This document shows, in pieces, positions 1-64,000 of a stretch of DNA of 64,000 bases. Under the pieces are notes generated by a model, which was not told the origin of the DNA, did no database searches, and saw only the letters and a list, made by a program, of their open reading frames with translations. A program made the translations under genes and the position numbers. Positions within the stretch are counted from its first letter, which is position 1; every line of letters starts with the position of its first letter. The stretch lies in contig NZ_JACHIG010000014.1 in the NCBI RefSeq assembly GCF_014203095.1, positions 1 through 64,000 of the forward strand. The letters run 5' to 3'. The DNA comes from Prosthecobacter vanneervenii. GTDB taxonomy: Bacteria > Verrucomicrobiota > Verrucomicrobiia > Verrucomicrobiales > Verrucomicrobiaceae.

Positions 1-50
1 CTCTGCGTCGCCAAAATGCCGCGCCATGGTTCTTTGCTTCCCGCTCGAAA

Positions 51-85
51 GCACTCCCAGTGCCGAACACTACTGGCAGGAGTGC
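51..85 (-). terminator. Probable terminator of the sugar operon
   Basis: Read on the minus strand, GCACTC and CCAGT pair with ACTGG and GAGTGC around a 10-nt loop, with a 3-nt bulge on one arm. A short TTT follows. It starts about 9 nt after the stop of the last gene in the minus-strand polysaccharide run, which is where an intrinsic terminator is expected. The U-tract is weak. Confidence 0.45.
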
Positions 86-93
86 CCATCGTA

Positions 94-984
94 CTATTCC
101 GGCTTCTTGAGGATGACGTAGAGGTAGTCGCTGGCGCCCTGGCGGATGAGGGTTTCGCGCCAGACGGCGTTGAGGGCGGGGTCGAAGGGGATTTTGCCGT
201 TGCCGGTGGGGCGTTTGTCGCGCATCCAGACCATGGCGTTTGAGAGGTCAAAACGGTGGTCAAAAGTCAGGTTTTCTGTGTCGAATCCGGCAATGGAGGC
301 CAGTTTTTTGAGGGCGGTGGCGGTGAAGTACCAGAGGTGGACTTTGCGGTAGAAGAAGGCGGCGTAGTCGGGGCTGTTGGCCACCATCCAGTCGTCGGCG
401 TTGGGGGTGCTGAGGGCCAGGATGCCGCCGGGCTTGAGGAGGCGGTGGATGTCCTGGAGGAACTTGATCGGGTCTTCGACGTGCTCGAGGACGCTATAGC
501 TGACGGCGGCGTCGATGGTGCCGGCGGTGGGGACGTCCTGGGCCCAGGTATAGACTTCGTGGCCGCGCTGGCGGAGGGAGTCGTGGTAGCACTGGTTGGG
601 CTCGACGGCGATGGTCTTGGAGGCGAAGCCTTTCACCAGATCGAGGAAGGGGCCGGCGCCGCAGCCGATGTCGGCCACGGTTTTGCCACGCAGGGTGTGC
701 ATGCCGATGAGGTCGAGGCGGTGGGGCTGGTCGTTGTCGTTGACCTTGAAGTAGGCGTCCACGGCATTGCCCTGGCTGAGGTCGTCGCGGTATTCGCCGG
801 ACTTGTAGTAGGCCTCGATGTCGGCCATGACGGGCGGGAGGTGGCGTGCGCCGCAGCCGCCGCACTCCCAGACGTCGAGATCGTCGGGGGATTTTTTGCC
901 GAAGGAACCCATGCGGATGGAACCGTGGTAGCAGCTGCGCCATTCCGTGGCGCTACAGATGGGGCAGGGGGTGGTGAGGCTCAT
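94..984 (-). CDS. Class I SAM-dependent methyltransferase with N-terminal zinc ribbon
   Basis: A 296-residue protein. Two CxxC pairs (residues 7-10 and 41-44) look like a small zinc ribbon. A SAM-binding motif I (VADIGCGAG, about 103-111) starts a Rossmann methyltransferase domain, and a Methyltransf_11-type motif (SYSVLEHVEDP) follows. The ATG at 984 was chosen because it overlaps the upstream NeuC-like stop by 4 bp (ATGA). A longer reading upstream would lie inside that gene. This architecture is common in polysaccharide loci, where such enzymes methylate sugars or lipid-linked intermediates. The substrate is unknown. Last gene of the minus-strand run. Confidence 0.85.
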   Translation of the reverse strand: MSLTTPCPICSATEWRSCYHGSIRMGSFGKKSPDDLDVWECGGCGARHLPPVMADIEAYYKSGEYRDDLSQGNAVDAYFKVNDNDQPHRLDLIGMHTLRGKTVADIGCGAGPFLDLVKGFASKTIAVEPNQCYHDSLRQRGHEVYTWAQDVPTAGTIDAAVSYSVLEHVEDPIKFLQDIHRLLKPGGILALSTPNADDWMVANSPDYAAFFYRKVHLWYFTATALKKLASIAGFDTENLTFDHRFDLSNAMVWMRDKRPTGNGKIPFDPALNAVWRETLIRQGASDYLYVILKKPE

Positions 985-2144
985 GCGGACGGGCGTTTGA
1001 CGTAGTGGAGCTGTTTCTGGGCGTAGGGCGTGAGCTTGGAGACCTGCTCGGCGATGCGTGCGGCCACGCCGGGCTCTCCATAGAGATGGGAGGTGGGGTA
1101 GCGGCCGTGGGCAAGCTGGCTGCGGGTGGCGGACTCGATCTCGGGCTGCAGGGGTTCCACACGGATGACGGACTGGGACCACTCGCGGCCATCCTGGCGG
1201 GAGCCGACGAGGACGACGGGCGTGCCTAGGAAGGAGGTCTCGCGGACGAAGGAGGAGGAGTTGCCGATGCAGCAGGCAGCGTGATTGAGCAGCGGGATGT
1301 AGATGTCCGGCGGCAGGTTCTTGTAGGCGTGCAGGGGGAACTCGTGGTGGTTCTCGCGGAAGCGGCGGATGGCCTGGGAGACGAGGTCGGAGCCGGCGTC
1401 GATGTTGGGCCAGAGGAGCACGGTCTGGAGATTGAGGCGGCGCACGGTTTCCAGCACGGCCTCCATCTGCTCCTCCTGATGACCGATGTCGGTGGTCACG
1501 GGATGGAAGAGGACGAGGAGGTAGGGCTTGGAGAAATCAATGGAGGTGCCGACGCCGAGGCGGCCGAGGACGTCCTGCGGCAGGTCATTGGAGGCGGCGA
1601 GGACGACATCGCTGGTGGGGCAGCCGAGGGGGAAGACGGTGGCGGGGTCTTCGCCCATGGCGACGATGTACTCCGCCGCGCGCTTGGTGGCGGGGAAGTG
1701 GTAGTGCGCCAGTTTGGTGATGGCGTGGCGGGTGGACTCGTCGATGGAGCCGGAGATTTCGCCGCCCTGGAGGTGGATGAGGCAGATGTTTTGATACGCA
1801 GCGGCGATGGCTGCAGCCATGGCCTCGTAGCGGTCGCCGATCATGAGCACGAAGTCGGGCTTCATGCGGCTGAACTCGGAGGCGAACTCGATGACGGCGA
1901 GGCCGATGGACTTCACCATCGTGATGGGCACGGAGCCTTCGAGCTGGAGATAGACTTCACTCTCCACGGGGAAGCCGTCTGCCTCCACGACATTGCGGGC
2001 GCAGCCGTAGCGGTCCAGCAGCATGGATCCGGCGCAGATGGTCTGCATGTCCACATCAGGCTCCTGCTGGAGCGCGTGCATGACGGGCTTCATGCGCGCG
2101 TAGTTTGCGCGGTTGACCAGGACGACGGCGATTTTCTTTTTCAT
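981..2144 (-). CDS. neuC: NeuC-like hydrolysing UDP-GlcNAc 2-epimerase
   Basis: A 387-residue GT-B fold protein of the hydrolysing UDP-N-acetylglucosamine 2-epimerase family (NeuC/LegG). Family signatures are visible: GDR at 103-105, HLQGGE at 124-129 followed by the ST/RHAITKLAH segment, and near the C-terminus GNSSSFVRE and GSRQDGRE. The family releases UDP and yields ManNAc or a modified analogue for nonulosonic acid synthesis. It is translationally coupled by 4-bp overlaps to the NeuA-like gene upstream and the methyltransferase downstream. The exact UDP-sugar cannot be read from sequence. Confidence 0.85.
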   Translation of the reverse strand: MKKKIAVVLVNRANYARMKPVMHALQQEPDVDMQTICAGSMLLDRYGCARNVVEADGFPVESEVYLQLEGSVPITMVKSIGLAVIEFASEFSRMKPDFVLMIGDRYEAMAAAIAAAYQNICLIHLQGGEISGSIDESTRHAITKLAHYHFPATKRAAEYIVAMGEDPATVFPLGCPTSDVVLAASNDLPQDVLGRLGVGTSIDFSKPYLLVLFHPVTTDIGHQEEQMEAVLETVRRLNLQTVLLWPNIDAGSDLVSQAIRRFRENHHEFPLHAYKNLPPDIYIPLLNHAACCIGNSSSFVRETSFLGTPVVLVGSRQDGREWSQSVIRVEPLQPEIESATRSQLAHGRYPTSHLYGEPGVAARIAEQVSKLTPYAQKQLHYVKRPSA

Positions 2145-2884
2145 GCAGATGGTTTCTTATAGCCGACGGGCAGGTGGCGTGTCTCGGCATAATAACGGGC
2201 CAGAACGATCTCCTCCGGCTCGTCGATATTCAGGAGCAGGCGCTCCACGAGGTGGGCGCGGGTGGTGGTGGTGAAGATGCGCTGCTCATCCATGAGGCAG
2301 GCGCGGGTGAGGGCGTAGCAGGCGCCATTGCGGTAGAAGAGCGGCTCCAGGGACTGGCGCTGTTTCACACCGGCACCGGCTTCGGCGTAGAAGCTGATGA
2401 CGTCGTCGCTGCTGACGCGCAGGACCTTGTGCGGATGGAACTTGGTGTCCACGCGGCTGACGGTGACGGCAGAGCCGGCGTTGGTGGCGGCGAGGAGATC
2501 CATGACGCCATTCACATCCTCCGGCTGACGGAAGGGGCAGGTGGGCTCGACGATGAGGATGACGTCGTAGGTGACGCCATCGATGCGCTCCATTTCGGTG
2601 ACGGCATGCTGGAGTGTCTCCACGGCACCGGCGGTGTCGGAGCTGAGCTCTGGCGGGCGAAGGAAGGGGGCATCGAGGCCGTGCTTCTTGCCCTCCTCGG
2701 CGTAGCGTTCGGAGTCGGTGGAAATGATGCGGCGGTCGATCCAGTCGCAGGCGGGCGAATTCAGCACCTCGCCGACGAGGGCGATGAGCGACCTGCCGGC
2801 AATCTGCTGCATGTTTTTGTCCGGGATGCCTTTGCTGCCAGAGCGGGCGGGCACCACGGCGAGGATGCGGCGGCCGTGTTTCAT
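2141..2884 (-). CDS. neuA: NeuA-like CMP-sugar cytidylyltransferase
   Basis: A 247-residue nucleotidyltransferase. The signature PARSGSKGIPDKN (residues 12-24) is the CTP-binding loop of CMP-N-acylneuraminate synthetases, and EPTCPFRQPED is the usual mid-protein motif. The family activates sialic, legionaminic, pseudaminic or related acids with CMP for surface glycans. It sits between NeuC-like and Gfo/Idh genes with 4-bp overlaps on each side. No NeuB-type sialic acid synthase is in the window, so the sugar acid may be unusual or NeuB may be encoded elsewhere. Confidence 0.85.
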   Translation of the reverse strand: MKHGRRILAVVPARSGSKGIPDKNMQQIAGRSLIALVGEVLNSPACDWIDRRIISTDSERYAEEGKKHGLDAPFLRPPELSSDTAGAVETLQHAVTEMERIDGVTYDVILIVEPTCPFRQPEDVNGVMDLLAATNAGSAVTVSRVDTKFHPHKVLRVSSDDVISFYAEAGAGVKQRQSLEPLFYRNGACYALTRACLMDEQRIFTTTTRAHLVERLLLNIDEPEEIVLARYYAETRHLPVGYKKPSA

Positions 2885-3879
2885 GAGGGGATGCGGATGG
2901 ACTGGCCCTGAGCGGCGCTCTGACGGCAGGCGTCAACCACCTCCAGCGCGGCGATGCCGTCTGCGAGAGAGCAGGAGGGGGCGGTGCGGGTGCCGCGGAT
3001 GAGCTCCAGCAGCTCCTGCGCCGCGCCCATGAACATCTCATTGCGCTCGCAGGTGAAGGTCTGGTCTTCCCATTTGAGCTCACCGGTGCGGGAGAGCTTC
3101 ACGGCATTCTCCTCGTAGGACCACATGAGGGTGCCGGTCTCGCCCACGGCGATGATGTGGCGCTGATGGGGGCGGCCGATGAGGTCGAGGTGGAGATTGG
3201 CCTTCAGGCCGCCGCCGAAGGAGGCGATGACGTCCACATTGTCGTCGGCACTGATGTCGAGGTCGGAGATTTTATCGACGGAGGCCATGACGGACTGCGG
3301 CTTGCCGGCGAACCAGAGCAGGAGGTCGAGGAAGTGGCTTTCGTCCAGCAGAGCGCCGCCGCCCTGCTCCTTGCTGGCCATGAAGAAGTCCTGATAGCGC
3401 TCCCAGGGGTGCCAGTCGGCGAGGTGGGCGCTCATGACAAAGCGGATGTGGCGCACCGCGCCGATCTCGCCGCTCTGCAGTCTGCGGCGGAACTCCGCCA
3501 CCGGGGGCCACCAGCGGTAGGTGTAGCCGAGGAGCACTTTGGCACCGCTGGCCTCCAGTTTGCGGCAGCTTGCGGCATCGATGCTGAGCGGCTTTTCGCA
3601 GAGAATCCAGCGGCCGCCTGCGCCTGCGGCGATGATTTGATCGACGTGAAAGGAGGGTGGTGAGGCGATGACGAAGCCATCGAAGGCGGTGGTCTTGAGA
3701 GCCTCGTCCAGATTGCCGTAGGTGGCGGCGAGGGGGCCCTCTGCGGCGGCCTCCTGCTGGCGGTCGGCGCGGGGGTCAAAGCCGCTGACGGTGCAGCCGA
3801 GGGCGCGCAGATTGCGGGCATGGCGTTTCCCGGCGGAGCCGAGACCAATGACGAGAAGGTGAAGGGTGGGGGCGCTCAT
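2881..3879 (-). CDS. Gfo/Idh/MocA family oxidoreductase
   Basis: A 332-residue NAD(P)-dependent dehydrogenase. The N-terminal dinucleotide motif is GLGSAGKRH (12-20) and the family EKP motif is at 95-97. There is no Tat or Sec signal, unlike the second family member at 28.5 kb, so this one is cytoplasmic. Its position, overlapping both the NeuA-like gene and the TPP-enzyme gene by 4 bp, points to oxidation or reduction of the nucleotide-sugar or sugar-acid intermediate. Relatives act in legionaminic and other surface-sugar pathways. Confidence 0.85.
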   Translation of the reverse strand: MSAPTLHLLVIGLGSAGKRHARNLRALGCTVSGFDPRADRQQEAAAEGPLAATYGNLDEALKTTAFDGFVIASPPSFHVDQIIAAGAGGRWILCEKPLSIDAASCRKLEASGAKVLLGYTYRWWPPVAEFRRRLQSGEIGAVRHIRFVMSAHLADWHPWERYQDFFMASKEQGGGALLDESHFLDLLLWFAGKPQSVMASVDKISDLDISADDNVDVIASFGGGLKANLHLDLIGRPHQRHIIAVGETGTLMWSYEENAVKLSRTGELKWEDQTFTCERNEMFMGAAQELLELIRGTRTAPSCSLADGIAALEVVDACRQSAAQGQSIRIPS

Positions 3880-5429
3880 CGAAGCTGTTCAGTCATATCC
3901 ACATACACGTCCGGCGCGAGGTGATACTCGATCAGGGCGGGTGGGCTGCCAGCGTGCTGCCACTGCTTGAGGGCTGCGTCAAGCCCCGCTGCATCCGGGG
4001 CATCCCAAGTGGCCAGGCCCATGGCCTCAGCGACTCGCAGGAGGCGGTGGTCTGGAAGGGTGAGGGGCTGCTGGGACCAGCCGAGCTTGCGCGCACGGCC
4101 ACGGATGCTGCCGAAGTAGCCGTCCCGCATGACGAGGACGAGGAGGGGAAGCTTCAAATCGACGGCGAGGGAGAGCTCGGCGAGGTTGGCGCGGATGCCT
4201 CCATCGCCGATCCACAGCACGGAGGGGCCGGGGGCGCGGGCGAGCGCGGTGCCGAGCGCGTAGCCGAGGCCTGCGCCGAGGTAGCGGCCATTGGGGGTGC
4301 CGGTGAGGTCGAGGTGGTTTTTGACGCGGAGGAAGTGCTCGGCCCAGACGGTGAAGTTGCCGGTATCGACAATGTGGGCGGCATCGGGCAGGCGGTCGGA
4401 GACGACACGCATGGCGGTGCGCGGGGAGTCCGCCCAAGAGTCCATGGACTGTGCGAGCTGGGCATGGGCGGCGGCGACTTCCTCCTGGCCCCAGCTTTTG
4501 GACTGGAGCACGTCGAAGAGTTCGGCGGCATCGGTGTCGCTCAGCCGGGCGGCGCGGGTGCCGAAGACGTTGTCCGGGAAGACGCGGCCCTCATGCATGC
4601 CTGGGGCGTCGAACCACAGGGTGCTGCCGTGAGGCGGTGCGGGAGAGAGCATCTCGCCGCTGCGCACGCCGAGGCAGATGAGCAGGTCGGCCTTGGGCAG
4701 GACGGTTTTTTCCGGGGTGCTGGGTTTGCCATCGCCGGTGCAGATGCCGGCGCTGTGCGGCAGGTGCTCGGAGAGCGCGCCCTTGGCGGCAGCGGTGGTG
4801 AAGACGGGGATATTCAGCGCGGCGAGGCGTGTACGCCAGGCGCTGCGGGTGGCCCAGGTGCCGACGAGCAGGGCAGGGCGGGAGGCGGAGACGAGCTGCC
4901 AGCGCCAGTCGGGCTGGGTGGCGGTCATGCACTGCGGCATTTCCTGCACGATCTCGGAGCGCGGGACGAGATCGGTATGCACGGGGCCGGGGCATTCCTG
5001 GGTGGCCTCGGCCCAGAGGGACTGCACCGAGCCCTCGGCCTCGCTGAAGCCATTCATGCTGCGCAGGAAGGAGGCGGCGACGTCGGGATGGGCGAGCCAT
5101 TTGTGCCTGCGACCGCTGGATTCATTGGGCGGGTAGGCTTCGGAAATGGAGAGGCAGGGGTAGCCCTCGTAGCTGTTGCAGAGCAGGCCGGGGGCGAGGT
5201 TCATGAAGCCCGGGCCTTTGATGGTGACACAGGCGGCGGGTGTGCCGCTCTGGCGGGCGTAGGCTCCGGCCATCAGGGCGGCCACGGCCTCGTGGCCTGT
5301 GGCGATGAAGGAACCGCCAGCGTTTTCGATCTGGGTGATCAGCTCCAGACTGGGACCGCCACCGGGCACGCCAAAGACACGACGACCGCCAAGCGCGGCG
5401 AACTGCTGAGCAAAGGATTCATAGGCCAT
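3876..5429 (-). CDS. Acetolactate-synthase-like thiamine diphosphate enzyme
   Basis: A 517-residue three-domain TPP enzyme. The catalytic-type glutamate is in GHEAVAAL (Glu47). The C-terminal GDG motif begins the cofactor-binding segment. At the metal-ligand position about 25 residues after GDG, where family members usually have Asn, this protein has Asp (RDGYFG). It is shorter than typical acetolactate synthases (about 550-600 residues). In a sugar cluster such enzymes can add a two-carbon unit to a keto-sugar (YerE type) or decarboxylate keto-acids. First gene after the AT-rich islet, overlapping the Gfo/Idh gene by 4 bp. Confidence 0.8.
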   Translation of the reverse strand: MAYESFAQQFAALGGRRVFGVPGGGPSLELITQIENAGGSFIATGHEAVAALMAGAYARQSGTPAACVTIKGPGFMNLAPGLLCNSYEGYPCLSISEAYPPNESSGRRHKWLAHPDVAASFLRSMNGFSEAEGSVQSLWAEATQECPGPVHTDLVPRSEIVQEMPQCMTATQPDWRWQLVSASRPALLVGTWATRSAWRTRLAALNIPVFTTAAAKGALSEHLPHSAGICTGDGKPSTPEKTVLPKADLLICLGVRSGEMLSPAPPHGSTLWFDAPGMHEGRVFPDNVFGTRAARLSDTDAAELFDVLQSKSWGQEEVAAAHAQLAQSMDSWADSPRTAMRVVSDRLPDAAHIVDTGNFTVWAEHFLRVKNHLDLTGTPNGRYLGAGLGYALGTALARAPGPSVLWIGDGGIRANLAELSLAVDLKLPLLVLVMRDGYFGSIRGRARKLGWSQQPLTLPDHRLLRVAEAMGLATWDAPDAAGLDAALKQWQHAGSPPALIEYHLAPDVYVDMTEQLR

Positions 5430-5653
5430 GCGGGGGCGGGTGTCGGAGTCGGCTGAGGGTGAGGAGGTTGGGGAAGACGATTCTTAATGGGGGGCGGGAG
5501 GGCTGTAAAGGGGCTCGTGGGGGCGTGTGATGGACTTGTTGCGTTAGGCAGGAGATGCTGCTGTGTGAGGTTCATCTTGGTGCCGAACCGAGAGGCGCTG
5601 CAAAAACGCAAAATTTCCGTTTTCCTCGCTTTTAAACAGGTTACCACCTTGGC

Positions 5654-6490
5654 ATGAAAGTGAACTCTACGGAACCCCTCCCCAAATCAGCTCAAGTAGC
5701 GGGCCTCGGTAGATTTTTAGTTACTTGTATCAAGACCTTAAGGTTTTCAAAAGCGGATGGCTTCATAGCATTCTTCAGTGCAGTGCTCGGCACTTTGGGG
5801 TATTTTAAGCCTAGCTGGCTTCCAGCTGGGATGATCTCATTTTTTCAGGGCACGGACAGCTGGCTGCCGTATGTATTCTTCACTACAGCGGAAGTTATTT
5901 ATCGTGCAGTTTCATCGCCCTATCAGGTATTCCTGTCCTGCCTAAAGCGCATCGACGAATTGGAAGCTCAAAATATCAGTTTGAATTCGGCGCTCGAGCC
6001 ACACCTGTATATTTCTTGTTCACCCTCAATCGATGGCTGCAAAGCCGGCTTTGGTCATGCGGGGAACGGACGAATCTTTCGAGTTGAGGTGAGAAATAGC
6101 GGGATTTTCGAAATAAACGAATGTCGGGCAGTTCTCCTGAAGATAGAAAAAAATGGAGTAAAGTTGTGGTCTGGAGATCACATTACGCTCGCGTTTCAAC
6201 CATCAGAGTTGCCGGACTCCCAATGCAAAAAAATCTCGCACGATGTGCCGTACTATCTCGATGTCGTCGGGGTCGAGGTTGGAAGTAACCGTGCATGGCG
6301 TTTTAGGCCTGGCACCAAAGAACACCATTGGCCCACAAATCCTCATTTTGATGATCTCTTTCAAGACGGTGTTGGAAATTATGCTTTCACCATTTCATTC
6401 ACCGCTTCAAAAACGGCCACCATAACGAAAGAGTTTCGCTTCGATTGGACGGGAGATTTGGCTTCAGCAGAGATGCATTTGGTGTCTTAG
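5654..6490 (+). CDS. Membrane-anchored hypothetical protein
   Basis: A 278-residue protein of unknown family. Two hydrophobic segments (about residues 35-55 and 68-88) precede a short helical stretch (SCLKRIDELEAQ). A soluble, strand-rich C-terminal domain of about 170 residues follows and may be exported or cytosolic. Codon use and base composition are clearly more AT-rich than in the flanking sugar genes, suggesting recent acquisition. It reads opposite to the surrounding operon and is followed by a plausible terminator at 6543-6577. No function can be assigned. Confidence 0.7.
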   Translation: MKVNSTEPLPKSAQVAGLGRFLVTCIKTLRFSKADGFIAFFSAVLGTLGYFKPSWLPAGMISFFQGTDSWLPYVFFTTAEVIYRAVSSPYQVFLSCLKRIDELEAQNISLNSALEPHLYISCSPSIDGCKAGFGHAGNGRIFRVEVRNSGIFEINECRAVLLKIEKNGVKLWSGDHITLAFQPSELPDSQCKKISHDVPYYLDVVGVEVGSNRAWRFRPGTKEHHWPTNPHFDDLFQDGVGNYAFTISFTASKTATITKEFRFDWTGDLASAEMHLVS

Positions 6491-6917
6491 AGTTGAGTTC
6501 GGAGTCAATCAACTTAACGCTTCGCATGAATGGCACTCGATTAAAGCGGCTTTTGACCGCATGGCAGCCGCCTTTTTAGCTGCACCAAAGTGTGGCCTAT
6601 CGAAGCCCAAGTGCGAGCAAGGTTGTCCTCCGTAGCTCGTAGATAAAAGGAGGAAGCTTCAGCAAGGCTGGCCTGGGTATCTGTGCCAGCAGCCGGACAG
6701 CAAGCCCAGCGCACTTTATACTCGGTGCTCTCCAGCAGCTGCTTGCCGCCGCCTCGCTACAGACTATATGTCATAGCGCATATAAACTCACTATCCATGT
6801 CCTTAACCGAGTGCCATTCATACTTGGCATTTTTTCTCGATTTTCTGCTCGGTCAAGGCGGAGGTCGGCCAGCTCTTCGTCTAGGAGGTAAAGGTGGGCC
6901 TCGGCAGATCAGAAAAT
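6491..6917. other. Non-coding stretch within the islet
   Basis: 427 bp between the membrane protein gene and the repeat microprotein. Apart from a terminator-like hairpin at 6543-6577 nothing definite is visible. A short plus-strand open frame (6683-6931) has no recognisable domain and no convincing ribosome binding site. Confidence 0.4.
6543..6577 (+). terminator. Possible intrinsic terminator after membrane protein gene
   Basis: GCGGCT (6546-6551) pairs with AGCCGC (6566-6571) and is followed by CTTTTT. It lies about 55 nt after the stop of the plus-strand gene. The stem is only 6 bp with a 14-nt loop, so support is moderate. Confidence 0.4.
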
Positions 6918-7133
6918 TTATAATTCACTGACAAATGTGACCTGCTTGCCAAGCAACAGAGCGATAGATTGTGCAGTGGCAGAGTTTACATTCTGAGCTG
7001 AGGTGATGGTCAGATGTGCCCCCGAAATTTTAATGCTCTGAGCTACTGATTGCAAAAGAACACTGTTTGTAGAGGCTGGTAGAGAGAGATTTGCGCCAGA
7101 CTGAGCGAGGGATTGTGCGAGTAATGAGTTCAT
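6918..7133 (-). CDS. Small three-repeat hypothetical protein
   Basis: A 71-residue protein from the ATG at 7133; a TTG one codon upstream is also in frame. Three similar units each start with Asn-Ser, continue with an AQS-rich helix (LLAQSLAQS, VLLQSVAQS, ATAQSIALL) and end in a short hydrophobic strand (ANLSL, AHLTI, QVTFV). This internal repetition argues that the frame is translated. No clear Shine-Dalgarno was seen. The family is unknown, and it may be a fragment of a larger repeat protein. Confidence 0.45.
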   Translation of the reverse strand: MNSLLAQSLAQSGANLSLPASTNSVLLQSVAQSIKISGAHLTITSAQNVNSATAQSIALLLGKQVTFVSEL

Positions 7134-7272
7134 CAAGGCTGAGAAATGAAAGGTTTAACTATTGCTGAAGAGCTGGATAAATATATTAGTGGTCGGAAAT
7201 AAGCGTGGATACTAATCTATATATACACGTGATTGTTGTTACAAGCGGCTGATGATTGTGTCGCTTCTATGA

Positions 7273-7608
7273 CTAATCTGCATGCTGTGTGTTGCAGGGC
7301 GGATTCCACTTGCGAATCAAATCCTTCTCCTCTGCGAGCCTAGCTTCCTCATCCGCTTGGGTGTGAGCGTGTATATGAGTGGCCCCATTCCGATCAATGC
7401 AAGTGTTGTCATTTGCATGTTCTCCCAAGCGACGGCTCAGATCATTTGTTTGTCCGATATATATCGGTCTCCATTTGCCTGGGGAAGATTCCTTGGCAAA
7501 AATGTAGTTTCCAGCAGATTTGGTAAAGTTTGTTTCTATTGGATGGATCCAATATTTGAATTTGGCGCCCGATTCGCCGGTCCAAAGGATAGTTGGTTCT
7601 TCTGGCAT
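7273..7608 (-). CDS. GIY-YIG nuclease-fold protein
   Basis: A 111-residue single-domain protein. The GIY half is GNYIF (33-37) and the YIG half is YIGQTNDLSRRL (50-61), followed by the helix with acidic residues (EEARLAEEKDLI) and the ending WNPPCN, typical of GIY-YIG domains. ATG at 7608 was preferred over an in-frame TTG at 7626. The family includes homing endonucleases, repair nucleases and many standalone proteins of unknown role. Its presence in the AT-rich islet fits a mobile or accessory origin. A specific DNA target is not inferable. Confidence 0.75.
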   Translation of the reverse strand: MPEEPTILWTGESGAKFKYWIHPIETNFTKSAGNYIFAKESSPGKWRPIYIGQTNDLSRRLGEHANDNTCIDRNGATHIHAHTQADEEARLAEEKDLIRKWNPPCNTQHAD

Positions 7609-7626
7609 AGACTGGACGTGTAACAA

Positions 7627-7985
7627 AGGTATTTAATATGTAAACGCTAAATTGCCTAATATAAATATATTATCAAATCATGATTTGATGTTATGAATTG
7701 CTCGCCAGGCTTCCGCTCAGTCCATCATTGCGGCATTCTGCTCCATAACCAAGGGCTCGCATCGCCAAGAAAAAAGTCGCTCGCTATGCCAAAGAAAAAG
7801 CCAAAGGGCCATTCATGCTGGTGGGCATAATTTACCTAGCACGGGCTCGCTGTTGTTGAGCTTTGCGTTGGAGGCATTGTCCAATGCAGGTTTTACAACG
7901 CGAATGGGCGCGAATAGCCGCGAATTTTTTGGAATCCGGAATTCAGAGGGGGCCTTGAGAAGGCTTGGCTAATGACACCTGGGGC
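7627..7985. other. Non-coding stretch with short CGCGAAT repeats
   Basis: 359 bp between the GIY-YIG gene and the 2-hydroxyacid dehydrogenase stop. Three copies of CGCGAAT lie within about 27 bp around 7899-7925. Otherwise no gene, terminator or RNA is recognised. Confidence 0.4.
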
Positions 7986-8945
7986 TCAGCCCTGCGTGGC
8001 GAAGAAGTCGCGGATGCGGGTGGCGGCGAATTTGAGGACGATGTCGACGGCGTCGGGGCTGAAGCCGCCGATGTGGGGGGTGATGAGGCAGTTGTCGTGC
8101 TTTTGGGCGTACTGCCAGATGCGGCTGGTCTGGATGGCGGGCTCGCCCTCAAGGACGTCGGTGCCGTAGCCGCCGAGGTGGCCGCTTTCGAGGGCCTGGA
8201 GGAGGGCGTCTTCATCGCAGATGGCACCGCGGGAGGTGTTGATGAGGATGGTGCCGGGGCGGATGAGGGTGAACTCGCGTGGGCCGACGAGGCCGCGGGT
8301 TTCATCGCTGAGGTGCACGTGGATGGAGACAGCGTGGGCGTTTTGCAGGAGGGTATCGAGGTCGGTGCGCTCGATGGTGGCGGGCCATTCGGTCTCGGGG
8401 AGGTAGGGATCGTAGCCGATGACGCGCATGCCGAAGGCGGTGGCGTAGCGGGACATCCACTGGCCGATGCGGCCGCAGCCGATGAGGCCGAGGATGCGGC
8501 CCTTGAGCAGCATGCCGGGGAATTTTTCACGGTCCCAGAGGCCGGCCTCGACATGGCGATTGGCGGCACGGAGGTGGCGGGCGCAGGCCATGAGGAGCAT
8601 CCAGCTCAGCTCGGCTGCGGGAGTGAGTTCATTGAGCACCTGCTTCTGGCCTTTGAGGGTGAGCAGGGGGATGCTGCGTGCGGCGAGGGCCTTGGAGTCG
8701 ATGTGATCGGCGCCGGTGGTGGCGGTGGCGATGAGCTTCAGATGCACGGCGGTGTCCAGCTCTGCCTGACGCAGGGGCACCTTCATGGAGGCATCGAGAA
8801 TGGCGTGCACCTGAGGGAGCAGGGGCAGCACGGCGGCGGGGGTGGTCTCCGGGGCGAGGACCTGCCAGCCTGCGCCGAGGGTGGTGGTGACGGCGGCGGT
8901 GCCAGAGGCGGGACCGAGATAGAGGGCGGAGAGGACGGTGGACAT
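7986..8945 (-). CDS. D-isomer-specific 2-hydroxyacid dehydrogenase
   Basis: A 319-residue NAD-dependent dehydrogenase. The Rossmann motif is GCGRIG (156-161). The catalytic Arg (R239 in TSRGA), the acidic partner in the LEGEPA segment (about 266-268) and His291 (TPHIGG) are all present. This family reduces 2-keto acids or oxidises D-2-hydroxyacids, as in SerA and PdxB. In this locus it probably handles a sugar-acid or hydroxyacid building block. It follows the GT-like gene by 3 bp and is the last sugar gene before the islet. Confidence 0.85.
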   Translation of the reverse strand: MSTVLSALYLGPASGTAAVTTTLGAGWQVLAPETTPAAVLPLLPQVHAILDASMKVPLRQAELDTAVHLKLIATATTGADHIDSKALAARSIPLLTLKGQKQVLNELTPAAELSWMLLMACARHLRAANRHVEAGLWDREKFPGMLLKGRILGLIGCGRIGQWMSRYATAFGMRVIGYDPYLPETEWPATIERTDLDTLLQNAHAVSIHVHLSDETRGLVGPREFTLIRPGTILINTSRGAICDEDALLQALESGHLGGYGTDVLEGEPAIQTSRIWQYAQKHDNCLITPHIGGFSPDAVDIVLKFAATRIRDFFATQG

Positions 8946-8948
8946 GGA

Positions 8949-9764
8949 TTAATCCAATGGTTTTACCACGGTGATGCCGTCGCGGGTCATTTTTTCCGAG
9001 CGCTTCTTGAGCCAGTTTCTGAAGCTGCGCTTTTTCCAGCTGCGGATGAATTTGGAGACAAAGTCCTGACCCTGCGGAGGGCAGGGGCGTGGCGAGGCGC
9101 TCAGCGGCACGTTTTCACGCTTGAAGAAGTCCAGGGTGGAGGGTTTCCAGAAAAGGCCCTTGATGGACTCCTGGTAGGTCAAGAGCGGCGTGCCTTGCGG
9201 GCCGATGTAATAGTGACCGCTGTGGTCTTCGCGGGCGAGCTGCTTGGCCCTGCTTTCCGCCTGCCAGATGTTCATGCCGGGGGCATTGGCGACGGCCTGC
9301 AACTGAGAGGCGCTCCACATGGTGGCGTTGAGGCCGACGCAGGGCGGGTCTGGCAGGATGGCGTGCCAGGTGGTGCCGGGGACGGGGGTGCCGTGCTTTC
9401 TAAACTGATCAAGGCCGAGGTAGCGGGCGCCGAGCTGGCGGAAGCGCTGCACGGCTTCCAGCACGTCTCGGGTGATGACGGGCTGGTTGAGGAAGAAGTC
9501 GTCCAGCAGCATCAAGAGCACATCTCCCGGGACCTGCGGCAGGGCGGCGCGGAGGTTGTCCCCCCACTGATGATCGTCTCCCACCTTGATGGTGTGGACG
9601 CGTGGATCGTCGTAGCTGAGGTGATTGGACAGCAGGTAGATCGGCGCGGGAATGTCGGGCCAGTACTTGAAGAGGAAGTGGAAGAAGTAGGGCCAGGTGT
9701 CAGAGTAGAAATCGCACGAGGGCACGACGAGCGTGAAGGCGCTGTCCTGCGGAGTATCTGTCAT
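8949..9764 (-). CDS. Glycosyltransferase-like protein of the polysaccharide locus
   Basis: A 271-residue protein without signal or membrane segments. An LLMLLDDFFL segment near residue 85 resembles the metal-binding acidic motif of GT-A glycosyltransferases, and the opening FTLVVPSCDFY is also GT-like. The C-terminus is basic. It lies between the TylF-like gene (15-bp gap) and the 2-hydroxyacid dehydrogenase (3-bp gap). Probably a sugar transferase of the surface glycan, but donor and acceptor are unknown and the family call is tentative. Confidence 0.6.
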   Translation of the reverse strand: MTDTPQDSAFTLVVPSCDFYSDTWPYFFHFLFKYWPDIPAPIYLLSNHLSYDDPRVHTIKVGDDHQWGDNLRAALPQVPGDVLLMLLDDFFLNQPVITRDVLEAVQRFRQLGARYLGLDQFRKHGTPVPGTTWHAILPDPPCVGLNATMWSASQLQAVANAPGMNIWQAESRAKQLAREDHSGHYYIGPQGTPLLTYQESIKGLFWKPSTLDFFKRENVPLSASPRPCPPQGQDFVSKFIRSWKKRSFRNWLKKRSEKMTRDGITVVKPLD

Positions 9765-9779
9765 GGTGGCGCGGAAGGG

Positions 9780-10535
9780 TTACTCAATGACGCAGTAGCA
9801 GGTGCGCGAGGTGTAGGGCAGGCGGCGCAGGGAGATGTTTCCGAGGCCGAGAGCTTCCATGACGGCGAGTGTCTCGCCGGGGGTGGCGTGCTCGTTGAGT
9901 TCGTCGAAGCCGAGCACGCTGCCTTTGGTGAGGCGGGGCTTGAGCAGTTCGAGGCACTTTTTGGTGGGGGCGTAGAGATCGAGATCGAAGTAGGCCAGCG
10001 CGACGATGGTCTCCTGATGCTGCTCGAGATAAACGGGGAGGGTTTCGCAGACGTCTCCCTGAACGAGTTCGAATTTGCGGATGTGGCTGAGGGGATTTTC
10101 CGCCTCATGGAATTCCAGGATCTTGGTGAGGTATTCCTTGTAGCCGTCGGTGACGGAGTAGCCGCCTTGGCGCATGATGCCGCCGTCGCCGTCCTGGTTT
10201 GCGGTGTGGGGGAAACCGGCGAAGGTGTCGAAGGCGATGATTTTGCGATGACGATGGAAGGGCTCGTAGATGCCGCGCAGGGCGGCAAAGGTGGCGACGT
10301 TCTGACCCCAGCGGGTGCCGAACTCCATCACGACGCCTGGGAGCTCGACGATCTTCTGGTAGATGAAGTCCATGAACTTCAGGCGCGCCCAGGTCTTGGA
10401 GCTGAGGAAGAGGCCCATGTTGTCCATGCGCTCCTCCGGCGGGATGGGGCAGTTTTCGATGAGGCTGGTCATCGCCTTGCGGCGTTCACGCTCATCGGCG
10501 GAGGCGAAATTGACGACGTTGAATGAATCGCTCAT
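9780..10535 (-). CDS. TylF-like class I SAM methyltransferase
   Basis: A 251-residue protein. A motif I-like EFGTRWGQN begins the SAM fold, followed by an AFDTFAGFP segment and YFDLDLYAPTKKCLE, characteristic of the TylF/MycF macrocin O-methyltransferase group. Known members methylate sugar hydroxyls using metal-coordinating aspartates. It lies in the sugar run but is separated from the next upstream gene by 122 bp, so it may have its own promoter. The role as a sugar O-methyltransferase is inferred from family and context. Confidence 0.75.
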   Translation of the reverse strand: MSDSFNVVNFASADERERRKAMTSLIENCPIPPEERMDNMGLFLSSKTWARLKFMDFIYQKIVELPGVVMEFGTRWGQNVATFAALRGIYEPFHRHRKIIAFDTFAGFPHTANQDGDGGIMRQGGYSVTDGYKEYLTKILEFHEAENPLSHIRKFELVQGDVCETLPVYLEQHQETIVALAYFDLDLYAPTKKCLELLKPRLTKGSVLGFDELNEHATPGETLAVMEALGLGNISLRRLPYTSRTCYCVIE

Positions 10536-10657
10536 GGAATGGCTTTAGGGAAACACTGATTTAACACCGCGAGAGATTGGAAGACCGCAGAGAATACATT
10601 CAGAGTCTGAGTTTTGTGACGTGCAATTCTGTGCAGTGAGTTTTGTTCAGCGCTTTC

Positions 10658-11584
10658 TCAGCGGTTGGGGGACCAGACGATGAGCGAGTGGCCTTCGATG
10701 AAGAAGCTGCCGCTGTGGACGCGCTGCTTGCGGTGGATGGTGAGCCTGCCTTCGCGTTCGAGTTCTTCGAGGCGCGGCAGGTAACCGCGGAGGTAGTTGC
10801 GCTTGTTGGAGTACAAGACGGAGAGCTGGTCGTGGAGGTCGTCTTTTTCGAGGACTTCGTCGATGGGCTCAAAGTGGACGACGAGCTCCGGCTTTTTGCG
10901 CAGCATGAACTGGATGAACTCCTCATGGCGGGGGCCGACCTGCTCCAGGGCGGCGACGCTGTAGGCGACGCTGTTTGGCAGGAACTCCAGCGTTTCGTCG
11001 GGGTGGTAGAAGTCGAAGTTGCGGCCTTCGAGGTTTGGGTCGATGCCGCTGGCGGCCATGCCATTGAGGATTTTCTGCGAGGCGGTGGTCCAGTCGAGGC
11101 CGACGAGACGGGCGGTGGGATTGATCTTGCGGGCGCGCAGCAGGTGGTAGCCAGGGCCGCAGCCGAATTCATAGATGCCGGCGGCGTCCTTCATGTAGCG
11201 CTCCATGGCGTACTCGACGAGGAGGCAGATGATGCGGTAGTCGAAGGATTCGGAGACTGGACGCACCCAGCGGCGACGCCAGCGTACGATGGGGTGCTTG
11301 CCAAAGTAGAGAGGCACAGCGGCATCAGGATTGCCGGTTTTGCAGAAGATGTCGAAGTTTTCGCCCCAGCCGCGCTCCCAGTCGCCGATGCGGTGCTCGC
11401 CAGCGACTTTGATTTCGGGATTCACCAGCGCGCGGACGGCTTCGAGAATGTATTGGTCGCGTTCCTGGGGGGTGATTTCGGTGAAGCGCAGATCGAATTC
11501 GGCGAGGCGCTGTTTGAGGCGCTCGCTGACCGGCTCGCCCAGGATGGCTTCGAGGTCGGCGGGCTGGATGGTTTGGACGGTCAT
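10658..11584 (-). CDS. SAM-dependent methyltransferase-fold protein
   Basis: A 308-residue protein from the ATG at 11584, which overlaps the upstream SDR stop by 4 bp. An in-frame start at 11617 would extend into that gene. After about 125 residues of family-specific N-terminus, IYEFGCGPGYHLL starts a Rossmann methyltransferase domain. The mid-region predicts helices, and the tail (HSGSFFIEGHSLIVWSP) matches the last strand of such domains. Close homologues are usually annotated only as class I methyltransferases in polysaccharide loci. The substrate is unknown. Confidence 0.7.
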   Translation of the reverse strand: MTVQTIQPADLEAILGEPVSERLKQRLAEFDLRFTEITPQERDQYILEAVRALVNPEIKVAGEHRIGDWERGWGENFDIFCKTGNPDAAVPLYFGKHPIVRWRRRWVRPVSESFDYRIICLLVEYAMERYMKDAAGIYEFGCGPGYHLLRARKINPTARLVGLDWTTASQKILNGMAASGIDPNLEGRNFDFYHPDETLEFLPNSVAYSVAALEQVGPRHEEFIQFMLRKKPELVVHFEPIDEVLEKDDLHDQLSVLYSNKRNYLRGYLPRLEELEREGRLTIHRKQRVHSGSFFIEGHSLIVWSPNR

Positions 11585-12504
11585 TGGCGGATGTTGGGAT
11601 AGTTGGCCTTGAACCACTCGACGCTTTTTTCGATGCCTTCGTCGAGGGGGGTGAACTGGAAGTCGGGGAGGTAGCGGCGGAGCTTGGTGGTGTCGGAGGG
11701 CTTGCGGAACTGGCCATCGGGCTTGGTGGGGTCCCAGATGATCTTGCCGGTGAACTTCATCTTATCCGCGACGATTTCGACGAGCTCCTTGATGCTGCGC
11801 TCGATGCCGGAGGAGAAGATGATGGGATCTTCTTCGCGGTAGTGCTCCAGCGCCCAGAGGGCGAGCCGGGCGATGTCGTCGACATAAACGAACTCACGGA
11901 GGGGGGCGCCGCTGCCCCAGGCCGGGAGGTCAGCGCCTTCCTGCTGGCGCAGGAAGCAGCGGTGAATGAGGGAGGGGATGACGTGGCCGCCTTCCAGCGC
12001 GAAGTCGTCGCAGGGGCCGTACATGTTGGTGGGGATGGCGACGATGAAGTCGCAGTTCCATTCCTTGCGGTAGGCGGAGCTCTGAACCTCGAGCATGCGC
12101 TTGGCATAGGCGTAGCCAAAGTTGGAGGGATGAGGTGCGCCGTTGTGAAGGTTTGTCTCCTTGAGCGGGTATTCCGTCTTGTCTGGAAACACGCAGGTGG
12201 ACATGAAAGAAATGAGGCGCTTCACGCCGGTTTTACGGGCGGCTTCCAGGACGTTGAGGTTGATCAGGATGTTGTGCCGGAAGTATTCGCCGGAGTGCAC
12301 GCTGTTGCTGCCGATGCCGCCCACCACGGCCGCGCAGTGGATGACGTACTCGGGCTTGTGGGTGCGGAAGAGGGCGGCGGTGGCCTCAAAGTTGGTCAAA
12401 TCAGCATCTTCACGAGTCAGATACACCGCACCTTCCTCGCCCAGGAGACGGCGAAGCGAGGAGCCCAACATGCCGGCGCTGCCGGTGACGAGATAACGAG
12501 CCAT
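11581..12504 (-). CDS. GDP-L-fucose-synthase-like SDR epimerase/reductase
   Basis: A 307-residue extended SDR. The nucleotide motif is TGSAGMLGS (7-15). AAVVGGIGSN (58-67) and STCVFPDKTEYPL are typical of the GDP-fucose synthase (Fcl/WcaG) branch, and the catalytic YxxxK is Tyr131-Lys135. That family epimerises and reduces GDP-4-keto-6-deoxymannose. No GDP-mannose dehydratase (Gmd) is in the window, so it may act on another 4-keto sugar. It is separated from the next SDR by 7 bp and coupled to the downstream methyltransferase. Confidence 0.8.
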   Translation of the reverse strand: MARYLVTGSAGMLGSSLRRLLGEEGAVYLTREDADLTNFEATAALFRTHKPEYVIHCAAVVGGIGSNSVHSGEYFRHNILINLNVLEAARKTGVKRLISFMSTCVFPDKTEYPLKETNLHNGAPHPSNFGYAYAKRMLEVQSSAYRKEWNCDFIVAIPTNMYGPCDDFALEGGHVIPSLIHRCFLRQQEGADLPAWGSGAPLREFVYVDDIARLALWALEHYREEDPIIFSSGIERSIKELVEIVADKMKFTGKIIWDPTKPDGQFRKPSDTTKLRRYLPDFQFTPLDEGIEKSVEWFKANYPNIRQ

Positions 12505-12511
12505 AGATCAA

Positions 12512-13540
12512 TCACGCAGCCGCTGGTTGTTCCCGGCGGTGCCATGCGATGGTTCTACGAAGTCCCTCGTCAAAGTCAACGTATTTAAGGGGGCCGAACT
12601 CCCGCTCGTACAGGCCCATATCCAAGCCTACTTCAGCAGGTGCTCCTTCGAGCGGCCGGGCTGTTTCCGGCAGGCGGACCGGGACACCGAGCTGGGCACC
12701 GATTTTTTCCGCCACTTCGCGGATGAGCAGCACGCCCCTGCCGCCCACGTTGTAGATGGGCTCCCTGCCTTCCAGCACGGCGCGCAGCATGATGCGCACG
12801 GCATCTGGCGCGTAGCAGTAGATGCGGCGGGCATCGCCATGATCCATCATGGTGATCTGTCCCTGCCGGAGGGCTTTTTCGATGAAGGTGTAAAGCACGC
12901 GGCGGTCATGGGAATGAGCGCCGGGGCCATAGGCAAGGGCGAGGCGTCCGGAAACGGCATGAATGCCGCTGGCGCGCGCTGCATTGCAGGCGGCCTCTCC
13001 GCAGCGCTTGCCCTCGATATAGCAGGCGCGGGGATGGGTGGTGTTGGTGGTGCCGATGCGGTCTTCGCTATTGGGCTCGCCAGCGGGGAGGCCGACGTAG
13101 AGCTCGCTCGTGCTGACGAACAAGAAACGCCCGCCGGAAGGGACCTTGTCCAGCAGATCGAGCGTGGCTTCGGTGTTGAGGCGGATGGTTTTGCCGGGGT
13201 TTTCCAAGAAGCGCCCTGGCTGGCCGTAGCCGGCGGCATGCAGGATGACCTCCGCCTCGTCCAGGCTGCGGCGAAACGTGGGGTCGGTGAGGTCTCCGCG
13301 GCGGATCGAGATCTGCGGATGATCGAGCATCTCGGCGATCACACCGGTCACCGGGCTTTGAAAGGTCACCTGAAGGCGCAGTTTGGAGCCTTCGTCGATG
13401 AGGCGGCGAAAAGCGGCGGCCATGTGAATGCCCACGACGCCCGAGGCACCGGTGAGGAGCACGCGGCAGTCCTGCAGGGGTTCGCGGGGGACGCCCTCAA
13501 GGGCGATGCCGGCATCTTCGTGGAAATAGGAACTAGACAT
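12512..13540 (-). CDS. NAD-dependent nucleotide-sugar epimerase/dehydratase (SDR)
   Basis: A 342-residue extended SDR resembling UDP-glucuronate decarboxylases and nucleotide-sugar dehydratases. It has GASGVVG at 31-37, FVSTSELY (141-148) and an active-site YxxxK at Tyr174-Lys178. ATG at 13540 gives an 8-bp overlap with the transketolase C-half. A longer frame upstream reads through that gene and looks non-protein-like. It acts on a nucleotide-activated sugar, and which reaction is not resolvable without comparison. Confidence 0.8.
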   Translation of the reverse strand: MSSSYFHEDAGIALEGVPREPLQDCRVLLTGASGVVGIHMAAAFRRLIDEGSKLRLQVTFQSPVTGVIAEMLDHPQISIRRGDLTDPTFRRSLDEAEVILHAAGYGQPGRFLENPGKTIRLNTEATLDLLDKVPSGGRFLFVSTSELYVGLPAGEPNSEDRIGTTNTTHPRACYIEGKRCGEAACNAARASGIHAVSGRLALAYGPGAHSHDRRVLYTFIEKALRQGQITMMDHGDARRIYCYAPDAVRIMLRAVLEGREPIYNVGGRGVLLIREVAEKIGAQLGVPVRLPETARPLEGAPAEVGLDMGLYEREFGPLKYVDFDEGLRRTIAWHRREQPAAA

Positions 13541-14414
13541 GGAGGAGCTCGTCGTAGCGGGCGCGGATGTCCGCGGGAAGCAGGCCGCAGGCGCGGTCGT
13601 GGTAATCGGCGTGGCCGTAGGAGGTGAGGAACTGGCGAGGCACGCCCATGCTGCTGAGTGCGATGCGTTTGCCACGCAGGGCCTGTGTGATGCTGGCGGT
13701 CAAAGTGCCTTCGTAAAACGGCTCCACGCAAAGGATGCGTCCATCTCCGGCGTGCTGCTGGAGGGTGGAGGCATCGAACGGGGTCACTGTGGTGTAGTAG
13801 AGGATGGTGGCGTCGGTGCCGTCGAGGGCTTCGAGCACACGATCGAGGAAGGGGCCGACCGTGACGACTGTGGGGCCTTTGCCGCTGCGAATGACTTCGG
13901 CTTTGCCAAAGGTCACAGGAAGAGCGCTGCGATTGGAGCGCTCGGAGAGGCGGTAATAGGTGGGGTGACCGCTGGCGTAGGTCTGGGACATGAGGGCGTC
14001 CAGCTCGGACGGATGTCCCGGCACGATGATCTCCACACCGGGCACGGCTTGCATGAGGGACACATCCCCGGGGCAGTGGTGCGAGCAGCCGAGGGCCGCA
14101 TAGTCGTAGGAACCGCCGACGGAGACGAAATTGCCGCCGAGCTGCTGGTAGCCAAAGTCCACCTTGATCTGCTCGAAGGCGCGTTCGACGACGAAAGGCG
14201 CGATGCTGTGAAAGAGCGGGATGAAGCCTTCTTTGGCGAGACCCGCGGCGACGCTGACGGTGGCCTGCTCGAGAATGCCGATGTTGAGGACCCGCTGCGG
14301 GTGTTTTTTGAATGCGTTGCGGAAGGCGAAGACGCCGATGTCTCCGAGGAGGACGACGACGCGCTCGTCTTCGTCCAGGAGACGTTCCGTGGTGGTGACA
14401 AACTGCTTTCTCAT
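13533..14414 (-). CDS. Transketolase-like C-terminal subunit
   Basis: A 293-residue protein with the pyrimidine-binding and C-terminal transketolase domains. NIGILEQATVSVAAGLA carries the conserved glutamate that activates the thiamine cofactor, and a YRLSERS segment and the C-terminal domain follow. It pairs with the N-half encoded immediately upstream (4-bp overlap) to make a split transketolase. Split forms in polysaccharide loci transfer two-carbon ketol units to unusual sugars rather than serving the pentose phosphate pathway. Confidence 0.85.
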   Translation of the reverse strand: MRKQFVTTTERLLDEDERVVVLLGDIGVFAFRNAFKKHPQRVLNIGILEQATVSVAAGLAKEGFIPLFHSIAPFVVERAFEQIKVDFGYQQLGGNFVSVGGSYDYAALGCSHHCPGDVSLMQAVPGVEIIVPGHPSELDALMSQTYASGHPTYYRLSERSNRSALPVTFGKAEVIRSGKGPTVVTVGPFLDRVLEALDGTDATILYYTTVTPFDASTLQQHAGDGRILCVEPFYEGTLTASITQALRGKRIALSSMGVPRQFLTSYGHADYHDRACGLLPADIRARYDELLHV

Positions 14415-15229
14415 GTCAGTTGGGCCAGCAATGCCTCCAGTTCTTCCGCCTTGGGGGCCTTGTGATGCCAGGCTGGATTGTTTTCCATTTCTTTGCAGCC
14501 ATGTCCTTTGATGGTGTTGGCGATGATGGCGCGCGGCACGCTGCCGCCACGAGGTTCGAGAGCGGCGCGGATCTGCTCATGGTCATGGCCGTCGATCTCG
14601 GTGGTTTCCCAGCCAAAGGAGCGGAACTTGGCGCTCAGGTCGCCAAGCATGAGTGCGCGGTCGCCAGAGTGGTTGTAATCCACGATGCAGGTGAAATTGC
14701 CGAGCTGGTGGTGAGCTGCAAGGAGGGCGGCCTCCCAGACGGCCCCTTCATTGCATTCGCCATCGCCCACGATGCAAACGACGCGAGAATCGGAGGCGCG
14801 GATTTTCAAACCGAGGGCCATGCCTGCGGCCATCGGCATGCCGTGGCCGAGGGAGCCGGTGGAGGCCTCCACGCCGGGGACTTTACGTGAGTCGGGGTGG
14901 CCGCCGAGTCTGCCGCTGGAGGAGGCGAAGGTGTTCAGCTCCTCTTTGGGGAAGAATCCGCGCTCTGCCAGGATGCCGTAGATGCCGAGGGAGGCGTGTC
15001 CTTTGCTCAGCACAAAGCGGTCGCGCTGCGGGTCCTGCGGCCGGGCCGGGTCGTGGCGGAGGATGCCGTGATAAAGCACATAAAGGATGTCGAGAATGGA
15101 AAAAGCGCTCGCGATATGCCCCTCCCCGGCGGTGCTGGCCGCGCGGATGATGTTTTCACGAATGCCTCGAATTTGGGCTTCTATACCAGGTTGATTCACT
15201 GTGGCGGATACAAAGCCAGCGTCTTTCAT
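14411..15229 (-). CDS. Transketolase-like N-terminal subunit
   Basis: A 272-residue TPP-binding half. It shows GHIASAFSILDILY, the FVLSKGHAS segment, STGSLGHG, and the diphosphate/Mg motif GDGECNEG at 155-162. ATG at 15229 was chosen because it forms an ATGA overlap with the GT9 gene stop. The two halves together correspond to a full transketolase or DXS-type core. With the acetolactate-synthase-like gene, the locus has two independent TPP enzyme systems. Confidence 0.85.
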   Translation of the reverse strand: MKDAGFVSATVNQPGIEAQIRGIRENIIRAASTAGEGHIASAFSILDILYVLYHGILRHDPARPQDPQRDRFVLSKGHASLGIYGILAERGFFPKEELNTFASSSGRLGGHPDSRKVPGVEASTGSLGHGMPMAAGMALGLKIRASDSRVVCIVGDGECNEGAVWEAALLAAHHQLGNFTCIVDYNHSGDRALMLGDLSAKFRSFGWETTEIDGHDHEQIRAALEPRGGSVPRAIIANTIKGHGCKEMENNPAWHHKAPKAEELEALLAQLT

Positions 15230-16287
15230 GCGGCAAGACGAAATCGCGACTGAATGGCTGAGGTGACCTCGGCCACGGAGATGGCGCTCATGCATTTGAC
15301 GATCTGGGTCTTGTCGCAGGCGAGCTCGGCACCACGCACGGCGATGCAGGCGCAGTCGCGGTGGAGGACGGTGTGCTGGTCGCCAAAGGGCCGCCAGCGC
15401 CTGACCTGGGAGGGGCCGAAGAGGATGAAGGCGGGCACGCCCACGGCGGAGGCCATGTGGGAGGGGGCGGAGTCCATGCCAAAGAAGAAGCGGGCCTGAC
15501 GCATGAAAGCGGCGAGGTGGCGCAGGCGCATGTCTCCGAGGCGGGAGAGGCAGGGCTGGCGCACGAGGCTGACGATATTGCGCGCGCGTTTAAGTTCGTC
15601 GTTGGAAGGGCCGCAGGTGACCACGGGCTGCCAGCCCTGGGTGGTGAGCCAGTCGATGACCTCGGCCACGCGCTCGTCGTGCCAGCATTTGAAAAGCCAG
15701 CGCGAGGTGGGATGGACGACGACGAGTTTTTCCAGTGAAACCTGGTTTGCCGCCAGCCAGTCGCGTGCTTCTTGATCTTCAGCTGGCGTGGGCGGGAAGT
15801 CGGGATGGATCTCGTAATGCGGGATGCCCATGCGTGTGAGGAACTCGCGCTCGTGCTCCATCACGTGGTGGTTGCGGTCGGGCTTGCCGCCGTAGTCGGT
15901 GAAGATATGGGGCTTGAGCTTGGAGCCTGCGGTGACCTGGATGGCCCAGCGGCGGCTGGCGCGGCTGAGGGCGGCGTACCACATGGCGCGGTCGCTCCAA
16001 GTAAAGTCCACCACGAGGTCGTAGCCGCCGGAGGCCACGGCGCGGGCGACGCGAAGCTCATCGCGCACACGGGCCAGGCCCTTCAGTTTGCGGGGGGATT
16101 CGATGACTGAATGAATCCAGTCAAAACCAGCGATGAGGTCGCGGCTGCCGGGGGAGACGATGACGTCCAGCTCTGCGGTGGGAAAGGCCTGGTGCAGGGC
16201 GCGGAAGGCGGGCACGCCACAGATGACATCGCCCAGATGCTTGTTCTTGATCGCGAGTATGCGTTGGGGCTGCCAGGAACTGCTCAC
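15226..16287 (-). CDS. Glycosyltransferase family 9 (heptosyltransferase-like)
   Basis: A 353-residue GT-B protein of the ADP-heptose:LPS heptosyltransferase family. RILAIKNKHLGDVI is the usual N-terminal strand and loop, VVVHPTSRWLFKCW is the central donor-site motif, and FFGMDSAPSHMASAVGVP is the C-terminal signature. The start is a GTG at 16287, giving GTGA overlap with the GT61 stop. The much longer upstream frame would lie in that gene. It probably adds a heptose or similar sugar to the lipid-linked or core glycan. Confidence 0.85.
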   Translation of the reverse strand: MSSSWQPQRILAIKNKHLGDVICGVPAFRALHQAFPTAELDVIVSPGSRDLIAGFDWIHSVIESPRKLKGLARVRDELRVARAVASGGYDLVVDFTWSDRAMWYAALSRASRRWAIQVTAGSKLKPHIFTDYGGKPDRNHHVMEHEREFLTRMGIPHYEIHPDFPPTPAEDQEARDWLAANQVSLEKLVVVHPTSRWLFKCWHDERVAEVIDWLTTQGWQPVVTCGPSNDELKRARNIVSLVRQPCLSRLGDMRLRHLAAFMRQARFFFGMDSAPSHMASAVGVPAFILFGPSQVRRWRPFGDQHTVLHRDCACIAVRGAELACDKTQIVKCMSAISVAEVTSAIQSRFRLAA

Positions 16288-17426
16288 GGTGTGTCGCGTT
16301 TGAGCCTTGCCGCCTCGGGTTGTTCCAGAAGGCGGTCCAGCAGTGTGATGAAGCGTTCTTCCGGGAAATGCCAGTTGCCGCGTGAGGCGACGTTTTCGCC
16401 CGAAATAAAGGAGATGGCCTGATTGCCGCACATGCGTGCCAGCTGGGTGCCATGAGCCGAGGAGTAAACCTGCTGGGTGGTGGTGCCCGGGACGAGCATG
16501 GCCAGCAAGGTGTTCTGGCAGAAGAGCACATTGCAGAGGCCCTGGCCGATCGGCCCCATGACGAGAGGTGCAGCGCGGAACATGCCGATCTGGTCGGGCA
16601 GCGAATGTTCGCCCAGGCGTATCACATCGACGGGGCCAATTTTGCTGCGAAGGATTTCCACGATGCGCTCTTCATTGAGCAGTTGTTTGTCAGGTGCATC
16701 ACGCCGGGTGACGAAGAGCGGGCGGCCGGGGCCGTCTTTGACCGGGTAGCTGGCGGCGCAGTCTGAAAGCTCGGCGTAGAACTGAGGCGGGCAGAGACCC
16801 GGCTTTCCATACAGATTGGGCACAAAGATGAGGTCATCCACCTGCATGGTGCCGCGGGTGCCTTCGATGATTTTGGATGGATCCAGCCCGGCCCAGGTGA
16901 TGTAGCGTGCCTGCCAGCGCGAATGGCCGGGAGCCACGAGCAGGCGGTAGTCCGGCAGGGAGCGCAGGTAATCCCGTGCCGCCATGAGACGTGGCAGATG
17001 CTGAAGCATGAAGTGGCCGCGGTTGTCGTGATTGCGGCCTGTCAGGTGAAAGACGGGGCCTTTGATCCGGGTGGCTCCGAGTTTCAAAGGGCGTGAAATC
17101 TTCAGCTTCTGCAGGTCGTAGGGCTGCACCCAAGGGGTGAAGAGGCTGCCATCCTTGAGGAAGACCTGCCCCTGGTCTCCGGTGAGCCAGACATCACGCA
17201 GCCGGTATAGTTCGGCGGCGGGCCAGTCAAAATCAAACGTGGCGTTTTCAGGTCCGTTGACGCGGATTTCCAGGGGGTTGGTATCACTGCGACTGCCAGC
17301 CGGGATCATGACGCGGTGCTCCTGCAGTCCGGCCGCCGTCTCTCCCTCCGCCGTCTTCAACCTGCCTCCTGCCAGTCTAAGGGCCAGATTGTATGCATCA
17401 AGGATGCTGCGGGAGACGGATTTCAT
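16284..17426 (-). CDS. Glycosyltransferase family 61 (DUF563) protein
   Basis: A 380-residue protein. The central and C-terminal part matches the GT61/DUF563 pattern: NHDNRGHFMLQHLPRL, then RPLFVTRRDAPDKQLLNE, then the MGPIGQGLCNVLFC segment, where GT61 has its conserved acceptor-side motif. It is first in the minus-strand polysaccharide run and lies head to head with the GT4 gene across 276 bp, where promoters for both directions should lie. Confidence 0.75.
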   Translation of the reverse strand: MKSVSRSILDAYNLALRLAGGRLKTAEGETAAGLQEHRVMIPAGSRSDTNPLEIRVNGPENATFDFDWPAAELYRLRDVWLTGDQGQVFLKDGSLFTPWVQPYDLQKLKISRPLKLGATRIKGPVFHLTGRNHDNRGHFMLQHLPRLMAARDYLRSLPDYRLLVAPGHSRWQARYITWAGLDPSKIIEGTRGTMQVDDLIFVPNLYGKPGLCPPQFYAELSDCAASYPVKDGPGRPLFVTRRDAPDKQLLNEERIVEILRSKIGPVDVIRLGEHSLPDQIGMFRAAPLVMGPIGQGLCNVLFCQNTLLAMLVPGTTTQQVYSSAHGTQLARMCGNQAISFISGENVASRGNWHFPEERFITLLDRLLEQPEAARLKRDTP

Positions 17427-17616
17427 GAATGCGGGCCATCTCTAACGTGAGTGATGGGGGTGTGCAAATCAAATGCCCTGGGCAGCGGGCAAGGTGTGTG
17501 GTAGGCTGTAAGCGTGTGTGCGGAGGAGTTTGAACGAGGATGTGAGAATGCGGGCGGGGCGGCGTGGACTGGCTTTTTGGTTGAAGACGAATGACTCCTA
17601 GTGTTTGGGTCATCTC

Positions 17617-17706
17617 ATGATCATTTTGCACAATCTCAACAAGGCTGACGCCAGCCCTGCTGCGCGAGCTGTGCCGCAGGTGCCGGGAAAGGGCTGTCGG
17701 CGATGA
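17617..17706 (+). CDS. Possible 29-residue upstream open frame coupled to the GT4 gene
   Basis: ATG at 17617 opens a 29-codon frame whose TGA overlaps the GT4 start codon as ATGA (17703-17706). The same coupling style is used throughout this locus. It could be a leader peptide for translational coupling. It could also be chance, since G+C-rich DNA often leaves short frames open. No domain is recognised. Confidence 0.25.
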   Translation: MIILHNLNKADASPAARAVPQVPGKGCRR

Positions 17707-18812
17707 AGGTGGCGCACGTTTTCGTGACCATGCCGGTGGGCGGTGCTGAGGATCTGGTGCTTTCCATCATCAGGCATCCCACGCCAGAAGGGCGGGCAGA
17801 GGCCGTGTGCATTCGTGACCTGGGAGTGGCGGGTGCGGCAGCCGTGCAAGACGGCCTGCCGGTGACGCTGCTGCCTCTGCTGAAAGGAAAGGGCAAGCGC
17901 TTCAGCCCGGCGGCCGTGTGGAAGCTTTCCCGCTGGCTCAAGCGGGAGCGTTTTGAAATGGTGCACACACAGGTTTACAATGCCCACGTCTATGGCGTGC
18001 TGGCAGCCTGGCTGGCGGGCATTCCCTCGATCATGCACCATCAGAAGACGTTCAACCGTGAACGCCGCCGCCGGTGGTGGACGATGCGGGCGCTCTCCTG
18101 GCTGGCGGCCAGACAGGTGACTCTGTCCGAACAGACGCGCGGCGATGTGATGCAGGCGCTCGGCGTCTCCGCTGACAAAACCGCCGTGCTGCCGAACTTT
18201 GTGGATGGCAGCGTCTATACACCACCGCAGGATCGTGCCGCACTGCGTGCCAGCCTGGGGCTTCCCGTGGATGCTCCGCTGGTGGGCGGCATCGCCTCCC
18301 TGAACTCGCAAAAGAACCACGCCGCCACCGTGCGCATGATGCATGGCTTGCTGCAGCGGCTGCCGGAGGCGCGGGGGCTGATCTTTGGTGAAGGGCCGCT
18401 GCGCGGTGAACTGCAGGCGCAGATCGACTCTCTCGGAATCGCCGGGCGTCTGACGCTGGCGGGCAACAAGCGGCCGGTCGTACCGTGGCTGCAGGCGCTG
18501 GATGTGATGCTGCTTCCCTCCACGTGGGAAGGCCAGCCGCTGGTGATCCTGCAGGCGCTGGCCTGTGGTGTTCCCATTGTTTCCAGCCGCATCGAAGGAA
18601 ACACAGCCGTGCTCGGCGAGGATGATCCCGGGATGTTTGATCTGGGCGATGACGCCGGCTACACAGACCGTGTACATTCCATCTTGACTGACCCCTCGTT
18701 CCGCCTGTCTGTGGTGCAGCACCAGCAGCGCATTCAGGCGGCCCAGCCTACGTTTGTGGATTTCCTGCGCCAGCTTGACTGCATCTATCAAAAAGCCGTT
18801 TCCGAAGGCTGA
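17703..18812 (+). CDS. Glycosyltransferase family 4 (group 1)
   Basis: A 369-residue GT-B retaining glycosyltransferase. The N-terminal half begins KVAHVFVTMPVGGAEDLV with the usual glycine-rich acceptor loop. The C-terminal half has IFGEGPLRGELQ and the donor-site signature LLPSTWEGQPLVILQALACGVP, with the EX7E-type glutamates of GT4. It transfers a nucleotide-activated sugar during surface glycan synthesis. First plus-strand gene of the divergent pair of sugar runs, followed after 17 bp by a methyltransferase. Confidence 0.9.
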   Translation: MKVAHVFVTMPVGGAEDLVLSIIRHPTPEGRAEAVCIRDLGVAGAAAVQDGLPVTLLPLLKGKGKRFSPAAVWKLSRWLKRERFEMVHTQVYNAHVYGVLAAWLAGIPSIMHHQKTFNRERRRRWWTMRALSWLAARQVTLSEQTRGDVMQALGVSADKTAVLPNFVDGSVYTPPQDRAALRASLGLPVDAPLVGGIASLNSQKNHAATVRMMHGLLQRLPEARGLIFGEGPLRGELQAQIDSLGIAGRLTLAGNKRPVVPWLQALDVMLLPSTWEGQPLVILQALACGVPIVSSRIEGNTAVLGEDDPGMFDLGDDAGYTDRVHSILTDPSFRLSVVQHQQRIQAAQPTFVDFLRQLDCIYQKAVSEG

Positions 18813-18829
18813 TCCTATTTTCTTTTCTC

Positions 18830-19522
18830 ATGTCAACACCGCTAAGCAAAAGTGAAATCGCCGAGGGCTATGATGAGATCGCGGAAAAACTCGCGATGTC
18901 TCCCAAGTTTTACCGTTTGTGCGCGAGTCTGGCAGCGCCGCTGCTGCCTGCACAGGGTGCCGTGCTGGACATCGGCTGCGGCCAAGGCTGGCAGCTGGCT
19001 GAAATTCGCAAGCTTCGTCCTGAGGCCCGTCTTTTCGGCATGGACATCTCTCCCAAGCTGGTAAGCCTGGCACGCGAACACGTCCCCGGAGCGCAGGTGG
19101 AGACTGGAGACGCTGACAAGCTGTCCTATCCTGCGGACTCCTTTGACGTCGTCGTCATGACGGAGGTGCTGGAGCACCTTTCCGACCCTGTGCTGGCACT
19201 GGGCCAGATCCGTCAGGTTCTGAAATCTGGCGGCTGGATGCTCATCACCGTGCCGAATCGTGACTGGTTCCGCTATGAGTGGTACCTGAACAACCGCCGC
19301 CGTTACCAGCCGGTGGATGATCAGTGGTACCGTGTGGCGGAAATCACGGGATTCATTCAGCAGGCCGGCTTTGAGTTGAAACGGATTACCGGCGCGGAGA
19401 ATTTATACTTTGGGGGCGGTGTGCCGAGATTGCTGGAAAAGCTGGCGCTCAAGCTCTGCCCGCCTTTGCAGCGGCGGATGAAGCGTGCGCTGTATCTTGC
19501 CCGCAAGCCTTTGGCTTCCTAG
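18830..19522 (+). CDS. Class I SAM-dependent methyltransferase
   Basis: A 230-residue protein. VLDIGCGQGWQLAEI is motif I, FGMDIS gives the acidic end of strand 2, and VVMTEVLEHLSDPVLAL is the motif IV/post-motif region of Methyltransf_11 enzymes. ATG at 18830 follows the GT4 stop closely, so the two are probably cotranscribed. It likely methylates a glycan or carrier-lipid intermediate. The exact substrate is unknown. Confidence 0.85.
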   Translation: MSTPLSKSEIAEGYDEIAEKLAMSPKFYRLCASLAAPLLPAQGAVLDIGCGQGWQLAEIRKLRPEARLFGMDISPKLVSLAREHVPGAQVETGDADKLSYPADSFDVVVMTEVLEHLSDPVLALGQIRQVLKSGGWMLITVPNRDWFRYEWYLNNRRRYQPVDDQWYRVAEITGFIQQAGFELKRITGAENLYFGGGVPRLLEKLALKLCPPLQRRMKRALYLARKPLAS

Positions 19523-19534
19523 CCCCACCTCTGG

Positions 19535-20368
19535 ATGGAAGACCCACTGAACCAGGAAACATATGGTCTGCTCGACAGCGGCGGCGGACGCGTGCTGGAA
19601 AAGCTCGGCGCGCTGGTGGCATCGCGCGGCTGTCATGCGGCGTGGTGGCGGCGCAAGCTGCCCGCTGCGGAGTGGCGCAAGTCGGTGGAGCTGAAGAAAG
19701 AGCTGAAGGAGCCGATGAAACTGCGGATCGGCACGCTACGCTTTCTGCTCTCAGCGCAGGGTGGCGTGCGTGTGCTGGCACCGGAGCTGCAGGAGCTGTG
19801 GGCGCAGACCGGGCAGATGTGCGCGGCTTTTACTGAGCAGCAGAGGCGACCGGCGCGTGTGCTGAACCTCTTTGGCGGCAGTGCAGGCGGATTCACGCTG
19901 GCTGCGGCACAGGCGGGTGCGGCGGTGGCGCATGTGGAGGCCTCTGCGGATGCCATCAAGCATGCGCGCGAGCATGCAGCCATCAACACGCTGGCGAATC
20001 GTGACATCCGCTGGGTGGTGGATGATCCGGTGAAATTTGCGCAGCGCGAACGCACGCAGGCGGGGCGCTATGATTTGATCATCGTGGACCCGCACACACC
20101 GAAGGACGCCAAGCGCGGCTTTGAGCTGGAGCGGGATCTGGGCGCGCTGCTGGCGACAGTGAGCGGCCTGCTGTCTGACAAGCCGGTGGGAGTCCTTTTG
20201 TGCTGCAGGCAGGGAGCGGTGTCTCCCACCACGCTGAAGCATCTGATGCGGCAGGAGTTCAGCATTTTCGGCGGCAGTGTGGGCGGCGGAGAGATCCTGC
20301 TCAAAGGGGCGGAAGGCGTGCCTGAAGTGCCGTGCGGCGTGTATGCCACGTGGCGCAAAACGGCGTGA
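19535..20368 (+). CDS. RlmI-like class I methyltransferase
   Basis: A 277-residue protein. VLNLFGGSAGGFTLAAAQAGA is a SAM-binding segment very like those of RlmI/RsmC rRNA methyltransferases, and DLIIVDPHTP occupies the catalytic-motif position where RlmI has DPP. There is no obvious PUA domain as in full RlmI, so the protein is a short relative. The start lies 12 bp after the preceding methyltransferase. It may modify RNA rather than sugars, with low certainty. Confidence 0.7.
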   Translation: MEDPLNQETYGLLDSGGGRVLEKLGALVASRGCHAAWWRRKLPAAEWRKSVELKKELKEPMKLRIGTLRFLLSAQGGVRVLAPELQELWAQTGQMCAAFTEQQRRPARVLNLFGGSAGGFTLAAAQAGAAVAHVEASADAIKHAREHAAINTLANRDIRWVVDDPVKFAQRERTQAGRYDLIIVDPHTPKDAKRGFELERDLGALLATVSGLLSDKPVGVLLCCRQGAVSPTTLKHLMRQEFSIFGGSVGGGEILLKGAEGVPEVPCGVYATWRKTA

Positions 20369-20408
20369 CCGAGGCGAAGTGAAGCAGAGCCAGATTGTCG
20401 GGATGGCT

Positions 20409-20432
20409 TGAAGGTATTTGAATATACCTTCA
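20409..20432. repeat. 9-bp inverted repeat upstream of pseudopilin gene
   Basis: TGAAGGTAT (20409-20417) is perfectly inverted as ATACCTTCA (20424-20432) around a 6-nt AT-rich loop. It lies 40 bp after the methyltransferase stop and 87 bp before the pseudopilin start. No U-tract follows, so it could be an operator or a weak terminator. Confidence 0.4.
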
Positions 20433-20519
20433 GTGGCGGGCTGTGAGCGTGGGAGAACCTTTGAAGCTGGAAACGTCAGGGATGCGTTGATCGGCCAACC
20501 AGTTTCTTTTCGCAAGCCC

Positions 20520-20924
20520 ATGAAAATCAGTCAACAGGTCCGTTCAGACTCAGGAGTTACCCTGGCTGAGCTGCTCGTTGTGATTCTGATTCTAGGGATT
20601 CTGGGTACGATCGTGGTGCCCAACATGGGGTTTCTGACGGTGGAAGCGGACAAGGTGAAAGACAAACGCAACGCTCAGAACATCATGCTGGCCTACAGCA
20701 CCGGAGTGGCGGCGGGAGTGAGCTGGCCAGCAGGAGATGTAGCCACGCAGGTGGCGGCCGTGATTGTGGGGCGGAAGCCAGCGGGGGGACCGATGGCCCG
20801 CATGACGTTTCAGTCGGCGGTCGGTGTCGATGATGTGGCGGCCACGTATCAATATATTGGAGTGCGCAGCACCGGGGAGCTGTATTTTGACTCGACAGGC
20901 GGACAGAGCACGAGCGGGCACTGA
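20520..20924 (+). CDS. Type II secretion/type IV pilin-like pseudopilin
   Basis: A 134-residue prepilin. The class III signal is short and basic (MKISQQVRSDSG), cleaved before VTLAELL. Glu+5 and the hydrophobic helix LLVVILILGILGTIVVP are typical, although position +1 is Val rather than Phe. Prepilin peptidase would methylate and cleave it. The C-terminal domain is small and lacks the calcium-site pattern of GspG that can be recognised by eye. It stands apart from the gspK-D cluster at 57 kb. ATG at 20520 was chosen because the longer frame upstream destroys the signal. Confidence 0.8.
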   Translation: MKISQQVRSDSGVTLAELLVVILILGILGTIVVPNMGFLTVEADKVKDKRNAQNIMLAYSTGVAAGVSWPAGDVATQVAAVIVGRKPAGGPMARMTFQSAVGVDDVAATYQYIGVRSTGELYFDSTGGQSTSGH

Positions 20925-20991
20925 GAAGACAGAACGAGATAAGCTCAACTCAGCGTTAAAAGCTGCGTGTGGCGGCGTTTGTAGCTGCTTC

Positions 20992-23055
20992 ATGAAATAC
21001 TCCGTCTTTTTTTCCCTGTCTCTGTGGGTGGTGGCTGCGCAGGCGCAGCTCAGCCCGAATGGCGCCACGGCCTCGTTTAAAGGCAGCCTGCCGCCGAAGC
21101 CCACGGCGGCGCTTTCCGCCGAGCAGGAGGCGGGCCTGGCCAAGGAGCTGGCGGAGGTGACTAAGGCTTTTGAGGCGGTGAAGAATCACCCCCGTGCGGC
21201 GGATGCGGACATCTTTCTGAAGGCGGTGCGCTATGCGCTGGAGTTTCACGAGTGGTATGACAAGAAGCCGGAGGACGGGGTGAAGAAGGCCACCGCTTTG
21301 CTCGAAGAAGCGAAGAAGCGCATCGCAGCACTTGGCAAAAATGAAACGCCGTGGATGAAGGGCAGCGGGCAGAAGGTGCTGGGGTACTACTCGAAGATCG
21401 ACGACTCACCGCAGCCGTATGGCGTGGAGATTCCTGAGGGGCTGGAGCTGGGTGCGGGCAAAAAGCCGGTGCCGATGTGGATCTGGCTGCATGGCCGTGG
21501 AGACACCGCCACGGATCTGCCGTTTGTGTATTCCAGGCTGATGGCGAAGAAGCCGGGGCAGTTTCAGCCGGCGGGGACGATCGTGATTCATCCCTTCGGA
21601 CGCTACTGCAACGGCTGGAAGAGCGCGGGGGAGACGGATGTGTTTGAGTGCCGGGATGATGCGATCTCCCGCTTCAATGTGGATACAAACCGCGTGGCGC
21701 TGGCGGGCTTTAGCATGGGCGGCGCGGGGGCGTGGCACATGGGCGCGCATTATCCCGACCAGTGGGCCTGCGTGCATACCGGCGCGGGCTTTGCAGATGT
21801 GAAGCGCTACCAGAAGCTGACACCGGAGAAGTACCCTGTGTGGTATGAGCAGGCGATGTGGGGCGTGTATGACGTGCCTGACTATGCGAGGAATTTTTTC
21901 AATGTGCCGCTGATCAGCTACAGCGGCGAGGTGGATGCGCAGCGTGACTCCGCCGAGTACATGATGGAGGTGCTGGCGAAGGAGGACATCCACCCGCCGC
22001 ATCTCATCGGCCCGGGCATGCCGCACAAGTATCATCCCGAGACGATCAAGGAAGTGCAGGCGTGGATCGAGAAGGCTGTGGCGAAGGGGCGCGATCTCTT
22101 CCCGAATGAAGTGCACATCCAGACCAAGACGCCGTTTTATGGCCGTGTGAAGTGGCTGAACCTGCACGGCATGGAGGAGAGCTGGAAGGAGGCGCGGCTG
22201 GATGCGAAGGTGGTCGACGGGCAGACGATCGAGATGAAGTCGCAGAATGTGACGCGCATTGTTTTCTATCCGCCGCCGCAGGTGCGCAAGGGCGGCGGCA
22301 AGATCAAGGTGGTCATTGATGGCACGACGCTGCAGCTCAAGGCGGGGCCGGTGGCGCCGAAGTTTGAGACTTTCATGACGCCCGGACCGAAAGTGGCGGG
22401 GGCTTTCTGCCGACTGATCAAAGAGAACGGCGTGTGGCGTGACTTTGGCAATGCGGAGCCGTTTCAGCACGACAGCCCCGCTGGTGGCAAGCCGGGCGCG
22501 CATCCGGGGCCGATGGATGCGAGCTTCCTGAAGCGTTTCCTAGTGGTGCTGCCGGATGGCAAGTCTTCCTCTGCTGCGGTGGACGCCTGGGTGGAGGCGG
22601 AGTCGGCGCATTTCATTCAGCGCTGGAAGAGCCTGATGCGCGGAGACACGCGTGTGGTGAAGGCGTCTGAGATCGCGGACATCTACGAAGCCGGGAAAAC
22701 GCAGAGCCTCATCCTGTGGGGCACGCCGGAGTCCAACTCATGCATCAAGAAGCTGGCGGGTGATCTGCCGGTGAAGTGGGATGCGCAGAAGGTGGCGATG
22801 GCGGGGCAGTCGTACGATGCGAAGACGCATGTGCCGCTGATGACTTATCCGTGCCTGAAGTCTCCGGGCTTTGAGGCGGTGATCAACTCGGGCCTGACCT
22901 TCCGCGAGGCGCACGACAAGACCAACTCGCTGCAAAACCCGAAGCTGCCCGACTGGGCCATCCTGGACATCACCCAGCCGCCGAGCGCGGAAGCAGCGGG
23001 CAAGGTGGTGGCGGCGGACTTCTTTGATGATCGCTGGCAGGTGAAGAAGAAGTGA
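20992..23055 (+). CDS. Secreted alpha/beta hydrolase (esterase/PHB-depolymerase-like)
   Basis: A 687-residue protein with a Sec signal (MKYSVFFSLSLWVVAAQA). The central domain has HGRGD, an oxyanion-type loop, and the nucleophile elbow GFSMGGAG with Ser241. A His in GMPHKYHP is a candidate triad member. A C-terminal half of about 300 residues has no family I can name. Such proteins are common in planctomycete/verrucomicrobial genomes as polysaccharide-associated esterases or peptidases. ATG at 20992 was chosen for the clear signal peptide; a longer in-frame extension lacks one. Confidence 0.75.
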   Translation: MKYSVFFSLSLWVVAAQAQLSPNGATASFKGSLPPKPTAALSAEQEAGLAKELAEVTKAFEAVKNHPRAADADIFLKAVRYALEFHEWYDKKPEDGVKKATALLEEAKKRIAALGKNETPWMKGSGQKVLGYYSKIDDSPQPYGVEIPEGLELGAGKKPVPMWIWLHGRGDTATDLPFVYSRLMAKKPGQFQPAGTIVIHPFGRYCNGWKSAGETDVFECRDDAISRFNVDTNRVALAGFSMGGAGAWHMGAHYPDQWACVHTGAGFADVKRYQKLTPEKYPVWYEQAMWGVYDVPDYARNFFNVPLISYSGEVDAQRDSAEYMMEVLAKEDIHPPHLIGPGMPHKYHPETIKEVQAWIEKAVAKGRDLFPNEVHIQTKTPFYGRVKWLNLHGMEESWKEARLDAKVVDGQTIEMKSQNVTRIVFYPPPQVRKGGGKIKVVIDGTTLQLKAGPVAPKFETFMTPGPKVAGAFCRLIKENGVWRDFGNAEPFQHDSPAGGKPGAHPGPMDASFLKRFLVVLPDGKSSSAAVDAWVEAESAHFIQRWKSLMRGDTRVVKASEIADIYEAGKTQSLILWGTPESNSCIKKLAGDLPVKWDAQKVAMAGQSYDAKTHVPLMTYPCLKSPGFEAVINSGLTFREAHDKTNSLQNPKLPDWAILDITQPPSAEAAGKVVAADFFDDRWQVKKK

Positions 23056-23074
23056 GGCGGGGGGAGTGCCGCCC

Positions 23075-23287
23075 TTACTGTGCCGAGCGGTTGCGCGGCA
23101 TGCAGGGCGGCAGCGGGGGGTAGAGCATGTTGAGGGTGGCCTCGCGCAGCCAGCCGCGGAGGGAGGGCTGATTGACGCCGAGCTGCAGGGCGATGTTTTT
23201 GCAGCTTTCACCTTTGCGGATCATGGAGCGGGCGGCGGCTACGATGGCGGCCTTTTCTGCGGGGGAGTAACGTGAGAGGCGGGGCAT
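23075..23287 (-). CDS. Small helix-turn-helix protein
   Basis: A 70-residue protein. Residues 5-50 (YSPAEKAAIVAAARSMI then CKNIALQLGVNQPSLRGWLRE) form a homeodomain-like helix-turn-helix of the transposase-OrfA/IS3 helper type. No transposase or inverted repeats are adjacent, so it may be a solo regulator or an old IS remnant. ATG at 23287 excludes a less protein-like extension. It is convergent with the hydrolase gene, with a 19-bp gap. Confidence 0.55.
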   Translation of the reverse strand: MPRLSRYSPAEKAAIVAAARSMIRKGESCKNIALQLGVNQPSLRGWLREATLNMLYPPLPPCMPRNRSAQ

Positions 23288-23544
23288 GGTGCGTGAGATG
23301 GGGGTGAGAGTTTTGAGAAGCAGCAGCCCTTTAAGCAAATCCCAGCCCAGCATGGCCTGCCATGCAGTCCCCGAATCGTGCAAAGAAGACGCGTTTTGTG
23401 CAGGTTTGGCAGTCGAGGGGCAGGTGTGCCAGTGGCGCGGCTGGCAGGACAGGAGCCCGGGCGGCTACAAAAACGTGCGTGTTTCGTAGATGCGGGGTGC
23501 GTATTCATGAGGCATCTGATCCACGTCATTTCCAACCCGCTTCC

Positions 23545-24525
23545 ATGAAAACACTCACTCGACGCTTTTTCCTTCCTGTGCTGGCCGCCACGATGGTGCT
23601 CGGCACCGCCGGTGTCCGTGCCGCCGCGAGCGGCATTCAGGATGACGGAGCCTTTTTCTCCGAATTCGCCAAGGTGAACGCCACCGGTACGATCAATGAT
23701 GTCTCCAGCCGCCTGCACAAGGACATCCTGGTGCAGACGTATGCGGAGGTGCCGGAGGACGTGAAGGCCAAGGTGCTGCAGCCCAACAAATCCGCCGCCA
23801 ACCGGGGATTCTCGGAATGGGCGGAGCAGATGGCCCGCACAAAGAAGGTGAACGGCGTGCTGATCCTGCTGGTGAAGCAGCCTGCGCACCTGCAGGTGGT
23901 GGTGGGCACCGATACGGCGCGCCAGGCTTTTACGCTGATGGACCGCGAGAAGCTGGTGCAGACGATGATCGCGAAACTGCGTGAGAAGAAGAATGACGAC
24001 GCGCTGATCGACGGCGTGAACTTCATCGCCACCACGATGAAGTCCCACCGCAGTGGTGCCGCTGCGCCCTTTAGCTCCCGCTCCCATGTGACGCAGCAGG
24101 GCGGCAGCTCCTGGCTGCACACCATCGGCATCATTTTGCTGATCTGGGTGGGCTTCAGCATTGTGCGCGGTCTTTTCCGTGCGCTGTCTGGCGGCGGTGG
24201 TGCTCCGGTGGGCGGCATGGGCCAGCCCTATGGCTACGGTGGTGGCGGCGGCGGCTTCTTCCAGAACATGCTGGGCAGCATGTTTGGCGCTGCGGCGGGC
24301 ATGTGGATGTATGACCAGTTCTTTGGCTCCCACAGCTCTGCGGCCACCTACAATCCGCAGAACTATGATTCGCAGCTCCAGGACGGAGGCTTCTCCGGCA
24401 CGGATACGGACTACACCAGCTCAGGCGGCGATTTCGGAGGCGACTCCGGCAGCAGCTTTGGCGGTGGTGATTCCGGTGGCGACTTCGGTGGTGGAGGCGA
24501 CTTTGGCGGCGGTGGAGATTTCTAA
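23545..24525 (+). CDS. TPM-domain membrane protein with Gly-rich tail
   Basis: A 326-residue protein. A Sec signal (about 1-28, ending VRAAAS) precedes a TPM domain (about 30-165). A membrane helix (IGIILLIWVGFSIVRGLF) follows, then a Gly/Ser/Asp-rich low-complexity tail rich in GGG and GGDF repeats. TPM proteins such as Psb32/TLP18.3 can bind acid phosphatase substrates and support membrane-complex repair, but the role here is unknown. It is probably anchored in the envelope with the TPM domain outside. Confidence 0.75.
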   Translation: MKTLTRRFFLPVLAATMVLGTAGVRAAASGIQDDGAFFSEFAKVNATGTINDVSSRLHKDILVQTYAEVPEDVKAKVLQPNKSAANRGFSEWAEQMARTKKVNGVLILLVKQPAHLQVVVGTDTARQAFTLMDREKLVQTMIAKLREKKNDDALIDGVNFIATTMKSHRSGAAAPFSSRSHVTQQGGSSWLHTIGIILLIWVGFSIVRGLFRALSGGGGAPVGGMGQPYGYGGGGGGFFQNMLGSMFGAAAGMWMYDQFFGSHSSAATYNPQNYDSQLQDGGFSGTDTDYTSSGGDFGGDSGSSFGGGDSGGDFGGGGDFGGGGDF

Positions 24526-24534
24526 TCTTGTCAG

Positions 24535-24729
24535 ATGAGTCGCTATGCCAGCAATCAGGATGTGGTTCGCTTCTTTGCCATGCATGGCATCGAGGTGAGC
24601 CACGTCAGGCGTGAAGGGAGCCTGCGCCATCTGCGGGTGCAGGAGAAGGCGGTGACGCTGCCGATGGATGCCGACCCGGATGAGTGCCTGCGGATCGTGC
24701 GGGAGAGCATCGAGGATGCGGAGGCCTGA
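24535..24729 (+). CDS. Short hypothetical protein
   Basis: A 64-residue protein starting 9 bp after the TPM gene stop, so probably cotranscribed. The sequence has charged helices and a DADPDECLRIV tail, with no domain I recognise. It is probably real because of its spacing and plausible composition. The first attC-like site begins 71 bp after its stop. Confidence 0.45.
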   Translation: MSRYASNQDVVRFFAMHGIEVSHVRREGSLRHLRVQEKAVTLPMDADPDECLRIVRESIEDAEA

Positions 24730-24800
24730 GCCGCCTGTCGCGACGGGTTAGTGAGAATTGTGGGGGAGACGATGAGCCAGATTGGCCAGACATCTGTGTG

Positions 24801-24900
24801 GCCTAACCAGTCGCCAGAGCCAACCACCGTTGGCGCTTTCACTCTCATTGTTGCGGTTCACGTCGCGAGTTGGCGGGTGGCGAAGCTTTTTCAGTTAGGC
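24801..24900 (+). repeat. attC-like recombination site 1
   Basis: Starts with GCCTAAC (RYYYAAC box, 24801-24807) and ends with GTTAGGC (GTTRRRY core site, 24894-24900), exact inverted 7-mers 100 bp apart. Inside, TCGCCA-GA-GCCAAC inverts to GTTGGC-GGG-TGGCGA, an imperfect palindrome with extrahelical bases as expected of an integron attC folded as a hairpin. The orientation is that of a cassette end reading left to right. No integrase gene is in the window. Confidence 0.6.
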
Positions 24901-25364
24901 CACACTACGTGCGACTTATGAGCGAGAACGAATATATTTCAGAACTGCGAGCGAGGTGGCCTCGTGGTTGGTCTTCCGACCAACCCAATTTCGAGGCGAC
25001 GCCAGAGACAATCGCACTTGCTGACGAGGCTGTTCGCGAATTTCCTGACTCACCGAAGCTCTGGTGTATGAGGGGCGACCTCATTCAGCTCGCATCTGAG
25101 TCTTGTCCGCACTCACTCGATGATGTGCTTGCATGCTACCAGCGTGCTACTGAGATTGATCCACAGTTTGTAGAGGCGTGGGAGTCGATGGGCCATTTTC
25201 ATAGCGCCGTGCTCGACGACGAGCATACAGCACAAAGATTTTTCAATGAGGCCGAGAGATTGAGTGGGCACCATGTGGCCTAACCTTGTGTTGCAGCTAA
25301 CCCGGCGGGAGTTTCGCAGTGGCAATCGTTGAGTCCCGTGCGTCGGCTCAGTGAGCATGGGGTG
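24895..25364 (+). mobile_element. Candidate integron gene cassette (470 bp)
   Basis: Bounded by the G^TTAGGC cut points of two attC-like sites. It holds one ORF starting 18 bp into the cassette and ending inside the next attC, which is the standard cassette layout. Two attC sites without an integrase nearby is a CALIN arrangement. Base composition is lower in G+C than in the neighbours. Confirmation needs structural attC detection. Confidence 0.55.
24918..25283 (+). CDS. Helical-repeat (TPR-like) hypothetical protein in cassette
   Basis: A 121-residue protein starting at ATG 24918; a start at 24870 would lie inside attC1. It contains degenerate TPR-like helices such as ALADEAVREFPDSPKLWCMRGDL and ACYQRATEIDPQFVEAWESMGHF, roughly residues 30-110. 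Such proteins usually mediate protein contacts, and no partner is visible. The TAA stop lies within the GCCTAAC box of attC2, as is typical for integron cassette genes. Confidence 0.65.
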   Translation: MSENEYISELRARWPRGWSSDQPNFEATPETIALADEAVREFPDSPKLWCMRGDLIQLASESCPHSLDDVLACYQRATEIDPQFVEAWESMGHFHSAVLDDEHTAQRFFNEAERLSGHHVA

Positions 25365-25370
25365 TTAGGC
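25278..25370 (+). repeat. attC-like recombination site 2
   Basis: GCCTAAC (25278-25284) and GTTAGGC (25364-25370) bound a 93-bp region, again an exact inverted 7-mer pair in cassette orientation. The inner arms pair less well than in site 1; CCGGCGGGA roughly opposes TCCCGTGCGTCGG. The left box overlaps the stop codon of the cassette gene. Confidence 0.55.
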
Positions 25371-25540
25371 TGCTCCGCGCAGGTTAGTCTATGGCGTCAA
25401 CATTATTGAGCTGGGACATCAGAGCATGTCCCAACTTTTTCAGCTTTGGCTGTCGTTTGGTGTGTGCAAGTGCAAGAGACGTTGCCGAGGATCGCGACCC
25501 TGAACTTTTTTTGAGAGGGAGGTGCGGATGATTTGCTGAG

Positions 25541-26101
25541 CTACATCAGGCTCAGGAAGGCCTCGCGGACTTGGGCCTGCCATTTGCTGAAGTAGGCGAG
25601 GCGTGCCTGGAGTATCTGGAGGTCTGACAGGGCCGTGGTGTCTCCGGAGCTGAGGCGGGAGTCGAGGTCGGGCAGGGTGGTGAGGAGCTGGGTGCGCTGC
25701 TCATCGACGGTGGTGCCGAGGGCTTCGAGCTGATCGCGCAACTGCATCTCCTGAGGAGCCAAGAGCGCTTTGGCCAGGGCGGAAGCGGCGGACTGACGGC
25801 GCTTGAGGAAGGAAGCTACGTTTTGCAGCGCGGGTCCGAGCTGGCTGAAGAGGGACATCATGCCCTCGTCGATGGGCACGGTGCACCAGGGCACCTCGTG
25901 GAGCTCCAGCAGGTGCTTGAGGCGTTTCTCGGGGGCCTGCAGTGTTTCGTAGGCTGAATTGATTTCAGCAGCGCGGGCGGCATCGCCACCGGGCTGGTCG
26001 GGGTGGGCGCTGCGGCTGGCCGCCAGCCAGGCCTGCTGGAGGGCTTCGTCGTCCAGTGCGGCGGCGCGCGGCAGGCCTAGGAGGGCAAAGGCGTTTGGCA
26101 T
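25541..26101 (-). CDS. hscB: HscB-like J-domain co-chaperone
   Basis: A 186-residue protein with an N-terminal J-domain carrying HPD at 33-35, followed by a helical C-terminal domain as in HscB, which delivers IscU to the Hsp70 HscA. It directly follows the IscA-like gene (8-bp gap), which supports Fe-S assembly over a general DnaJ role. The sequence is divergent from proteobacterial HscB, and neither HscA nor IscU is in the window. Confidence 0.65.
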   Translation of the reverse strand: MPNAFALLGLPRAAALDDEALQQAWLAASRSAHPDQPGGDAARAAEINSAYETLQAPEKRLKHLLELHEVPWCTVPIDEGMMSLFSQLGPALQNVASFLKRRQSAASALAKALLAPQEMQLRDQLEALGTTVDEQRTQLLTTLPDLDSRLSSGDTTALSDLQILQARLAYFSKWQAQVREAFLSLM

Positions 26102-26109
26102 GGGCGGAC

Positions 26110-26478
26110 TCAGGCGGAGAAGCTTTCGCCACAGGAGCAGGTGACGACAGCGTTGGGGTTCTTGACCTTGAAGCCGCCGCTCTGGATGTCGTCGCTGTAA
26201 TCAAGCTCGGAGCCGGAGACAAAGAGGGCGCTCTTGGGGTCGATGACCACACGCACCTCGCTGGAGGTGACCATGATGTCGCGGTTGGCGGGACCATCCA
26301 CGAGGTCCATCTTGTATTGCAGGCCGGAGCAGCCGCCACCGACGACGGCCACGCGGAGGGCGCCGTTTTCAGCGCGGCCCTGCTTTTTGAGCAGGCCGAG
26401 GAGGCGGTTGGCGGCGTTGGGCAGCACCTTGATGAGTTTTTCGTTGCCTATTTTGAAACTGGGGGCGGCGGCGGTCAT
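26110..26478 (-). CDS. A-type Fe-S carrier (IscA/SufA/ErpA family)
   Basis: A 122-residue protein. The three family cysteines are Cys50 (GGGCSGLQY), Cys114 and Cys116 (TCSCGESF), which bind a [2Fe-2S] or [4Fe-4S] cluster for delivery to apo-enzymes. Length is normal for the family. ATG at 26478 begins MTAAAPSFKIG; the much longer frame upstream runs into the toxin gene and is not protein-like. It pairs with the J-domain protein downstream. Confidence 0.9.
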   Translation of the reverse strand: MTAAAPSFKIGNEKLIKVLPNAANRLLGLLKKQGRAENGALRVAVVGGGCSGLQYKMDLVDGPANRDIMVTSSEVRVVIDPKSALFVSGSELDYSDDIQSGGFKVKNPNAVVTCSCGESFSA

Positions 26479-26596
26479 GGGGGAGGGGAGAGAGATAGCG
26501 CAGGGATGGAACGAAGGAAAGCAAAGCGTCGCGGAGCATGGAGGTTCCTGGCCCTGCGATCCCTGCGGAAGTCTGATCGCGTAGATGATGAGGATC

Positions 26597-27031
26597 TTAG
26601 CCAAGCGGACTCCACACCCTCTCAAACCCAAAGCCCCCGAAGTGCTTGGCGTTGGCGGTGGCGAAGTGGGTGACGCCGTGGTGGCGGAGGGTGAAGGCGA
26701 GGCGGGCGTCGATGATGTGGCGGAAGCCGGTAGTGGCCTTGGCGGCCCAATTCCAGAGAGGTCTGCCGACCTCGGGCTCGTAGTCGCCGAACTCCCAGAC
26801 GGGATTCGTGCGGAGGGCGTCGCAGAAGGCGGTGGCCTCTTTGGCGGTCTTGGGCTTCTTGAAGACGGCGGGATTGCGGAGCTGCATGTAAAGCTCCACC
26901 AACACGAGGCCGCACAGCAGGAAGCGCTCGCCGACGATCTCCTCTTCAAAGAAGCGGCGCGCGTCTTGGTGGTGAGGCGAATCAGGATTGGCCGCGTAGA
27001 GGAAGAGGTTGGTGTCGGCGGAGAGGATCAT
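26597..27031 (-). CDS. VapC-like PIN-domain toxin
   Basis: A 144-residue PIN-domain RNase. Acidic residues are at the expected places: Asp6 in the opening LSADTNLF, Glu in LVLVELYM, Asp in HIIDARLA, and TANAKHF near the end. Such toxins cleave tRNA or rRNA and are inhibited by the cognate antitoxin. It overlaps the antitoxin gene by 4 bp, the normal type II order of antitoxin first. Confidence 0.85.
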   Translation of the reverse strand: MILSADTNLFLYAANPDSPHHQDARRFFEEEIVGERFLLCGLVLVELYMQLRNPAVFKKPKTAKEATAFCDALRTNPVWEFGDYEPEVGRPLWNWAAKATTGFRHIIDARLAFTLRHHGVTHFATANAKHFGGFGFERVWSPLG

Positions 27032-27279
27032 GACGCGCTGCGCTCAAGAATGGCATCCACTTCGGGGCGCAGGCTGGCGGGATCGGTGAGGAAATCGCCC
27101 CCGCAGTCGAGGGTGGGAAAGCGCCAGACCTTCTTGGGGGCTGGCTCCTCGGGAAAGCGGGTGACAAAGTGTTCCGCCGCCTTGCGCATGACTTCCGAGA
27201 GCGACCAGTCCTGCCGTTCGGCAATCTCTTTGAGCCGCTGATAAAGCGGCTCGGGGAACTGAATCTGAGTCCGTGTCAT
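27028..27279 (-). CDS. Ribbon-helix-helix antitoxin
   Basis: An 83-residue protein. RTQIQFPEPLYQRLKEIAERQ and SLSEVMRKAAEHFV form a strand-helix-helix typical of RHH DNA-binding antitoxins. The C-terminal 35 residues would wrap the toxin. It likely represses its own promoter, upstream in 27280-27360. Confidence 0.75.
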   Translation of the reverse strand: MTRTQIQFPEPLYQRLKEIAERQDWSLSEVMRKAAEHFVTRFPEEPAPKKVWRFPTLDCGGDFLTDPASLRPEVDAILERSAS

Positions 27280-27354
27280 GATGTGTTTTATACATCATGC
27301 AAGAATCGCTGTCAATTTGGCGGCTCCCGATGAGGTGGAAACGGATTCACCATC

Positions 27355-27388
27355 AAAAAAAGATGCCATTCATCCATGGCATTTTTTG
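27355..27388. terminator. Bidirectional intrinsic terminator between divergent genes
   Basis: ATGCCAT (27363-27369) pairs with ATGGCAT (27376-27382) around TCATCC. A run of T follows on the plus strand (27382-27387) and a run of A precedes it (27355-27361), so it works in both directions. Both flanking genes point away from it, so what it terminates is unclear. Confidence 0.6.
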
Positions 27389-27548
27389 TGGTCAGGTGAA
27401 AGCGGGATGAAGAGGGGATGCCGATCGGATTGCCACGAGCATCGGAGGAAACGCGGATGGGCTGGTTTATTTACGTGTGGTGCGTGGATTATGCTTGCCT
27501 CATCGGCGGATTTTTGAGACGAAAGAGACACAACCCCATTATCCATCC

Positions 27549-27869
27549 ATGAGCGAGTCCGAGGTGATCCCTCTCCCCCTGCAACTCTTCACCCTGAAAG
27601 ATGGCCTGGTGGCCAGTGACAGCGGTCAGGATGCCGTGAACAACTATGCCGCCGATTTCCAAGGGCTGCGCCATTTTGGCCTGAAAGTGGGCGAGTGCCT
27701 GGAGCTGGGAGCGCCCTGGATGGGCACGCTGCAGGAGGATGACTTCACGCTGAACTTTGCCTACTTTGACGCAGGCACGGAGGCCAAGGATCCCGGAGCA
27801 GGCGCACACATCGGCGAACGCATGCCGATGTTTGAGCTGCTGACACGCGTCAACGAAATGGAGGCATAA
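27549..27869 (+). CDS. Conserved-looking hypothetical protein
   Basis: A 106-residue soluble protein from ATG 27549; the longer frame upstream covers the non-coding region. It has no signal or membrane segment. It is followed after 11 bp by the Roadblock-like gene, which suggests a functional pair, and acidic and aromatic-rich stretches (DDFTLNFAYFDAG) suggest a small folded domain. No family is recognised. Confidence 0.55.
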   Translation: MSESEVIPLPLQLFTLKDGLVASDSGQDAVNNYAADFQGLRHFGLKVGECLELGAPWMGTLQEDDFTLNFAYFDAGTEAKDPGAGAHIGERMPMFELLTRVNEMEA

Positions 27870-27880
27870 CATCAACGACC

Positions 27881-28360
27881 ATGGCCGCATCCATCACCCC
27901 TTCTCTCCGCTCCGCACTTGAGCGCCTGAAACACGCGGGCTCCGTCAACGGGCTGCTGCTGTGCTGGCGCCGGCAGATCCTGATCAATCTTCTGCCGTTT
28001 GAGGAATTCCGCGCCGAGCGGCTGCTGCAGACGCTGCATGATGCGCGTGCGCATTTTGGCAGCGGCGGCGACCGTGAGGTGAAGACCTTCTGGTTTGGGT
28101 ATGAGGGGGTGTTTGTGCTGGCCCTGTTTGAAGGGGACTGCCTGCTGGTGATGCTGCACACGCATGCCTCCGAGGTGGACTTCATGCGCCGGGCCGGGCT
28201 GACGTTTCTGGATGACACGCAGCTGCTGGTGGATGCGCTGCTGAACCCGTCTCCTGATGATGATGTGAGCCGGACCGAGACGCAGCCGCTGGGTGCCTTT
28301 GAAGACGGGCTGATGACGCCGATCTCCAGCCTGACGAAGGTGATCCCGCGCCACGCGTAA
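27881..28360 (+). CDS. Roadblock/LC7-like protein
   Basis: A 159-residue protein. Residues about 20-105 follow the Roadblock/LC7 pattern: helix, SVNGLLLCWRRQILI strand pair, long helix (AERLLQTLHDARAHF), KTFWFGYEGVFVLALFEGDCLLVMLH strands. In bacteria these proteins dimerise and pair with small GTPases such as MglA, or act as scaffolds. No GTPase gene is nearby. The call is by visual pattern only. Confidence 0.5.
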   Translation: MAASITPSLRSALERLKHAGSVNGLLLCWRRQILINLLPFEEFRAERLLQTLHDARAHFGSGGDREVKTFWFGYEGVFVLALFEGDCLLVMLHTHASEVDFMRRAGLTFLDDTQLLVDALLNPSPDDDVSRTETQPLGAFEDGLMTPISSLTKVIPRHA

Positions 28361-28362
28361 GC

Positions 28363-28390
28363 TGGCAATGCAGGCGATTGCCATTCTATT
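28363..28390 (+). terminator. Terminator after Roadblock-like gene
   Basis: A perfect 7-bp stem TGGCAAT/ATTGCCA with a 7-nt loop lies 2 bp after the stop and is followed by TTCTATT. This is a reasonable intrinsic terminator for the two-gene unit. Confidence 0.55.
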
Positions 28391-28509
28391 AGCTGCCGCC
28401 TAACGGCTGAATTGTCATGTTTGGTGCAATCTAACTTTTCGCTGCAAGGTTTGCCCATACTGCGCCGAATGTGTCGGCGTCGAGTTTTCATCAACCACCC
28501 TCCGCATCC

Positions 28510-29865
28510 ATGTCTGATCAAGCCGCCTCCGCCTTTTCCCGCCGTCGCTTTCTCAATGCCAGTGGCGGAGCCATTATCGCTCCTGCCGTGCTGACCTCCG
28601 CAGGCAGCCTGCTGGCGCAGCAGAAGGCGGACTCCAATGAGACGCTGAAGATCGGCCTGATCGGGTGCGGTGGACGCGGCACCGGTGCAGCGGCGCAGGC
28701 GCTGGGCGCTGAGTACAACGCCAAGCTGGTGGCCATGGCGGATGCGTTTGACACGCAGATCGAGAACAGCATCAAGAACCTGTCCACGCAGTTTCCTGAC
28801 CGAGTGGATGTGAAGCCGGACATGAAATTCACCGGCCTGGACGCCTACCAGAAGCTCATCAACAGCGGCGTGGACGTGGTGCTGCTGGCCTCGCCTCCCG
28901 GATTCCGCCCCATGCACCTGACGGCAGCGGTGGATGCAGGAAAGCACATTTTCTGCGAGAAGCCGATGGCGGTGGATGCCGCCGGCTACCGCGTGGCACA
29001 GGCTGCGGTGGAGAAGGCCAAGCAGAAGAAGCTCAATCTCGTGGCCGGATTCTGCTGGCGCTACTCCACCAGCCGCATCGAGTGCTACAAGCGCCTGCAT
29101 GACGGACAGATCGGAGACATCACCAGCATCCTGGCCACCTACTACGCCGGCCCGGTGAAGGTCATGCCACCCGCCGCAGGCCGCCCCGCTGGCATGGGGG
29201 ATGTGGAGTGGCAGGTGCGCAACTGGTACAATTTCTCCTGGCTGAGCGGCGACAGCATTGTGGAGCAGGCGGTGCACAGCCTGGACAAGATCTGCTGGGC
29301 CATGAAGGACGCGCCGCCGATCAGCGTCATCGCAACGGGCGGCCGCCAGAAGAAGGCGGAAGGCGGCAACATCTATGACCATTTCCACTGCGCGTATGAG
29401 TGGGAGGGCGGCATCATCTGCCATCTGACGAACCGCCAGATCACCGGCTGCCACAACGAGGTGGTGGACAACATTTTGGGAACCAAGGGCCGCATGGTCA
29501 TCGGCAAGGGGCCTGCTCCCTTCATCGAAGGTGAGAAGCGCTGGCGCTGGCGCGGCGAAGAGAAGAACATGTACGACCTAGAGCATCAGGCGCTCTTCAA
29601 CGCGATCCGCAAAGGCGAGGTGATCAATGACGGCGACCGCATGATGAGCAGCACGCTCATTGCCATCATGGGCCGTGAGGCGGCCTACACCGGGCAGAAG
29701 ATTCTCTGGAAGGATGAAGCGGCCGGTGGTGGCGAGAAGAAGGGCACGAACTCCTCTCTGGCCATCCTTTCTTCTCAGCAGGATCTGGCGCCTGACACGC
29801 TGAAGTTTGGCGACAGCTTTGATCCGGGCACGCAGCCGGTGCCGGGCATGACGAAGTTTGTGTAA
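28510..29865 (+). CDS. Tat-exported Gfo/Idh/MocA oxidoreductase
   Basis: A 451-residue protein with a twin-arginine signal (SRRRFLNASG, then a hydrophobic stretch ending LLAQQ). The dinucleotide motif is IGLIGCGGRG and the EKP motif is in FCEKPMA. This family is greatly expanded in planctomycetes and verrucomicrobia, and most members act in the periplasm on sugars or polyols. The substrate is unknown. ATG at 28510 gives the Tat signal; a slightly longer frame does not improve it. Confidence 0.85.
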   Translation: MSDQAASAFSRRRFLNASGGAIIAPAVLTSAGSLLAQQKADSNETLKIGLIGCGGRGTGAAAQALGAEYNAKLVAMADAFDTQIENSIKNLSTQFPDRVDVKPDMKFTGLDAYQKLINSGVDVVLLASPPGFRPMHLTAAVDAGKHIFCEKPMAVDAAGYRVAQAAVEKAKQKKLNLVAGFCWRYSTSRIECYKRLHDGQIGDITSILATYYAGPVKVMPPAAGRPAGMGDVEWQVRNWYNFSWLSGDSIVEQAVHSLDKICWAMKDAPPISVIATGGRQKKAEGGNIYDHFHCAYEWEGGIICHLTNRQITGCHNEVVDNILGTKGRMVIGKGPAPFIEGEKRWRWRGEEKNMYDLEHQALFNAIRKGEVINDGDRMMSSTLIAIMGREAAYTGQKILWKDEAAGGGEKKGTNSSLAILSSQQDLAPDTLKFGDSFDPGTQPVPGMTKFV

Positions 29866-29888
29866 ACGAACGTTCGCGGAATTTGATG

Positions 29889-29928
29889 AATGAGCCCGGT
29901 GGGGATGCCTGCCGTGCTCATTTGCTTT
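29889..29928. terminator. Shared terminator between convergent genes
   Basis: AATGAGC (29889-29895) pairs with GCTCATT (29916-29922), with extra pairing inside (CGG/CCG). TTTGCTTTC follows on the plus strand, so it fits best as terminator of the oxidoreductase gene, and it lies immediately after the CbpM-like gene stop. Confidence 0.5.
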
Positions 29929-30182
29929 CAGCGTCTGGCACGCAGCTCGTGGCGGAGGTGCTCCACTTCATCGAGCAGCTGTGAGAAGAGCTTGAGGCCG
30001 GAGAGGTTCATCCCGCAGGTTTCCCGCAGTGCTTCGAGGCGGCGCAGGGCGCGGAGGGTGTCGTCATCGAGCTGCGTGGGCAGGATGCCCTGCTGCTGAT
30101 ACTGCACGATGGTCTGGGTGGAGACGCCGCTGCTGCTGGAGAGCAGCTCCAGAGTGTAGGTGTGGGTGGTGGTACCGCTCAT
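29928..30182 (-). CDS. cbpM: CbpM/MerR-like chaperone modulator
   Basis: An 84-residue protein. TYTLELLSSSSGVSTQTIVQYQQQGIL resembles the MerR-type winged helix of CbpM, followed by a coiled helix (SQLLDEVEHLRHELRARR). CbpM binds the J-domain of CbpA and inhibits it. The gene starts 4 bp after the DnaJ/CbpA stop, exactly the E. coli cbpA-cbpM arrangement. ATG at 30182 was preferred over a longer frame that enters cbpA. Confidence 0.75.
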   Translation of the reverse strand: MSGTTTHTYTLELLSSSSGVSTQTIVQYQQQGILPTQLDDDTLRALRRLEALRETCGMNLSGLKLFSQLLDEVEHLRHELRARR

Positions 30183-30186
30183 GGTG

Positions 30187-31155
30187 TCAGGCGCGTGGGT
30201 TGAAGGTGGAGGTGCTGCGCAGCTGCTCCCAGAGCCTGCGCTCGGCATCGCTGGACTTTTGAGGCAGGACGACCTGGAGCTTCACAAAGAAGTCGCCCCG
30301 CTCGGTGGTGCCGCCTTTGGGCAGGCCGCGGCCGCGCACGCGGAGGGTCTGGCCGTTTTCGCTGTTTGCGGGGATGCGGAGCTTGATGGAACCATCGAGC
30401 GTGGGCACCACGATCTCGGCGCCCAGCACGGCCTCCCAGGGGGCGAGGTCGAGCTCGTGATACACGTCTGCCTCCTGCGTGGTGAAGTCCGGATGCGAGG
30501 CATGGCGCACGCGCAGGTAGAGGTCTCCGGCCTCGCCGCCATTCTGGCCGGGCTCTCCCTGGCCGGGCACGCGGATGCGGCGGCCGTCGGTGGCACCGGG
30601 CGGGATGCGCACCTGAAAGCTGTGCGTCTGCGTCTGGCCGGTCTGGCGATTGAGCGTCTGCAGAGAGATGGGCCGCTGGGTGCCGTGCATGGCCTCCTCC
30701 AGCGTGACGAGGATGTCTCCCTCGATATCGTGACCACGGCGTGCGCGGCCTTTTCGTTTTTTGGCGCTGCCGGTGGGGATCTCCTCTTCAAAGCCCTGGG
30801 GGAAGCCGTAGCGACTGCCGCCGCTGAAGTAGCGCTCGAAGAAGTCGCTGAAGCCGGTGCCGCCGAAGTGGAACTCCTGCTCGTAGCCGCCGCCTGTGTC
30901 TGGAGGCGGCTGGAAGTCGCCTTCCTCCTGCCAGCGTGCGCCGAGGGTGTCGTACTTGCGGCGTTTTTCCGGATCGCTGAGGACTTCGTTGGCCTCGTTG
31001 ATCTCCTTGAACTTGGCTTCGGCGGTCTTTTTGTCCTTGGCGGTGTCGGGGTGGTACTGGCGGGCCAGTTTGCGGAAGGCCTTCTTGATGTCGTCCGCGC
31101 TCGCATCGCGCGGGACGCCGAGGATGGCGTAGTAGTCTTTGAATTCTGCAGGCAT
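30187..31155 (-). CDS. cbpA: CbpA-type DnaJ co-chaperone
   Basis: A 322-residue type II Hsp40. The J-domain has HPD at 35-37, then a Gly/Phe linker, then two DnaJ C-terminal substrate-binding domains. There is no Cys-rich zinc finger, which separates it from DnaJ. It stimulates DnaK and can bind DNA in some bacteria. The J-domain and CbpM in the same order as in E. coli support the name. Confidence 0.9.
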
Positions 31156-31230
31156 GGTTAAACATGAATACGCTGCAGCGCGGACTGTCGTTGTGAATGA
31201 TCCTGCATTCCTTGAGCAGGAGCCGCGGCC

Positions 31231-32490
31231 TCAGGAGGGCCAGAAGAGGATGATGGCAGCGCCGCCTGCGGCGGAGAGCAGGAGGCCGAGGAGGGCGGGT
31301 TTCACGTAGGCGCGTGCGCCAAGCGTGATGACGAAGAACATTTTGAAGAAGAGATTGGCAATGCCGCCGGTGAGGATCATGCGCCAGGCGAGGGAGGTCT
31401 CCAGATTTCCCGTGGAGACGAGCTTGGAGGTGGAGAGCGTGATGGCTGACATGTCCGGCAGACCGGAGAGGAAGGCGGTGAAATACAGGCCTGAGGAGCT
31501 GCTGTGCTGGCGGGTGTAGGCCACAACGACCAGCACCAGGGCGTAGAGCAGGCCGAGCATGACGGCGTGTTTCAGTTCTGAAGGCGGGTGCTCGCCCGAG
31601 GGCTGGACGTCCGCCTTTTCGGCGCGGTGGTGCGCCACGATGGCGATCAGGATGACCCACACCATCATGGCAGTGAGAGGAGGGAGCATCTGGCGCAGAT
31701 GATCCGATGCCACGATGGACACCTCGGCAATGAGGCGAACGAAGGCCACGGAGGAGGCGATGAGGGCCATGGAGGCAAGGGAGAGGCTGCCAGTGCTGGC
31801 GGACTGGCTGCGGCGGGCGCTGCTGGCCGTGGTGGCGGTGCTGGAAACGAGGCCGCCGAGGATGCCGGCGACGACAGCCCCCTTGGTCCCGCCGAGAGAT
31901 TTCTCCGCCATGTAGGCGGCCAGGCTGATGCCCACGATGAGCACGACGATGAGCCAGATGGCAAAGGGATTGAGCACGCCGAGGTAACCCATTTCGCGGT
32001 TGGGCAGCGCGGGCAGGATGACCAAGGCCACCAGGACGAGATGCACGATGGCCCGCAGATCATCTTCGCCAAAGTTTCGCACCGTCGCATGGAGGGCTTT
32101 TTTACTCTGCAGCAGAGCCATGACGCTGCCGGCGATGATGATGGCGACGAGCCGCTCTCCCAGCATGATGATCATGCCGGAGGCAAACATGACCAGCATG
32201 GCCATCTCCGTGGTGAGGCCGGTGCGCTCCTCGCGGGCGGAGAGGCTGAGCCATTTGCTCAAGGCCACGAGGCTGGCAAAGGCGATGAAGCCCGCGCCGA
32301 TGACCCAGCCGCCATAGACATTTCCCAGCAGGCCGGTGAGCGCGCCGAAGAGGGTGAGCAGGGCAAAGGTGCGGATGCCCGCCACGCGGTTCTGCACCCA
32401 CTCCCGCTGCAGGCCCACGAGCAGGCCCAGGCCGGTGGCGGTGCCGAGGGACAGGAGGAGTTCCGAAGTTTCGGGCAGGGTGGCTGGCAT
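31231..32490 (-). CDS. MgtC/SapB and DUF4010 multi-pass membrane protein
   Basis: A 419-residue inner-membrane protein with about 11-12 predicted helices. The N-terminal third (LLVGLQREW...VAGIRTFALLTLFGAL) is an MgtC/SapB domain, and the rest matches DUF4010, as in many bacteria where the two are fused. MgtC relatives affect Mg2+/phosphate balance and acid stress, and the transport role of the fusion is unproven. ATG at 32490 gives a standard N-terminus before the first helix. Confidence 0.8.
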   Translation of the reverse strand: MPATLPETSELLLSLGTATGLGLLVGLQREWVQNRVAGIRTFALLTLFGALTGLLGNVYGGWVIGAGFIAFASLVALSKWLSLSAREERTGLTTEMAMLVMFASGMIIMLGERLVAIIIAGSVMALLQSKKALHATVRNFGEDDLRAIVHLVLVALVILPALPNREMGYLGVLNPFAIWLIVVLIVGISLAAYMAEKSLGGTKGAVVAGILGGLVSSTATTASSARRSQSASTGSLSLASMALIASSVAFVRLIAEVSIVASDHLRQMLPPLTAMMVWVILIAIVAHHRAEKADVQPSGEHPPSELKHAVMLGLLYALVLVVVAYTRQHSSSSGLYFTAFLSGLPDMSAITLSTSKLVSTGNLETSLAWRMILTGGIANLFFKMFFVITLGARAYVKPALLGLLLSAAGGAAIILFWPS

Positions 32491-32579
32491 GGCTGTACAA
32501 CGAAGTCTGCGGGAGACTTTACACGGACTTGCCTTCCACGCCATCCCAGTCCAAGAAAAGGGCTCCCACGCCTCCAACC

Positions 32580-33674
32580 ATGTCCATCTGGAACTACGCC
32601 AACTCACAGCTCAAAGATCTCGTCGCCTACGAACCCGGAAAGCCCATCGAAGATGTGGCCCGTGAACGTGGACTGAAGCCGGAGGACATCATCAAAATGG
32701 CCTCCAACGAGAACCCGCTGGGCCCTTCGCCCAAAGCCATCGTGGCCATGCAGGAGGCCGTCAAAGAAGTGCACATCTATCCGGACGGCGCGTCCTGGAA
32801 GCTGCGCAACGCGCTGGCGGAGAAGTTTGGCCTGGAGATGGGCAATATCATCATGGGCTGCGGCTCCAACGAGGTGATCGAATTCATCGGCCACGCCTTC
32901 CTCAAGCCCGGGGACAACATCATCACCGCCGAGCACGCCTTCCTGGTGTACAAGCTGATGGCCAAGGTCTTTGGCGCTGACACCATCGAGGTGCCGGACC
33001 CCGGCTATGTGCACGACCTGGACGCGATGGCTGCGGCCATCACGCCAAACACGAAGGAGATCTTCATCGCCAATCCGAACAACCCCACCGGCACGCTGGT
33101 GACTCAGGAGCAGATTGACCGCTTCATGGACAAGGTGCCGGATCACGTGGTGGTGGTGTTTGACGAAGCCTATTATGAGTTCCTCGACAATCCGCCGGAT
33201 ACGCTGAAATACGTGCGTCAGGGACGCAATGTGGTGGTGCTGCGCACCTTCTCCAAGATCCAGGGCCTCGCGGGCACGCGCGTGGGTTACGGCATCGCCA
33301 ACAAGGAGCTGATCGACGTGCTGCAGCGCACACGCCAGCCCTTCAATCTGAACTCCATCGCGCAGGCCGGTGCACTGGCCGGCTTGCTGGACGAAGAGCA
33401 CCAGAACAAGACCAAGGCCATCACCGACGAAGGCCGCAACTACCTGCAGAAGCAGTTTGGCGAGATGGGGCTGGAGTACATCCCGAGCTACGCCAACTTT
33501 GTGCTGGTGAAGGTGGGCGATGGCAACGCCGTCTTTAAAGGCATGATGGACAAGGGCGTGATCGTGCGCGCCATGGCCGCCTACAAGCTGCCGGAATGGG
33601 TGCGCATCAGCATCGGCACCATGCCGCAGAATGAGCGCTGCATCGAGGTGCTGAAGCAGGTGCTGGGGAAATAG
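32580..33674 (+). CDS. hisC: Histidinol-phosphate aminotransferase
   Basis: A 364-residue fold-type I PLP enzyme. Hallmarks are ASNENPLGPSP near residue 41, NPNNPTG (165-171), DEAYYEF and the PLP lysine in TFSKIQGLAGTRVGYG (Lys226). HisC makes histidinol phosphate from imidazole acetol phosphate. No other his genes are in the window, and paralogues of this family can also serve aromatic or phenylalanine transamination. ATG at 32580 was taken over a longer frame reading into the upstream region. Confidence 0.9.
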   Translation: MSIWNYANSQLKDLVAYEPGKPIEDVARERGLKPEDIIKMASNENPLGPSPKAIVAMQEAVKEVHIYPDGASWKLRNALAEKFGLEMGNIIMGCGSNEVIEFIGHAFLKPGDNIITAEHAFLVYKLMAKVFGADTIEVPDPGYVHDLDAMAAAITPNTKEIFIANPNNPTGTLVTQEQIDRFMDKVPDHVVVVFDEAYYEFLDNPPDTLKYVRQGRNVVVLRTFSKIQGLAGTRVGYGIANKELIDVLQRTRQPFNLNSIAQAGALAGLLDEEHQNKTKAITDEGRNYLQKQFGEMGLEYIPSYANFVLVKVGDGNAVFKGMMDKGVIVRAMAAYKLPEWVRISIGTMPQNERCIEVLKQVLGK

Positions 33675-33685
33675 CCGCTTGTCAG

Positions 33686-33701
33686 CCGTCTGCAAAGACG
33701 G
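33686..33701 (+). terminator. Short GNRA stem-loop after hisC
   Basis: CCGTCT/AGACGG with a GCAA tetraloop lies 12 nt after the hisC stop. The following bases (TAAATATG) are only mildly U-rich, so it is a weak terminator or a processing hairpin. Confidence 0.3.
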
Positions 33702-33713
33702 TAAATATGAGGC

Positions 33714-34202
33714 ATGAGTTTCTGGGCTGAAATTTGCGCGGACAAGTCCTTGCAGGATTTGCCATACAAAATTGAGACCAATCGCTTTGATCAAATCATT
33801 ATGAGTCCTGCATCCGTCTGGCACAGTGATTATCAAGGCGAGATCGGCTTTACCTTGAAGCGACTGATGCCGGAGGGAAGAATTCTGGCGGAGGCCGCCA
33901 TCCAGACAACGGATGGCGTGAAGGTGGCAGATGTGGCATGGATCAGCCGTGAGCGATTTGAGCCGCACCGCCGCTCAGTCAATCTGCCCATCGCTCCTGA
34001 AATCTGCGTGGAGGTCGTTTCACCTGGAAATCATCGCTATGAGATGGCAGGCAAGGTGCAACTCTACTTTGCCAGCGGGGCTGAGGAGGTTTGGATGTGT
34101 GATGAGGAGGGGCGCATGGAGTTTTATCTGCGTGATGTTGCTGAGCCAGCAGCCAAGTCGCGTTTCTGCCCCGATTTTCCTACGCGTATTGCGGTGGATT
34201 AA
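33714..34202 (+). CDS. Uma2 family (DUF820) PD-(D/E)XK nuclease-fold protein
   Basis: A 162-residue protein. The restriction-like core is visible as VKVADVAWIS (acidic strand), PEICVEVVSPGN (E-x-V strand) and the lysine-containing helix YEMAGKVQLYFASGAEEVWMCD. Uma2 proteins are abundant in cyanobacteria and verrucomicrobia, often as many paralogues; a physiological role is not known. Somewhat lower G+C than its neighbours. Confidence 0.8.
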   Translation: MSFWAEICADKSLQDLPYKIETNRFDQIIMSPASVWHSDYQGEIGFTLKRLMPEGRILAEAAIQTTDGVKVADVAWISRERFEPHRRSVNLPIAPEICVEVVSPGNHRYEMAGKVQLYFASGAEEVWMCDEEGRMEFYLRDVAEPAAKSRFCPDFPTRIAVD

Positions 34203-34285
34203 CTCTGAATACCGTTGCCTTGGATTCAAAGTGCCATAGTGGGCGTCCACAACCGGCACTTGTGCGGGCGGCAAATGCGGATTGA

Positions 34286-35848
34286 ATGGCGTGTATGACG
34301 CTGAATCGATCGCTCCGGAAGGTCACGTGGAAGGTTTGTGTTCTGCCACTGCTGGCGGGTTTGCTGCCGGGTATGGGCGAGGCGCAGGTGGAAACGGTGA
34401 AGCCGGCGATCCCAACGATCGAGCCTGGGCTGGAGATGGCGGTGAAATGGCCGTGGCAGGTGCAGGCGTCTGATGCGGCGACGTGGGGCATTCCTGTGGA
34501 CGTGCCGGAAGAGCCGGTCACGATCAGGGCTGGCATCCCCGTGCCGCAGGCAGATGCGAAGAAAGCGCCAGCCAAGGTGGCACCGAAGGGGCCGCCGCCG
34601 CAGATGATCGAGCACACGGTGGCAAAGGGGGACTCGCTCACCAAGATTGCGCATGCGAACGGTGTCACGATCGATCAGCTCAGGATTTTTAATGAGATGA
34701 AGAACGATCGCATCGTGATCGGGCAGATCGTGAAGGTGCCGGGAGAGCCTGACATCGCAGCGATGATCGCAGCGGCTGCTGAAGCTGAGAAAGAAGCGGC
34801 GAAGAACAAGCCGAAGGGGAAGGAAGCGGCTGAGGCGAAGAAGAAGCCCACGCCAGTGAAGGAGGAGGCACCGCCGGTGCTGATCGCCACCAAGCCACAC
34901 CGGGCGCTGCCGCCTGCGGCCTGGGGGGCTTCATCGCTGGTGCTTATCCAGGCTTATCTGGACCGGCAGGGCTTCACCATCGGGCCGATCGACGGCACGG
35001 CGGGGCCGATGTATGACGCGGCCTACAAGTCCTTTGAAAAAGCTTATCCGGGGCAGCTCCATACTCCGGAGGGCCAGCCCTCGGCGGCGATGCGCTCCAT
35101 CGGCGGGCCGTATGTGGAGTACACGCTCACCGCAGCGGACATGCGCTGGATTTCACCACACGACAGTGCGCCAGCCGGTGGCAAAGCGAAAGGTGCCAAA
35201 GCTGTGGAGCCGCCGCCGACCTTTGAGGAGCTGACCAAGGAGCCCTTCATGGCCTACCGCTCGGGCTGGGAGTTTGTGGCGGAGAAATTTCATGCGGCTG
35301 AGTCCTTCCTGCGCCACATCAATCCTGGGGTGAAAAATCCGAACACGCCGGGGGCGATCTTTCTGGTGCCGAACGTGCTGCCCTTTGAGATCGAGAAAGC
35401 TTTTGAGGAGCCGCTGCAGCCTGCGGCTGATCCTGCGGCGCCCGTCTCCGCCAGCGTAGTGGGTTTCAATCGCCTGATCATCCACAAGGGGGAGAAGATC
35501 GTGGCCAACATGCCGCTCTCCGCCGCACGTCCGGGATTGCGCGGGCGCAAGACGTGGAAGATTCTGGATGTCATCCCGCGTCCGGCCATGGCCAGCACAG
35601 GAGATCCCGCCGCACCGATGACGGTGCCCTACCGCCTGCATGCCGGGCCCAATAATCCTGTGGGCATCCTGTGGATCAATCTGGCGAAAGGCGGCGATCC
35701 CAAAGTGCTGCCCTATGGTCTGCACGGCACCAGCATTCCCGGTGCGATGACGAAGCAGGAAAGCATTGGCGGTTTTCGCATGACGAACTGGGACATTGCG
35801 CGTGTAGTGCGGCTGCTGCCAGCGGGCACGGATTTGAAATGGGAGTGA
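34286..35848 (+). CDS. LysM and YkuD-like protein with degenerate active site
   Basis: A 520-residue secreted protein (signal ending GMGEA). The order is signal, LysM (about 110-155, HTVAKGDSLTKIAHANG), charged Ala/Lys/Glu linker, peptidoglycan-binding-like region (about 215-260), and a C-terminal L,D-transpeptidase fold. The YkuD signature should read SHGCIRM, but here it is SIGGFRM, so the catalytic Cys is Gly496, although His480 of the HGT motif is kept. It probably binds peptidoglycan without transpeptidation. Start 34286 or 34295 are both possible. Confidence 0.8.
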   Translation: MACMTLNRSLRKVTWKVCVLPLLAGLLPGMGEAQVETVKPAIPTIEPGLEMAVKWPWQVQASDAATWGIPVDVPEEPVTIRAGIPVPQADAKKAPAKVAPKGPPPQMIEHTVAKGDSLTKIAHANGVTIDQLRIFNEMKNDRIVIGQIVKVPGEPDIAAMIAAAAEAEKEAAKNKPKGKEAAEAKKKPTPVKEEAPPVLIATKPHRALPPAAWGASSLVLIQAYLDRQGFTIGPIDGTAGPMYDAAYKSFEKAYPGQLHTPEGQPSAAMRSIGGPYVEYTLTAADMRWISPHDSAPAGGKAKGAKAVEPPPTFEELTKEPFMAYRSGWEFVAEKFHAAESFLRHINPGVKNPNTPGAIFLVPNVLPFEIEKAFEEPLQPAADPAAPVSASVVGFNRLIIHKGEKIVANMPLSAARPGLRGRKTWKILDVIPRPAMASTGDPAAPMTVPYRLHAGPNNPVGILWINLAKGGDPKVLPYGLHGTSIPGAMTKQESIGGFRMTNWDIARVVRLLPAGTDLKWE

Positions 35849-35867
35849 TGCCCATCTCCGGACGAAG

Positions 35868-35900
35868 CAAAAAAGAAGGGGGATCATCTTTGATCCCCCT
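35868..35900 (-). terminator. Intrinsic terminator of lsrF-like gene
   Basis: A perfect 9-bp stem GGGGGATCA/TGATCCCCC (35878-35886 and 35891-35899) with a 4-nt loop, followed on the minus strand by TTCTTTTTT. It lies 29 bp past the minus-strand stop at 35929. It also follows the LysM gene on the other strand, where it has no T-run. Confidence 0.75.
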
Positions 35901-35928
35901 CCGGTGAGTGTGTTCGGACTGCTGGCGC

Positions 35929-36897
35929 TTACTTCTTGCGCAGCTCCTTTTTCTTGAGGTCGTTGTAGAGTTCGAAGGCCTTGTTGGCGTTCAGACCGCC
36001 GTGCACCACGCCGTGCACTGCCTGCATCATGGAAACAGGGGCGTCGCTCTGGAAGATGTTGCGGCCCATGTCCACGCCGCTGGCGCCCTGCTTGATGGCG
36101 TTGGCGCACATCTTGAGGGCATCAAGTTCTGGAAGCTTCTTGCCACCGGCGATCACGATCGGCACCGGGCAGCAGCTCGTCACCGTGTCGAATTCCTTCT
36201 CGGTGTAGTAGCACTTCACGATGTTGGCTCCCAGCTCCGCCATGATACGGGTGGCCAGTCGGAAATACTGCGGCGTGCGGGCCATCGCACGACCCACGGC
36301 GGTCACACCCATCACGGCGATGCCATAGCGGCTGGCGGCGTCCACCAGGTCGGTGAGGTTCTTGAGGCTCTGGCGCTCGTAAGCGCTGCCGATGAAGACC
36401 TGCACGGCCAGCACGGCGGCATTGAGGCGGATGGCTTCTTCGATGTTGAGCGCGGTGCTCTCATTGGAGAGGGGCTCAAAGCCGGGGCGGCCAAACTTGA
36501 TCTTCTTGCCGTCGAGCTCGCCTTCCCACTCTTCCATGGAGCTGATCATCGAGGTGCCGCCGGAGGCACGCAGGGCGATGGCCTTGGTGGTGGAGGCAGG
36601 GATGACGGAGCGCTGGATGCCGCGGGTGAGCATGAGGCAGTCGGCCCAGGGGGCGAGGGGGAGAATGGTCTGGTCCACGCGCTCCAGACCGGTGGTGGGG
36701 CCCTGGAAGTAACCGTGGTCAAAGGCGAGCATCACAGTGCGGCCGTCCTTGGGATTGAAGACCTTGGAGAGGCGGTTCTTGAGACCCCAGTCGTACTGGT
36801 GGCAGCCCTTGAGGAAGAAGCCGGGGGCCTCCTGGGGGATGTGGGTGAAGAATTCCTTTTCCTTCTTGTCAGCAGCGCTGGTTTGGATGTCGGCCAT
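35929..36897 (-). CDS. lsrF: LsrF/DhnA-type class I aldolase or thiolase
   Basis: A 322-residue (beta/alpha)8 enzyme of the FbaB/LsrF family. MLAFDHGYFQGP (56-67) opens the fold and the Schiff-base lysine is in ANIVKCYYTE (Lys228). SGVDMGRNIFQ near residue 275 is the phosphate-binding loop. LsrF cleaves phosphorylated AI-2 (3-hydroxy-5-phosphonooxypentane-2,4-dione), but no other lsr genes are here, so it may be a fructose-bisphosphate or other sugar-phosphate aldolase. A strong hairpin lies just upstream of its start. Confidence 0.75.
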   Translation of the reverse strand: MADIQTSAADKKEKEFFTHIPQEAPGFFLKGCHQYDWGLKNRLSKVFNPKDGRTVMLAFDHGYFQGPTTGLERVDQTILPLAPWADCLMLTRGIQRSVIPASTTKAIALRASGGTSMISSMEEWEGELDGKKIKFGRPGFEPLSNESTALNIEEAIRLNAAVLAVQVFIGSAYERQSLKNLTDLVDAASRYGIAVMGVTAVGRAMARTPQYFRLATRIMAELGANIVKCYYTEKEFDTVTSCCPVPIVIAGGKKLPELDALKMCANAIKQGASGVDMGRNIFQSDAPVSMMQAVHGVVHGGLNANKAFELYNDLKKKELRKK

Positions 36898-36926
36898 GGT
36901 ATTTCTGGGTTGCGAGTTAAACGGGC

Positions 36927-36956
36927 GCGCAGGATGGGCGTGAATCGCCCCTGTGC
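36927..36956. promoter_or_regulatory. Hairpin in the divergent lsrF-ilvE intergenic region
   Basis: GCGCAGG and GGGCG on one side face CGCCC and CCTGTGC on the other around a 5-nt loop, about 30 bp upstream of the aldolase start. It could be a leader structure of that mRNA or an operator. Nothing more can be said. Confidence 0.3.
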
Positions 36957-37010
36957 AAGCACATTGCCAGAGCTTGCAAAACCCCTGAGTCTGTGGTTCT
37001 TACCGGCCCC

Positions 37011-37898
37011 ATGTCTGCAAATCTACTTATCTACCTTGACGGCAAACTTGTTCCTGAATCCGAGGCGAAGATCTCTGTCTTCGACCACGGCCTGCTGTAC
37101 GGTGATGGAGTATTTGAAGGCATCCGCATTTACAATGGACGTGTGTTTCGCCTGACGGAGCATCTGCACCGCCTGTATGACTGCGCCAAGGCCATCTGCC
37201 TGACGGTGCCGCTTTCCTTTGAAGAGATGGAAAAAGCCACGCTGGATACGGTGGCTGCCAACAACCTGCGCGATGGCTACATCCGTCTGGTGATCACCCG
37301 TGGTGTCGGCTCTCTCGGTTTGAATCCTTATCAGTGCCCGAAGGCCAGCGTGTTCATCATCGCCAGCAGCATCACGCTGTATCCGGCGGAGCGCTATGAG
37401 AAGGGGCTGGAGCTGATCACCTGCGGCACGCGCCGTCCGAATTCCTCGGCCCTCAGCCCGCAGGTCAAGAGCCTGAACTATCTGAACAACATCATGGCCA
37501 AGATCGAGTGTCTGCAGGCCGGATGCGACGAGGGCATTATGCTCAACGACCAGGGCTTCGTGTCCGAGTGCACAGGAGACAACGTTTTCATCGTGAAGAA
37601 CGGCAAGGTCTTCACGCCGCCGGTTTCCTCTGGTGCGCTGGACGGGATCACCCGCCGCGCGGTGATGGAGCTGCTGGCCGAAATGGGCAGCCCATGCACG
37701 GAAGCAGTGATGACCCGCTTTGACATCTACACCGCCGACGAGTGCTTCCTGACCGGAACCGCCGCCGAGGTGATCCCGGCTGTGAAGTATGACCGCCGCC
37801 CGATTGGCGACGGCACGCCCGGCAAGCTGACGCAGGAGCTGACCAAGCGCTTCAAGGTGCTGGCCAATAGCACGGGTACGCCCGTTACCTATAAATAA
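37011..37898 (+). CDS. ilvE: Class IV aminotransferase (branched-chain amino acid type)
   Basis: A 295-residue fold-type IV PLP enzyme. The start ATG at 37011 gives MSANLLIYLDGKLVPE; an extension of six residues upstream lacks support. DHGLLYGDGVFEGIR (25-39) and the PLP lysine in QVKSLNYLNN (Lys153) are the family marks, and ECTGDNVFIV follows. The most likely role is transamination of branched-chain keto acids (IlvE). D-amino acid transaminases and aminodeoxychorismate lyases share the fold. Confidence 0.8.
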   Translation: MSANLLIYLDGKLVPESEAKISVFDHGLLYGDGVFEGIRIYNGRVFRLTEHLHRLYDCAKAICLTVPLSFEEMEKATLDTVAANNLRDGYIRLVITRGVGSLGLNPYQCPKASVFIIASSITLYPAERYEKGLELITCGTRRPNSSALSPQVKSLNYLNNIMAKIECLQAGCDEGIMLNDQGFVSECTGDNVFIVKNGKVFTPPVSSGALDGITRRAVMELLAEMGSPCTEAVMTRFDIYTADECFLTGTAAEVIPAVKYDRRPIGDGTPGKLTQELTKRFKVLANSTGTPVTYK

Positions 37899-37912
37899 GG
37901 ATTGAATCTGAT

Positions 37913-37940
37913 GTGCCAGTTTCCGCTTGGAAACTGGCAC
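37913..37940 (+). terminator. Stem-loop after ilvE
   Basis: A perfect 12-bp stem GTGCCAGTTTCC/GGAAACTGGCAC with a 4-nt loop (GCTT) lies 14 bp after the stop. It lacks a T-run, so it may be a rho-independent-like or mRNA-stabilising hairpin. It also sits 23 bp before the next gene start. Confidence 0.5.
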
Positions 37941-37963
37941 GCTATTCGCAAATACTTCAGGCA

Positions 37964-38791
37964 ATGATGAGCCCGAAGCGTCCATTTATCTGCCTGTGGA
38001 GAAGCCTGCTGGTTCTGGCGTGGTCCATTGCCGGCATTGGCTGCTCCAACTCGGACAATGAAAAGCCGTACAATCCGCTGAGCAGCCGTGCGTGGTGGAA
38101 GGGGGATGGCGTGGCGGGCAAGCCCAGGATCGTGATCAATCTGAGCACGCAGCGGGTGCAGTACTACAAGGGCAAGGAGCTGGTGGGGGTGTCGCCGATT
38201 TCATCCGGCCGCGAGAGCTTTGGCACCGTCACCGGGAGCTTCCGCATTCTGGACAAGGACGAAGACCACCGCTCCTCGCTGTTCGGCGCGTATGTGGATG
38301 AGAAAGACGGCCATGTGGTGCAGGAGGATGTGGACACGCGCACGGACCGCGCGCCTCCAGGTGCCAAGTACATGGGCGCCAGCATGCGCTACTTTATGCG
38401 CATCGTAGGAGGGATCGGCATGCATGAGGGGTATCTGCCGGGGTATCCGGCCTCGCATGGGTGCATCCGGCTGCCGACCAAGATGGCCGCCATCTTCTTT
38501 AAAGAGACGCCGGTGGGGACACCAGTGGAGATCGTGGGAGAAAGCGCGCTGGCGGCGACTGAGGAGGCGATCCCGATCGGTGTGGACAAGATCGAGGATG
38601 CGCAGCCTGAGGAGCCCAAATCCAAAGCCAGCAAGAAAAAGGCAGAGGCGGTGGTGGCGGCTGAAACGAAAACCGCGCAGAAGCCGAAGACGACCGTGCG
38701 GCGTGCGATTGTGGATGTGTCCAAGCCGTCCGGCTTTGGCTCCTGGTTCAAGCGCACACCGCGCGGGGCCACGATGTATCTGGCGGAGTAG
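37964..38791 (+). CDS. L,D-transpeptidase (YkuD) lipoprotein
   Basis: A 275-residue protein. The signal ends in a lipobox-like SIAGIGC, suggesting an outer- or inner-membrane lipoprotein. The YkuD domain (about 42-200) keeps the full active-site motif YPASHGCIRLP with catalytic Cys167 and the preceding histidine, as in enzymes that make 3-3 peptidoglycan cross-links or attach lipoproteins. A Lys/Ala-rich tail follows. ATG 37964 or 37967 can start it; the preceding GTG frame includes the hairpin and is unlikely. Confidence 0.85.
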   Translation: MMSPKRPFICLWRSLLVLAWSIAGIGCSNSDNEKPYNPLSSRAWWKGDGVAGKPRIVINLSTQRVQYYKGKELVGVSPISSGRESFGTVTGSFRILDKDEDHRSSLFGAYVDEKDGHVVQEDVDTRTDRAPPGAKYMGASMRYFMRIVGGIGMHEGYLPGYPASHGCIRLPTKMAAIFFKETPVGTPVEIVGESALAATEEAIPIGVDKIEDAQPEEPKSKASKKKAEAVVAAETKTAQKPKTTVRRAIVDVSKPSGFGSWFKRTPRGATMYLAE

Positions 38792-38810
38792 GGGCAGTTG
38801 GAAGTGCGGA

Positions 38811-40127
38811 CTATTTCACCATCACCCAGCCGACGATGATGAGGATGGGCAGGAGGACGGGAATGGAGAAGCGGGCCATGTAGGCGAGGAAGGAGGGGGC
38901 GTTGACCTTGGCCTTGTCGGCGATGGACTTGACCATGAAGTTGGGGCCGTTGCCGATGTAGCTGCCTGCGCCGAAGAACACGGCGCCGAGAGAGATGGCA
39001 ATGAGGTGGGGTGCGTGCTCGGCGGCGAACTTCACCACATCGGCGTGCGAATCCACCGAGAGGTGCTCGTGACCCATGGCAGCGGCGAGGAAGGAGAGGT
39101 AGGTGGGGGCGTTGTCGAGGAAGGCGGAGAGGGCACCCGTGGAGAAGTAATACTGCATGGGCGAGGAGATCTGCACCGCCTGGCCGCTTTGCAGGATCTG
39201 CAGCGCCGGGATCATGGTGAGGAAGATGCCCACGAAGAGAAAGCCCACCTCCTTGACCGGGCCGAAGTTGAAGTCATTGGCCTCATGCACGTCCTTGCCG
39301 GTGATGAAATACGAAGCGGCGGCGGCGGCAAACATCACCAGAGCGGGGACGGAGAAGACTCCGAGGATTGTGGTCTCCTGCACGCTCTTGGGTAGAAAGA
39401 CAGCGGCGAGCACCACGCCAAGCCAGACGAGGTTGTGCAACCCGCGGAAATACCAGTCCTCGTGGGCGGTTTCCATGTCGCGGACATCCTTGGGGATGCG
39501 GGCGAAATTGCGTGAGTCGAAGAGATAGAAGACGACCAGCAGGAGCGCCACCGCAAGCGCCCAGGCCTGCCAGCAGTGCTGCAGCACCCAGAAGAAGGAG
39601 ATGCCGCGCAGGAAGCCGAGGAAGAGCGGGGGATCGCCGATGGGGGTGAGGCAGCCGCCGACGTTGCTGACGATGAAGATGAAGAAGACGATGTGGAAAT
39701 CGGTGATGCGGAACTTGTTCATCTGGATCCACGGACGGATGAGGAGCATGGAGGCCCCGGTGGTGCCGATGAAATTGGCCAGCACCGCACCGATCAGGAG
39801 GAAGAGGGTGTTGATCGCAGGCGTGGCCTCCCCTTTGACGCGGATATTGATGCCACCGGAGATGACGAAGAGAGAGCCTACCAGCGCCATGAAGCTGACG
39901 TATTCCTGCGCGGCGTGGTGGAGCGGGTGCCAGTCGTGCTGCACCCCGGCGTAGTAAGCGGCGGTGACGGCGCCCAGCGCCACGGCCACCTTGGGGTAAT
40001 GATGCTCCCAGAAATGCGCGGCAAACAGGGGCATCAGCGCGATGCAGAGCAGCAGGATGACAAATGGCGCGAGCATGCCCGGAGGGGGCAACGCGGCATG
40101 AGCAGGGGCGTTAGCGAGAAAAAGCAT
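38811..40127 (-). CDS. nhaD: NhaD-type Na+/H+ antiporter
   Basis: A 438-residue multi-pass protein with about 11-13 helices. Family motifs include TGASMLLIRPWI, SNVGGCLTPIGDPPLFLG and DNAPTYLSFLA, which match the NhaD/CitMHS ion transporter superfamily. NhaD exchanges Na+ or Li+ for protons at alkaline pH. The start ATG at 40127 lies inside an mRNA hairpin and has no Shine-Dalgarno. An alternative Met18 at 40076 would remove a signal-like N-terminus. Confidence 0.8.
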   Translation of the reverse strand: MLFLANAPAHAALPPPGMLAPFVILLLCIALMPLFAAHFWEHHYPKVAVALGAVTAAYYAGVQHDWHPLHHAAQEYVSFMALVGSLFVISGGINIRVKGEATPAINTLFLLIGAVLANFIGTTGASMLLIRPWIQMNKFRITDFHIVFFIFIVSNVGGCLTPIGDPPLFLGFLRGISFFWVLQHCWQAWALAVALLLVVFYLFDSRNFARIPKDVRDMETAHEDWYFRGLHNLVWLGVVLAAVFLPKSVQETTILGVFSVPALVMFAAAAASYFITGKDVHEANDFNFGPVKEVGFLFVGIFLTMIPALQILQSGQAVQISSPMQYYFSTGALSAFLDNAPTYLSFLAAAMGHEHLSVDSHADVVKFAAEHAPHLIAISLGAVFFGAGSYIGNGPNFMVKSIADKAKVNAPSFLAYMARFSIPVLLPILIIVGWVMVK

Positions 40128-40152
40128 GGGGGTGAAAATGATTCACCCATGC
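40124..40152 (-). promoter_or_regulatory. Hairpin over the nhaD start codon
   Basis: In the nhaD mRNA the sequence GCATGGGTGAA upstream can pair with TTCACCCCCATGC, which contains the ATG, leaving a short loop and a 2-nt bulge. The start codon and its surroundings would be buried and no purine-rich ribosome site is visible. This suggests translation control, though the start itself might be misplaced. Confidence 0.4.
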
Positions 40153-40212
40153 TAGGCGGAGTTTCAGCAAACGCTGCTGGAATCGGCGGAAATCGGTCTG
40201 TGGCAGTAGAAG

Positions 40213-40692
40213 CTACTCAGGGCGGCGGTCCATGATAACCTTGGCCTTTTCCAGCTCGCCGGTGGCCCAGTCGCTGATGCCGGGCTCGTCTGCATCCAGG
40301 GAGCCGGTGATGTGCAGGCGGCGGATGTAATGCTTGTCGAGGAAGGCGACGATCTTTTCAGAGACGCCGAGGATGCCACGATGCACATGCAGCACGGGCT
40401 TCTTCTGCTTCTTGGCGGCAGTCACGGCCTTCTGGGCAAAGCCGGAGGCTTTGGCGGCGATGGTGAAGACGAGGGTGGCCTCGGCATCGCGCACATTGAA
40501 CCCGATGGCATCGATCACGTTTTCCGTTTCAGACTCCTTGAGCTTGTAGCAGGCGTCCAGCGGCTCGGAGGAGCCGAGGATGCCTTTGGGGCACCAGCCG
40601 CCATGGGGAAAGGAGTGCTTCAGCGACCAGTCGAGAGTGGCGCGTTCGACACCCAACTGGGCGCCGGTGATGATGACAATTTTGAAAGGCAT
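40213..40692 (-). CDS. Circularly permuted YpsA SLOG-like / putative molybdenum carrier protein
   Basis: A 159-residue protein. VIITGAQLGVERATLDWSL followed by HGGWCPKGILG is the hallmark of the permuted YpsA-type SLOG family (also annotated putative molybdenum carrier). EPGISDWA near the C-terminus is also typical. These Rossmann-like proteins are thought to bind nucleotide-derived ligands, and no biochemical role is proven for this branch. It lies downstream of a hypothetical gene (53-bp gap) and ahead of the NhaD gene on the same strand. Confidence 0.75.
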   Translation of the reverse strand: MPFKIVIITGAQLGVERATLDWSLKHSFPHGGWCPKGILGSSEPLDACYKLKESETENVIDAIGFNVRDAEATLVFTIAAKASGFAQKAVTAAKKQKKPVLHVHRGILGVSEKIVAFLDKHYIRRLHITGSLDADEPGISDWATGELEKAKVIMDRRPE

Positions 40693-40745
40693 GGGGAGGG
40701 GTCAGAAGAAAACAGGACAGTGCCTCCGGCAAGCACGATCTCGCA

Positions 40746-41780
40746 CTATTCGAGGTGGCGGCCCAGCATGGTTTCGAGGTTGAGCTCGACGATTTCCCCC
40801 ATGGATTTGCAGGCATCAAAGCGGTGGGTGTTGTGGAAGTGGCCGAGTTCGGAGCGGAGCTGCACGACCTTTTCAAAGGGCTCCACGGCGTTGTTTTTCA
40901 TGCAGTGGAGCAGCGCGGTGATGCGCTGGTGCTCGGAGAGGTAGCGGCGGGAGATGAGGCTGCGCTCCTCCTCCTGGTACTGCTTCATGGTGGGGAAGTT
41001 GAGGCAGGTAGAGCAGAGCTGCACCACGGGATTGTTCTCCTTGAAGAACTGGGGGAGGTAGAGGTTTTTGCGGCCTTCGTAGCTCTGCTGGTCGAAGTCG
41101 ATGGCGCGCACGCGGTACTGCACCTCCTCAAAGTCGGGCGTCATGTCGATGACGTAGTTGTAGCTGCGCATGTCCCCGAGGAGGCGGATGAAGCAGCGCT
41201 CGCTGAACTTCACAAACTCCTTGGCCAGACGCACGCCGTTGAAATCCGGGCGGCGGAGGTAGTCGCGGATGAAGGCGTCTCCAGGCACGCCGGCGATGTG
41301 CTCCTCCACGAGGGTGCCGCTGCTGTGCATGAGGTAGTTGATGCGGTTGGGGGAGAGCAGGTGCTCCAGCTCCAGGCCATAGACACGGGAGGCGTCCGCC
41401 GTCTTTACGTAGAAGTGGTCGTAGTTGTCATTGTACTGGTTCACCACGCGCACGCGGAAGGGGCGGGAGTTGCCAAACTCGCAGTAGTCCACGCGCTCCA
41501 CATAGAGGTGGGGGACGGCGTGGAAGTCGCCGGTGCGCAGGAGGGAGTAGATGCTGGTGAGCTTTGGGTAGAGCTCCTGCTGCAGCTCGCGCGGGTAGAG
41601 CACGCTGCTCCAGTAGGTGGCGTTTCCCTCCTTGTCGAAGAGCGGGTAGCTTTCGGAAAAGGCGCGCAGATCATTGTAGGTGGCGGGCAGCGAGTAGCAG
41701 CGGCCAAACTGATCCAGATAGCTGATCAGCTCTTCAGTGACCGGGATGAAATTTTTGCGCTTGGTGATCTCGTTGCTCAT
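40746..41780 (-). CDS. Conserved hypothetical protein
   Basis: A 344-residue soluble protein starting at ATG 41780; six residues further upstream is also possible. It has no signal or membrane helix. A RVRAIDFDQQSYEG segment and the preceding MRSYNYVIDMTPDFEEVQ resemble a kinase-like catalytic core, but other kinase motifs are not clear by eye. Family not recognised. It is 53 bp upstream of the SLOG gene and probably cotranscribed with it. Confidence 0.6.
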   Translation of the reverse strand: MSNEITKRKNFIPVTEELISYLDQFGRCYSLPATYNDLRAFSESYPLFDKEGNATYWSSVLYPRELQQELYPKLTSIYSLLRTGDFHAVPHLYVERVDYCEFGNSRPFRVRVVNQYNDNYDHFYVKTADASRVYGLELEHLLSPNRINYLMHSSGTLVEEHIAGVPGDAFIRDYLRRPDFNGVRLAKEFVKFSERCFIRLLGDMRSYNYVIDMTPDFEEVQYRVRAIDFDQQSYEGRKNLYLPQFFKENNPVVQLCSTCLNFPTMKQYQEEERSLISRRYLSEHQRITALLHCMKNNAVEPFEKVVQLRSELGHFHNTHRFDACKSMGEIVELNLETMLGRHLE

Positions 41781-41923
41781 GCCGCTGTTGTGTCGCACTT
41801 AGCGTTCCAAGTATCAAGCGGGTAAGGTGCGCGCCCTGAGTGCCTGGGATGGCGACTGAGGAGATCGCAGGTTTGCCGCTTGATCTCCGACAGGAGGGGG
41901 CCTAATTCTCATCAACCCTATTA

Positions 41924-43114
41924 ATGGTGAAGCTGCTAAGTCATCAACGATTGCGCGAGTGCTTGAAGCTGAGGCCATGGCGGAATCTTGGCTGGATCGC
42001 GCTGGACTACGCCTGTGTGCTGCTGGTGGCGGGTGGTGCGATTGGGTTTCATTTTCTGTGTCAGGAGAGAGGAATGAACTGGGCCTGGGAGGTTCCGGTG
42101 GTGCTGGTGGCAGTGTTTCTCGTGGGAATCCTGCAGCATCGCATCGGGCTGATGGGGCATGAGGCGTCTCACTATCTGCTGTTGCCAGACCGGAAGTGGA
42201 ACGACCGGCTGGCCAACCTGCTGGTTTTTCATCCGCTGTTCTCCGAGATCGGGCTCTACCGCAAAAAACACACCGGGCACCACCTGCACCCGAATGACCC
42301 GGAAAAGGACCCTAACTTGTTTGGCGACAAGGTGGAGCGTGTGTATGCCAAGTTTCCCATGGAGAAAGGAAGCTTTGTGCGGTTTTTCTACTTCATGTTT
42401 TTCTGGCCGCCTTTTGTGCTGGGCATCCTGCAGGATTTGTTCCTGTCATTGACGACCGGAACGCGCAAAGGGAAGCAGGCTGGCGCGCCCGTCCGCCCGA
42501 AGATGGCGCTGGCCGGGCTGGGGTGGTTTATCCTGACTTCGCTGGTGCTCGTGGGCAGCACTCTGGCCGGAGTGCGGTGCTGGCCGGTGATCGGCGCAAT
42601 GAATGCGCTGGCACTGGTCGTGTGTGCCTGCGCGCCTGCGCGGTGGTTTGGCGGTGAGGAACAAGGCCGGGCTGGAGATGCCAGGCTGTCTGCGCTGCAA
42701 AGGCTCGTGTTTAATGCACTGCTGCTGCTGACGCTGACGGTGCTCAGCCAGCGTTTTGGCGGCCAGGTGCTGGCGGGCTTTGTGGTGCTGTGGATCTTTC
42801 CGCTGATCTATGTGTTTCCGTACCTGATGCATCTGCGGGAGATCTACCAGCATGCCAATGCCGGGAGAGGGGAGCTGGACAACACACGCATCATGCATGT
42901 GGGGCCGGTCACGCGCTGGGTGCTGATGGGCTATGGCAATGATTTTCACCTGATCCATCATCTCTACCCGAACATCCCGCATGACCGGCTGGAGGAGGTG
43001 CATAGGGAGCTGCTGCGTGAGTCCGCCGAGTATGCCGCCGCCGTGCAGGAGACGCATGGGGTGATCCATGCGCCTGCAGGAAGGCAGAGTGTTTTGGATG
43101 TGCTGGCGCGCTGA
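41924..43114 (+). CDS. Membrane fatty acid desaturase
   Basis: A 396-residue integral membrane di-iron enzyme with the three histidine boxes: HEASH (79-83), HTGHH (116-120) and HLIHH (342-346). Several hydrophobic stretches between them give the four-helix membrane bundle. Desaturases insert double bonds into acyl-CoA, acyl-ACP or membrane lipid acyl chains with a ferredoxin or rubredoxin partner. It ends 10 bp before the end of the PKS gene (convergent), so it could act on the PKS product or starter, but no coupling is shown. Confidence 0.85.
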   Translation: MVKLLSHQRLRECLKLRPWRNLGWIALDYACVLLVAGGAIGFHFLCQERGMNWAWEVPVVLVAVFLVGILQHRIGLMGHEASHYLLLPDRKWNDRLANLLVFHPLFSEIGLYRKKHTGHHLHPNDPEKDPNLFGDKVERVYAKFPMEKGSFVRFFYFMFFWPPFVLGILQDLFLSLTTGTRKGKQAGAPVRPKMALAGLGWFILTSLVLVGSTLAGVRCWPVIGAMNALALVVCACAPARWFGGEEQGRAGDARLSALQRLVFNALLLLTLTVLSQRFGGQVLAGFVVLWIFPLIYVFPYLMHLREIYQHANAGRGELDNTRIMHVGPVTRWVLMGYGNDFHLIHHLYPNIPHDRLEEVHRELLRESAEYAAAVQETHGVIHAPAGRQSVLDVLAR

Positions 43115-43124
43115 GCGTGCAGGG

Positions 43125-46100
43125 TCAGCTTTTGGCAGCGTCGGCAGCGGGAGGCAGGAAGCCGGTGCTGGCGAAGTACTGCAGATAGCGGTGCATGCGC
43201 GGCTGGTCGATGGGCGGGCAGGTGATGCCGGTGCCCTGCAGGTCCTGGAGGGTATTGTGGCAGAACTGCTCTGACTGCTCCTGCACCAGCAAGGTGAGAA
43301 CCTGACGCGGGATGAAGAGCTGGTAGGCGGCGATGGGATTTGGCTGGATGCCGCCTTTGCCGCCGGAGATGGCGTTTTCCCACTCCTCCTCCGGCAGCAC
43401 ATGGATGCGGTAGCCTTCGGCTTTGGCGAGATCGAGCAAGCGGGCAAAGCTGGGGGCGGAGGGATTGATGAGGTGGTAGTTGCGGCCTGTGCCGGTCAGC
43501 TTCTTTGAAAGGCTGATGAGTGCGGAGGAGACATAATCCACCGGAGTCAGGAGGCTGCTGTAGCTCGAGTCCGGGCCGGTGCCGGTCTCGATGCAGGTCT
43601 TGATGAAGAGCCAGATGATGTTGTCTGTGGTGCAGATGCCGGTCTGATCATCTCCTACAAACAGGCCGGGGCGGTAAACATTCACTGGGAGGCCGCGAGC
43701 GCGGGCCTGAAGGAAGAGCTGCTCGGAGACCCAGCGGCTCTGGCTGTAGCCGACCTTGAGCTTGGCATGCACCGGGAGTGGATCGTCCTCATGGATCGGG
43801 CGGTCGTCCAGGGCGCTGCTGGCGGCCAGGGCGCTGGCACTGGAAAGACAGTGCACGGGCTTGAGCGTGCTCTGTGTGGCGAGGCGGATGACCTCCACCG
43901 AGCCCTGCACATTGACCTGCCGAAGCACGGAGTAGGGAGCTACGTGATTGATGTGAGCCGCAGCGTGGTAGATGACCTCCACGGTGGAGGCGAGCTGCGC
44001 AAAGGCGGCGGGCTCCAGACCGAGCAGCGGCTGGGAGAGGTCTCCAAGCACGGGGATGATGCGGGTGCGGAAGGCGTCATCCCAGCAGCGGTAGTGCGCC
44101 AGGTGGGACTCGATCTGCTGCATTGCTGCGGCGGCATCGGCTGCGCTGATGAGGCAGTGAACCTCGGCCTGCGTCTGCTGCAGGAGATCGCGCAGCAGGT
44201 AGGCTCCGATAAACTCCTGCACTCCGGTGAGGAAGATGCTGCGCGGCTGCTGGATGCGGGAGGCATCCACGCGGTCTGTGGCGAAGGTGATGTCCCAGCG
44301 GGAGAGGTCGGCATCCGCAGAGAAGTCTTCGCCTGCTGTGGCGGGTGCAGACTCCGCCGCTGGTGCGGCGGCGGCAGGTGCGGCTTTGCCACCCGTGAGG
44401 TGGCCGAGCAGGATCTCGGTGAGCTTTTGCACCGTGGGCGTACCACCCATGAGCTGGCCGGTGGGAATGGCGATGCCCGTCTGGCTCTCGATCTGGTGGA
44501 TGAGCTCCACAGCCATGAGGGAGTCGATGCCGATCTCATTGAGCGGCAGCTTGGAGTCGATCTTGGCGGGGGAGGTGCGGAGGATCTTGGCCACCTGCTC
44601 GCGGAGGAAGGTGTCGAGCAGCGTGATCTGCTCTGCAGGCTGGGCATTGAGCACGGCATCGCGCAGCCAGTTGGAGTCCTCGGATTGCTGCTGCTTGAGC
44701 GCGTCTTCTGTGGTCAGGTGGGCGTAGCGCGGTGTGGTGGCGATGGACGGAGTGAGCGCAGCCCATTTGGCCCAGTCAATACGGGAGACCATCATCTGGC
44801 TGATGGCGGGCTGCTGCATGAGGCGGCCCATGATCGGCAGGCTCTCGGCAGGCGTGATGCCGGACCAGCCGATGCGGGCAAAGTGCTCCTCCAGCTTCTT
44901 GTGACGTGCCACGTAGCCGACTCCGGCCATGACGCCCCAGTTGATCGTCAGAGCCGGAAGACCCAGGCTGCGACGGTGAGAGGCCAGGGCATCCAGGAAG
45001 GCATTGGCAGCTGCGTAGTTCGCCTGCCCCGGGCTGCCGATGATGGAGGCCACGGAGGAGAACATGACGAAGTGATCCAGCGCTAGGTGTCTGGTCTGCA
45101 CATGCAGATTCCACGCGCCGTTGATCTTGGGCGCGGTGACCTTGCGGAAGCGCTCGGCATTGAGCTGGGAGATCATGCCGTCATCCAGCACCATGGCCAC
45201 GTGGAAGACACCACGCAGCGGCGGATGGGAGGCGGCGATCTGGTTGAGCAGAGCGGTGACGCTGGCGGAATCGCTGGCGTCTGACTGAATGACGGTGACC
45301 TCTGCGCCCGCGGCCTGCATGGCGGCGATGCCAGCGCGTGCCTCATCGGTGGAGGCACCACTGCGGCTGGAGAGCACGAGATGGCGTGCGCCTTGTTTGA
45401 CCAGCCACTCGGACATAGCCATGCCAAAGCCGCCCATGCCGCCGACCACGAGGTAGGTGGCGTCCGGCTGGAGCTGCAGTGCGGAGGCGGGCGTGTCTGA
45501 GCTGAGCGCCACGCGGGCACCCTGAACATTGAGCACCACCTTGCCGATCTGGCGCGCCTGCGTGATGTAGCGGAAGGCGGTGACCGCATCTGCGAGGGCA
45601 AAGGTGCGGTAGGGCAGGGCTGGGAGCTTGCGGGAGGAGAAGAGCTTTTTGAGGCTGCTCATCAGCGGCCGGGCATTGCGCGGATCAAGCGCATGGCCGA
45701 GGTCGATGGCGTGGTAGGAGAGGTTTTTGCGGAAGGGGAAGAGGCCCACCTTGGTGTTGCCGTAGATGTCCCGCTTGCCGATTTCGAGAAAGCGGCCGTA
45801 CTGGCGCAGCAGAGAGAGGCTTTGATGAATGGCCTCGCCCGCAAGGGAATTGAGCACGAGGTCGATGCCCTCGTTTTGCGTGATGCGGCGGATGTCTTCC
45901 GCGAAGGCGAGCGTGCGTGAGTCGAGCACGTGATGCACGCCGATCTTCTTCAGGAAGGCGCGCTTTTCCGCGCTGCCTGCGGTGGCAAAAATCTCCGCGC
46001 CGACGGCCTGGGAAATGCGGACGGCAGCCTGGCCCACACCGCCGGTACCGGCGTGGATGAGCACGCGCTCGCCTTTGCTCATGCGGCCCTGATGGGAGAG

Positions 46101-49100
46101 CGCGTAGGAGGCGGTGAGGTAGGTGACCATCATGGTGGCGGCCTCCTCCATGGTGAGGTGGGCGGGCTTCAGGAGCACGGCGTGCTCCACGGTGGTGACG
46201 TGGCTGCCGAAACATCCGGCGGCGAGCGCCATGACCTCATCTCCCAGCTTGAACTGCGTGACCCCTGCGCCCACGCGGACGATGCGGCCTGCGCATTCAT
46301 CTCCCAGCAGCATGGCATCGGCGGCCTCGGCGGGATAGATGCCGAGGGCCTTCATGACGTCGCGGAAATTGAGAGCGGCAGCGCAGATTTCGATCTCCAC
46401 CTCTCCGGGGCCGGGCGCACGGCGCGGCTTGGCACGGAAGACGAGCTTGTCGAGAGAGCCAGGCTTGGCGGATTCCAGACGGAAGCCCTGATCTTCTGCG
46501 AGAGAGGAAAGCGGGCTCTGCAACAGCTTGTCGAGTGAGCCGTGGACGAGACGCTGGGCATAGCGGGCCTCGCCGCGCCAGGCGATCTCGGATTCGTCAT
46601 CGGCATGCAGCAGCTCTTTGAGCAGGATGTCTGTGTCGTGAGACGAGGCGGCGGCATCGAGGTCGATGCTGCGGCAGTGCAGGTCCGGGTGCTCGCTCAT
46701 GATGACGCGGGCCATGCCATGCAGCGGTGACTGCACGAGGGAGAGCGTGCGGGCTGATTCCCCCGCAGGCTGGGCGCCACGGGTGACGAACCAGAGGCCG
46801 GGCAGCGAGGTGATGCCTGCTGTGTTCAGCGCCTGAACGAGGTAGAGCGGGCTGTGGCAGACGAGCGTCTGCGCGGAGGAGAGAGCCTCTGTGGAAGGCT
46901 CGGCATCCGCCGGGGCATCGAGGCTCCAGAGATGGACGATGCCGCGCAGAGAACCGGCGGAGGAGATGAGCCGGGTGTAGTCCTCCGGAGATGCGGCTCG
47001 GAGCTGCACCACGTCTGCGGAGGGAGCGCTGTATTCACCGGCAGGCGTGACGATGCAGCAGGTGTCTCCGCGTGCGCGAAGTGCCGAGGCGAGAGACTGG
47101 GCAAGGCCCTGCGCATCTGCAAAGAGCAGCCAGTGGCCGGGCTCGGCGGCGGCTTCTGCGGTGGCGGCAGGCTGCGGCAGCTCGGGACCGCGTGCCAGCA
47201 GGATGGCCTGACTGGTCTGACTGTGATTGTCCGCATCTGTCACAGACTCCACGGCGGTGAATCCGGCGGCGGAGAGAAGCTGCTGCCATGCGGCGGATGG
47301 GAGCAGCGGATGAGAGCTGCGCAGGGCGCTGTCTGCAAACTGCCACCAGCGCTCATTCGTGCCGAGCACGAGCTCATGCCAGGGGGAGGGGCGGTCGATT
47401 TCCAGCGCGATGAGCAGACCGCTGGAGGCGAGAAGCTGGCGCGCATGCTGCAGCGCTGTCTGCACGTTTTGAGTGAGCGAGAGCGCGTTGGAAAGGATGA
47501 CGAGATCAAAGTGCTCGTCGGCAAAGCCCTGGTCTGCCGGCGGGAGGTCGAGATCCAGCACGCGGTACTGGACGGCGGGATAGTCGCTGAACTTCTTGGC
47601 CGCCTGATCAAAGCTGCGGTCGGAGACATCGGTGTAGAAGTAATCGACACCGGCATGCGGGAGGCGCGGCAGCACGCTGGCGGTCACGCCGCCGGTGGCT
47701 GCACCGATTTCCAGAATGCGCACGCGCCTTCCTTCCGGAAGCTGCGCCAGTGCGGCGGAGACGGCTTCTCCGATGCTGTGGTTGTAGGCGCGTGTGAACA
47801 CGGAGCCCGCCTGGGCGTGCTCCAGCATGTTGGCGGAGATGAGAGCGGCGGACTCGCACTTTCCACGCAGCAGGTCTGGCAGGCCGGAGGTGCAGCGGTC
47901 CAGCAGGATGAGCTCGGGGTGGAAGCCCGGGAAGTGGAATACCATTTCCTGCCAGATCTTGGTGGGGTTCACCGTGGCAGGTTTGGCCATGACTTTCCAT
48001 GCAGGGGCGGATGCGGCGGTGTCCGGCTGCAGCCAGCCTTCGGGCTCCAGCAAAGTCAGCAGGCGGTGCAGGCGCTTCTCATGAGCGGGCTGTACTTTGA
48101 GGCGCTTGACGAGGGCATCGAGCGTGAGGACTTCGCCGACCTTGGGGCGGAAGCCGAGATGCTTGAGCACGGAGAGAATGGAGCTGCGGCAGAGCTGCAG
48201 AAAGCGCGGCTCCCATTCCTGATAGCGTGCATTCATGCCCAGGTCTGCGCTGTGACTGGCGATGCTCTGGCGCAGTGCGGCAGCGAGCGCGGCATTGTCC
48301 GGCAGGTAGTCTGCGGGGCTGTGGGCGGTGGAGAGCGCGAGGGGCTTCAGGTGCCACTCCGGCTGGTAGAGCCAGTCTGCCTGAGCGCCGGAGCCCGGTG
48401 CGCTGCTGAGCGGCGTGTATTTGCAGAGGAAGTCGGTGATCTCCAGCAGCACCTCGCCAGCGTCATTGAGGATGAAGACGTCGATGAGGATGATCTTGCG
48501 CGCGATCATCTGCGTCCTGCGCACATAAGCCCAGACCTTGTCTCCGGGCTTGGCGTAGCAGCGGATGCGCTCCATGCGTGCGGGCAGGTAGAGCCCGTCA
48601 TCATCCGCAGGAATGGCGATGGAGGGATGAATGCAGGCGTCCAGCAGCGCGGGATGCACCTCGTAGCGGTCCAGCGCGGTGGCCACGGCGGCGGGCATCT
48701 CAATGCGTGCCAGAGCCTCTGTCTCTCCGCCCCAGACGTGGGTGAGCCCCTGGAACTGCGGGCCGTAGCGGAGATCCGCATTGGCAGCGGAATGATAGAG
48801 CTTTTCTCCTGTCCACTCCTTGAGGCAGCGCTGCCTGATGGCCTCCAAGTCAAAGGGGGCTGGCCGCTGGCGCTCGGGCTCGGCACGCAGGCGGCCGGTG
48901 ACGTGCTGTGTCCAGCTCAGCGGATTCTCGGCAGGGGTGCTCTGGATGACGAAGGTGTTTTCGGCAGGGATGCAGGCGATCTGCATCGTGGGATGGTCAT
49001 CACCATTCGGCAAAATGCAGCCGCGATGGATCTCCAGCTCCTCGATGAGCACGGGCTGCTCGGGGTGGAGTTCGCGACCTGCGGCCAAAGCCATCTCCAC

Positions 49101-51947
49101 ATAACCGGCCCCGGGAAAGATGAGGTGCTGGCCCACGCGGTGGTCTTTGAGCCAGGTGAGCAGGCTTTTGTTCAACCCCACTTCCCAGGTGGGGTGAAGG
49201 GTGGGAAGAGCGATTTGAAGCAGCGGATTGAGCTGCGGATTGACACGCAGCTTTCTGGAGTAGGTGGGCTCGTTCCAGTAATGGTCGTTCTGCCAGGGAT
49301 ATTCCGGCAGGCGCAGGAGATATCTGCCATCCGGGTAGAGGGCGGACCAGTCCACGGCGTGGCCATTGACATGGAGAGCGGCCAGAGTGCCCAGCATGGT
49401 GGCGCGCTCGGGCTTTTGACGACGCAGGGATGGCAGCACCATGCCGCTGAGACCGGCGCCGGTGAGGCACTCCGTCATGGAATTGGAGAGCACCGGGTGC
49501 GGGCTGATCTCCAGAAAGTGGGTGTAACCTGCGGCGATGGCGGAGTCGATGGCCGGGGCGAAGAGCACGCTCTGGCGCACATTGCGCCACCAGTAGGCGG
49601 CATCGTAGTCGGTGCCTTCGGCCTGACGGCCGGTGACGGTGGAAAAGAGGCGGATGTTTCCTGCCTTGGGATTCAGGCCCGCGAGAGACTCGGCCAGCTC
49701 CTCGCGCACAGGTTCCATGTGAGCGCTGTGGAAGGCGTAGTTCACCGGCACATAGCGCACGAAGAGCGCACGCTGCTCCAGCGCGCGGAAGATTTCATCC
49801 ACGGCATCGGCATCTCCGGAGATGGAGACCATGCTGGGGCCGTTGACAGCGGCGAGAGCGGCGCGGTCGCCGTAGGGAGCGATCATGGCCTCGGCCTCCG
49901 CCTGAGTGAGCGCGGCGGCGATCATCTTGCCACGCAGGGGAGTCTTCTCCATGCAGCGTCCGCGATGGTGGATGACGCGCACGGCTTCGAGCAGATCCAA
50001 GGCACCGCAGGCATAAGCTGCGGCCACTTCCCCCATGCTGTGGCCCACGACGGCATGCGGATGCACGCCCCAGGATTTCCACAGCTCCGCGAGACCCACC
50101 TGCAGGGCAAAGAGGCCGGTCTGCGCGATGTGGGTTTCGTTCAGGCGAGTTGTTTTTTCATCGCGGTTGAGCTCGTCGATGAGCGAGCAGCCGCCGAGCC
50201 TGAGCAGTTCATCGTGGATGGTCTGGATGGTCTGGCGGAAGACGGGCTCCTGAGCCATGAGTTCACGGCCCATGGCCCACCACTGGGGACCCTGACCGCT
50301 GAAGACAAAGACGAGGCGGGCGTTTTTGACTGGCTGGCCCACGTGGAGTCCGGGGGCGGCTTCACCCGCGAGATAGGAAGTGAGGGCGGCGGAGATCTCA
50401 TCGCGCGTGCGGCCCACGGCGGCGAGGCGGAACTCATGGTGCGTGCGCCTGCGGGCAGCGGCGGCGCAGATGGCCTTGAGAGAGACTGAATCGTCTTCGA
50501 CGCAGAGGTAATTCTGGAAGGCGATGACCACGGACTGCAGCGCAGTCTCGGTGCCGCGCGCGGAGAGCGGCAGCAGGAGCTCGGGCTGGTCGGAGTCGTC
50601 ATGCACTGCCGCGGCGGGGGGCAGGCTGGCCTCCTGCGGTGCGGCCTCCAGCACGGCATGGGCATTGGTGCCGCCGAAGCCGAAGGAATTGATGCAGGCC
50701 AGCAGGCGGTGATCCGCGTCCCTTTTCAGAGGCGTGATTTCGGTGGGGACCTTGATCCGCAGGCGCTCGAAATTGAGCGAGGGGTTCGGATTTTTGAAAT
50801 GGAGGTTAGGCGGGACGATGCCGTGCTTGAGGCAGAGGGCCACCTTGATGAGACCCGCGATGCCGGACCCGGCTTCGAGGTGGCCGATGTTGGTCTTTAC
50901 GGAGCCGACGAGACAGTCGTCTCCAGCCTTGCGGCCCACGCCGAGGATGGTGCCGAGGGCGCTGCCTTCGATGAGGTCCCCCACGGCGGTGCCGGTGCCG
51001 TGTGCTTCAGCATACTGGATCTGATGCGGGGAGATGCCGGCCAGGCGGCAGGCCTCTTCCACCAGCGCCTGCTGGGAGCCACGGCTGGGCACGGTCATGC
51101 CGGAGGTGCGGCCGTCCTGATTGACGGCGGTGCTGCGGATCACCGCATAGATGGAGTCTCCATTGGCGAGTGCTGCGGAGAGCGGCTTGAGGTAGACGGC
51201 CCCCACGCCCTCTCCACGCACGAAGCCGTCGGCGCTGGCGTCGAAGGCTTTGCAGCGGCCGTCCGGAGACAGCATGTTCATGCTGGAGAAGGCGATGAAT
51301 GGATAAGCATTCAGGATGCAGTTAACCCCTGCGGCGACAGCACTGTGGCACTCCTTGTTCCAAATGGCGCGGCAGGCCATGTGCACGGCCACCATGGAGG
51401 AGGAGCAGGCGGTGTCCACGGCCACGCTGGGTCCCTGGAAGTTCAGCGCGTAGGAGATGCGGTTGGCGGCGATGCTGGCGGCATTGCCGGTGGCGGAGTA
51501 GGCGGAGGCGCCGCCACGGCCGAGGTTGTTGTGCTGGAGGTCGTTGTAGTCGTGGGTGGAGATGCCGACGAAGACGCCGGTGTCCTCTCCTTTGACGATG
51601 TCCACCTGCTGCCCGGCATCCACGAGGGACTCCCAGGCCACCTGGAGGAGGAGGCGCTGCTGGGGGTCGATGTACTGGGCCTCGCGCTGGGAGATGGCGA
51701 AGAAGCCGGGGTCAAAAGTGTCCACCTCGTCGATCAGTCCTGCCCACTTGGAGTAGGTGCGGCCGGGCTTGCCGGGCTCGGGGTCGTAGAAGTAGCGGGA
51801 ATCCCAGCGCTCCTGAGGCACCTCGCGGATGGCATCCACGCCATCGAGAAGCATCTGCCAGAAGGATTCGGCATTGGTGGCACCTCCGGGGAGGCGGCAG
51901 CCGATTCCTGTGATGGCGATGGGTTCAAGGGCGGTAGGCTCTGGCAT
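43125..51947 (-). CDS. Highly reducing type I polyketide synthase, KS-AT-DH-MT-ER-KR-ACP-reductase
   Basis: 2940 residues. KS (about 8-433): Cys181 in DTACSSS, His315 in HGTGT, His355 in NIGH. AT (about 545-865): Ser637 in GHSMGE, and an AFHS motif favouring malonyl-CoA. DH (about 915-1170): His936, Asp1103. C-methyltransferase: EIGAATGG near 1413. ER: AGTGGVG near 1965. KR: GGMGGFG near 2165 and GQANYAAAN near 2307. ACP: Ser2476 in GIDSLM. A C-terminal thioester-reductase-like SDR starts near 2570. One fully reducing module should act iteratively on methylated chains and release aldehyde or alcohol, but the reductase has atypical residues (Arg2738 where YxxxK has Lys). Confidence 0.9.
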   Translation of the reverse strand: MPEPTALEPIAITGIGCRLPGGATNAESFWQMLLDGVDAIREVPQERWDSRYFYDPEPGKPGRTYSKWAGLIDEVDTFDPGFFAISQREAQYIDPQQRLLLQVAWESLVDAGQQVDIVKGEDTGVFVGISTHDYNDLQHNNLGRGGASAYSATGNAASIAANRISYALNFQGPSVAVDTACSSSMVAVHMACRAIWNKECHSAVAAGVNCILNAYPFIAFSSMNMLSPDGRCKAFDASADGFVRGEGVGAVYLKPLSAALANGDSIYAVIRSTAVNQDGRTSGMTVPSRGSQQALVEEACRLAGISPHQIQYAEAHGTGTAVGDLIEGSALGTILGVGRKAGDDCLVGSVKTNIGHLEAGSGIAGLIKVALCLKHGIVPPNLHFKNPNPSLNFERLRIKVPTEITPLKRDADHRLLACINSFGFGGTNAHAVLEAAPQEASLPPAAAVHDDSDQPELLLPLSARGTETALQSVVIAFQNYLCVEDDSVSLKAICAAAARRRTHHEFRLAAVGRTRDEISAALTSYLAGEAAPGLHVGQPVKNARLVFVFSGQGPQWWAMGRELMAQEPVFRQTIQTIHDELLRLGGCSLIDELNRDEKTTRLNETHIAQTGLFALQVGLAELWKSWGVHPHAVVGHSMGEVAAAYACGALDLLEAVRVIHHRGRCMEKTPLRGKMIAAALTQAEAEAMIAPYGDRAALAAVNGPSMVSISGDADAVDEIFRALEQRALFVRYVPVNYAFHSAHMEPVREELAESLAGLNPKAGNIRLFSTVTGRQAEGTDYDAAYWWRNVRQSVLFAPAIDSAIAAGYTHFLEISPHPVLSNSMTECLTGAGLSGMVLPSLRRQKPERATMLGTLAALHVNGHAVDWSALYPDGRYLLRLPEYPWQNDHYWNEPTYSRKLRVNPQLNPLLQIALPTLHPTWEVGLNKSLLTWLKDHRVGQHLIFPGAGYVEMALAAGRELHPEQPVLIEELEIHRGCILPNGDDHPTMQIACIPAENTFVIQSTPAENPLSWTQHVTGRLRAEPERQRPAPFDLEAIRQRCLKEWTGEKLYHSAANADLRYGPQFQGLTHVWGGETEALARIEMPAAVATALDRYEVHPALLDACIHPSIAIPADDDGLYLPARMERIRCYAKPGDKVWAYVRRTQMIARKIILIDVFILNDAGEVLLEITDFLCKYTPLSSAPGSGAQADWLYQPEWHLKPLALSTAHSPADYLPDNAALAAALRQSIASHSADLGMNARYQEWEPRFLQLCRSSILSVLKHLGFRPKVGEVLTLDALVKRLKVQPAHEKRLHRLLTLLEPEGWLQPDTAASAPAWKVMAKPATVNPTKIWQEMVFHFPGFHPELILLDRCTSGLPDLLRGKCESAALISANMLEHAQAGSVFTRAYNHSIGEAVSAALAQLPEGRRVRILEIGAATGGVTASVLPRLPHAGVDYFYTDVSDRSFDQAAKKFSDYPAVQYRVLDLDLPPADQGFADEHFDLVILSNALSLTQNVQTALQHARQLLASSGLLIALEIDRPSPWHELVLGTNERWWQFADSALRSSHPLLPSAAWQQLLSAAGFTAVESVTDADNHSQTSQAILLARGPELPQPAATAEAAAEPGHWLLFADAQGLAQSLASALRARGDTCCIVTPAGEYSAPSADVVQLRAASPEDYTRLISSAGSLRGIVHLWSLDAPADAEPSTEALSSAQTLVCHSPLYLVQALNTAGITSLPGLWFVTRGAQPAGESARTLSLVQSPLHGMARVIMSEHPDLHCRSIDLDAAASSHDTDILLKELLHADDESEIAWRGEARYAQRLVHGSLDKLLQSPLSSLAEDQGFRLESAKPGSLDKLVFRAKPRRAPGPGEVEIEICAAALNFRDVMKALGIYPAEAADAMLLGDECAGRIVRVGAGVTQFKLGDEVMALAAGCFGSHVTTVEHAVLLKPAHLTMEEAATMMVTYLTASYALSHQGRMSKGERVLIHAGTGGVGQAAVRISQAVGAEIFATAGSAEKRAFLKKIGVHHVLDSRTLAFAEDIRRITQNEGIDLVLNSLAGEAIHQSLSLLRQYGRFLEIGKRDIYGNTKVGLFPFRKNLSYHAIDLGHALDPRNARPLMSSLKKLFSSRKLPALPYRTFALADAVTAFRYITQARQIGKVVLNVQGARVALSSDTPASALQLQPDATYLVVGGMGGFGMAMSEWLVKQGARHLVLSSRSGASTDEARAGIAAMQAAGAEVTVIQSDASDSASVTALLNQIAASHPPLRGVFHVAMVLDDGMISQLNAERFRKVTAPKINGAWNLHVQTRHLALDHFVMFSSVASIIGSPGQANYAAANAFLDALASHRRSLGLPALTINWGVMAGVGYVARHKKLEEHFARIGWSGITPAESLPIMGRLMQQPAISQMMVSRIDWAKWAALTPSIATTPRYAHLTTEDALKQQQSEDSNWLRDAVLNAQPAEQITLLDTFLREQVAKILRTSPAKIDSKLPLNEIGIDSLMAVELIHQIESQTGIAIPTGQLMGGTPTVQKLTEILLGHLTGGKAAPAAAAPAAESAPATAGEDFSADADLSRWDITFATDRVDASRIQQPRSIFLTGVQEFIGAYLLRDLLQQTQAEVHCLISAADAAAAMQQIESHLAHYRCWDDAFRTRIIPVLGDLSQPLLGLEPAAFAQLASTVEVIYHAAAHINHVAPYSVLRQVNVQGSVEVIRLATQSTLKPVHCLSSASALAASSALDDRPIHEDDPLPVHAKLKVGYSQSRWVSEQLFLQARARGLPVNVYRPGLFVGDDQTGICTTDNIIWLFIKTCIETGTGPDSSYSSLLTPVDYVSSALISLSKKLTGTGRNYHLINPSAPSFARLLDLAKAEGYRIHVLPEEEWENAISGGKGGIQPNPIAAYQLFIPRQVLTLLVQEQSEQFCHNTLQDLQGTGITCPPIDQPRMHRYLQYFASTGFLPPAADAAKS

Positions 51948-52108
51948 GGATGGTTGGTAGAAGGGGTGCTTACCTTTGTACGGTGCTGCTTGTCAAGAAA
52001 GCGGGTTGGAAATAGCTTCAGCAGAAGTGTTGCATTTTTGTGGACAGGTCCCACGTGCAAAGGAGCTTTTTTTTCTGACATGCCAGTGCCGCCGCCAACC
52101 ACCCTGCA
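51948..52108. promoter_or_regulatory. Divergent promoter region between PKS and permease genes
   Basis: 161 bp. TTGACA on the minus strand (51991-51996) could be a -35 for the PKS, but no convincing -10 follows. GTGGACAGGTCCCAC at 52040-52054 is a near-palindrome that might bind a regulator of both directions. A run of T lies at 52067-52074. Divergent sharing suggests, but does not prove, co-regulation. Confidence 0.35.
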
Positions 52109-54475
52109 ATGATCGCCACCCTCGACCGCAAGCTGCTTCGCGACATCGGCGGCATGAAGGGGCAGATCCTGATGGTGAGCCTGGTCATGGCCTGTGGAGT
52201 GGCGATGATGACCGTGACTCAAAGCACGATCCTGAGCCTGGAGAGCACGCGGGACGAGTACTACCACCGCTACCGGATGCCGGATGTGTTTGGCACGGTA
52301 AAGAGCGCGCCGCTTTCCCTGAGGCACCGGCTGGGCAGCATCCCGGGAGTGGCGGCGGTGGAGCTGCGCGTGGCGGATGAGGCGCTGCTGGACATGGAGA
52401 GCGTGAAGGAGCCGGTGAAGGCGCGGCTGGTGTCTCTGCCGCAGAGCGGGGATCAGAGCCTGAACCAGATCTTTCTCCGAAGAGGCCGGCTGCCGCTGGC
52501 CGGGGCGCAGCGGGAGGCGGTGGTGAGCGAGGCCTTTGCCACGGCGCATGGTCTGCAGATCGGCGACCGGATCACCGCCATCATGAAAGGGCACCGCGAC
52601 TACCTGGAGATCTGCGGCGTGGGGCTTTCGCCGGAGTTTGTGTTTGAAGCAGCGCCCGGGCAGACGCTGCCGGACAACCGGCACTACGGGGTCTTCTGGC
52701 TGCGCTATGAGCCGCTGGCGGTGGCGTATGATCTGGACGGCGCCTTCAATGACCTGTGCCTGGACCTGGCGCCCGGCGTGGATGCACAAGGCGTGGTGGA
52801 GGAGGTGGACCGGCTGATGTCGATCTACGGCGCGCCGGGGGCGTATGCCCGGAAGGACCACCCGAGCTCAAGGAGGCTGGAGGATGAGCTGCGCATCGTG
52901 CGTGCGCTGGCGCTGGCCTACCCCCTCGTGTTTCTGGGCGTGGCGGCCTTCATGGTCAATTCCGTGACCTCGCGTCTGGTGAGGCTGCAGCGGGAGCAGA
53001 TCGCGCAGCTGAAGGCGCTGGGCTACACCTCGTGGCAGGTGGGGCGGCACTATGTGAACTACGCGCTGGTGGTGGTGGTGGTGGGCAGCGCGGTGGGGGT
53101 GGTGGCGGGATGGCGGCTGGGGGATGTGCTGCTGCGGGTGTACACGCTGCTGTTTCACTTTCCGGAGCTGCGTTTTCAGATGGATCGCGGTGCAATGGTA
53201 ATGGCGCTGGTGGTGAGCGTGGCGGCCGCGCTGCTGGGAGTGGCCGCGGCGGTGTGGCTGGCGGTGAAGCTCTCCCCGGCGGAAGCCATGCGACCGGAAC
53301 CGCCCACGGATTTCAAGCCTTCGATGCTGGAGCGTCTCGGCATCACCAAGGGGATGGGGCTGGTGATGCGCATGGCGCTGCGAAACATCGAGCGCCGCCC
53401 GGTGCAGGCGGGCTTTACGGTCTGCGGGCTGGCTCTGGCCACGGGGCTGCTGGTGCTGCCCGGTGCGCTGGCAGACAGCGTGGACCATCTGCTGACCTAC
53501 CAGTGGAACGACCACTTTCGACAGAATGTGATGATCAACATGCGGGAGCCTGCCTCCCGCAGCACCACGCATGACATCGAGCACCTGCCCGGGGTGACCC
53601 TGGCGGAGCCGGTGCGCGGCTTTCTGGCACGGATGAGCCATGGGCACCACTCGCGGCGGCTTTACATCCTGGGGCTGGATCATGGCAGCCGGCTGATCTA
53701 TCCGCGAGACATGCAGGGACGGCCCATCGTGCTGCCGACGGAGGGCGTGGTGCTTTCCCAGAAGCTGGGAGAGGTGCTGGGGGTGAAGATCGGCGACCAG
53801 GTGGAAGTGCAGGCGATGGAGGGGCGCTGCGAGACGCGGGAGATCACGGTGAGCGGATTTATGGCGGACTTTTACGGCATGGCAGCCTACATGAACATCA
53901 ATGCCGCGAGGCTGCACCTGCGGGAAGGGGAGACGATGACAAGCGCGTTTCTGCGGGTGGATCCGAACCAGTGGGACAGCTTTATGAACGAGGTGAAAAA
54001 GCAGCCGAAGGTGGAGTTTGCCAGCGCGAAGAGCGACCAGCTGGCGGCCTTCCGTGCGTCCACGGGCGCGAGCATCGGCATGCTGAGAAAGGTCTTTCTG
54101 TGGCTGGCGGTGATCGTGGCCTTTGGCGTGGTGTACAACAGCGCCAGAATCGCGCTCTCTGAACGCGGGCGGGATCTGGCCACGCTGCGGGTGGTGGGGC
54201 TGACGAAGCGTGAGATCGCAGGCGTGCTGCTGGGGGAGCTCTCGCTGCTGGTGCTGGTGGCGCTGCCGCTGGGGCTGGTGTTTGGCAGCGTGCTGGCGTT
54301 TTACGTGATCGGCGCCGTGAGCAATGAGACCGTGCGGCTGCCAAACCTGATCCACCCGAGCACGTATGCGACATCCGCGCTGGTGGTCCTGGCGGCGGCG
54401 GGTGCTTCGTTCACGATGGTCGGTTTCATGCTCAACAAACTGGACCTGGTGAGCGTGCTGAAGGCGCGCGACTGA
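52109..54475 (+). CDS. FtsX-family ABC transporter permease (copy 1)
   Basis: A 788-residue protein. The layout is one N-terminal transmembrane helix (about 22-42), a large periplasmic MacB-type domain, a block of helices (about 265-400), a second periplasmic domain and a final helix block (about 660-788), meaning two FtsX domains in one chain, as in LolC/YtrF/DevC-type double permeases. It probably works with an ATPase encoded elsewhere, since none is here. It shares length and most sequence with the next gene, and the two starts face away from the PKS promoter region. Confidence 0.85.
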   Translation: MIATLDRKLLRDIGGMKGQILMVSLVMACGVAMMTVTQSTILSLESTRDEYYHRYRMPDVFGTVKSAPLSLRHRLGSIPGVAAVELRVADEALLDMESVKEPVKARLVSLPQSGDQSLNQIFLRRGRLPLAGAQREAVVSEAFATAHGLQIGDRITAIMKGHRDYLEICGVGLSPEFVFEAAPGQTLPDNRHYGVFWLRYEPLAVAYDLDGAFNDLCLDLAPGVDAQGVVEEVDRLMSIYGAPGAYARKDHPSSRRLEDELRIVRALALAYPLVFLGVAAFMVNSVTSRLVRLQREQIAQLKALGYTSWQVGRHYVNYALVVVVVGSAVGVVAGWRLGDVLLRVYTLLFHFPELRFQMDRGAMVMALVVSVAAALLGVAAAVWLAVKLSPAEAMRPEPPTDFKPSMLERLGITKGMGLVMRMALRNIERRPVQAGFTVCGLALATGLLVLPGALADSVDHLLTYQWNDHFRQNVMINMREPASRSTTHDIEHLPGVTLAEPVRGFLARMSHGHHSRRLYILGLDHGSRLIYPRDMQGRPIVLPTEGVVLSQKLGEVLGVKIGDQVEVQAMEGRCETREITVSGFMADFYGMAAYMNINAARLHLREGETMTSAFLRVDPNQWDSFMNEVKKQPKVEFASAKSDQLAAFRASTGASIGMLRKVFLWLAVIVAFGVVYNSARIALSERGRDLATLRVVGLTKREIAGVLLGELSLLVLVALPLGLVFGSVLAFYVIGAVSNETVRLPNLIHPSTYATSALVVLAAAGASFTMVGFMLNKLDLVSVLKARD

Positions 54476-54493
54476 TCGTATCCATAGACGCTT

Positions 54494-56860
54494 ATGCTGA
54501 CTCCGCTTGACCTGAAACTCTTCCGCGACCTGGGGCGCATGAAGGGGCAGATCGTGGCGGTGAGCCTGGTGATGGCGTGCGGGCTGGCGATGATGATCAT
54601 GACGCGCAGCATTGTGATGACGCTGGAAAGCACGCGGGACGCGTACTACCAGCGCTACCGGCTGGCGGATGTGTTTGCCTCGCTGAAGCGCGCGCCGCTT
54701 TCGCTGGCAGACCGTGTGGCGGAGATACCGGGTGTGGCGGCGGTGGAGGCGCGGGTGGTGGTGGATGCCACGCTGGACATCGTGGGCATGACAGAGCCCG
54801 CCTCGGGGCATCTGGTGTCGCTGCCGGAGGGGCGCTCGCAGACGCTGAACAAGATTTTCATCCGCCAGGGAAGGCTGCCGCTGCCGGACGAGCGCCGCCA
54901 TGCAGTGGTGAGCGAGTCGTTTGCGCTGGCGAACAAGCTGCAGATCGGAGACAGCCTGGCGGCGATCATCAACGGGCACCGGGATGCGATCATCATCTGC
55001 GGCATCGGACTTTCGCCGGAGTTCGTGTTTGAGGCACGGCCAGGGCAGACGCTGCCGGACAACAAGCGCTACGGCGTGTTTTGGATGAACTACCAGGCCA
55101 TAGCCGTGCCGTACAATCTTGACGGCGCCTTCAACGACATCTGCGTGGATCTTTCTCCAGGCGCGAAGCCGGGGCCCGTTCTGGCGGAGATGGACCGGCT
55201 GATGAAGGACTATGGCGCGCAGGGCGCCTACACCCGGCAGGACCACAACAGCGCCAAGCGGCTGGATGATGAGCTGAGCGTGGTGCGTGCGCTGTCGGTG
55301 GCGTATCCGGTGGTGTTTCTGAGCGTGGCGGCCTTCATGGTGAATGCGGTGCTGGCGCGTCTGGTGCGGCTGCAGCGGGAGCAGATCGCGCAGCTGAAGG
55401 CGCTGGGATATTCCTCCTGGCAGGTGGGCTGGCATTACCTGAACTATGCGCTGGTGATCGTGGTGCTGGGCACGCTGGCGGGCGGCCTGATCGGCCGCTG
55501 GGCGGGGGGCGGGCTGGTGCGCATCTACGATCTGTTTTTCCGCTTTCCGGCGCTGAACTTCCGCATGGACTACGGGGCGCTGGGGATCGCGCTGGTGATC
55601 AGCGCGGCGGCATCGTTTCTCGGCGTGGTGAGCGTGGTGTGGATGGCGGTGAAGCTGCCGCCTGCGGAGGCGATGCGGCCTGAGCCGCCGGCGGATTTCA
55701 AGCCGTCGATGCTGGAGCGCATCGGGCTCACGCGTGGCAGCGGTCCGGCGTTTCGCATGGCGCTGAGAAACATCGAGCGCAGGCCGGTGCAGGCGCTGTT
55801 TACGGTGTTTGGCCTGTCGCTGGCCACAGGGCTGATGGTGCTGCCGGGATCGATGGCGGACAGCATCGACTACCTGCTGACGTATCAATGGAACGATGTG
55901 CAGCGGCAGGATGTGGTGGTGTTTTTTGCCGAGCCGGGGTCTGGAGATGCGCTGCATAATGTGGAGCAGCTGCCCGGGGTGCAGCGTGCCGAGCCGGTGC
56001 GCGCGGTGCAGGCGCGCATCCGCTTTGGCCACCACTACCGCAAGCTGGCGGTGACAGGGCTGCCGAGAAACGCCGATCTCAACCGGCTGATGGATGCTGA
56101 GCGGCGGCGCATCGTGCTGCCGGAGGAGGGGATCGTGATGTCTGCACAACTGGGCCGCAGCCTTGGCGCGCACATTGGAGACGTGGTGCAGGTGGAGGCG
56201 CTGGAAGGCAGGCGCGACACGATGCAGGTGCCCGTGCGTGGATTTCTGGAGGACTTTGCGGGAGTGTCCGCCTTCATGGACATCGAGGCGCTGCACCGCC
56301 TGATGCATGAGGGCGAGACGGTGAGCGGTGCGTACCTGACGGTGGACCAGTCGCGGTGGGAGGAGTTTATGCGCGAGGTGAAAGACACGCCGCGTGTGGC
56401 CACCACGCTGGTGAAACAGGACCAGCTGGAGTCTTTCCGCAGCACGACAGGGCAGAGCATCGGCATTCTGAGAAAGCTGTATCTGGTGCTGGCCATCATC
56501 GTGGCTTTTGGGGTGGTGTATAACAGCGCACGCATCGCGCTCTCTGAGCGCAGCCGGGATCTGGCCACGCTGCGGGTCATCGGCTTTACGCAGCGTGAGG
56601 TGGCGGGTGTGCTGCTGGGGGAGCTGATGCTGCTGATCGCGAGCGCGCTGCCGCTGGGGCTGCTGTTTGGGCGCGGGCTGGCCACGCTGATCATTGAGAA
56701 AGTACGCACGGAGACGGTGCGGCTGCCGCTGGTGATCAGCCTGCACACATACACGCTGGCGGTGATCGTGGTGCTGGCGGCCTCGTGTGCATCCTTCCTG
56801 GTGGTGGGGCGCATGCTGCGGCAGCTGGACATGGTGGGAGTGCTGAAGGCGCGAGATTAA
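54494..56860 (+). CDS. FtsX-family ABC transporter permease (copy 2)
   Basis: A 788-residue paralogue of the preceding gene, 18 bp downstream. Shared stretches such as LTYQWND and FGVVYNSARIALSER, and the same length, point to tandem duplication. The variable parts are mainly in the periplasmic domains, which may tune substrate. The two could form a heterodimeric export or lipoprotein-release complex. The substrate, possibly the nearby polyketide product, is inferred only from position. Confidence 0.85.
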   Translation: MLTPLDLKLFRDLGRMKGQIVAVSLVMACGLAMMIMTRSIVMTLESTRDAYYQRYRLADVFASLKRAPLSLADRVAEIPGVAAVEARVVVDATLDIVGMTEPASGHLVSLPEGRSQTLNKIFIRQGRLPLPDERRHAVVSESFALANKLQIGDSLAAIINGHRDAIIICGIGLSPEFVFEARPGQTLPDNKRYGVFWMNYQAIAVPYNLDGAFNDICVDLSPGAKPGPVLAEMDRLMKDYGAQGAYTRQDHNSAKRLDDELSVVRALSVAYPVVFLSVAAFMVNAVLARLVRLQREQIAQLKALGYSSWQVGWHYLNYALVIVVLGTLAGGLIGRWAGGGLVRIYDLFFRFPALNFRMDYGALGIALVISAAASFLGVVSVVWMAVKLPPAEAMRPEPPADFKPSMLERIGLTRGSGPAFRMALRNIERRPVQALFTVFGLSLATGLMVLPGSMADSIDYLLTYQWNDVQRQDVVVFFAEPGSGDALHNVEQLPGVQRAEPVRAVQARIRFGHHYRKLAVTGLPRNADLNRLMDAERRRIVLPEEGIVMSAQLGRSLGAHIGDVVQVEALEGRRDTMQVPVRGFLEDFAGVSAFMDIEALHRLMHEGETVSGAYLTVDQSRWEEFMREVKDTPRVATTLVKQDQLESFRSTTGQSIGILRKLYLVLAIIVAFGVVYNSARIALSERSRDLATLRVIGFTQREVAGVLLGELMLLIASALPLGLLFGRGLATLIIEKVRTETVRLPLVISLHTYTLAVIVVLAASCASFLVVGRMLRQLDMVGVLKARD

Positions 56861-56983
56861 GTGACGAGAATGTCGCGAATGACCGAGTGCGCGTAGAGAA
56901 AAACTGGCGGGGGAGATCAGGCGAAGGCAGTGCTTTGAATGTAAAGATTCGACTTGAGGATCACGGCCCATGAAGGACCATGC

Positions 56984-57955
56984 ATGCTGGTGAAATGCGA
57001 TCTACCAACTGTGCGGCAGGCATCGGCTTCAGGCTCGGTGTTGCTGGCGGTATTATGCCTGATGATGGTGCTTTCATTTCTCATCATCATGACCGCCGGA
57101 ATCTCGCGGCAGCATGCGGAGATGCAGATGGCACGCATGGGCGTGGTGCGTGCGCGGCAGCTGGCGGAGGCGGGGATCGCCGTGGCGGTGCATCCGATGA
57201 TCAAGGCGGGAGATCCGCTGCTGCGGAGAAAGGTTTCCGAGGTGGAGGCCTTTGAAGCACAGCTGACCACGGAGGAGCGCCGGCTGAACCTGAACGCGCT
57301 GCTGACGGATGACAAGCTGCCGATCCTGGAGCGCATCCTGATGTCATGGGGATTTCCCATCACGGATGCGCAGGACATTGCAGCCTCCTTGATGGACTGG
57401 AAAGATCCGGATGATCTGAAGCGCCGGCCGGGCAGCGCGGAGAGACTGGACTATGAGTTTGCTGGACGCAGCGGGCTGCCGCTGAACCGCCCCTTTACCA
57501 GCCTGGATGAGGTGGAGCTGGTGGCACGCATGGATGAAGTGCGCGCGGCCAAGCCGGACTGGCGCACGTGGTTCACGCTGCGTGGCAGCGGCCAGCTGGA
57601 CATCAACACCGCACCGGCGGAGATCATCGCCGCAGTGACGGGTGCCTCCTTGGAAAACGCCACGATGATGGTGAACACGCGCAATGGTCTCGACGGCCTG
57701 CCACAGACGCAGGATGACATGCCCTACCAAACGATCGAGGCGGCAACATCGATGCTGGGCATCGCCGCCGCAGTGGCGGCAAACCCCGGACTGCTGCAGA
57801 TGCTGACGCTGCAGGGATCGACGCGCCACATCGAGAGCATCGGACAGGCGGGCGAAGTGCGCTGCGGCATCGGCGTGGTGCTGACGATGAACGGCGGTGC
57901 GCCGCGCATCGCCGAATGGAGTGAATTTCCTGTGAAAGGACCGGAGAAACCATGA
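56984..57955 (+). CDS. gspK: Type II secretion minor pseudopilin GspK-like
   Basis: A 323-residue protein. A basic N-terminus then SGSVLLAVLCLMMVLSFLIIM forms the prepilin-type helix, followed by a long helical domain containing LNLNALL and a C-terminal helix-hairpin-helix-like segment DINTAPAEIIAAVTG, both usual in GspK. It caps the pseudopilus tip. ATG at 56984; a TTG at 56954 is the alternative. Its TGA overlaps the next gene start by 4 bp. Confidence 0.75.
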   Translation: MLVKCDLPTVRQASASGSVLLAVLCLMMVLSFLIIMTAGISRQHAEMQMARMGVVRARQLAEAGIAVAVHPMIKAGDPLLRRKVSEVEAFEAQLTTEERRLNLNALLTDDKLPILERILMSWGFPITDAQDIAASLMDWKDPDDLKRRPGSAERLDYEFAGRSGLPLNRPFTSLDEVELVARMDEVRAAKPDWRTWFTLRGSGQLDINTAPAEIIAAVTGASLENATMMVNTRNGLDGLPQTQDDMPYQTIEAATSMLGIAAAVAANPGLLQMLTLQGSTRHIESIGQAGEVRCGIGVVLTMNGGAPRIAEWSEFPVKGPEKP

Positions 57956-59172
57956 AACGAATGAGCTTTGGCAGCCAGACCAAGCAGTCGCTGTGCTTTC
58001 CTGGAGAGGAAGGCCGCGAGACGTGGGTGTGTGAAGAGGGCGTGTGGAAGCGCTCTGCGCCCGTCTCCGGCGGGCTCATTGGCGTGGAGGTGATGGCTTT
58101 TGACAGCGCGCCCTTCTGGAGCCTGAGCGAGGAGACTGTGTCTGAAGACGCTGTGGGGCTGCGCTGGGAGACGCTGGGCATCTCCAGCACGAGCGAGGCT
58201 CCGCAGTGGGTGTACTGGACGGTGACGCGGCAGAAGAACCGCGCGCTGGCAGGCACCCTGGCGCTGGCCGAGGATGCGCTGAGCACCGAGGGGTGGCCTG
58301 AAAAGCCGGAGACTTTTGAGCCGAGCGTGCGCATGCTGCCGCTGCCTGCCAATGGCATGGCGGTGTGGCGCGAGCTGGGCCGCTGCGTGGCCGCCTTTAC
58401 GCGGGATGGCAGCCTGCTGCATGCGGCGGTGCTGGCCTCCCGCGTGCTGGATGCGGACGCAGCGTATGAGCTGCATGACCTGTGCGCCGCACTGCAGGTG
58501 CATGACTTCATGGAGGAGCCCTTGGGCATCCACATCTGGACAGCGTGCGAGACGGACTTTGTGCCGCAGCTGGCGTGCCTGTTTGTGGAGGCCGGGATCA
58601 TCAAGGAGCCGCGCCCGGACCCGCGCCCGCCGCAGGAGCCGGGGAGGCTGCTGCCTGCCCATGTGGCGCAGCAGCGCCAGCAGCGGCAGGCCCGGCAGCA
58701 GAAGCTGATGATGCTGGCCGTGGGGGCGATGATGTATGTGTGCTTCTTTGGGGCGTGGTGGCTGCGGCTGCAGTGGCGTGACTCACGCGTGAGCCGTGCC
58801 GAGGCGGAGCTGGCCACACTGCAGCCGGAGATGGAGCAGGTGAGCCAGGCGCAGGCGCGCTGGGAGGCGATGGAGGGCGCGATCAATCCGGATCTCTATC
58901 CGATGGAGATCTTTCACCAGATCGTCTCGCTGCTGCCGGACGAAGGCATCCGCCTGAAGGAATTTCAAATCGACAAGGGCAGGATCATCGTGAGCGGCGA
59001 GGCCGCGACGGTGAACCACGCGCTCGGCTTCAGGGACAGGCTGCTGGCCAGCACGGCGCTGCAGCATCATACCTGGAACCTGCCAGTGCCGACCATCCGT
59101 GAAGACAACCGCGCAGACTTCCGCGCCGAAGGAACCCTCAGCTCTGGAGGAGATGTGAATGAAGTCCAGTGA
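57952..59172 (+). CDS. gspL: GspL/PilM-N-like inner-membrane assembly protein
   Basis: A 406-residue protein. A cytoplasmic region of about 245 residues rich in ASKHA-type features is followed by a single helix (MMLAVGAMMYVCFFGAWWLRL), then a coiled stretch and a periplasmic ferredoxin-like domain, the arrangement of GspL or a PilM-PilN fusion. It would link the secretion ATPase to the pseudopilus. The sequence is too divergent for a firm name, and the context between gspK- and gspM-like genes supports it. Confidence 0.6.
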   Translation: MKRMSFGSQTKQSLCFPGEEGRETWVCEEGVWKRSAPVSGGLIGVEVMAFDSAPFWSLSEETVSEDAVGLRWETLGISSTSEAPQWVYWTVTRQKNRALAGTLALAEDALSTEGWPEKPETFEPSVRMLPLPANGMAVWRELGRCVAAFTRDGSLLHAAVLASRVLDADAAYELHDLCAALQVHDFMEEPLGIHIWTACETDFVPQLACLFVEAGIIKEPRPDPRPPQEPGRLLPAHVAQQRQQRQARQQKLMMLAVGAMMYVCFFGAWWLRLQWRDSRVSRAEAELATLQPEMEQVSQAQARWEAMEGAINPDLYPMEIFHQIVSLLPDEGIRLKEFQIDKGRIIVSGEAATVNHALGFRDRLLASTALQHHTWNLPVPTIREDNRADFRAEGTLSSGGDVNEVQ

Positions 59173-59704
59173 GAAACGTCTGATCTCTCTCCTGCTGGTG
59201 CTGGCCGTGATCTGCGGCGGGGCCATTCTCTCCCAGCGTTTGCTGAAGAAGCAGCGTGGCATCGAGCGGCGCGAGCAGGCGCTGGAACTCCGGCAGATGG
59301 AGTCCACCGCCATCCTGGCAGAGGCTGACCTGTGGAAGCAACGCCTCGGCTGGCTGGAGGGTGCGCAGCCGCAGATGACCAGTGAAAACGAAGCGAGCAA
59401 GGAGCTGCTGGAAGGCCTGCTGGCCTCCGCCTCCGCGCTGGGGCTGACGGTGCAGAAGAAGCAGCTGCATGAGCCTGCGAGCCAGCCGTACTACCGCGAG
59501 GTGGGCGTCACGCTCACGCTCAAGGGCACGCTTGCCTCCGTCTTCCGCTGGATGCATCAGGAGCTGTCTCCGGAATCTTTTTGCACGGTGACGGGTCTGA
59601 AGGTGGTGCCTGACAATGAGGACACCTCCAATGTGATCGCCACGGTGCGTTTCAGCCGCCTGTATCTGCCCGAGATGGCTGAAGCGCCGCCGCCAGCCAA
59701 ATGA
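59159..59704 (+). CDS. gspM: GspM/PilO-like protein
   Basis: A 181-residue bitopic protein. A short cytoplasmic start, one helix (LISLLLVLAVICGGAIL), a coiled-coil (residues 30-70) and a ferredoxin-like periplasmic domain (about 85-170) match GspM/PilO. Such proteins dimerise with GspL/PilN to anchor the assembly platform. It overlaps the preceding gene by 14 bp and the secretin by 4 bp. Confidence 0.6.
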   Translation: MKSSEKRLISLLLVLAVICGGAILSQRLLKKQRGIERREQALELRQMESTAILAEADLWKQRLGWLEGAQPQMTSENEASKELLEGLLASASALGLTVQKKQLHEPASQPYYREVGVTLTLKGTLASVFRWMHQELSPESFCTVTGLKVVPDNEDTSNVIATVRFSRLYLPEMAEAPPPAK

Positions 59705-62286
59705 ACCAGCTTCTTTTTTTCCGACTCAGACTCATCATCCGCATGCCGTTTTTGTTCATGAAACATCCCGCACCGACCGTTCTTCTGATGCTGCTGCTGA
59801 CGCTGCCAGCCGCCTACGCCCAGGTGCCGGAACGTCTGCCAGGCATTCCGCCCCAGCCAGGACGTCCGATCTCACCGCCAGTGGGCCGCCCGCCGGGACC
59901 TCCGGCCGGAGGTCCTGCCGTGCTGCCGCCAGCAGCGAATCCTGCTGCTGTTCCAGGTGCGCCCGCTGCTCCGGCACCGGCTGCTGCTGATGACGGCGGG
60001 GATGGCAACGTGATCAGCTTTACAGCGACTCCCGTGGCTGAGGTGCTGGCCGAGTACTTCCGCGTGACCGGCCGCAAGGTGCTGCGCGACCGCGGGCTGG
60101 AGAATGCGGTGGTGACCATCGAGGTGCCGGGCAAGTTTACCAACGACGAGTACCGCTCCATCATTGAGAAGGGGCTGCTGATGCACGGGTATGTGCTGGT
60201 GCCCAGCGGACCGGATCTTTACAAGCTGGTGGCGGCGGAGCTGGGCAGCATGCCCTCCGCGCAGAATGTGCCGATCATCATGCGCAGCGAGGACCTGCCA
60301 GACACCGACCAGGTGGTGACGCATGTGCTGCAGCTCAACTTCATCAGCGCCGAGGATGCGAGCAGCGCCTTTCAGACGATCATCCCGCTGCACCCTTATG
60401 GCAAAATCCTGGCGGTGCCGAATTCGCAAGCTCTGGTGATCACCGAGGCCTCGCAGACGATCCGCGCCTTTGTGGAGCTGGCCAAGCAGGTGGACCAGCC
60501 GCCGGTGGAGACGGTGCAGAAGACCTTCCGCATCGAGCGCGCCGAGGCGGATGAAGTGATCGAGCAGCTGGGCACGCTCATGGGGCTGGATGCCAAAGGC
60601 AGTTCCGGCGGCGGCGGTGGTGGCGCTCCGCGTGCACCTGCTCCGGGAGGTGCTCCCGGCGCAACACCTGGGGCGGCAGCCTCCGCGCCTTCCTCCGCCT
60701 CCATCAGCGGAGCTGCTGGCAGCGGCAAGCCGATCATGCAGGCCGTGAGCCGCACCAACAGCATCATCGTCGTGGCACGGCCGCTGGACATGAAGAAGAT
60801 CGAGGCGCTGATCAAGGAGCTGGATGCGGAGCCCACCGCGAGCCGCTACTTTTCGCGCAAGCTCAACTACCTGGATCTGACGACCTTCCTCAGCATCGCT
60901 GAGAAGGCGCTGATGCGGAATGATCCGAAGGCGCAGGGCAGCAGCCTCGATTCTTTGCAGAAGTCCCAGCCGAACAGCACGCAGTCCACCAACAACAACA
61001 CCGGATTTGGTTCAGGGTCCACCATGGGCTCAGGGCTGGGCACCGGGGGGATCGGCGGTCTGAACTCGGGCATGGGTGGTCTGGGATCCAGCGGACTGGG
61101 TGGCGGCATGGGCATGGGGTCCAGCAGCGTGAGCTCTGATCTGGCGATCACCAAAAAGCCCATCAGCATCCTGATCGCAAACACGCTGGTGATTGCCGAT
61201 CCAGGCACGTCGAAGTTCTTTGCCAGCGGCCCGCCGGACCAGGTGAAAGCGCTGGAGGAACTGGCGGAGGAGCTGGATGTGCGCCCGCGCCAGATCCTGC
61301 TCTCGACCATCATCGGCACCTTCACGCTGGGGGACAATTTCAACTTTGGCCTCGACTGGATTCAGACGCTGAAACAGGTGGGCAATGACGGGCTGGTGGG
61401 CGGCGTGCTGAACACGCAGGGCACGGCTTTTGCCAATCCCGCCAACCTGAAGGACATCTCCGGCTTTCTGGCCACGGGCGGCCCTGCGGCGCTGAGCGGG
61501 CTGACGGCCTACGGGCAGATCAACAAGAACCTCAATGTCTTCCTGCAGACGCTGGAGAGCACGAAACGCTTTCAGGTGATGCAGAAGCCCACGCTGACAA
61601 CGCTGAACCACCAGCCTGCGCAGATCTACATCGGCCAGCAGGTGGCCATCGCAGGGCAGAGCTACACCAGCGGTGTGGTGGGCGGGGGCTTCACCTCCAC
61701 CACGCAGTACATTCCGGTGCGCCTGCAGCTCATCATCACGCCGCACATCTACAACGACAACGAGGTGATGCTGGAATTCAAGCAGCAGAACAATGACATC
61801 TCCGGCTACACCACGATCAGCGGCAACCAGGTGCCCAACATCTCGGAGCAGGGGCTGAATAACAACCTCATCGTGGCAGATCAGGCCACGGCGATGCTGG
61901 GCGGGCTGATCACCGAACGTGACACGGACAACAAGAGCGGCCTGCCCTTCCTGGTGCGCATCCCGCTGATCAAGCATCTGGTGGGCAGCACGAACAAGAT
62001 CAAGCAGCGCAACGAGATGATGATCTTTGTGCAGCCACGCATCCTGCCGGACAACGCGGCGCTGATGCTGGAGCAGGAGCGGCTGGGAGATGCCAGCGCG
62101 AACTACGACCGGACCGCCAGCTTTGGCAGCATGCCGGAGATGCCGGTGCCCAAGGCAGTCCCGGCGAATGAAGGCAAGCCCAATGACATCCTGCCGCCAC
62201 CGGGCCAGCCGGAGCCCAAGCCTGAGGCGAAAAAGGGCCTTCTCAATAAAATGAAAGGCTGGTTTCAGAAGTCGAAGCCAGAGTGA
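59701..62286 (+). CDS. gspD: Type II secretion secretin GspD
   Basis: An 861-residue outer-membrane channel protein. Signal peptide (ATG 59701 or 59758), a Pro-rich stretch, N0 domain (about 100-170), N1-N3 domains (about 195-440, with a Gly/Ser-rich insert), then the secretin domain ending in the VPVRLQLIITPHIYNDNEV and GGLITERDT motifs. A short Lys-rich tail follows. It forms the multimeric gate of the type II secretion system. The pseudopilus, GspK-M-like genes and this secretin are adjacent, but GspE, GspF and GspC were not found here. Confidence 0.9.
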   Translation: MNQLLFFRLRLIIRMPFLFMKHPAPTVLLMLLLTLPAAYAQVPERLPGIPPQPGRPISPPVGRPPGPPAGGPAVLPPAANPAAVPGAPAAPAPAAADDGGDGNVISFTATPVAEVLAEYFRVTGRKVLRDRGLENAVVTIEVPGKFTNDEYRSIIEKGLLMHGYVLVPSGPDLYKLVAAELGSMPSAQNVPIIMRSEDLPDTDQVVTHVLQLNFISAEDASSAFQTIIPLHPYGKILAVPNSQALVITEASQTIRAFVELAKQVDQPPVETVQKTFRIERAEADEVIEQLGTLMGLDAKGSSGGGGGGAPRAPAPGGAPGATPGAAASAPSSASISGAAGSGKPIMQAVSRTNSIIVVARPLDMKKIEALIKELDAEPTASRYFSRKLNYLDLTTFLSIAEKALMRNDPKAQGSSLDSLQKSQPNSTQSTNNNTGFGSGSTMGSGLGTGGIGGLNSGMGGLGSSGLGGGMGMGSSSVSSDLAITKKPISILIANTLVIADPGTSKFFASGPPDQVKALEELAEELDVRPRQILLSTIIGTFTLGDNFNFGLDWIQTLKQVGNDGLVGGVLNTQGTAFANPANLKDISGFLATGGPAALSGLTAYGQINKNLNVFLQTLESTKRFQVMQKPTLTTLNHQPAQIYIGQQVAIAGQSYTSGVVGGGFTSTTQYIPVRLQLIITPHIYNDNEVMLEFKQQNNDISGYTTISGNQVPNISEQGLNNNLIVADQATAMLGGLITERDTDNKSGLPFLVRIPLIKHLVGSTNKIKQRNEMMIFVQPRILPDNAALMLEQERLGDASANYDRTASFGSMPEMPVPKAVPANEGKPNDILPPPGQPEPKPEAKKGLLNKMKGWFQKSKPE

Positions 62287-62299
62287 GGGCGCAGGGAGC

Positions 62300-62317
62300 G
62301 CGGGCCGACGAGCCCGC
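62300..62317 (+). terminator. Weak stem-loop after gspD
   Basis: GCGGGC (62300-62305) pairs with GCCCGC (62312-62317) around a 6-nt loop, 14 bp past the gspD stop. No T-run follows, so its role as terminator is uncertain. Confidence 0.3.
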
Positions 62318-62467
62318 AGCACTCCGCCAGCATCTGCCACTCTTCATTTGGCTGACGTCTCTTTTTGCGTTCCGGGATTCGCGTGTCTGTGGAACTTCAT
62401 GCACGGTCACCCCTGCTGGCGTGTTTGCGACCTGCTGCAGGCTCGGAGGCCCGCGCTCCGAAAGATG

Positions 62468-63598
62468 TCACGCCGCAGGCAGGAACTCGTGCACGGCTTT
62501 GGCGGCGCGGGTGTAGGCACCGCCGGAGCCGAGGGTGGCGACGACATCGGCGAGATCCTGCTGGAGGTGCTCGCGTTTGGCGGAGTCGGTCAGCAGCGTG
62601 GTGGTGGCTAGGGCGAGGGTGTCGGAGTTGAGCTGGCCTTGGACCAGTTCTTGAACGACCTCGCGTTTGGCCAGGATGTTGACGATGCCGAGGTGCTTGA
62701 TGCGGACGACGAGCTTGCCGATGATGTAGGTGGGCCAGCTGACGTTATAGACCAGCGTGTAGGGCAGGCCAAAGCAGGCAGCTTCCAGCGTGGCGGTGCC
62801 GGAGGCCACGGCTCCCGCTTCGGCGCGCTGCATGAGGTCATAGACGGTGCCGGTTTCGATCCAGCGCTTGGCCTCGGGCATGCCGTGGTCGTCGGCCATC
62901 TGGCGCATGTAGCTGGCCAGGGTTTCGTTGGCGGCGGAGACAGCAAAGCGTGCGGTGGGCACAGCCAGGCGGATGGCCTTGGCGGCGTCCATCATGATGG
63001 GGAAGAGGCGGCGCACCTCATTGAGGCGGCTGCCGGGAAACCAGCCCACGAGGCCGGGCTCGCGCTTCCAGTCGCGCTTCAGGGTGACGACGCGGTCCAC
63101 CATGGGGTGGCCGCTGAACTCGGTGCGCAGGCCGCTCTTCTCGTAGAACTCCTTCTCAAACGGGAAGATGCAGATCATGAGATCGAGCACCTTGGCCATG
63201 GTTTTGACACGGCCTTTTTTCCAAGCCCAGACCTGCGGGCTGATGTAGTAGAGGATGCGCCCCTTGTAGCCGGCGGTGCGCAGGCTGCTGGCCAGACGGA
63301 GATTGAAGCCGGGATAGTCCACGAGGATGACCGCCTCGGGCTTTTGGCCAAGGATGGAGTCGAGCACGGCGTCCATCTTCTCCTTGAAGTAGCGGTACAT
63401 TTTCAGCACCTCCCAGAGTCCGACGACGCCAGCGGTTTCCACCCAGTCTTCCACGCCATCGCCAACGACCTCGCGCATCTTGGGGCCGCCGAGGCCGATG
63501 ACCTGCATGTCCGGCTCCAGTGTCTTCAGCTCACGCAGAAGCCCTGCGGCATGGGTGTCTCCGCTGAGCTCGCCTGCGATGATGAAGATGCGGTTCAT
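62468..63598 (-). CDS. lpxB: Lipid-A-disaccharide synthase LpxB
   Basis: A 376-residue GT19 enzyme. AGELSGDTHAAGLL near the N-terminus, YISPQVWAWKKGR, and FPGSRLNEVRRLFP are characteristic. It joins UDP-2,3-diacylglucosamine and lipid X in lipid A synthesis at the inner-membrane surface, showing that the organism makes LPS. It is convergent with the gspD operon, with 181 bp between them containing only weak hairpins. Start ATG at 63598. Confidence 0.95.
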   Translation of the reverse strand: MNRIFIIAGELSGDTHAAGLLRELKTLEPDMQVIGLGGPKMREVVGDGVEDWVETAGVVGLWEVLKMYRYFKEKMDAVLDSILGQKPEAVILVDYPGFNLRLASSLRTAGYKGRILYYISPQVWAWKKGRVKTMAKVLDLMICIFPFEKEFYEKSGLRTEFSGHPMVDRVVTLKRDWKREPGLVGWFPGSRLNEVRRLFPIMMDAAKAIRLAVPTARFAVSAANETLASYMRQMADDHGMPEAKRWIETGTVYDLMQRAEAGAVASGTATLEAACFGLPYTLVYNVSWPTYIIGKLVVRIKHLGIVNILAKREVVQELVQGQLNSDTLALATTTLLTDSAKREHLQQDLADVVATLGSGGAYTRAAKAVHEFLPAA

Positions 63599-63785
63599 AT
63601 CAATGCAACTACTGCAAGATTTTCGCTGCAGGGCAGGGCGTAAGGGGTGTCATTTGCGCGAGACTAGCAATGATGGTGTTCTGGTCAAACCACATGTGGA
63701 AGAAGCGGCAGGAGAATGGGATGAGAGCAAGTGCATGCTGAGCAGTTCTTGCTTGTTTCTGCATTCAACCTAAAATTTTTGCTGC

Positions 63786-64000
63786 ATGTACCAAATTGAT
63801 CCTGCCACGAATCGCATTCACAGAGTTGCGCAGATGAAGTTTGCAGATCTTGGGTTCACCGAGCGTGGACATTTGCAGGAGTGGCTTGCTAATCAGCCTG
63901 ATGCGCTCGGTGAGGAATTGCTCATTGTGCAAAAAGAGTTTGCAGGCTTTGAAGATACTAGGGAGAGGCTTGATCTTCTTGCCTTGGATAAAGACGGCGC
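63786..64000 (+). CDS. Partial nuclease-like (DUF91/DUF4268-type) protein, start only
   Basis: An open frame from ATG 63786 reaches the window edge with 71 codons visible. It begins MYQIDPATNRIHRV and runs into EELLIVQKEFAGFEDTRERLDLLALDKDG, a pattern I recognise from predicted PD-(D/E)XK or NucS-like nucleases that bear a DUF91/DUF4268 domain, whose catalytic strand would lie just beyond the edge. The rest of the protein is missing, so the domain assignment is tentative. Confidence 0.55.
   Translation, partial: MYQIDPATNRIHRVAQMKFADLGFTERGHLQEWLANQPDALGEELLIVQKEFAGFEDTRERLDLLALDKDG

Follow-up and report, generated by a model that had tools for sequence, protein, structure and literature searches.

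Clusters of attC sites lacking integron integrases (CALINs) consist of at least two attC sites close together, with an open reading frame (ORF) between them and no integron integrase gene (intI) nearby. Passages of PMC9024848 and PMC8618304 give the two-site threshold and propose off-target insertion, loss of intI and rearrangement as origins of these elements. Cassettes can also be inserted at chromosomal attG sites, as published by Loot et al. 2024 (Nat Microbiol) and cited in parts of PMC12444791, PMC12901181 and PMC11641012. The first of these reports that CALINs of Xanthomonas sit at recurring loci, and for attG insertion it refers to experiments in E. coli. Verrucomicrobiota is named among the phyla with integrons in a passage of PMC8618304, and the 11 taxon-specific attC models of Ghaly et al. 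2021, as presented in the relevant part of PMC8352920, do not include it. What these models have in common with our sites is attC sequence linked to taxon or habitat. Our literature search for Prosthecobacter and integrons found, among the titles returned, none on integrons of this genus.

Here we describe a locus of Prosthecobacter vanneervenii in a 64,000-nt stretch of DNA (the window, to which plain coordinates refer). It holds two clustered attC sites with a cassette ORF, in a genome with no integrase over the model cut-off. In this it resembles a CALIN, from which it differs by having two sites, against a published average of almost 6, and by flanking cassettes that seem truncated. The element is a real, minimal, integrase-less cassette fragment of an already known kind. 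We consider it very probable that the element is an ectopic piece of a cassette array, a minimal CALIN, lodged between core genes of a Prosthecobacter-like chromosome.

Box pairs and site structure

The original prediction of two exact box pairs in one orientation was borne out by a pattern search of the window, which found GCCTAAC...GTTAGGC at 24801-24900 (100 bp) and at 25278-25370 (93 bp), both on the + strand and with starts 477 bp apart. With a spacer of 70-95 nt, the window contains no further pair, and the pattern occurs in 0/100 dinucleotide shuffles of it. The whole 6.66 Mb genome has the same two pairs only, the reversed-pattern control giving one per strand. The left and right boxes of each site are exactly complementary and fit RYYYAAC...GTTRRRY, the consensus of the R'' and R' boxes of attC sites. 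A chance origin of the boxes was considered and rejected, and Rfam at gathering thresholds matched nothing in the window. Over 68 genomes of the family the box pattern also strikes unrelated sequence, for example at 7 places in one genome (G019), none of which matches our attC models R1 or R2 at E <= 0.001. Exact-box searches of 30 loci failed on most sites, and relaxed boxes returned mainly noise. Since the box pattern alone is insufficient, the case for attC rests on structure models.

Five family sites have interiors like those of the window, four resembling site 2 and one site 1. The four site-2-like sites, all from outside the window, were aligned (A5) and given a hand-set structure to make model R1, which contains no window sequence: an R stem of 7 bp, a 5/7 spacer and an L stem of 3 + 5 + 6 bp, with positions 16 and 22 unpaired. 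With filters off, R1 recovered site 2 in the window (R'' 25278-25284, R' 25364-25370, + strand, the 93-bp subtype) at 52.5 bits (E 1.5e-9), and its next match was site 1 (R'' 24801-24807, R' 24894-24900, + strand), at 23.7 bits (E 0.005). Model R2, derived from a 61-site alignment collected with R1 and excluding the window sites, gave site 2 a score of 56.8 bits with 17/21 pairs kept. For the subtype of site 1, whose relatives measure about 99 bp, model R3 was made from a MAFFT alignment (A7) of nine outside sites, with the structure drawn from those sites; it recovered site 1 with a score of 75.4 bits and a genome-wide E value of 6.4e-17, keeping 19/22 pairs. The prediction that both pairs are attC sites, and would be matched by attC covariance models, is thus upheld by models built in this analysis from outside sequences only.

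The alignments themselves carry signs of a conserved structure. In the 61-site alignment, which was fitted to the model and so leans towards the structure, 88.1% of pair cells are kept against 81.9% in shuffles, and 15/21 pairs show changes on both sides against 7.7; slid registers retain 19-38% of the cells. In A7, 93.9% of pair cells are kept against 86.5% in shuffles and the covariation score is reached by 0/500 shuffles, with 4 pairs changed on both sides against 2.8 (127/500 shuffles reach 4). Compensatory change is clear for the structure of site 2 and only partial for that of site 1. PMC11641012 defines attC, in the passage used here, by an unpaired central spacer between L and R boxes and by 2-3 extrahelical bases. 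Both window sites follow the attC plan: R boxes, a 5/7 spacer and an L stem in which some bases are extrahelical (the models leave positions 16 and 22 or 23 unpaired). The L stems of both contain mismatches. RNAalifold on a mixed alignment of 10 sites returned little beyond the R stem (4 further pairs), since the two subtypes fall out of register when aligned together. In single-strand folding, site 1 exceeded shuffles on both strands (bottom z -2.96, top z -3.78, the top being slightly better) and the bottom strand of site 2 did not (z +0.65, 153/200 shuffles as good; top z +0.47), so that there is no sign of the expected bottom-strand bias.

The same site types in integrons and arrays

We obtained 20 intI loci from the family and scanned 16 of them with R2. 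Eight (L092, L093, L094, L098, L099, L102, L103 and L106) have R2 sites at E <= 1e-3, 14 in all, and every one of the 14 lies on the 5' side of intI and points away from it, which is the canonical integron layout. Six of these sites belong to the R2 training set, which affects their finding and not their direction. The other 8 scanned loci have no R2 site at this threshold. The four remaining intI loci and four others with IntI matches (L113-L116) were searched with R1 only, with a single match at E <= 0.1 (L116, E 0.016). L116 itself (G018:C30:21694-22209) is an integron-integrase match below cut-off with an internal TAG, perhaps a case of integrase decay; the attC-model matches of this genome are on contig C8.

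Among the loci with R2 sites are chromosomal integrons of the same genus (for example L092/G028, L098/G026 and L102/G024). Like the window sites, their sites match R1 and R2; unlike the window, they have intI beside the array, and some of their sites are 124-127 bp long. In L092 (G028:C1:44000-58147), intI is on the minus strand, and beyond it the plus strand bears four or more attC-like sites, the last of them close to where the contig ends. One L092 cassette and that of the window share their first 16 bases; the window protein has no match in L092.

The subtypes also occur in arrays of other bacteria, several of them dense. At E <= 0.01, one 6.2 kb contig (L248) has 10 sites and L221 has 8 on the plus strand. 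Both window subtypes are present in L246, L221 and L194, and site 1 is 75-81% identical to sites in L246, L221, L230, L109 and L270. At the edge of a small array, an open reading frame is followed immediately by a 77-bp attC-model match (L109:13899-13975, G021:C674), which may mark a further truncated cassette. The exact 93-bp-type pattern was found in at least 116 stretches of titled genomes. Among the matches listed, 52 of 80 titles are verrucomicrobial and 28 are not (Planctomycetota, Gemmatimonadota, Acidobacteria, Cyanobacteria, Proteobacteria and others); many are metagenome-assembled genomes (MAGs), and some placements may be binning errors. A plasmid search with both attC types gave no match.

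These distributions bear on the reading of the boxes as some other dispersed repeat, a REP- or MITE-like hairpin resembling attC. Such a repeat would also be scattered, often solitary and conserved in its interior, as the sites are. Yet the same sites form head-to-tail arrays, the 10 of L248 all being on one strand, and in half of the scanned intI loci they take the integron arrangement described above. The two subtypes, moreover, have the same two unpaired stem positions in common. We therefore hold a hairpin repeat to be very improbable.

An insertion between two core genes

The sites lie between two genes conserved in relatives. On the left, at 24535-24729 (+ strand), a gene for a protein of 64 aa (small64) is matched by tblastn in 8 of the 29 loci examined in relatives, at identities of 64-76%. 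On the right, at 25541-26101 (- strand), a gene for a J-domain protein (Pfam DnaJ, 29.3 bits) is matched in 46 of the 56 genomes searched, its own included. The 29 loci are those obtained from relatives with the J-domain gene: small64 adjoins it in 8, and 21 are without small64 within the stretch covered. We measured the spacer in 7 of the 8, leaving out one that runs to a contig end (L010). It is 2, 3, 3, 3, 12, 12 and 34 bp long, against 811 bp in the window genome. The segment between the two genes is thus an insertion relative to the 7 measured relatives. That close strains might carry the boxes as ordinary fixed sequence had been named as grounds for refutation; the same neighbours without the insert in 7/7 relatives speak instead for gene gain or loss. 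G+C is 54-56% over the insert and 58-68% in windows outside it.

A single complete cassette can be delimited within the insert. The attC crossover point is the G|TT of the right box, and between the two crossover points inferred from the box positions the cassette would span 24895-25364 (+ strand). Its ORF (24918-25283, + strand; 121 aa from ATG) ends in a TAA (25281-25283) that falls within the left box of site 2, confirming the predicted position of the stop. The protein matches Pfam TPR_17 (29.1 bits, cut-off 24.4) and TPR_14 (26.5 bits, cut-off 23.5), and its relatives, in a search of 96 genomes, are TPR-region matches only, present in 4 other genomes at 29-38% identity. It has no relative in the genome-contig collection, in a search sensitive to close relatives only, and no plasmid match, PHROG or PADLOC family. 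To judge by its sequence, the cassette gene is a TPR-like orphan. The cassette start, GTTAGGCCACA, pairs over 11 bp with its own R'' flank and over 12 bp with that of the previous site. In a weak test on 24 cassettes, the mean pairing, out of 16, was 7.9 for the own end, 7.1 for the previous site and 7.0 for the next junction, which is no clear sign that cassettes follow the rule of pairing with their own end.

Sequence remains on both sides of this cassette. The left junction zone is at 24711-24747, BLAST matches with relatives stopping at about 24705-24710; with no very close strain in the comparison, junction bases are placed approximately only. An open frame, LSRLSRRVSENCGGDDEPDWPDICVA*, runs from 24726 to 24806 (+ strand), with its stop in the left box of site 1, and the roughly 50 bp that precede site 1 inside the insert lie in it. 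This frame is probably the 3' remnant of a truncated upstream cassette; its peptide has no convincing homologue among the 339 loci compared. On the right, about 170 bp absent from the relatives' spacer follow site 2 (25365-25540, + strand; delimited from sequence, repeat search, translation and spacer lengths). After R', an ATG 21 bp on opens a 46-aa ORF (25391-25531). Our search found no convincing homologue of its peptide either, and the segment is possibly the 5' part of the next cassette. Each remnant stops at a core gene. Just 3' of site 2, at 25409-25436, there is a terminator-like stem-loop, AGCTGGGACAT/ATGTCCCAACT, followed by T5 (25409-25443 overall).

The original prediction of a CALIN array stands as regards the attC sites, the cassette between them and the lack of an integrase, and needs correction in its extent: the insert probably comprises one complete cassette and two fragments, with truncated edges. 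In order, it would thus hold the tail of one cassette, including its attC, then a whole cassette ending in an attC of its own and, perhaps, the head of a third.

The short spacer of the relatives and the core genes on both sides would also suit a different origin, in which an integrase inserted circular cassettes straight into the chromosome, the target being an attG-type site within the spacer or the 3' end of the left gene, and no array ever existed here. The left gene is indeed 4-10 codons shorter here (64 aa) than in the 7 measured relatives (68-74 aa). Like the ectopic attG cassettes of Loot et al. 2024, the window cassette lies between core genes and away from integrons. Unlike them, it has extra sequence on both sides and offers no demonstrable clean junction at a G|TT target: a clean insertion should give way to empty-site sequence from the TT of the right box of site 2, where some 170 bp are extra, as are some 50 bp before site 1. 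Because the edges look like truncated cassettes, we favour an array fragment over a clean insertion of two cassettes, and regard attG insertion as possible, though unlikely.

No integrase over cut-off and a second site in the genome

In line with the predicted lack of an integrase, the integron integrase model TIGR02249 has no match over its cut-off of 265 in the 97.31%-complete genome, and none near the locus. The two best frames each match in two pieces, with 79.1 plus 48 bits in one and 76.6 plus 39.4 bits in the other, and leave model positions about 175-234 unmatched. The locus is thus not a complete integron, which would have intI and attI. It might be the relic of one, with intI once at this very position, a reading to which the truncated edges, if they are such, would be congenial and which the presence of intI over cut-off in 24/68 genomes of the family makes conceivable. 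Against it stand the lack of any integrase match near the locus or over cut-off in the genome, and the almost abutting neighbours in the 7 measured relatives, in none of which the locus has room for intI. We thus judge a degraded integron improbable.

An array fragment could have come about as follows. An IntI tyrosine recombinase, from an ancestor or acting in trans from an incoming integron of the kind found in those 24 genomes, would have bound the folded bottom strand of attC and cleaved the right box at G|TT, with the cassettes moving in circular form. The element would then have come to lie between the core genes either by insertion into a target outside integrons or through relocation of a piece of array, and erosion would have trimmed both edges. 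Today the element would be immobile unless an IntI arrives. The arrival route, the past mobility and the truncation of the neighbours are what we infer from the present state of the locus.

The suggested search for further attC sites elsewhere in the genome yielded one. It lies at C9:50689-50796 (L298:1501-1608) and has an R2 E value of 7.9e-6, the other matches listed having E 0.32 or worse. It stands between two orphan ORFs of 195 and 151 aa (L298:901-1488 and 1623-2078), without Pfam or PADLOC matches, which themselves sit between two genes conserved in relatives. The relatives carry other sequence there, and we claim no clean empty site at a spot that is variable among them.

Scattered sites across the family

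At E <= 0.001, R2 finds 122 sites in 47/68 family genomes; 75 of them are in 29 genomes without an IntI match at 1e-40, and for 11 there is an IntI match on the same contig no more than 20 kb away, counts that reflect many fragmented MAGs, strict filters and models that each detect mainly one attC subtype. The corresponding R1 counts are 71 sites in 39/68 genomes, with 46 in 23 genomes without IntI and 5 near an IntI match. We rely on R2 because R1 misses sites near intI and site 1. Most R2 sites (91/122) lack an R2 neighbour within 4 kb, which would also suit attG insertion; site 1 is in neither list, so that site 2 is itself counted as solitary. One single-contig genome of 8 Mb (G070; L142-L146) has 8 R2 sites, of which 3 are grouped within 4 kb of one another, and lacks any IntI match at 1e-40. 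In an order-wide sample, R2 sites at E <= 1e-4 are present in 37/112 genomes.

The surroundings of R2 matches speak for cassettes. For the best 66 of 83 R2 matches, and ORFs of at least 60 aa, an ORF ends between -40 and +15 of the left box at 50 sites, against 24 on the opposite strand and 16% of random positions. An ORF starts within 90 bp after the site at 41, against 15 on the opposite strand and 26% of random positions. The high opposite-strand value for ORF ends is perhaps due to the boxes holding TAA on both strands.

Our results place cassette-type genes with attC in the chromosomes of Verrucomicrobiaceae, a group outside the 11 taxa modelled in the part of PMC8352920 considered here, and in a genome without a detectable integrase. 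The scattered sites of the family, which we see as the part most worth following, form a natural data set on whether attG-type insertion of cassettes occurs in nature. Tentatively, the chromosomes of this family may serve as a cassette platform, in which IntI acting in trans would seed solitary attC-tagged genes at ordinary loci throughout the genome, to persist there long after the integrase is lost, although we would not yet call this the likelier course. If it were true, cassette flow in the family would be largely uncoupled from integrons, and the locus in the window and that on C9 would be two relics of it.
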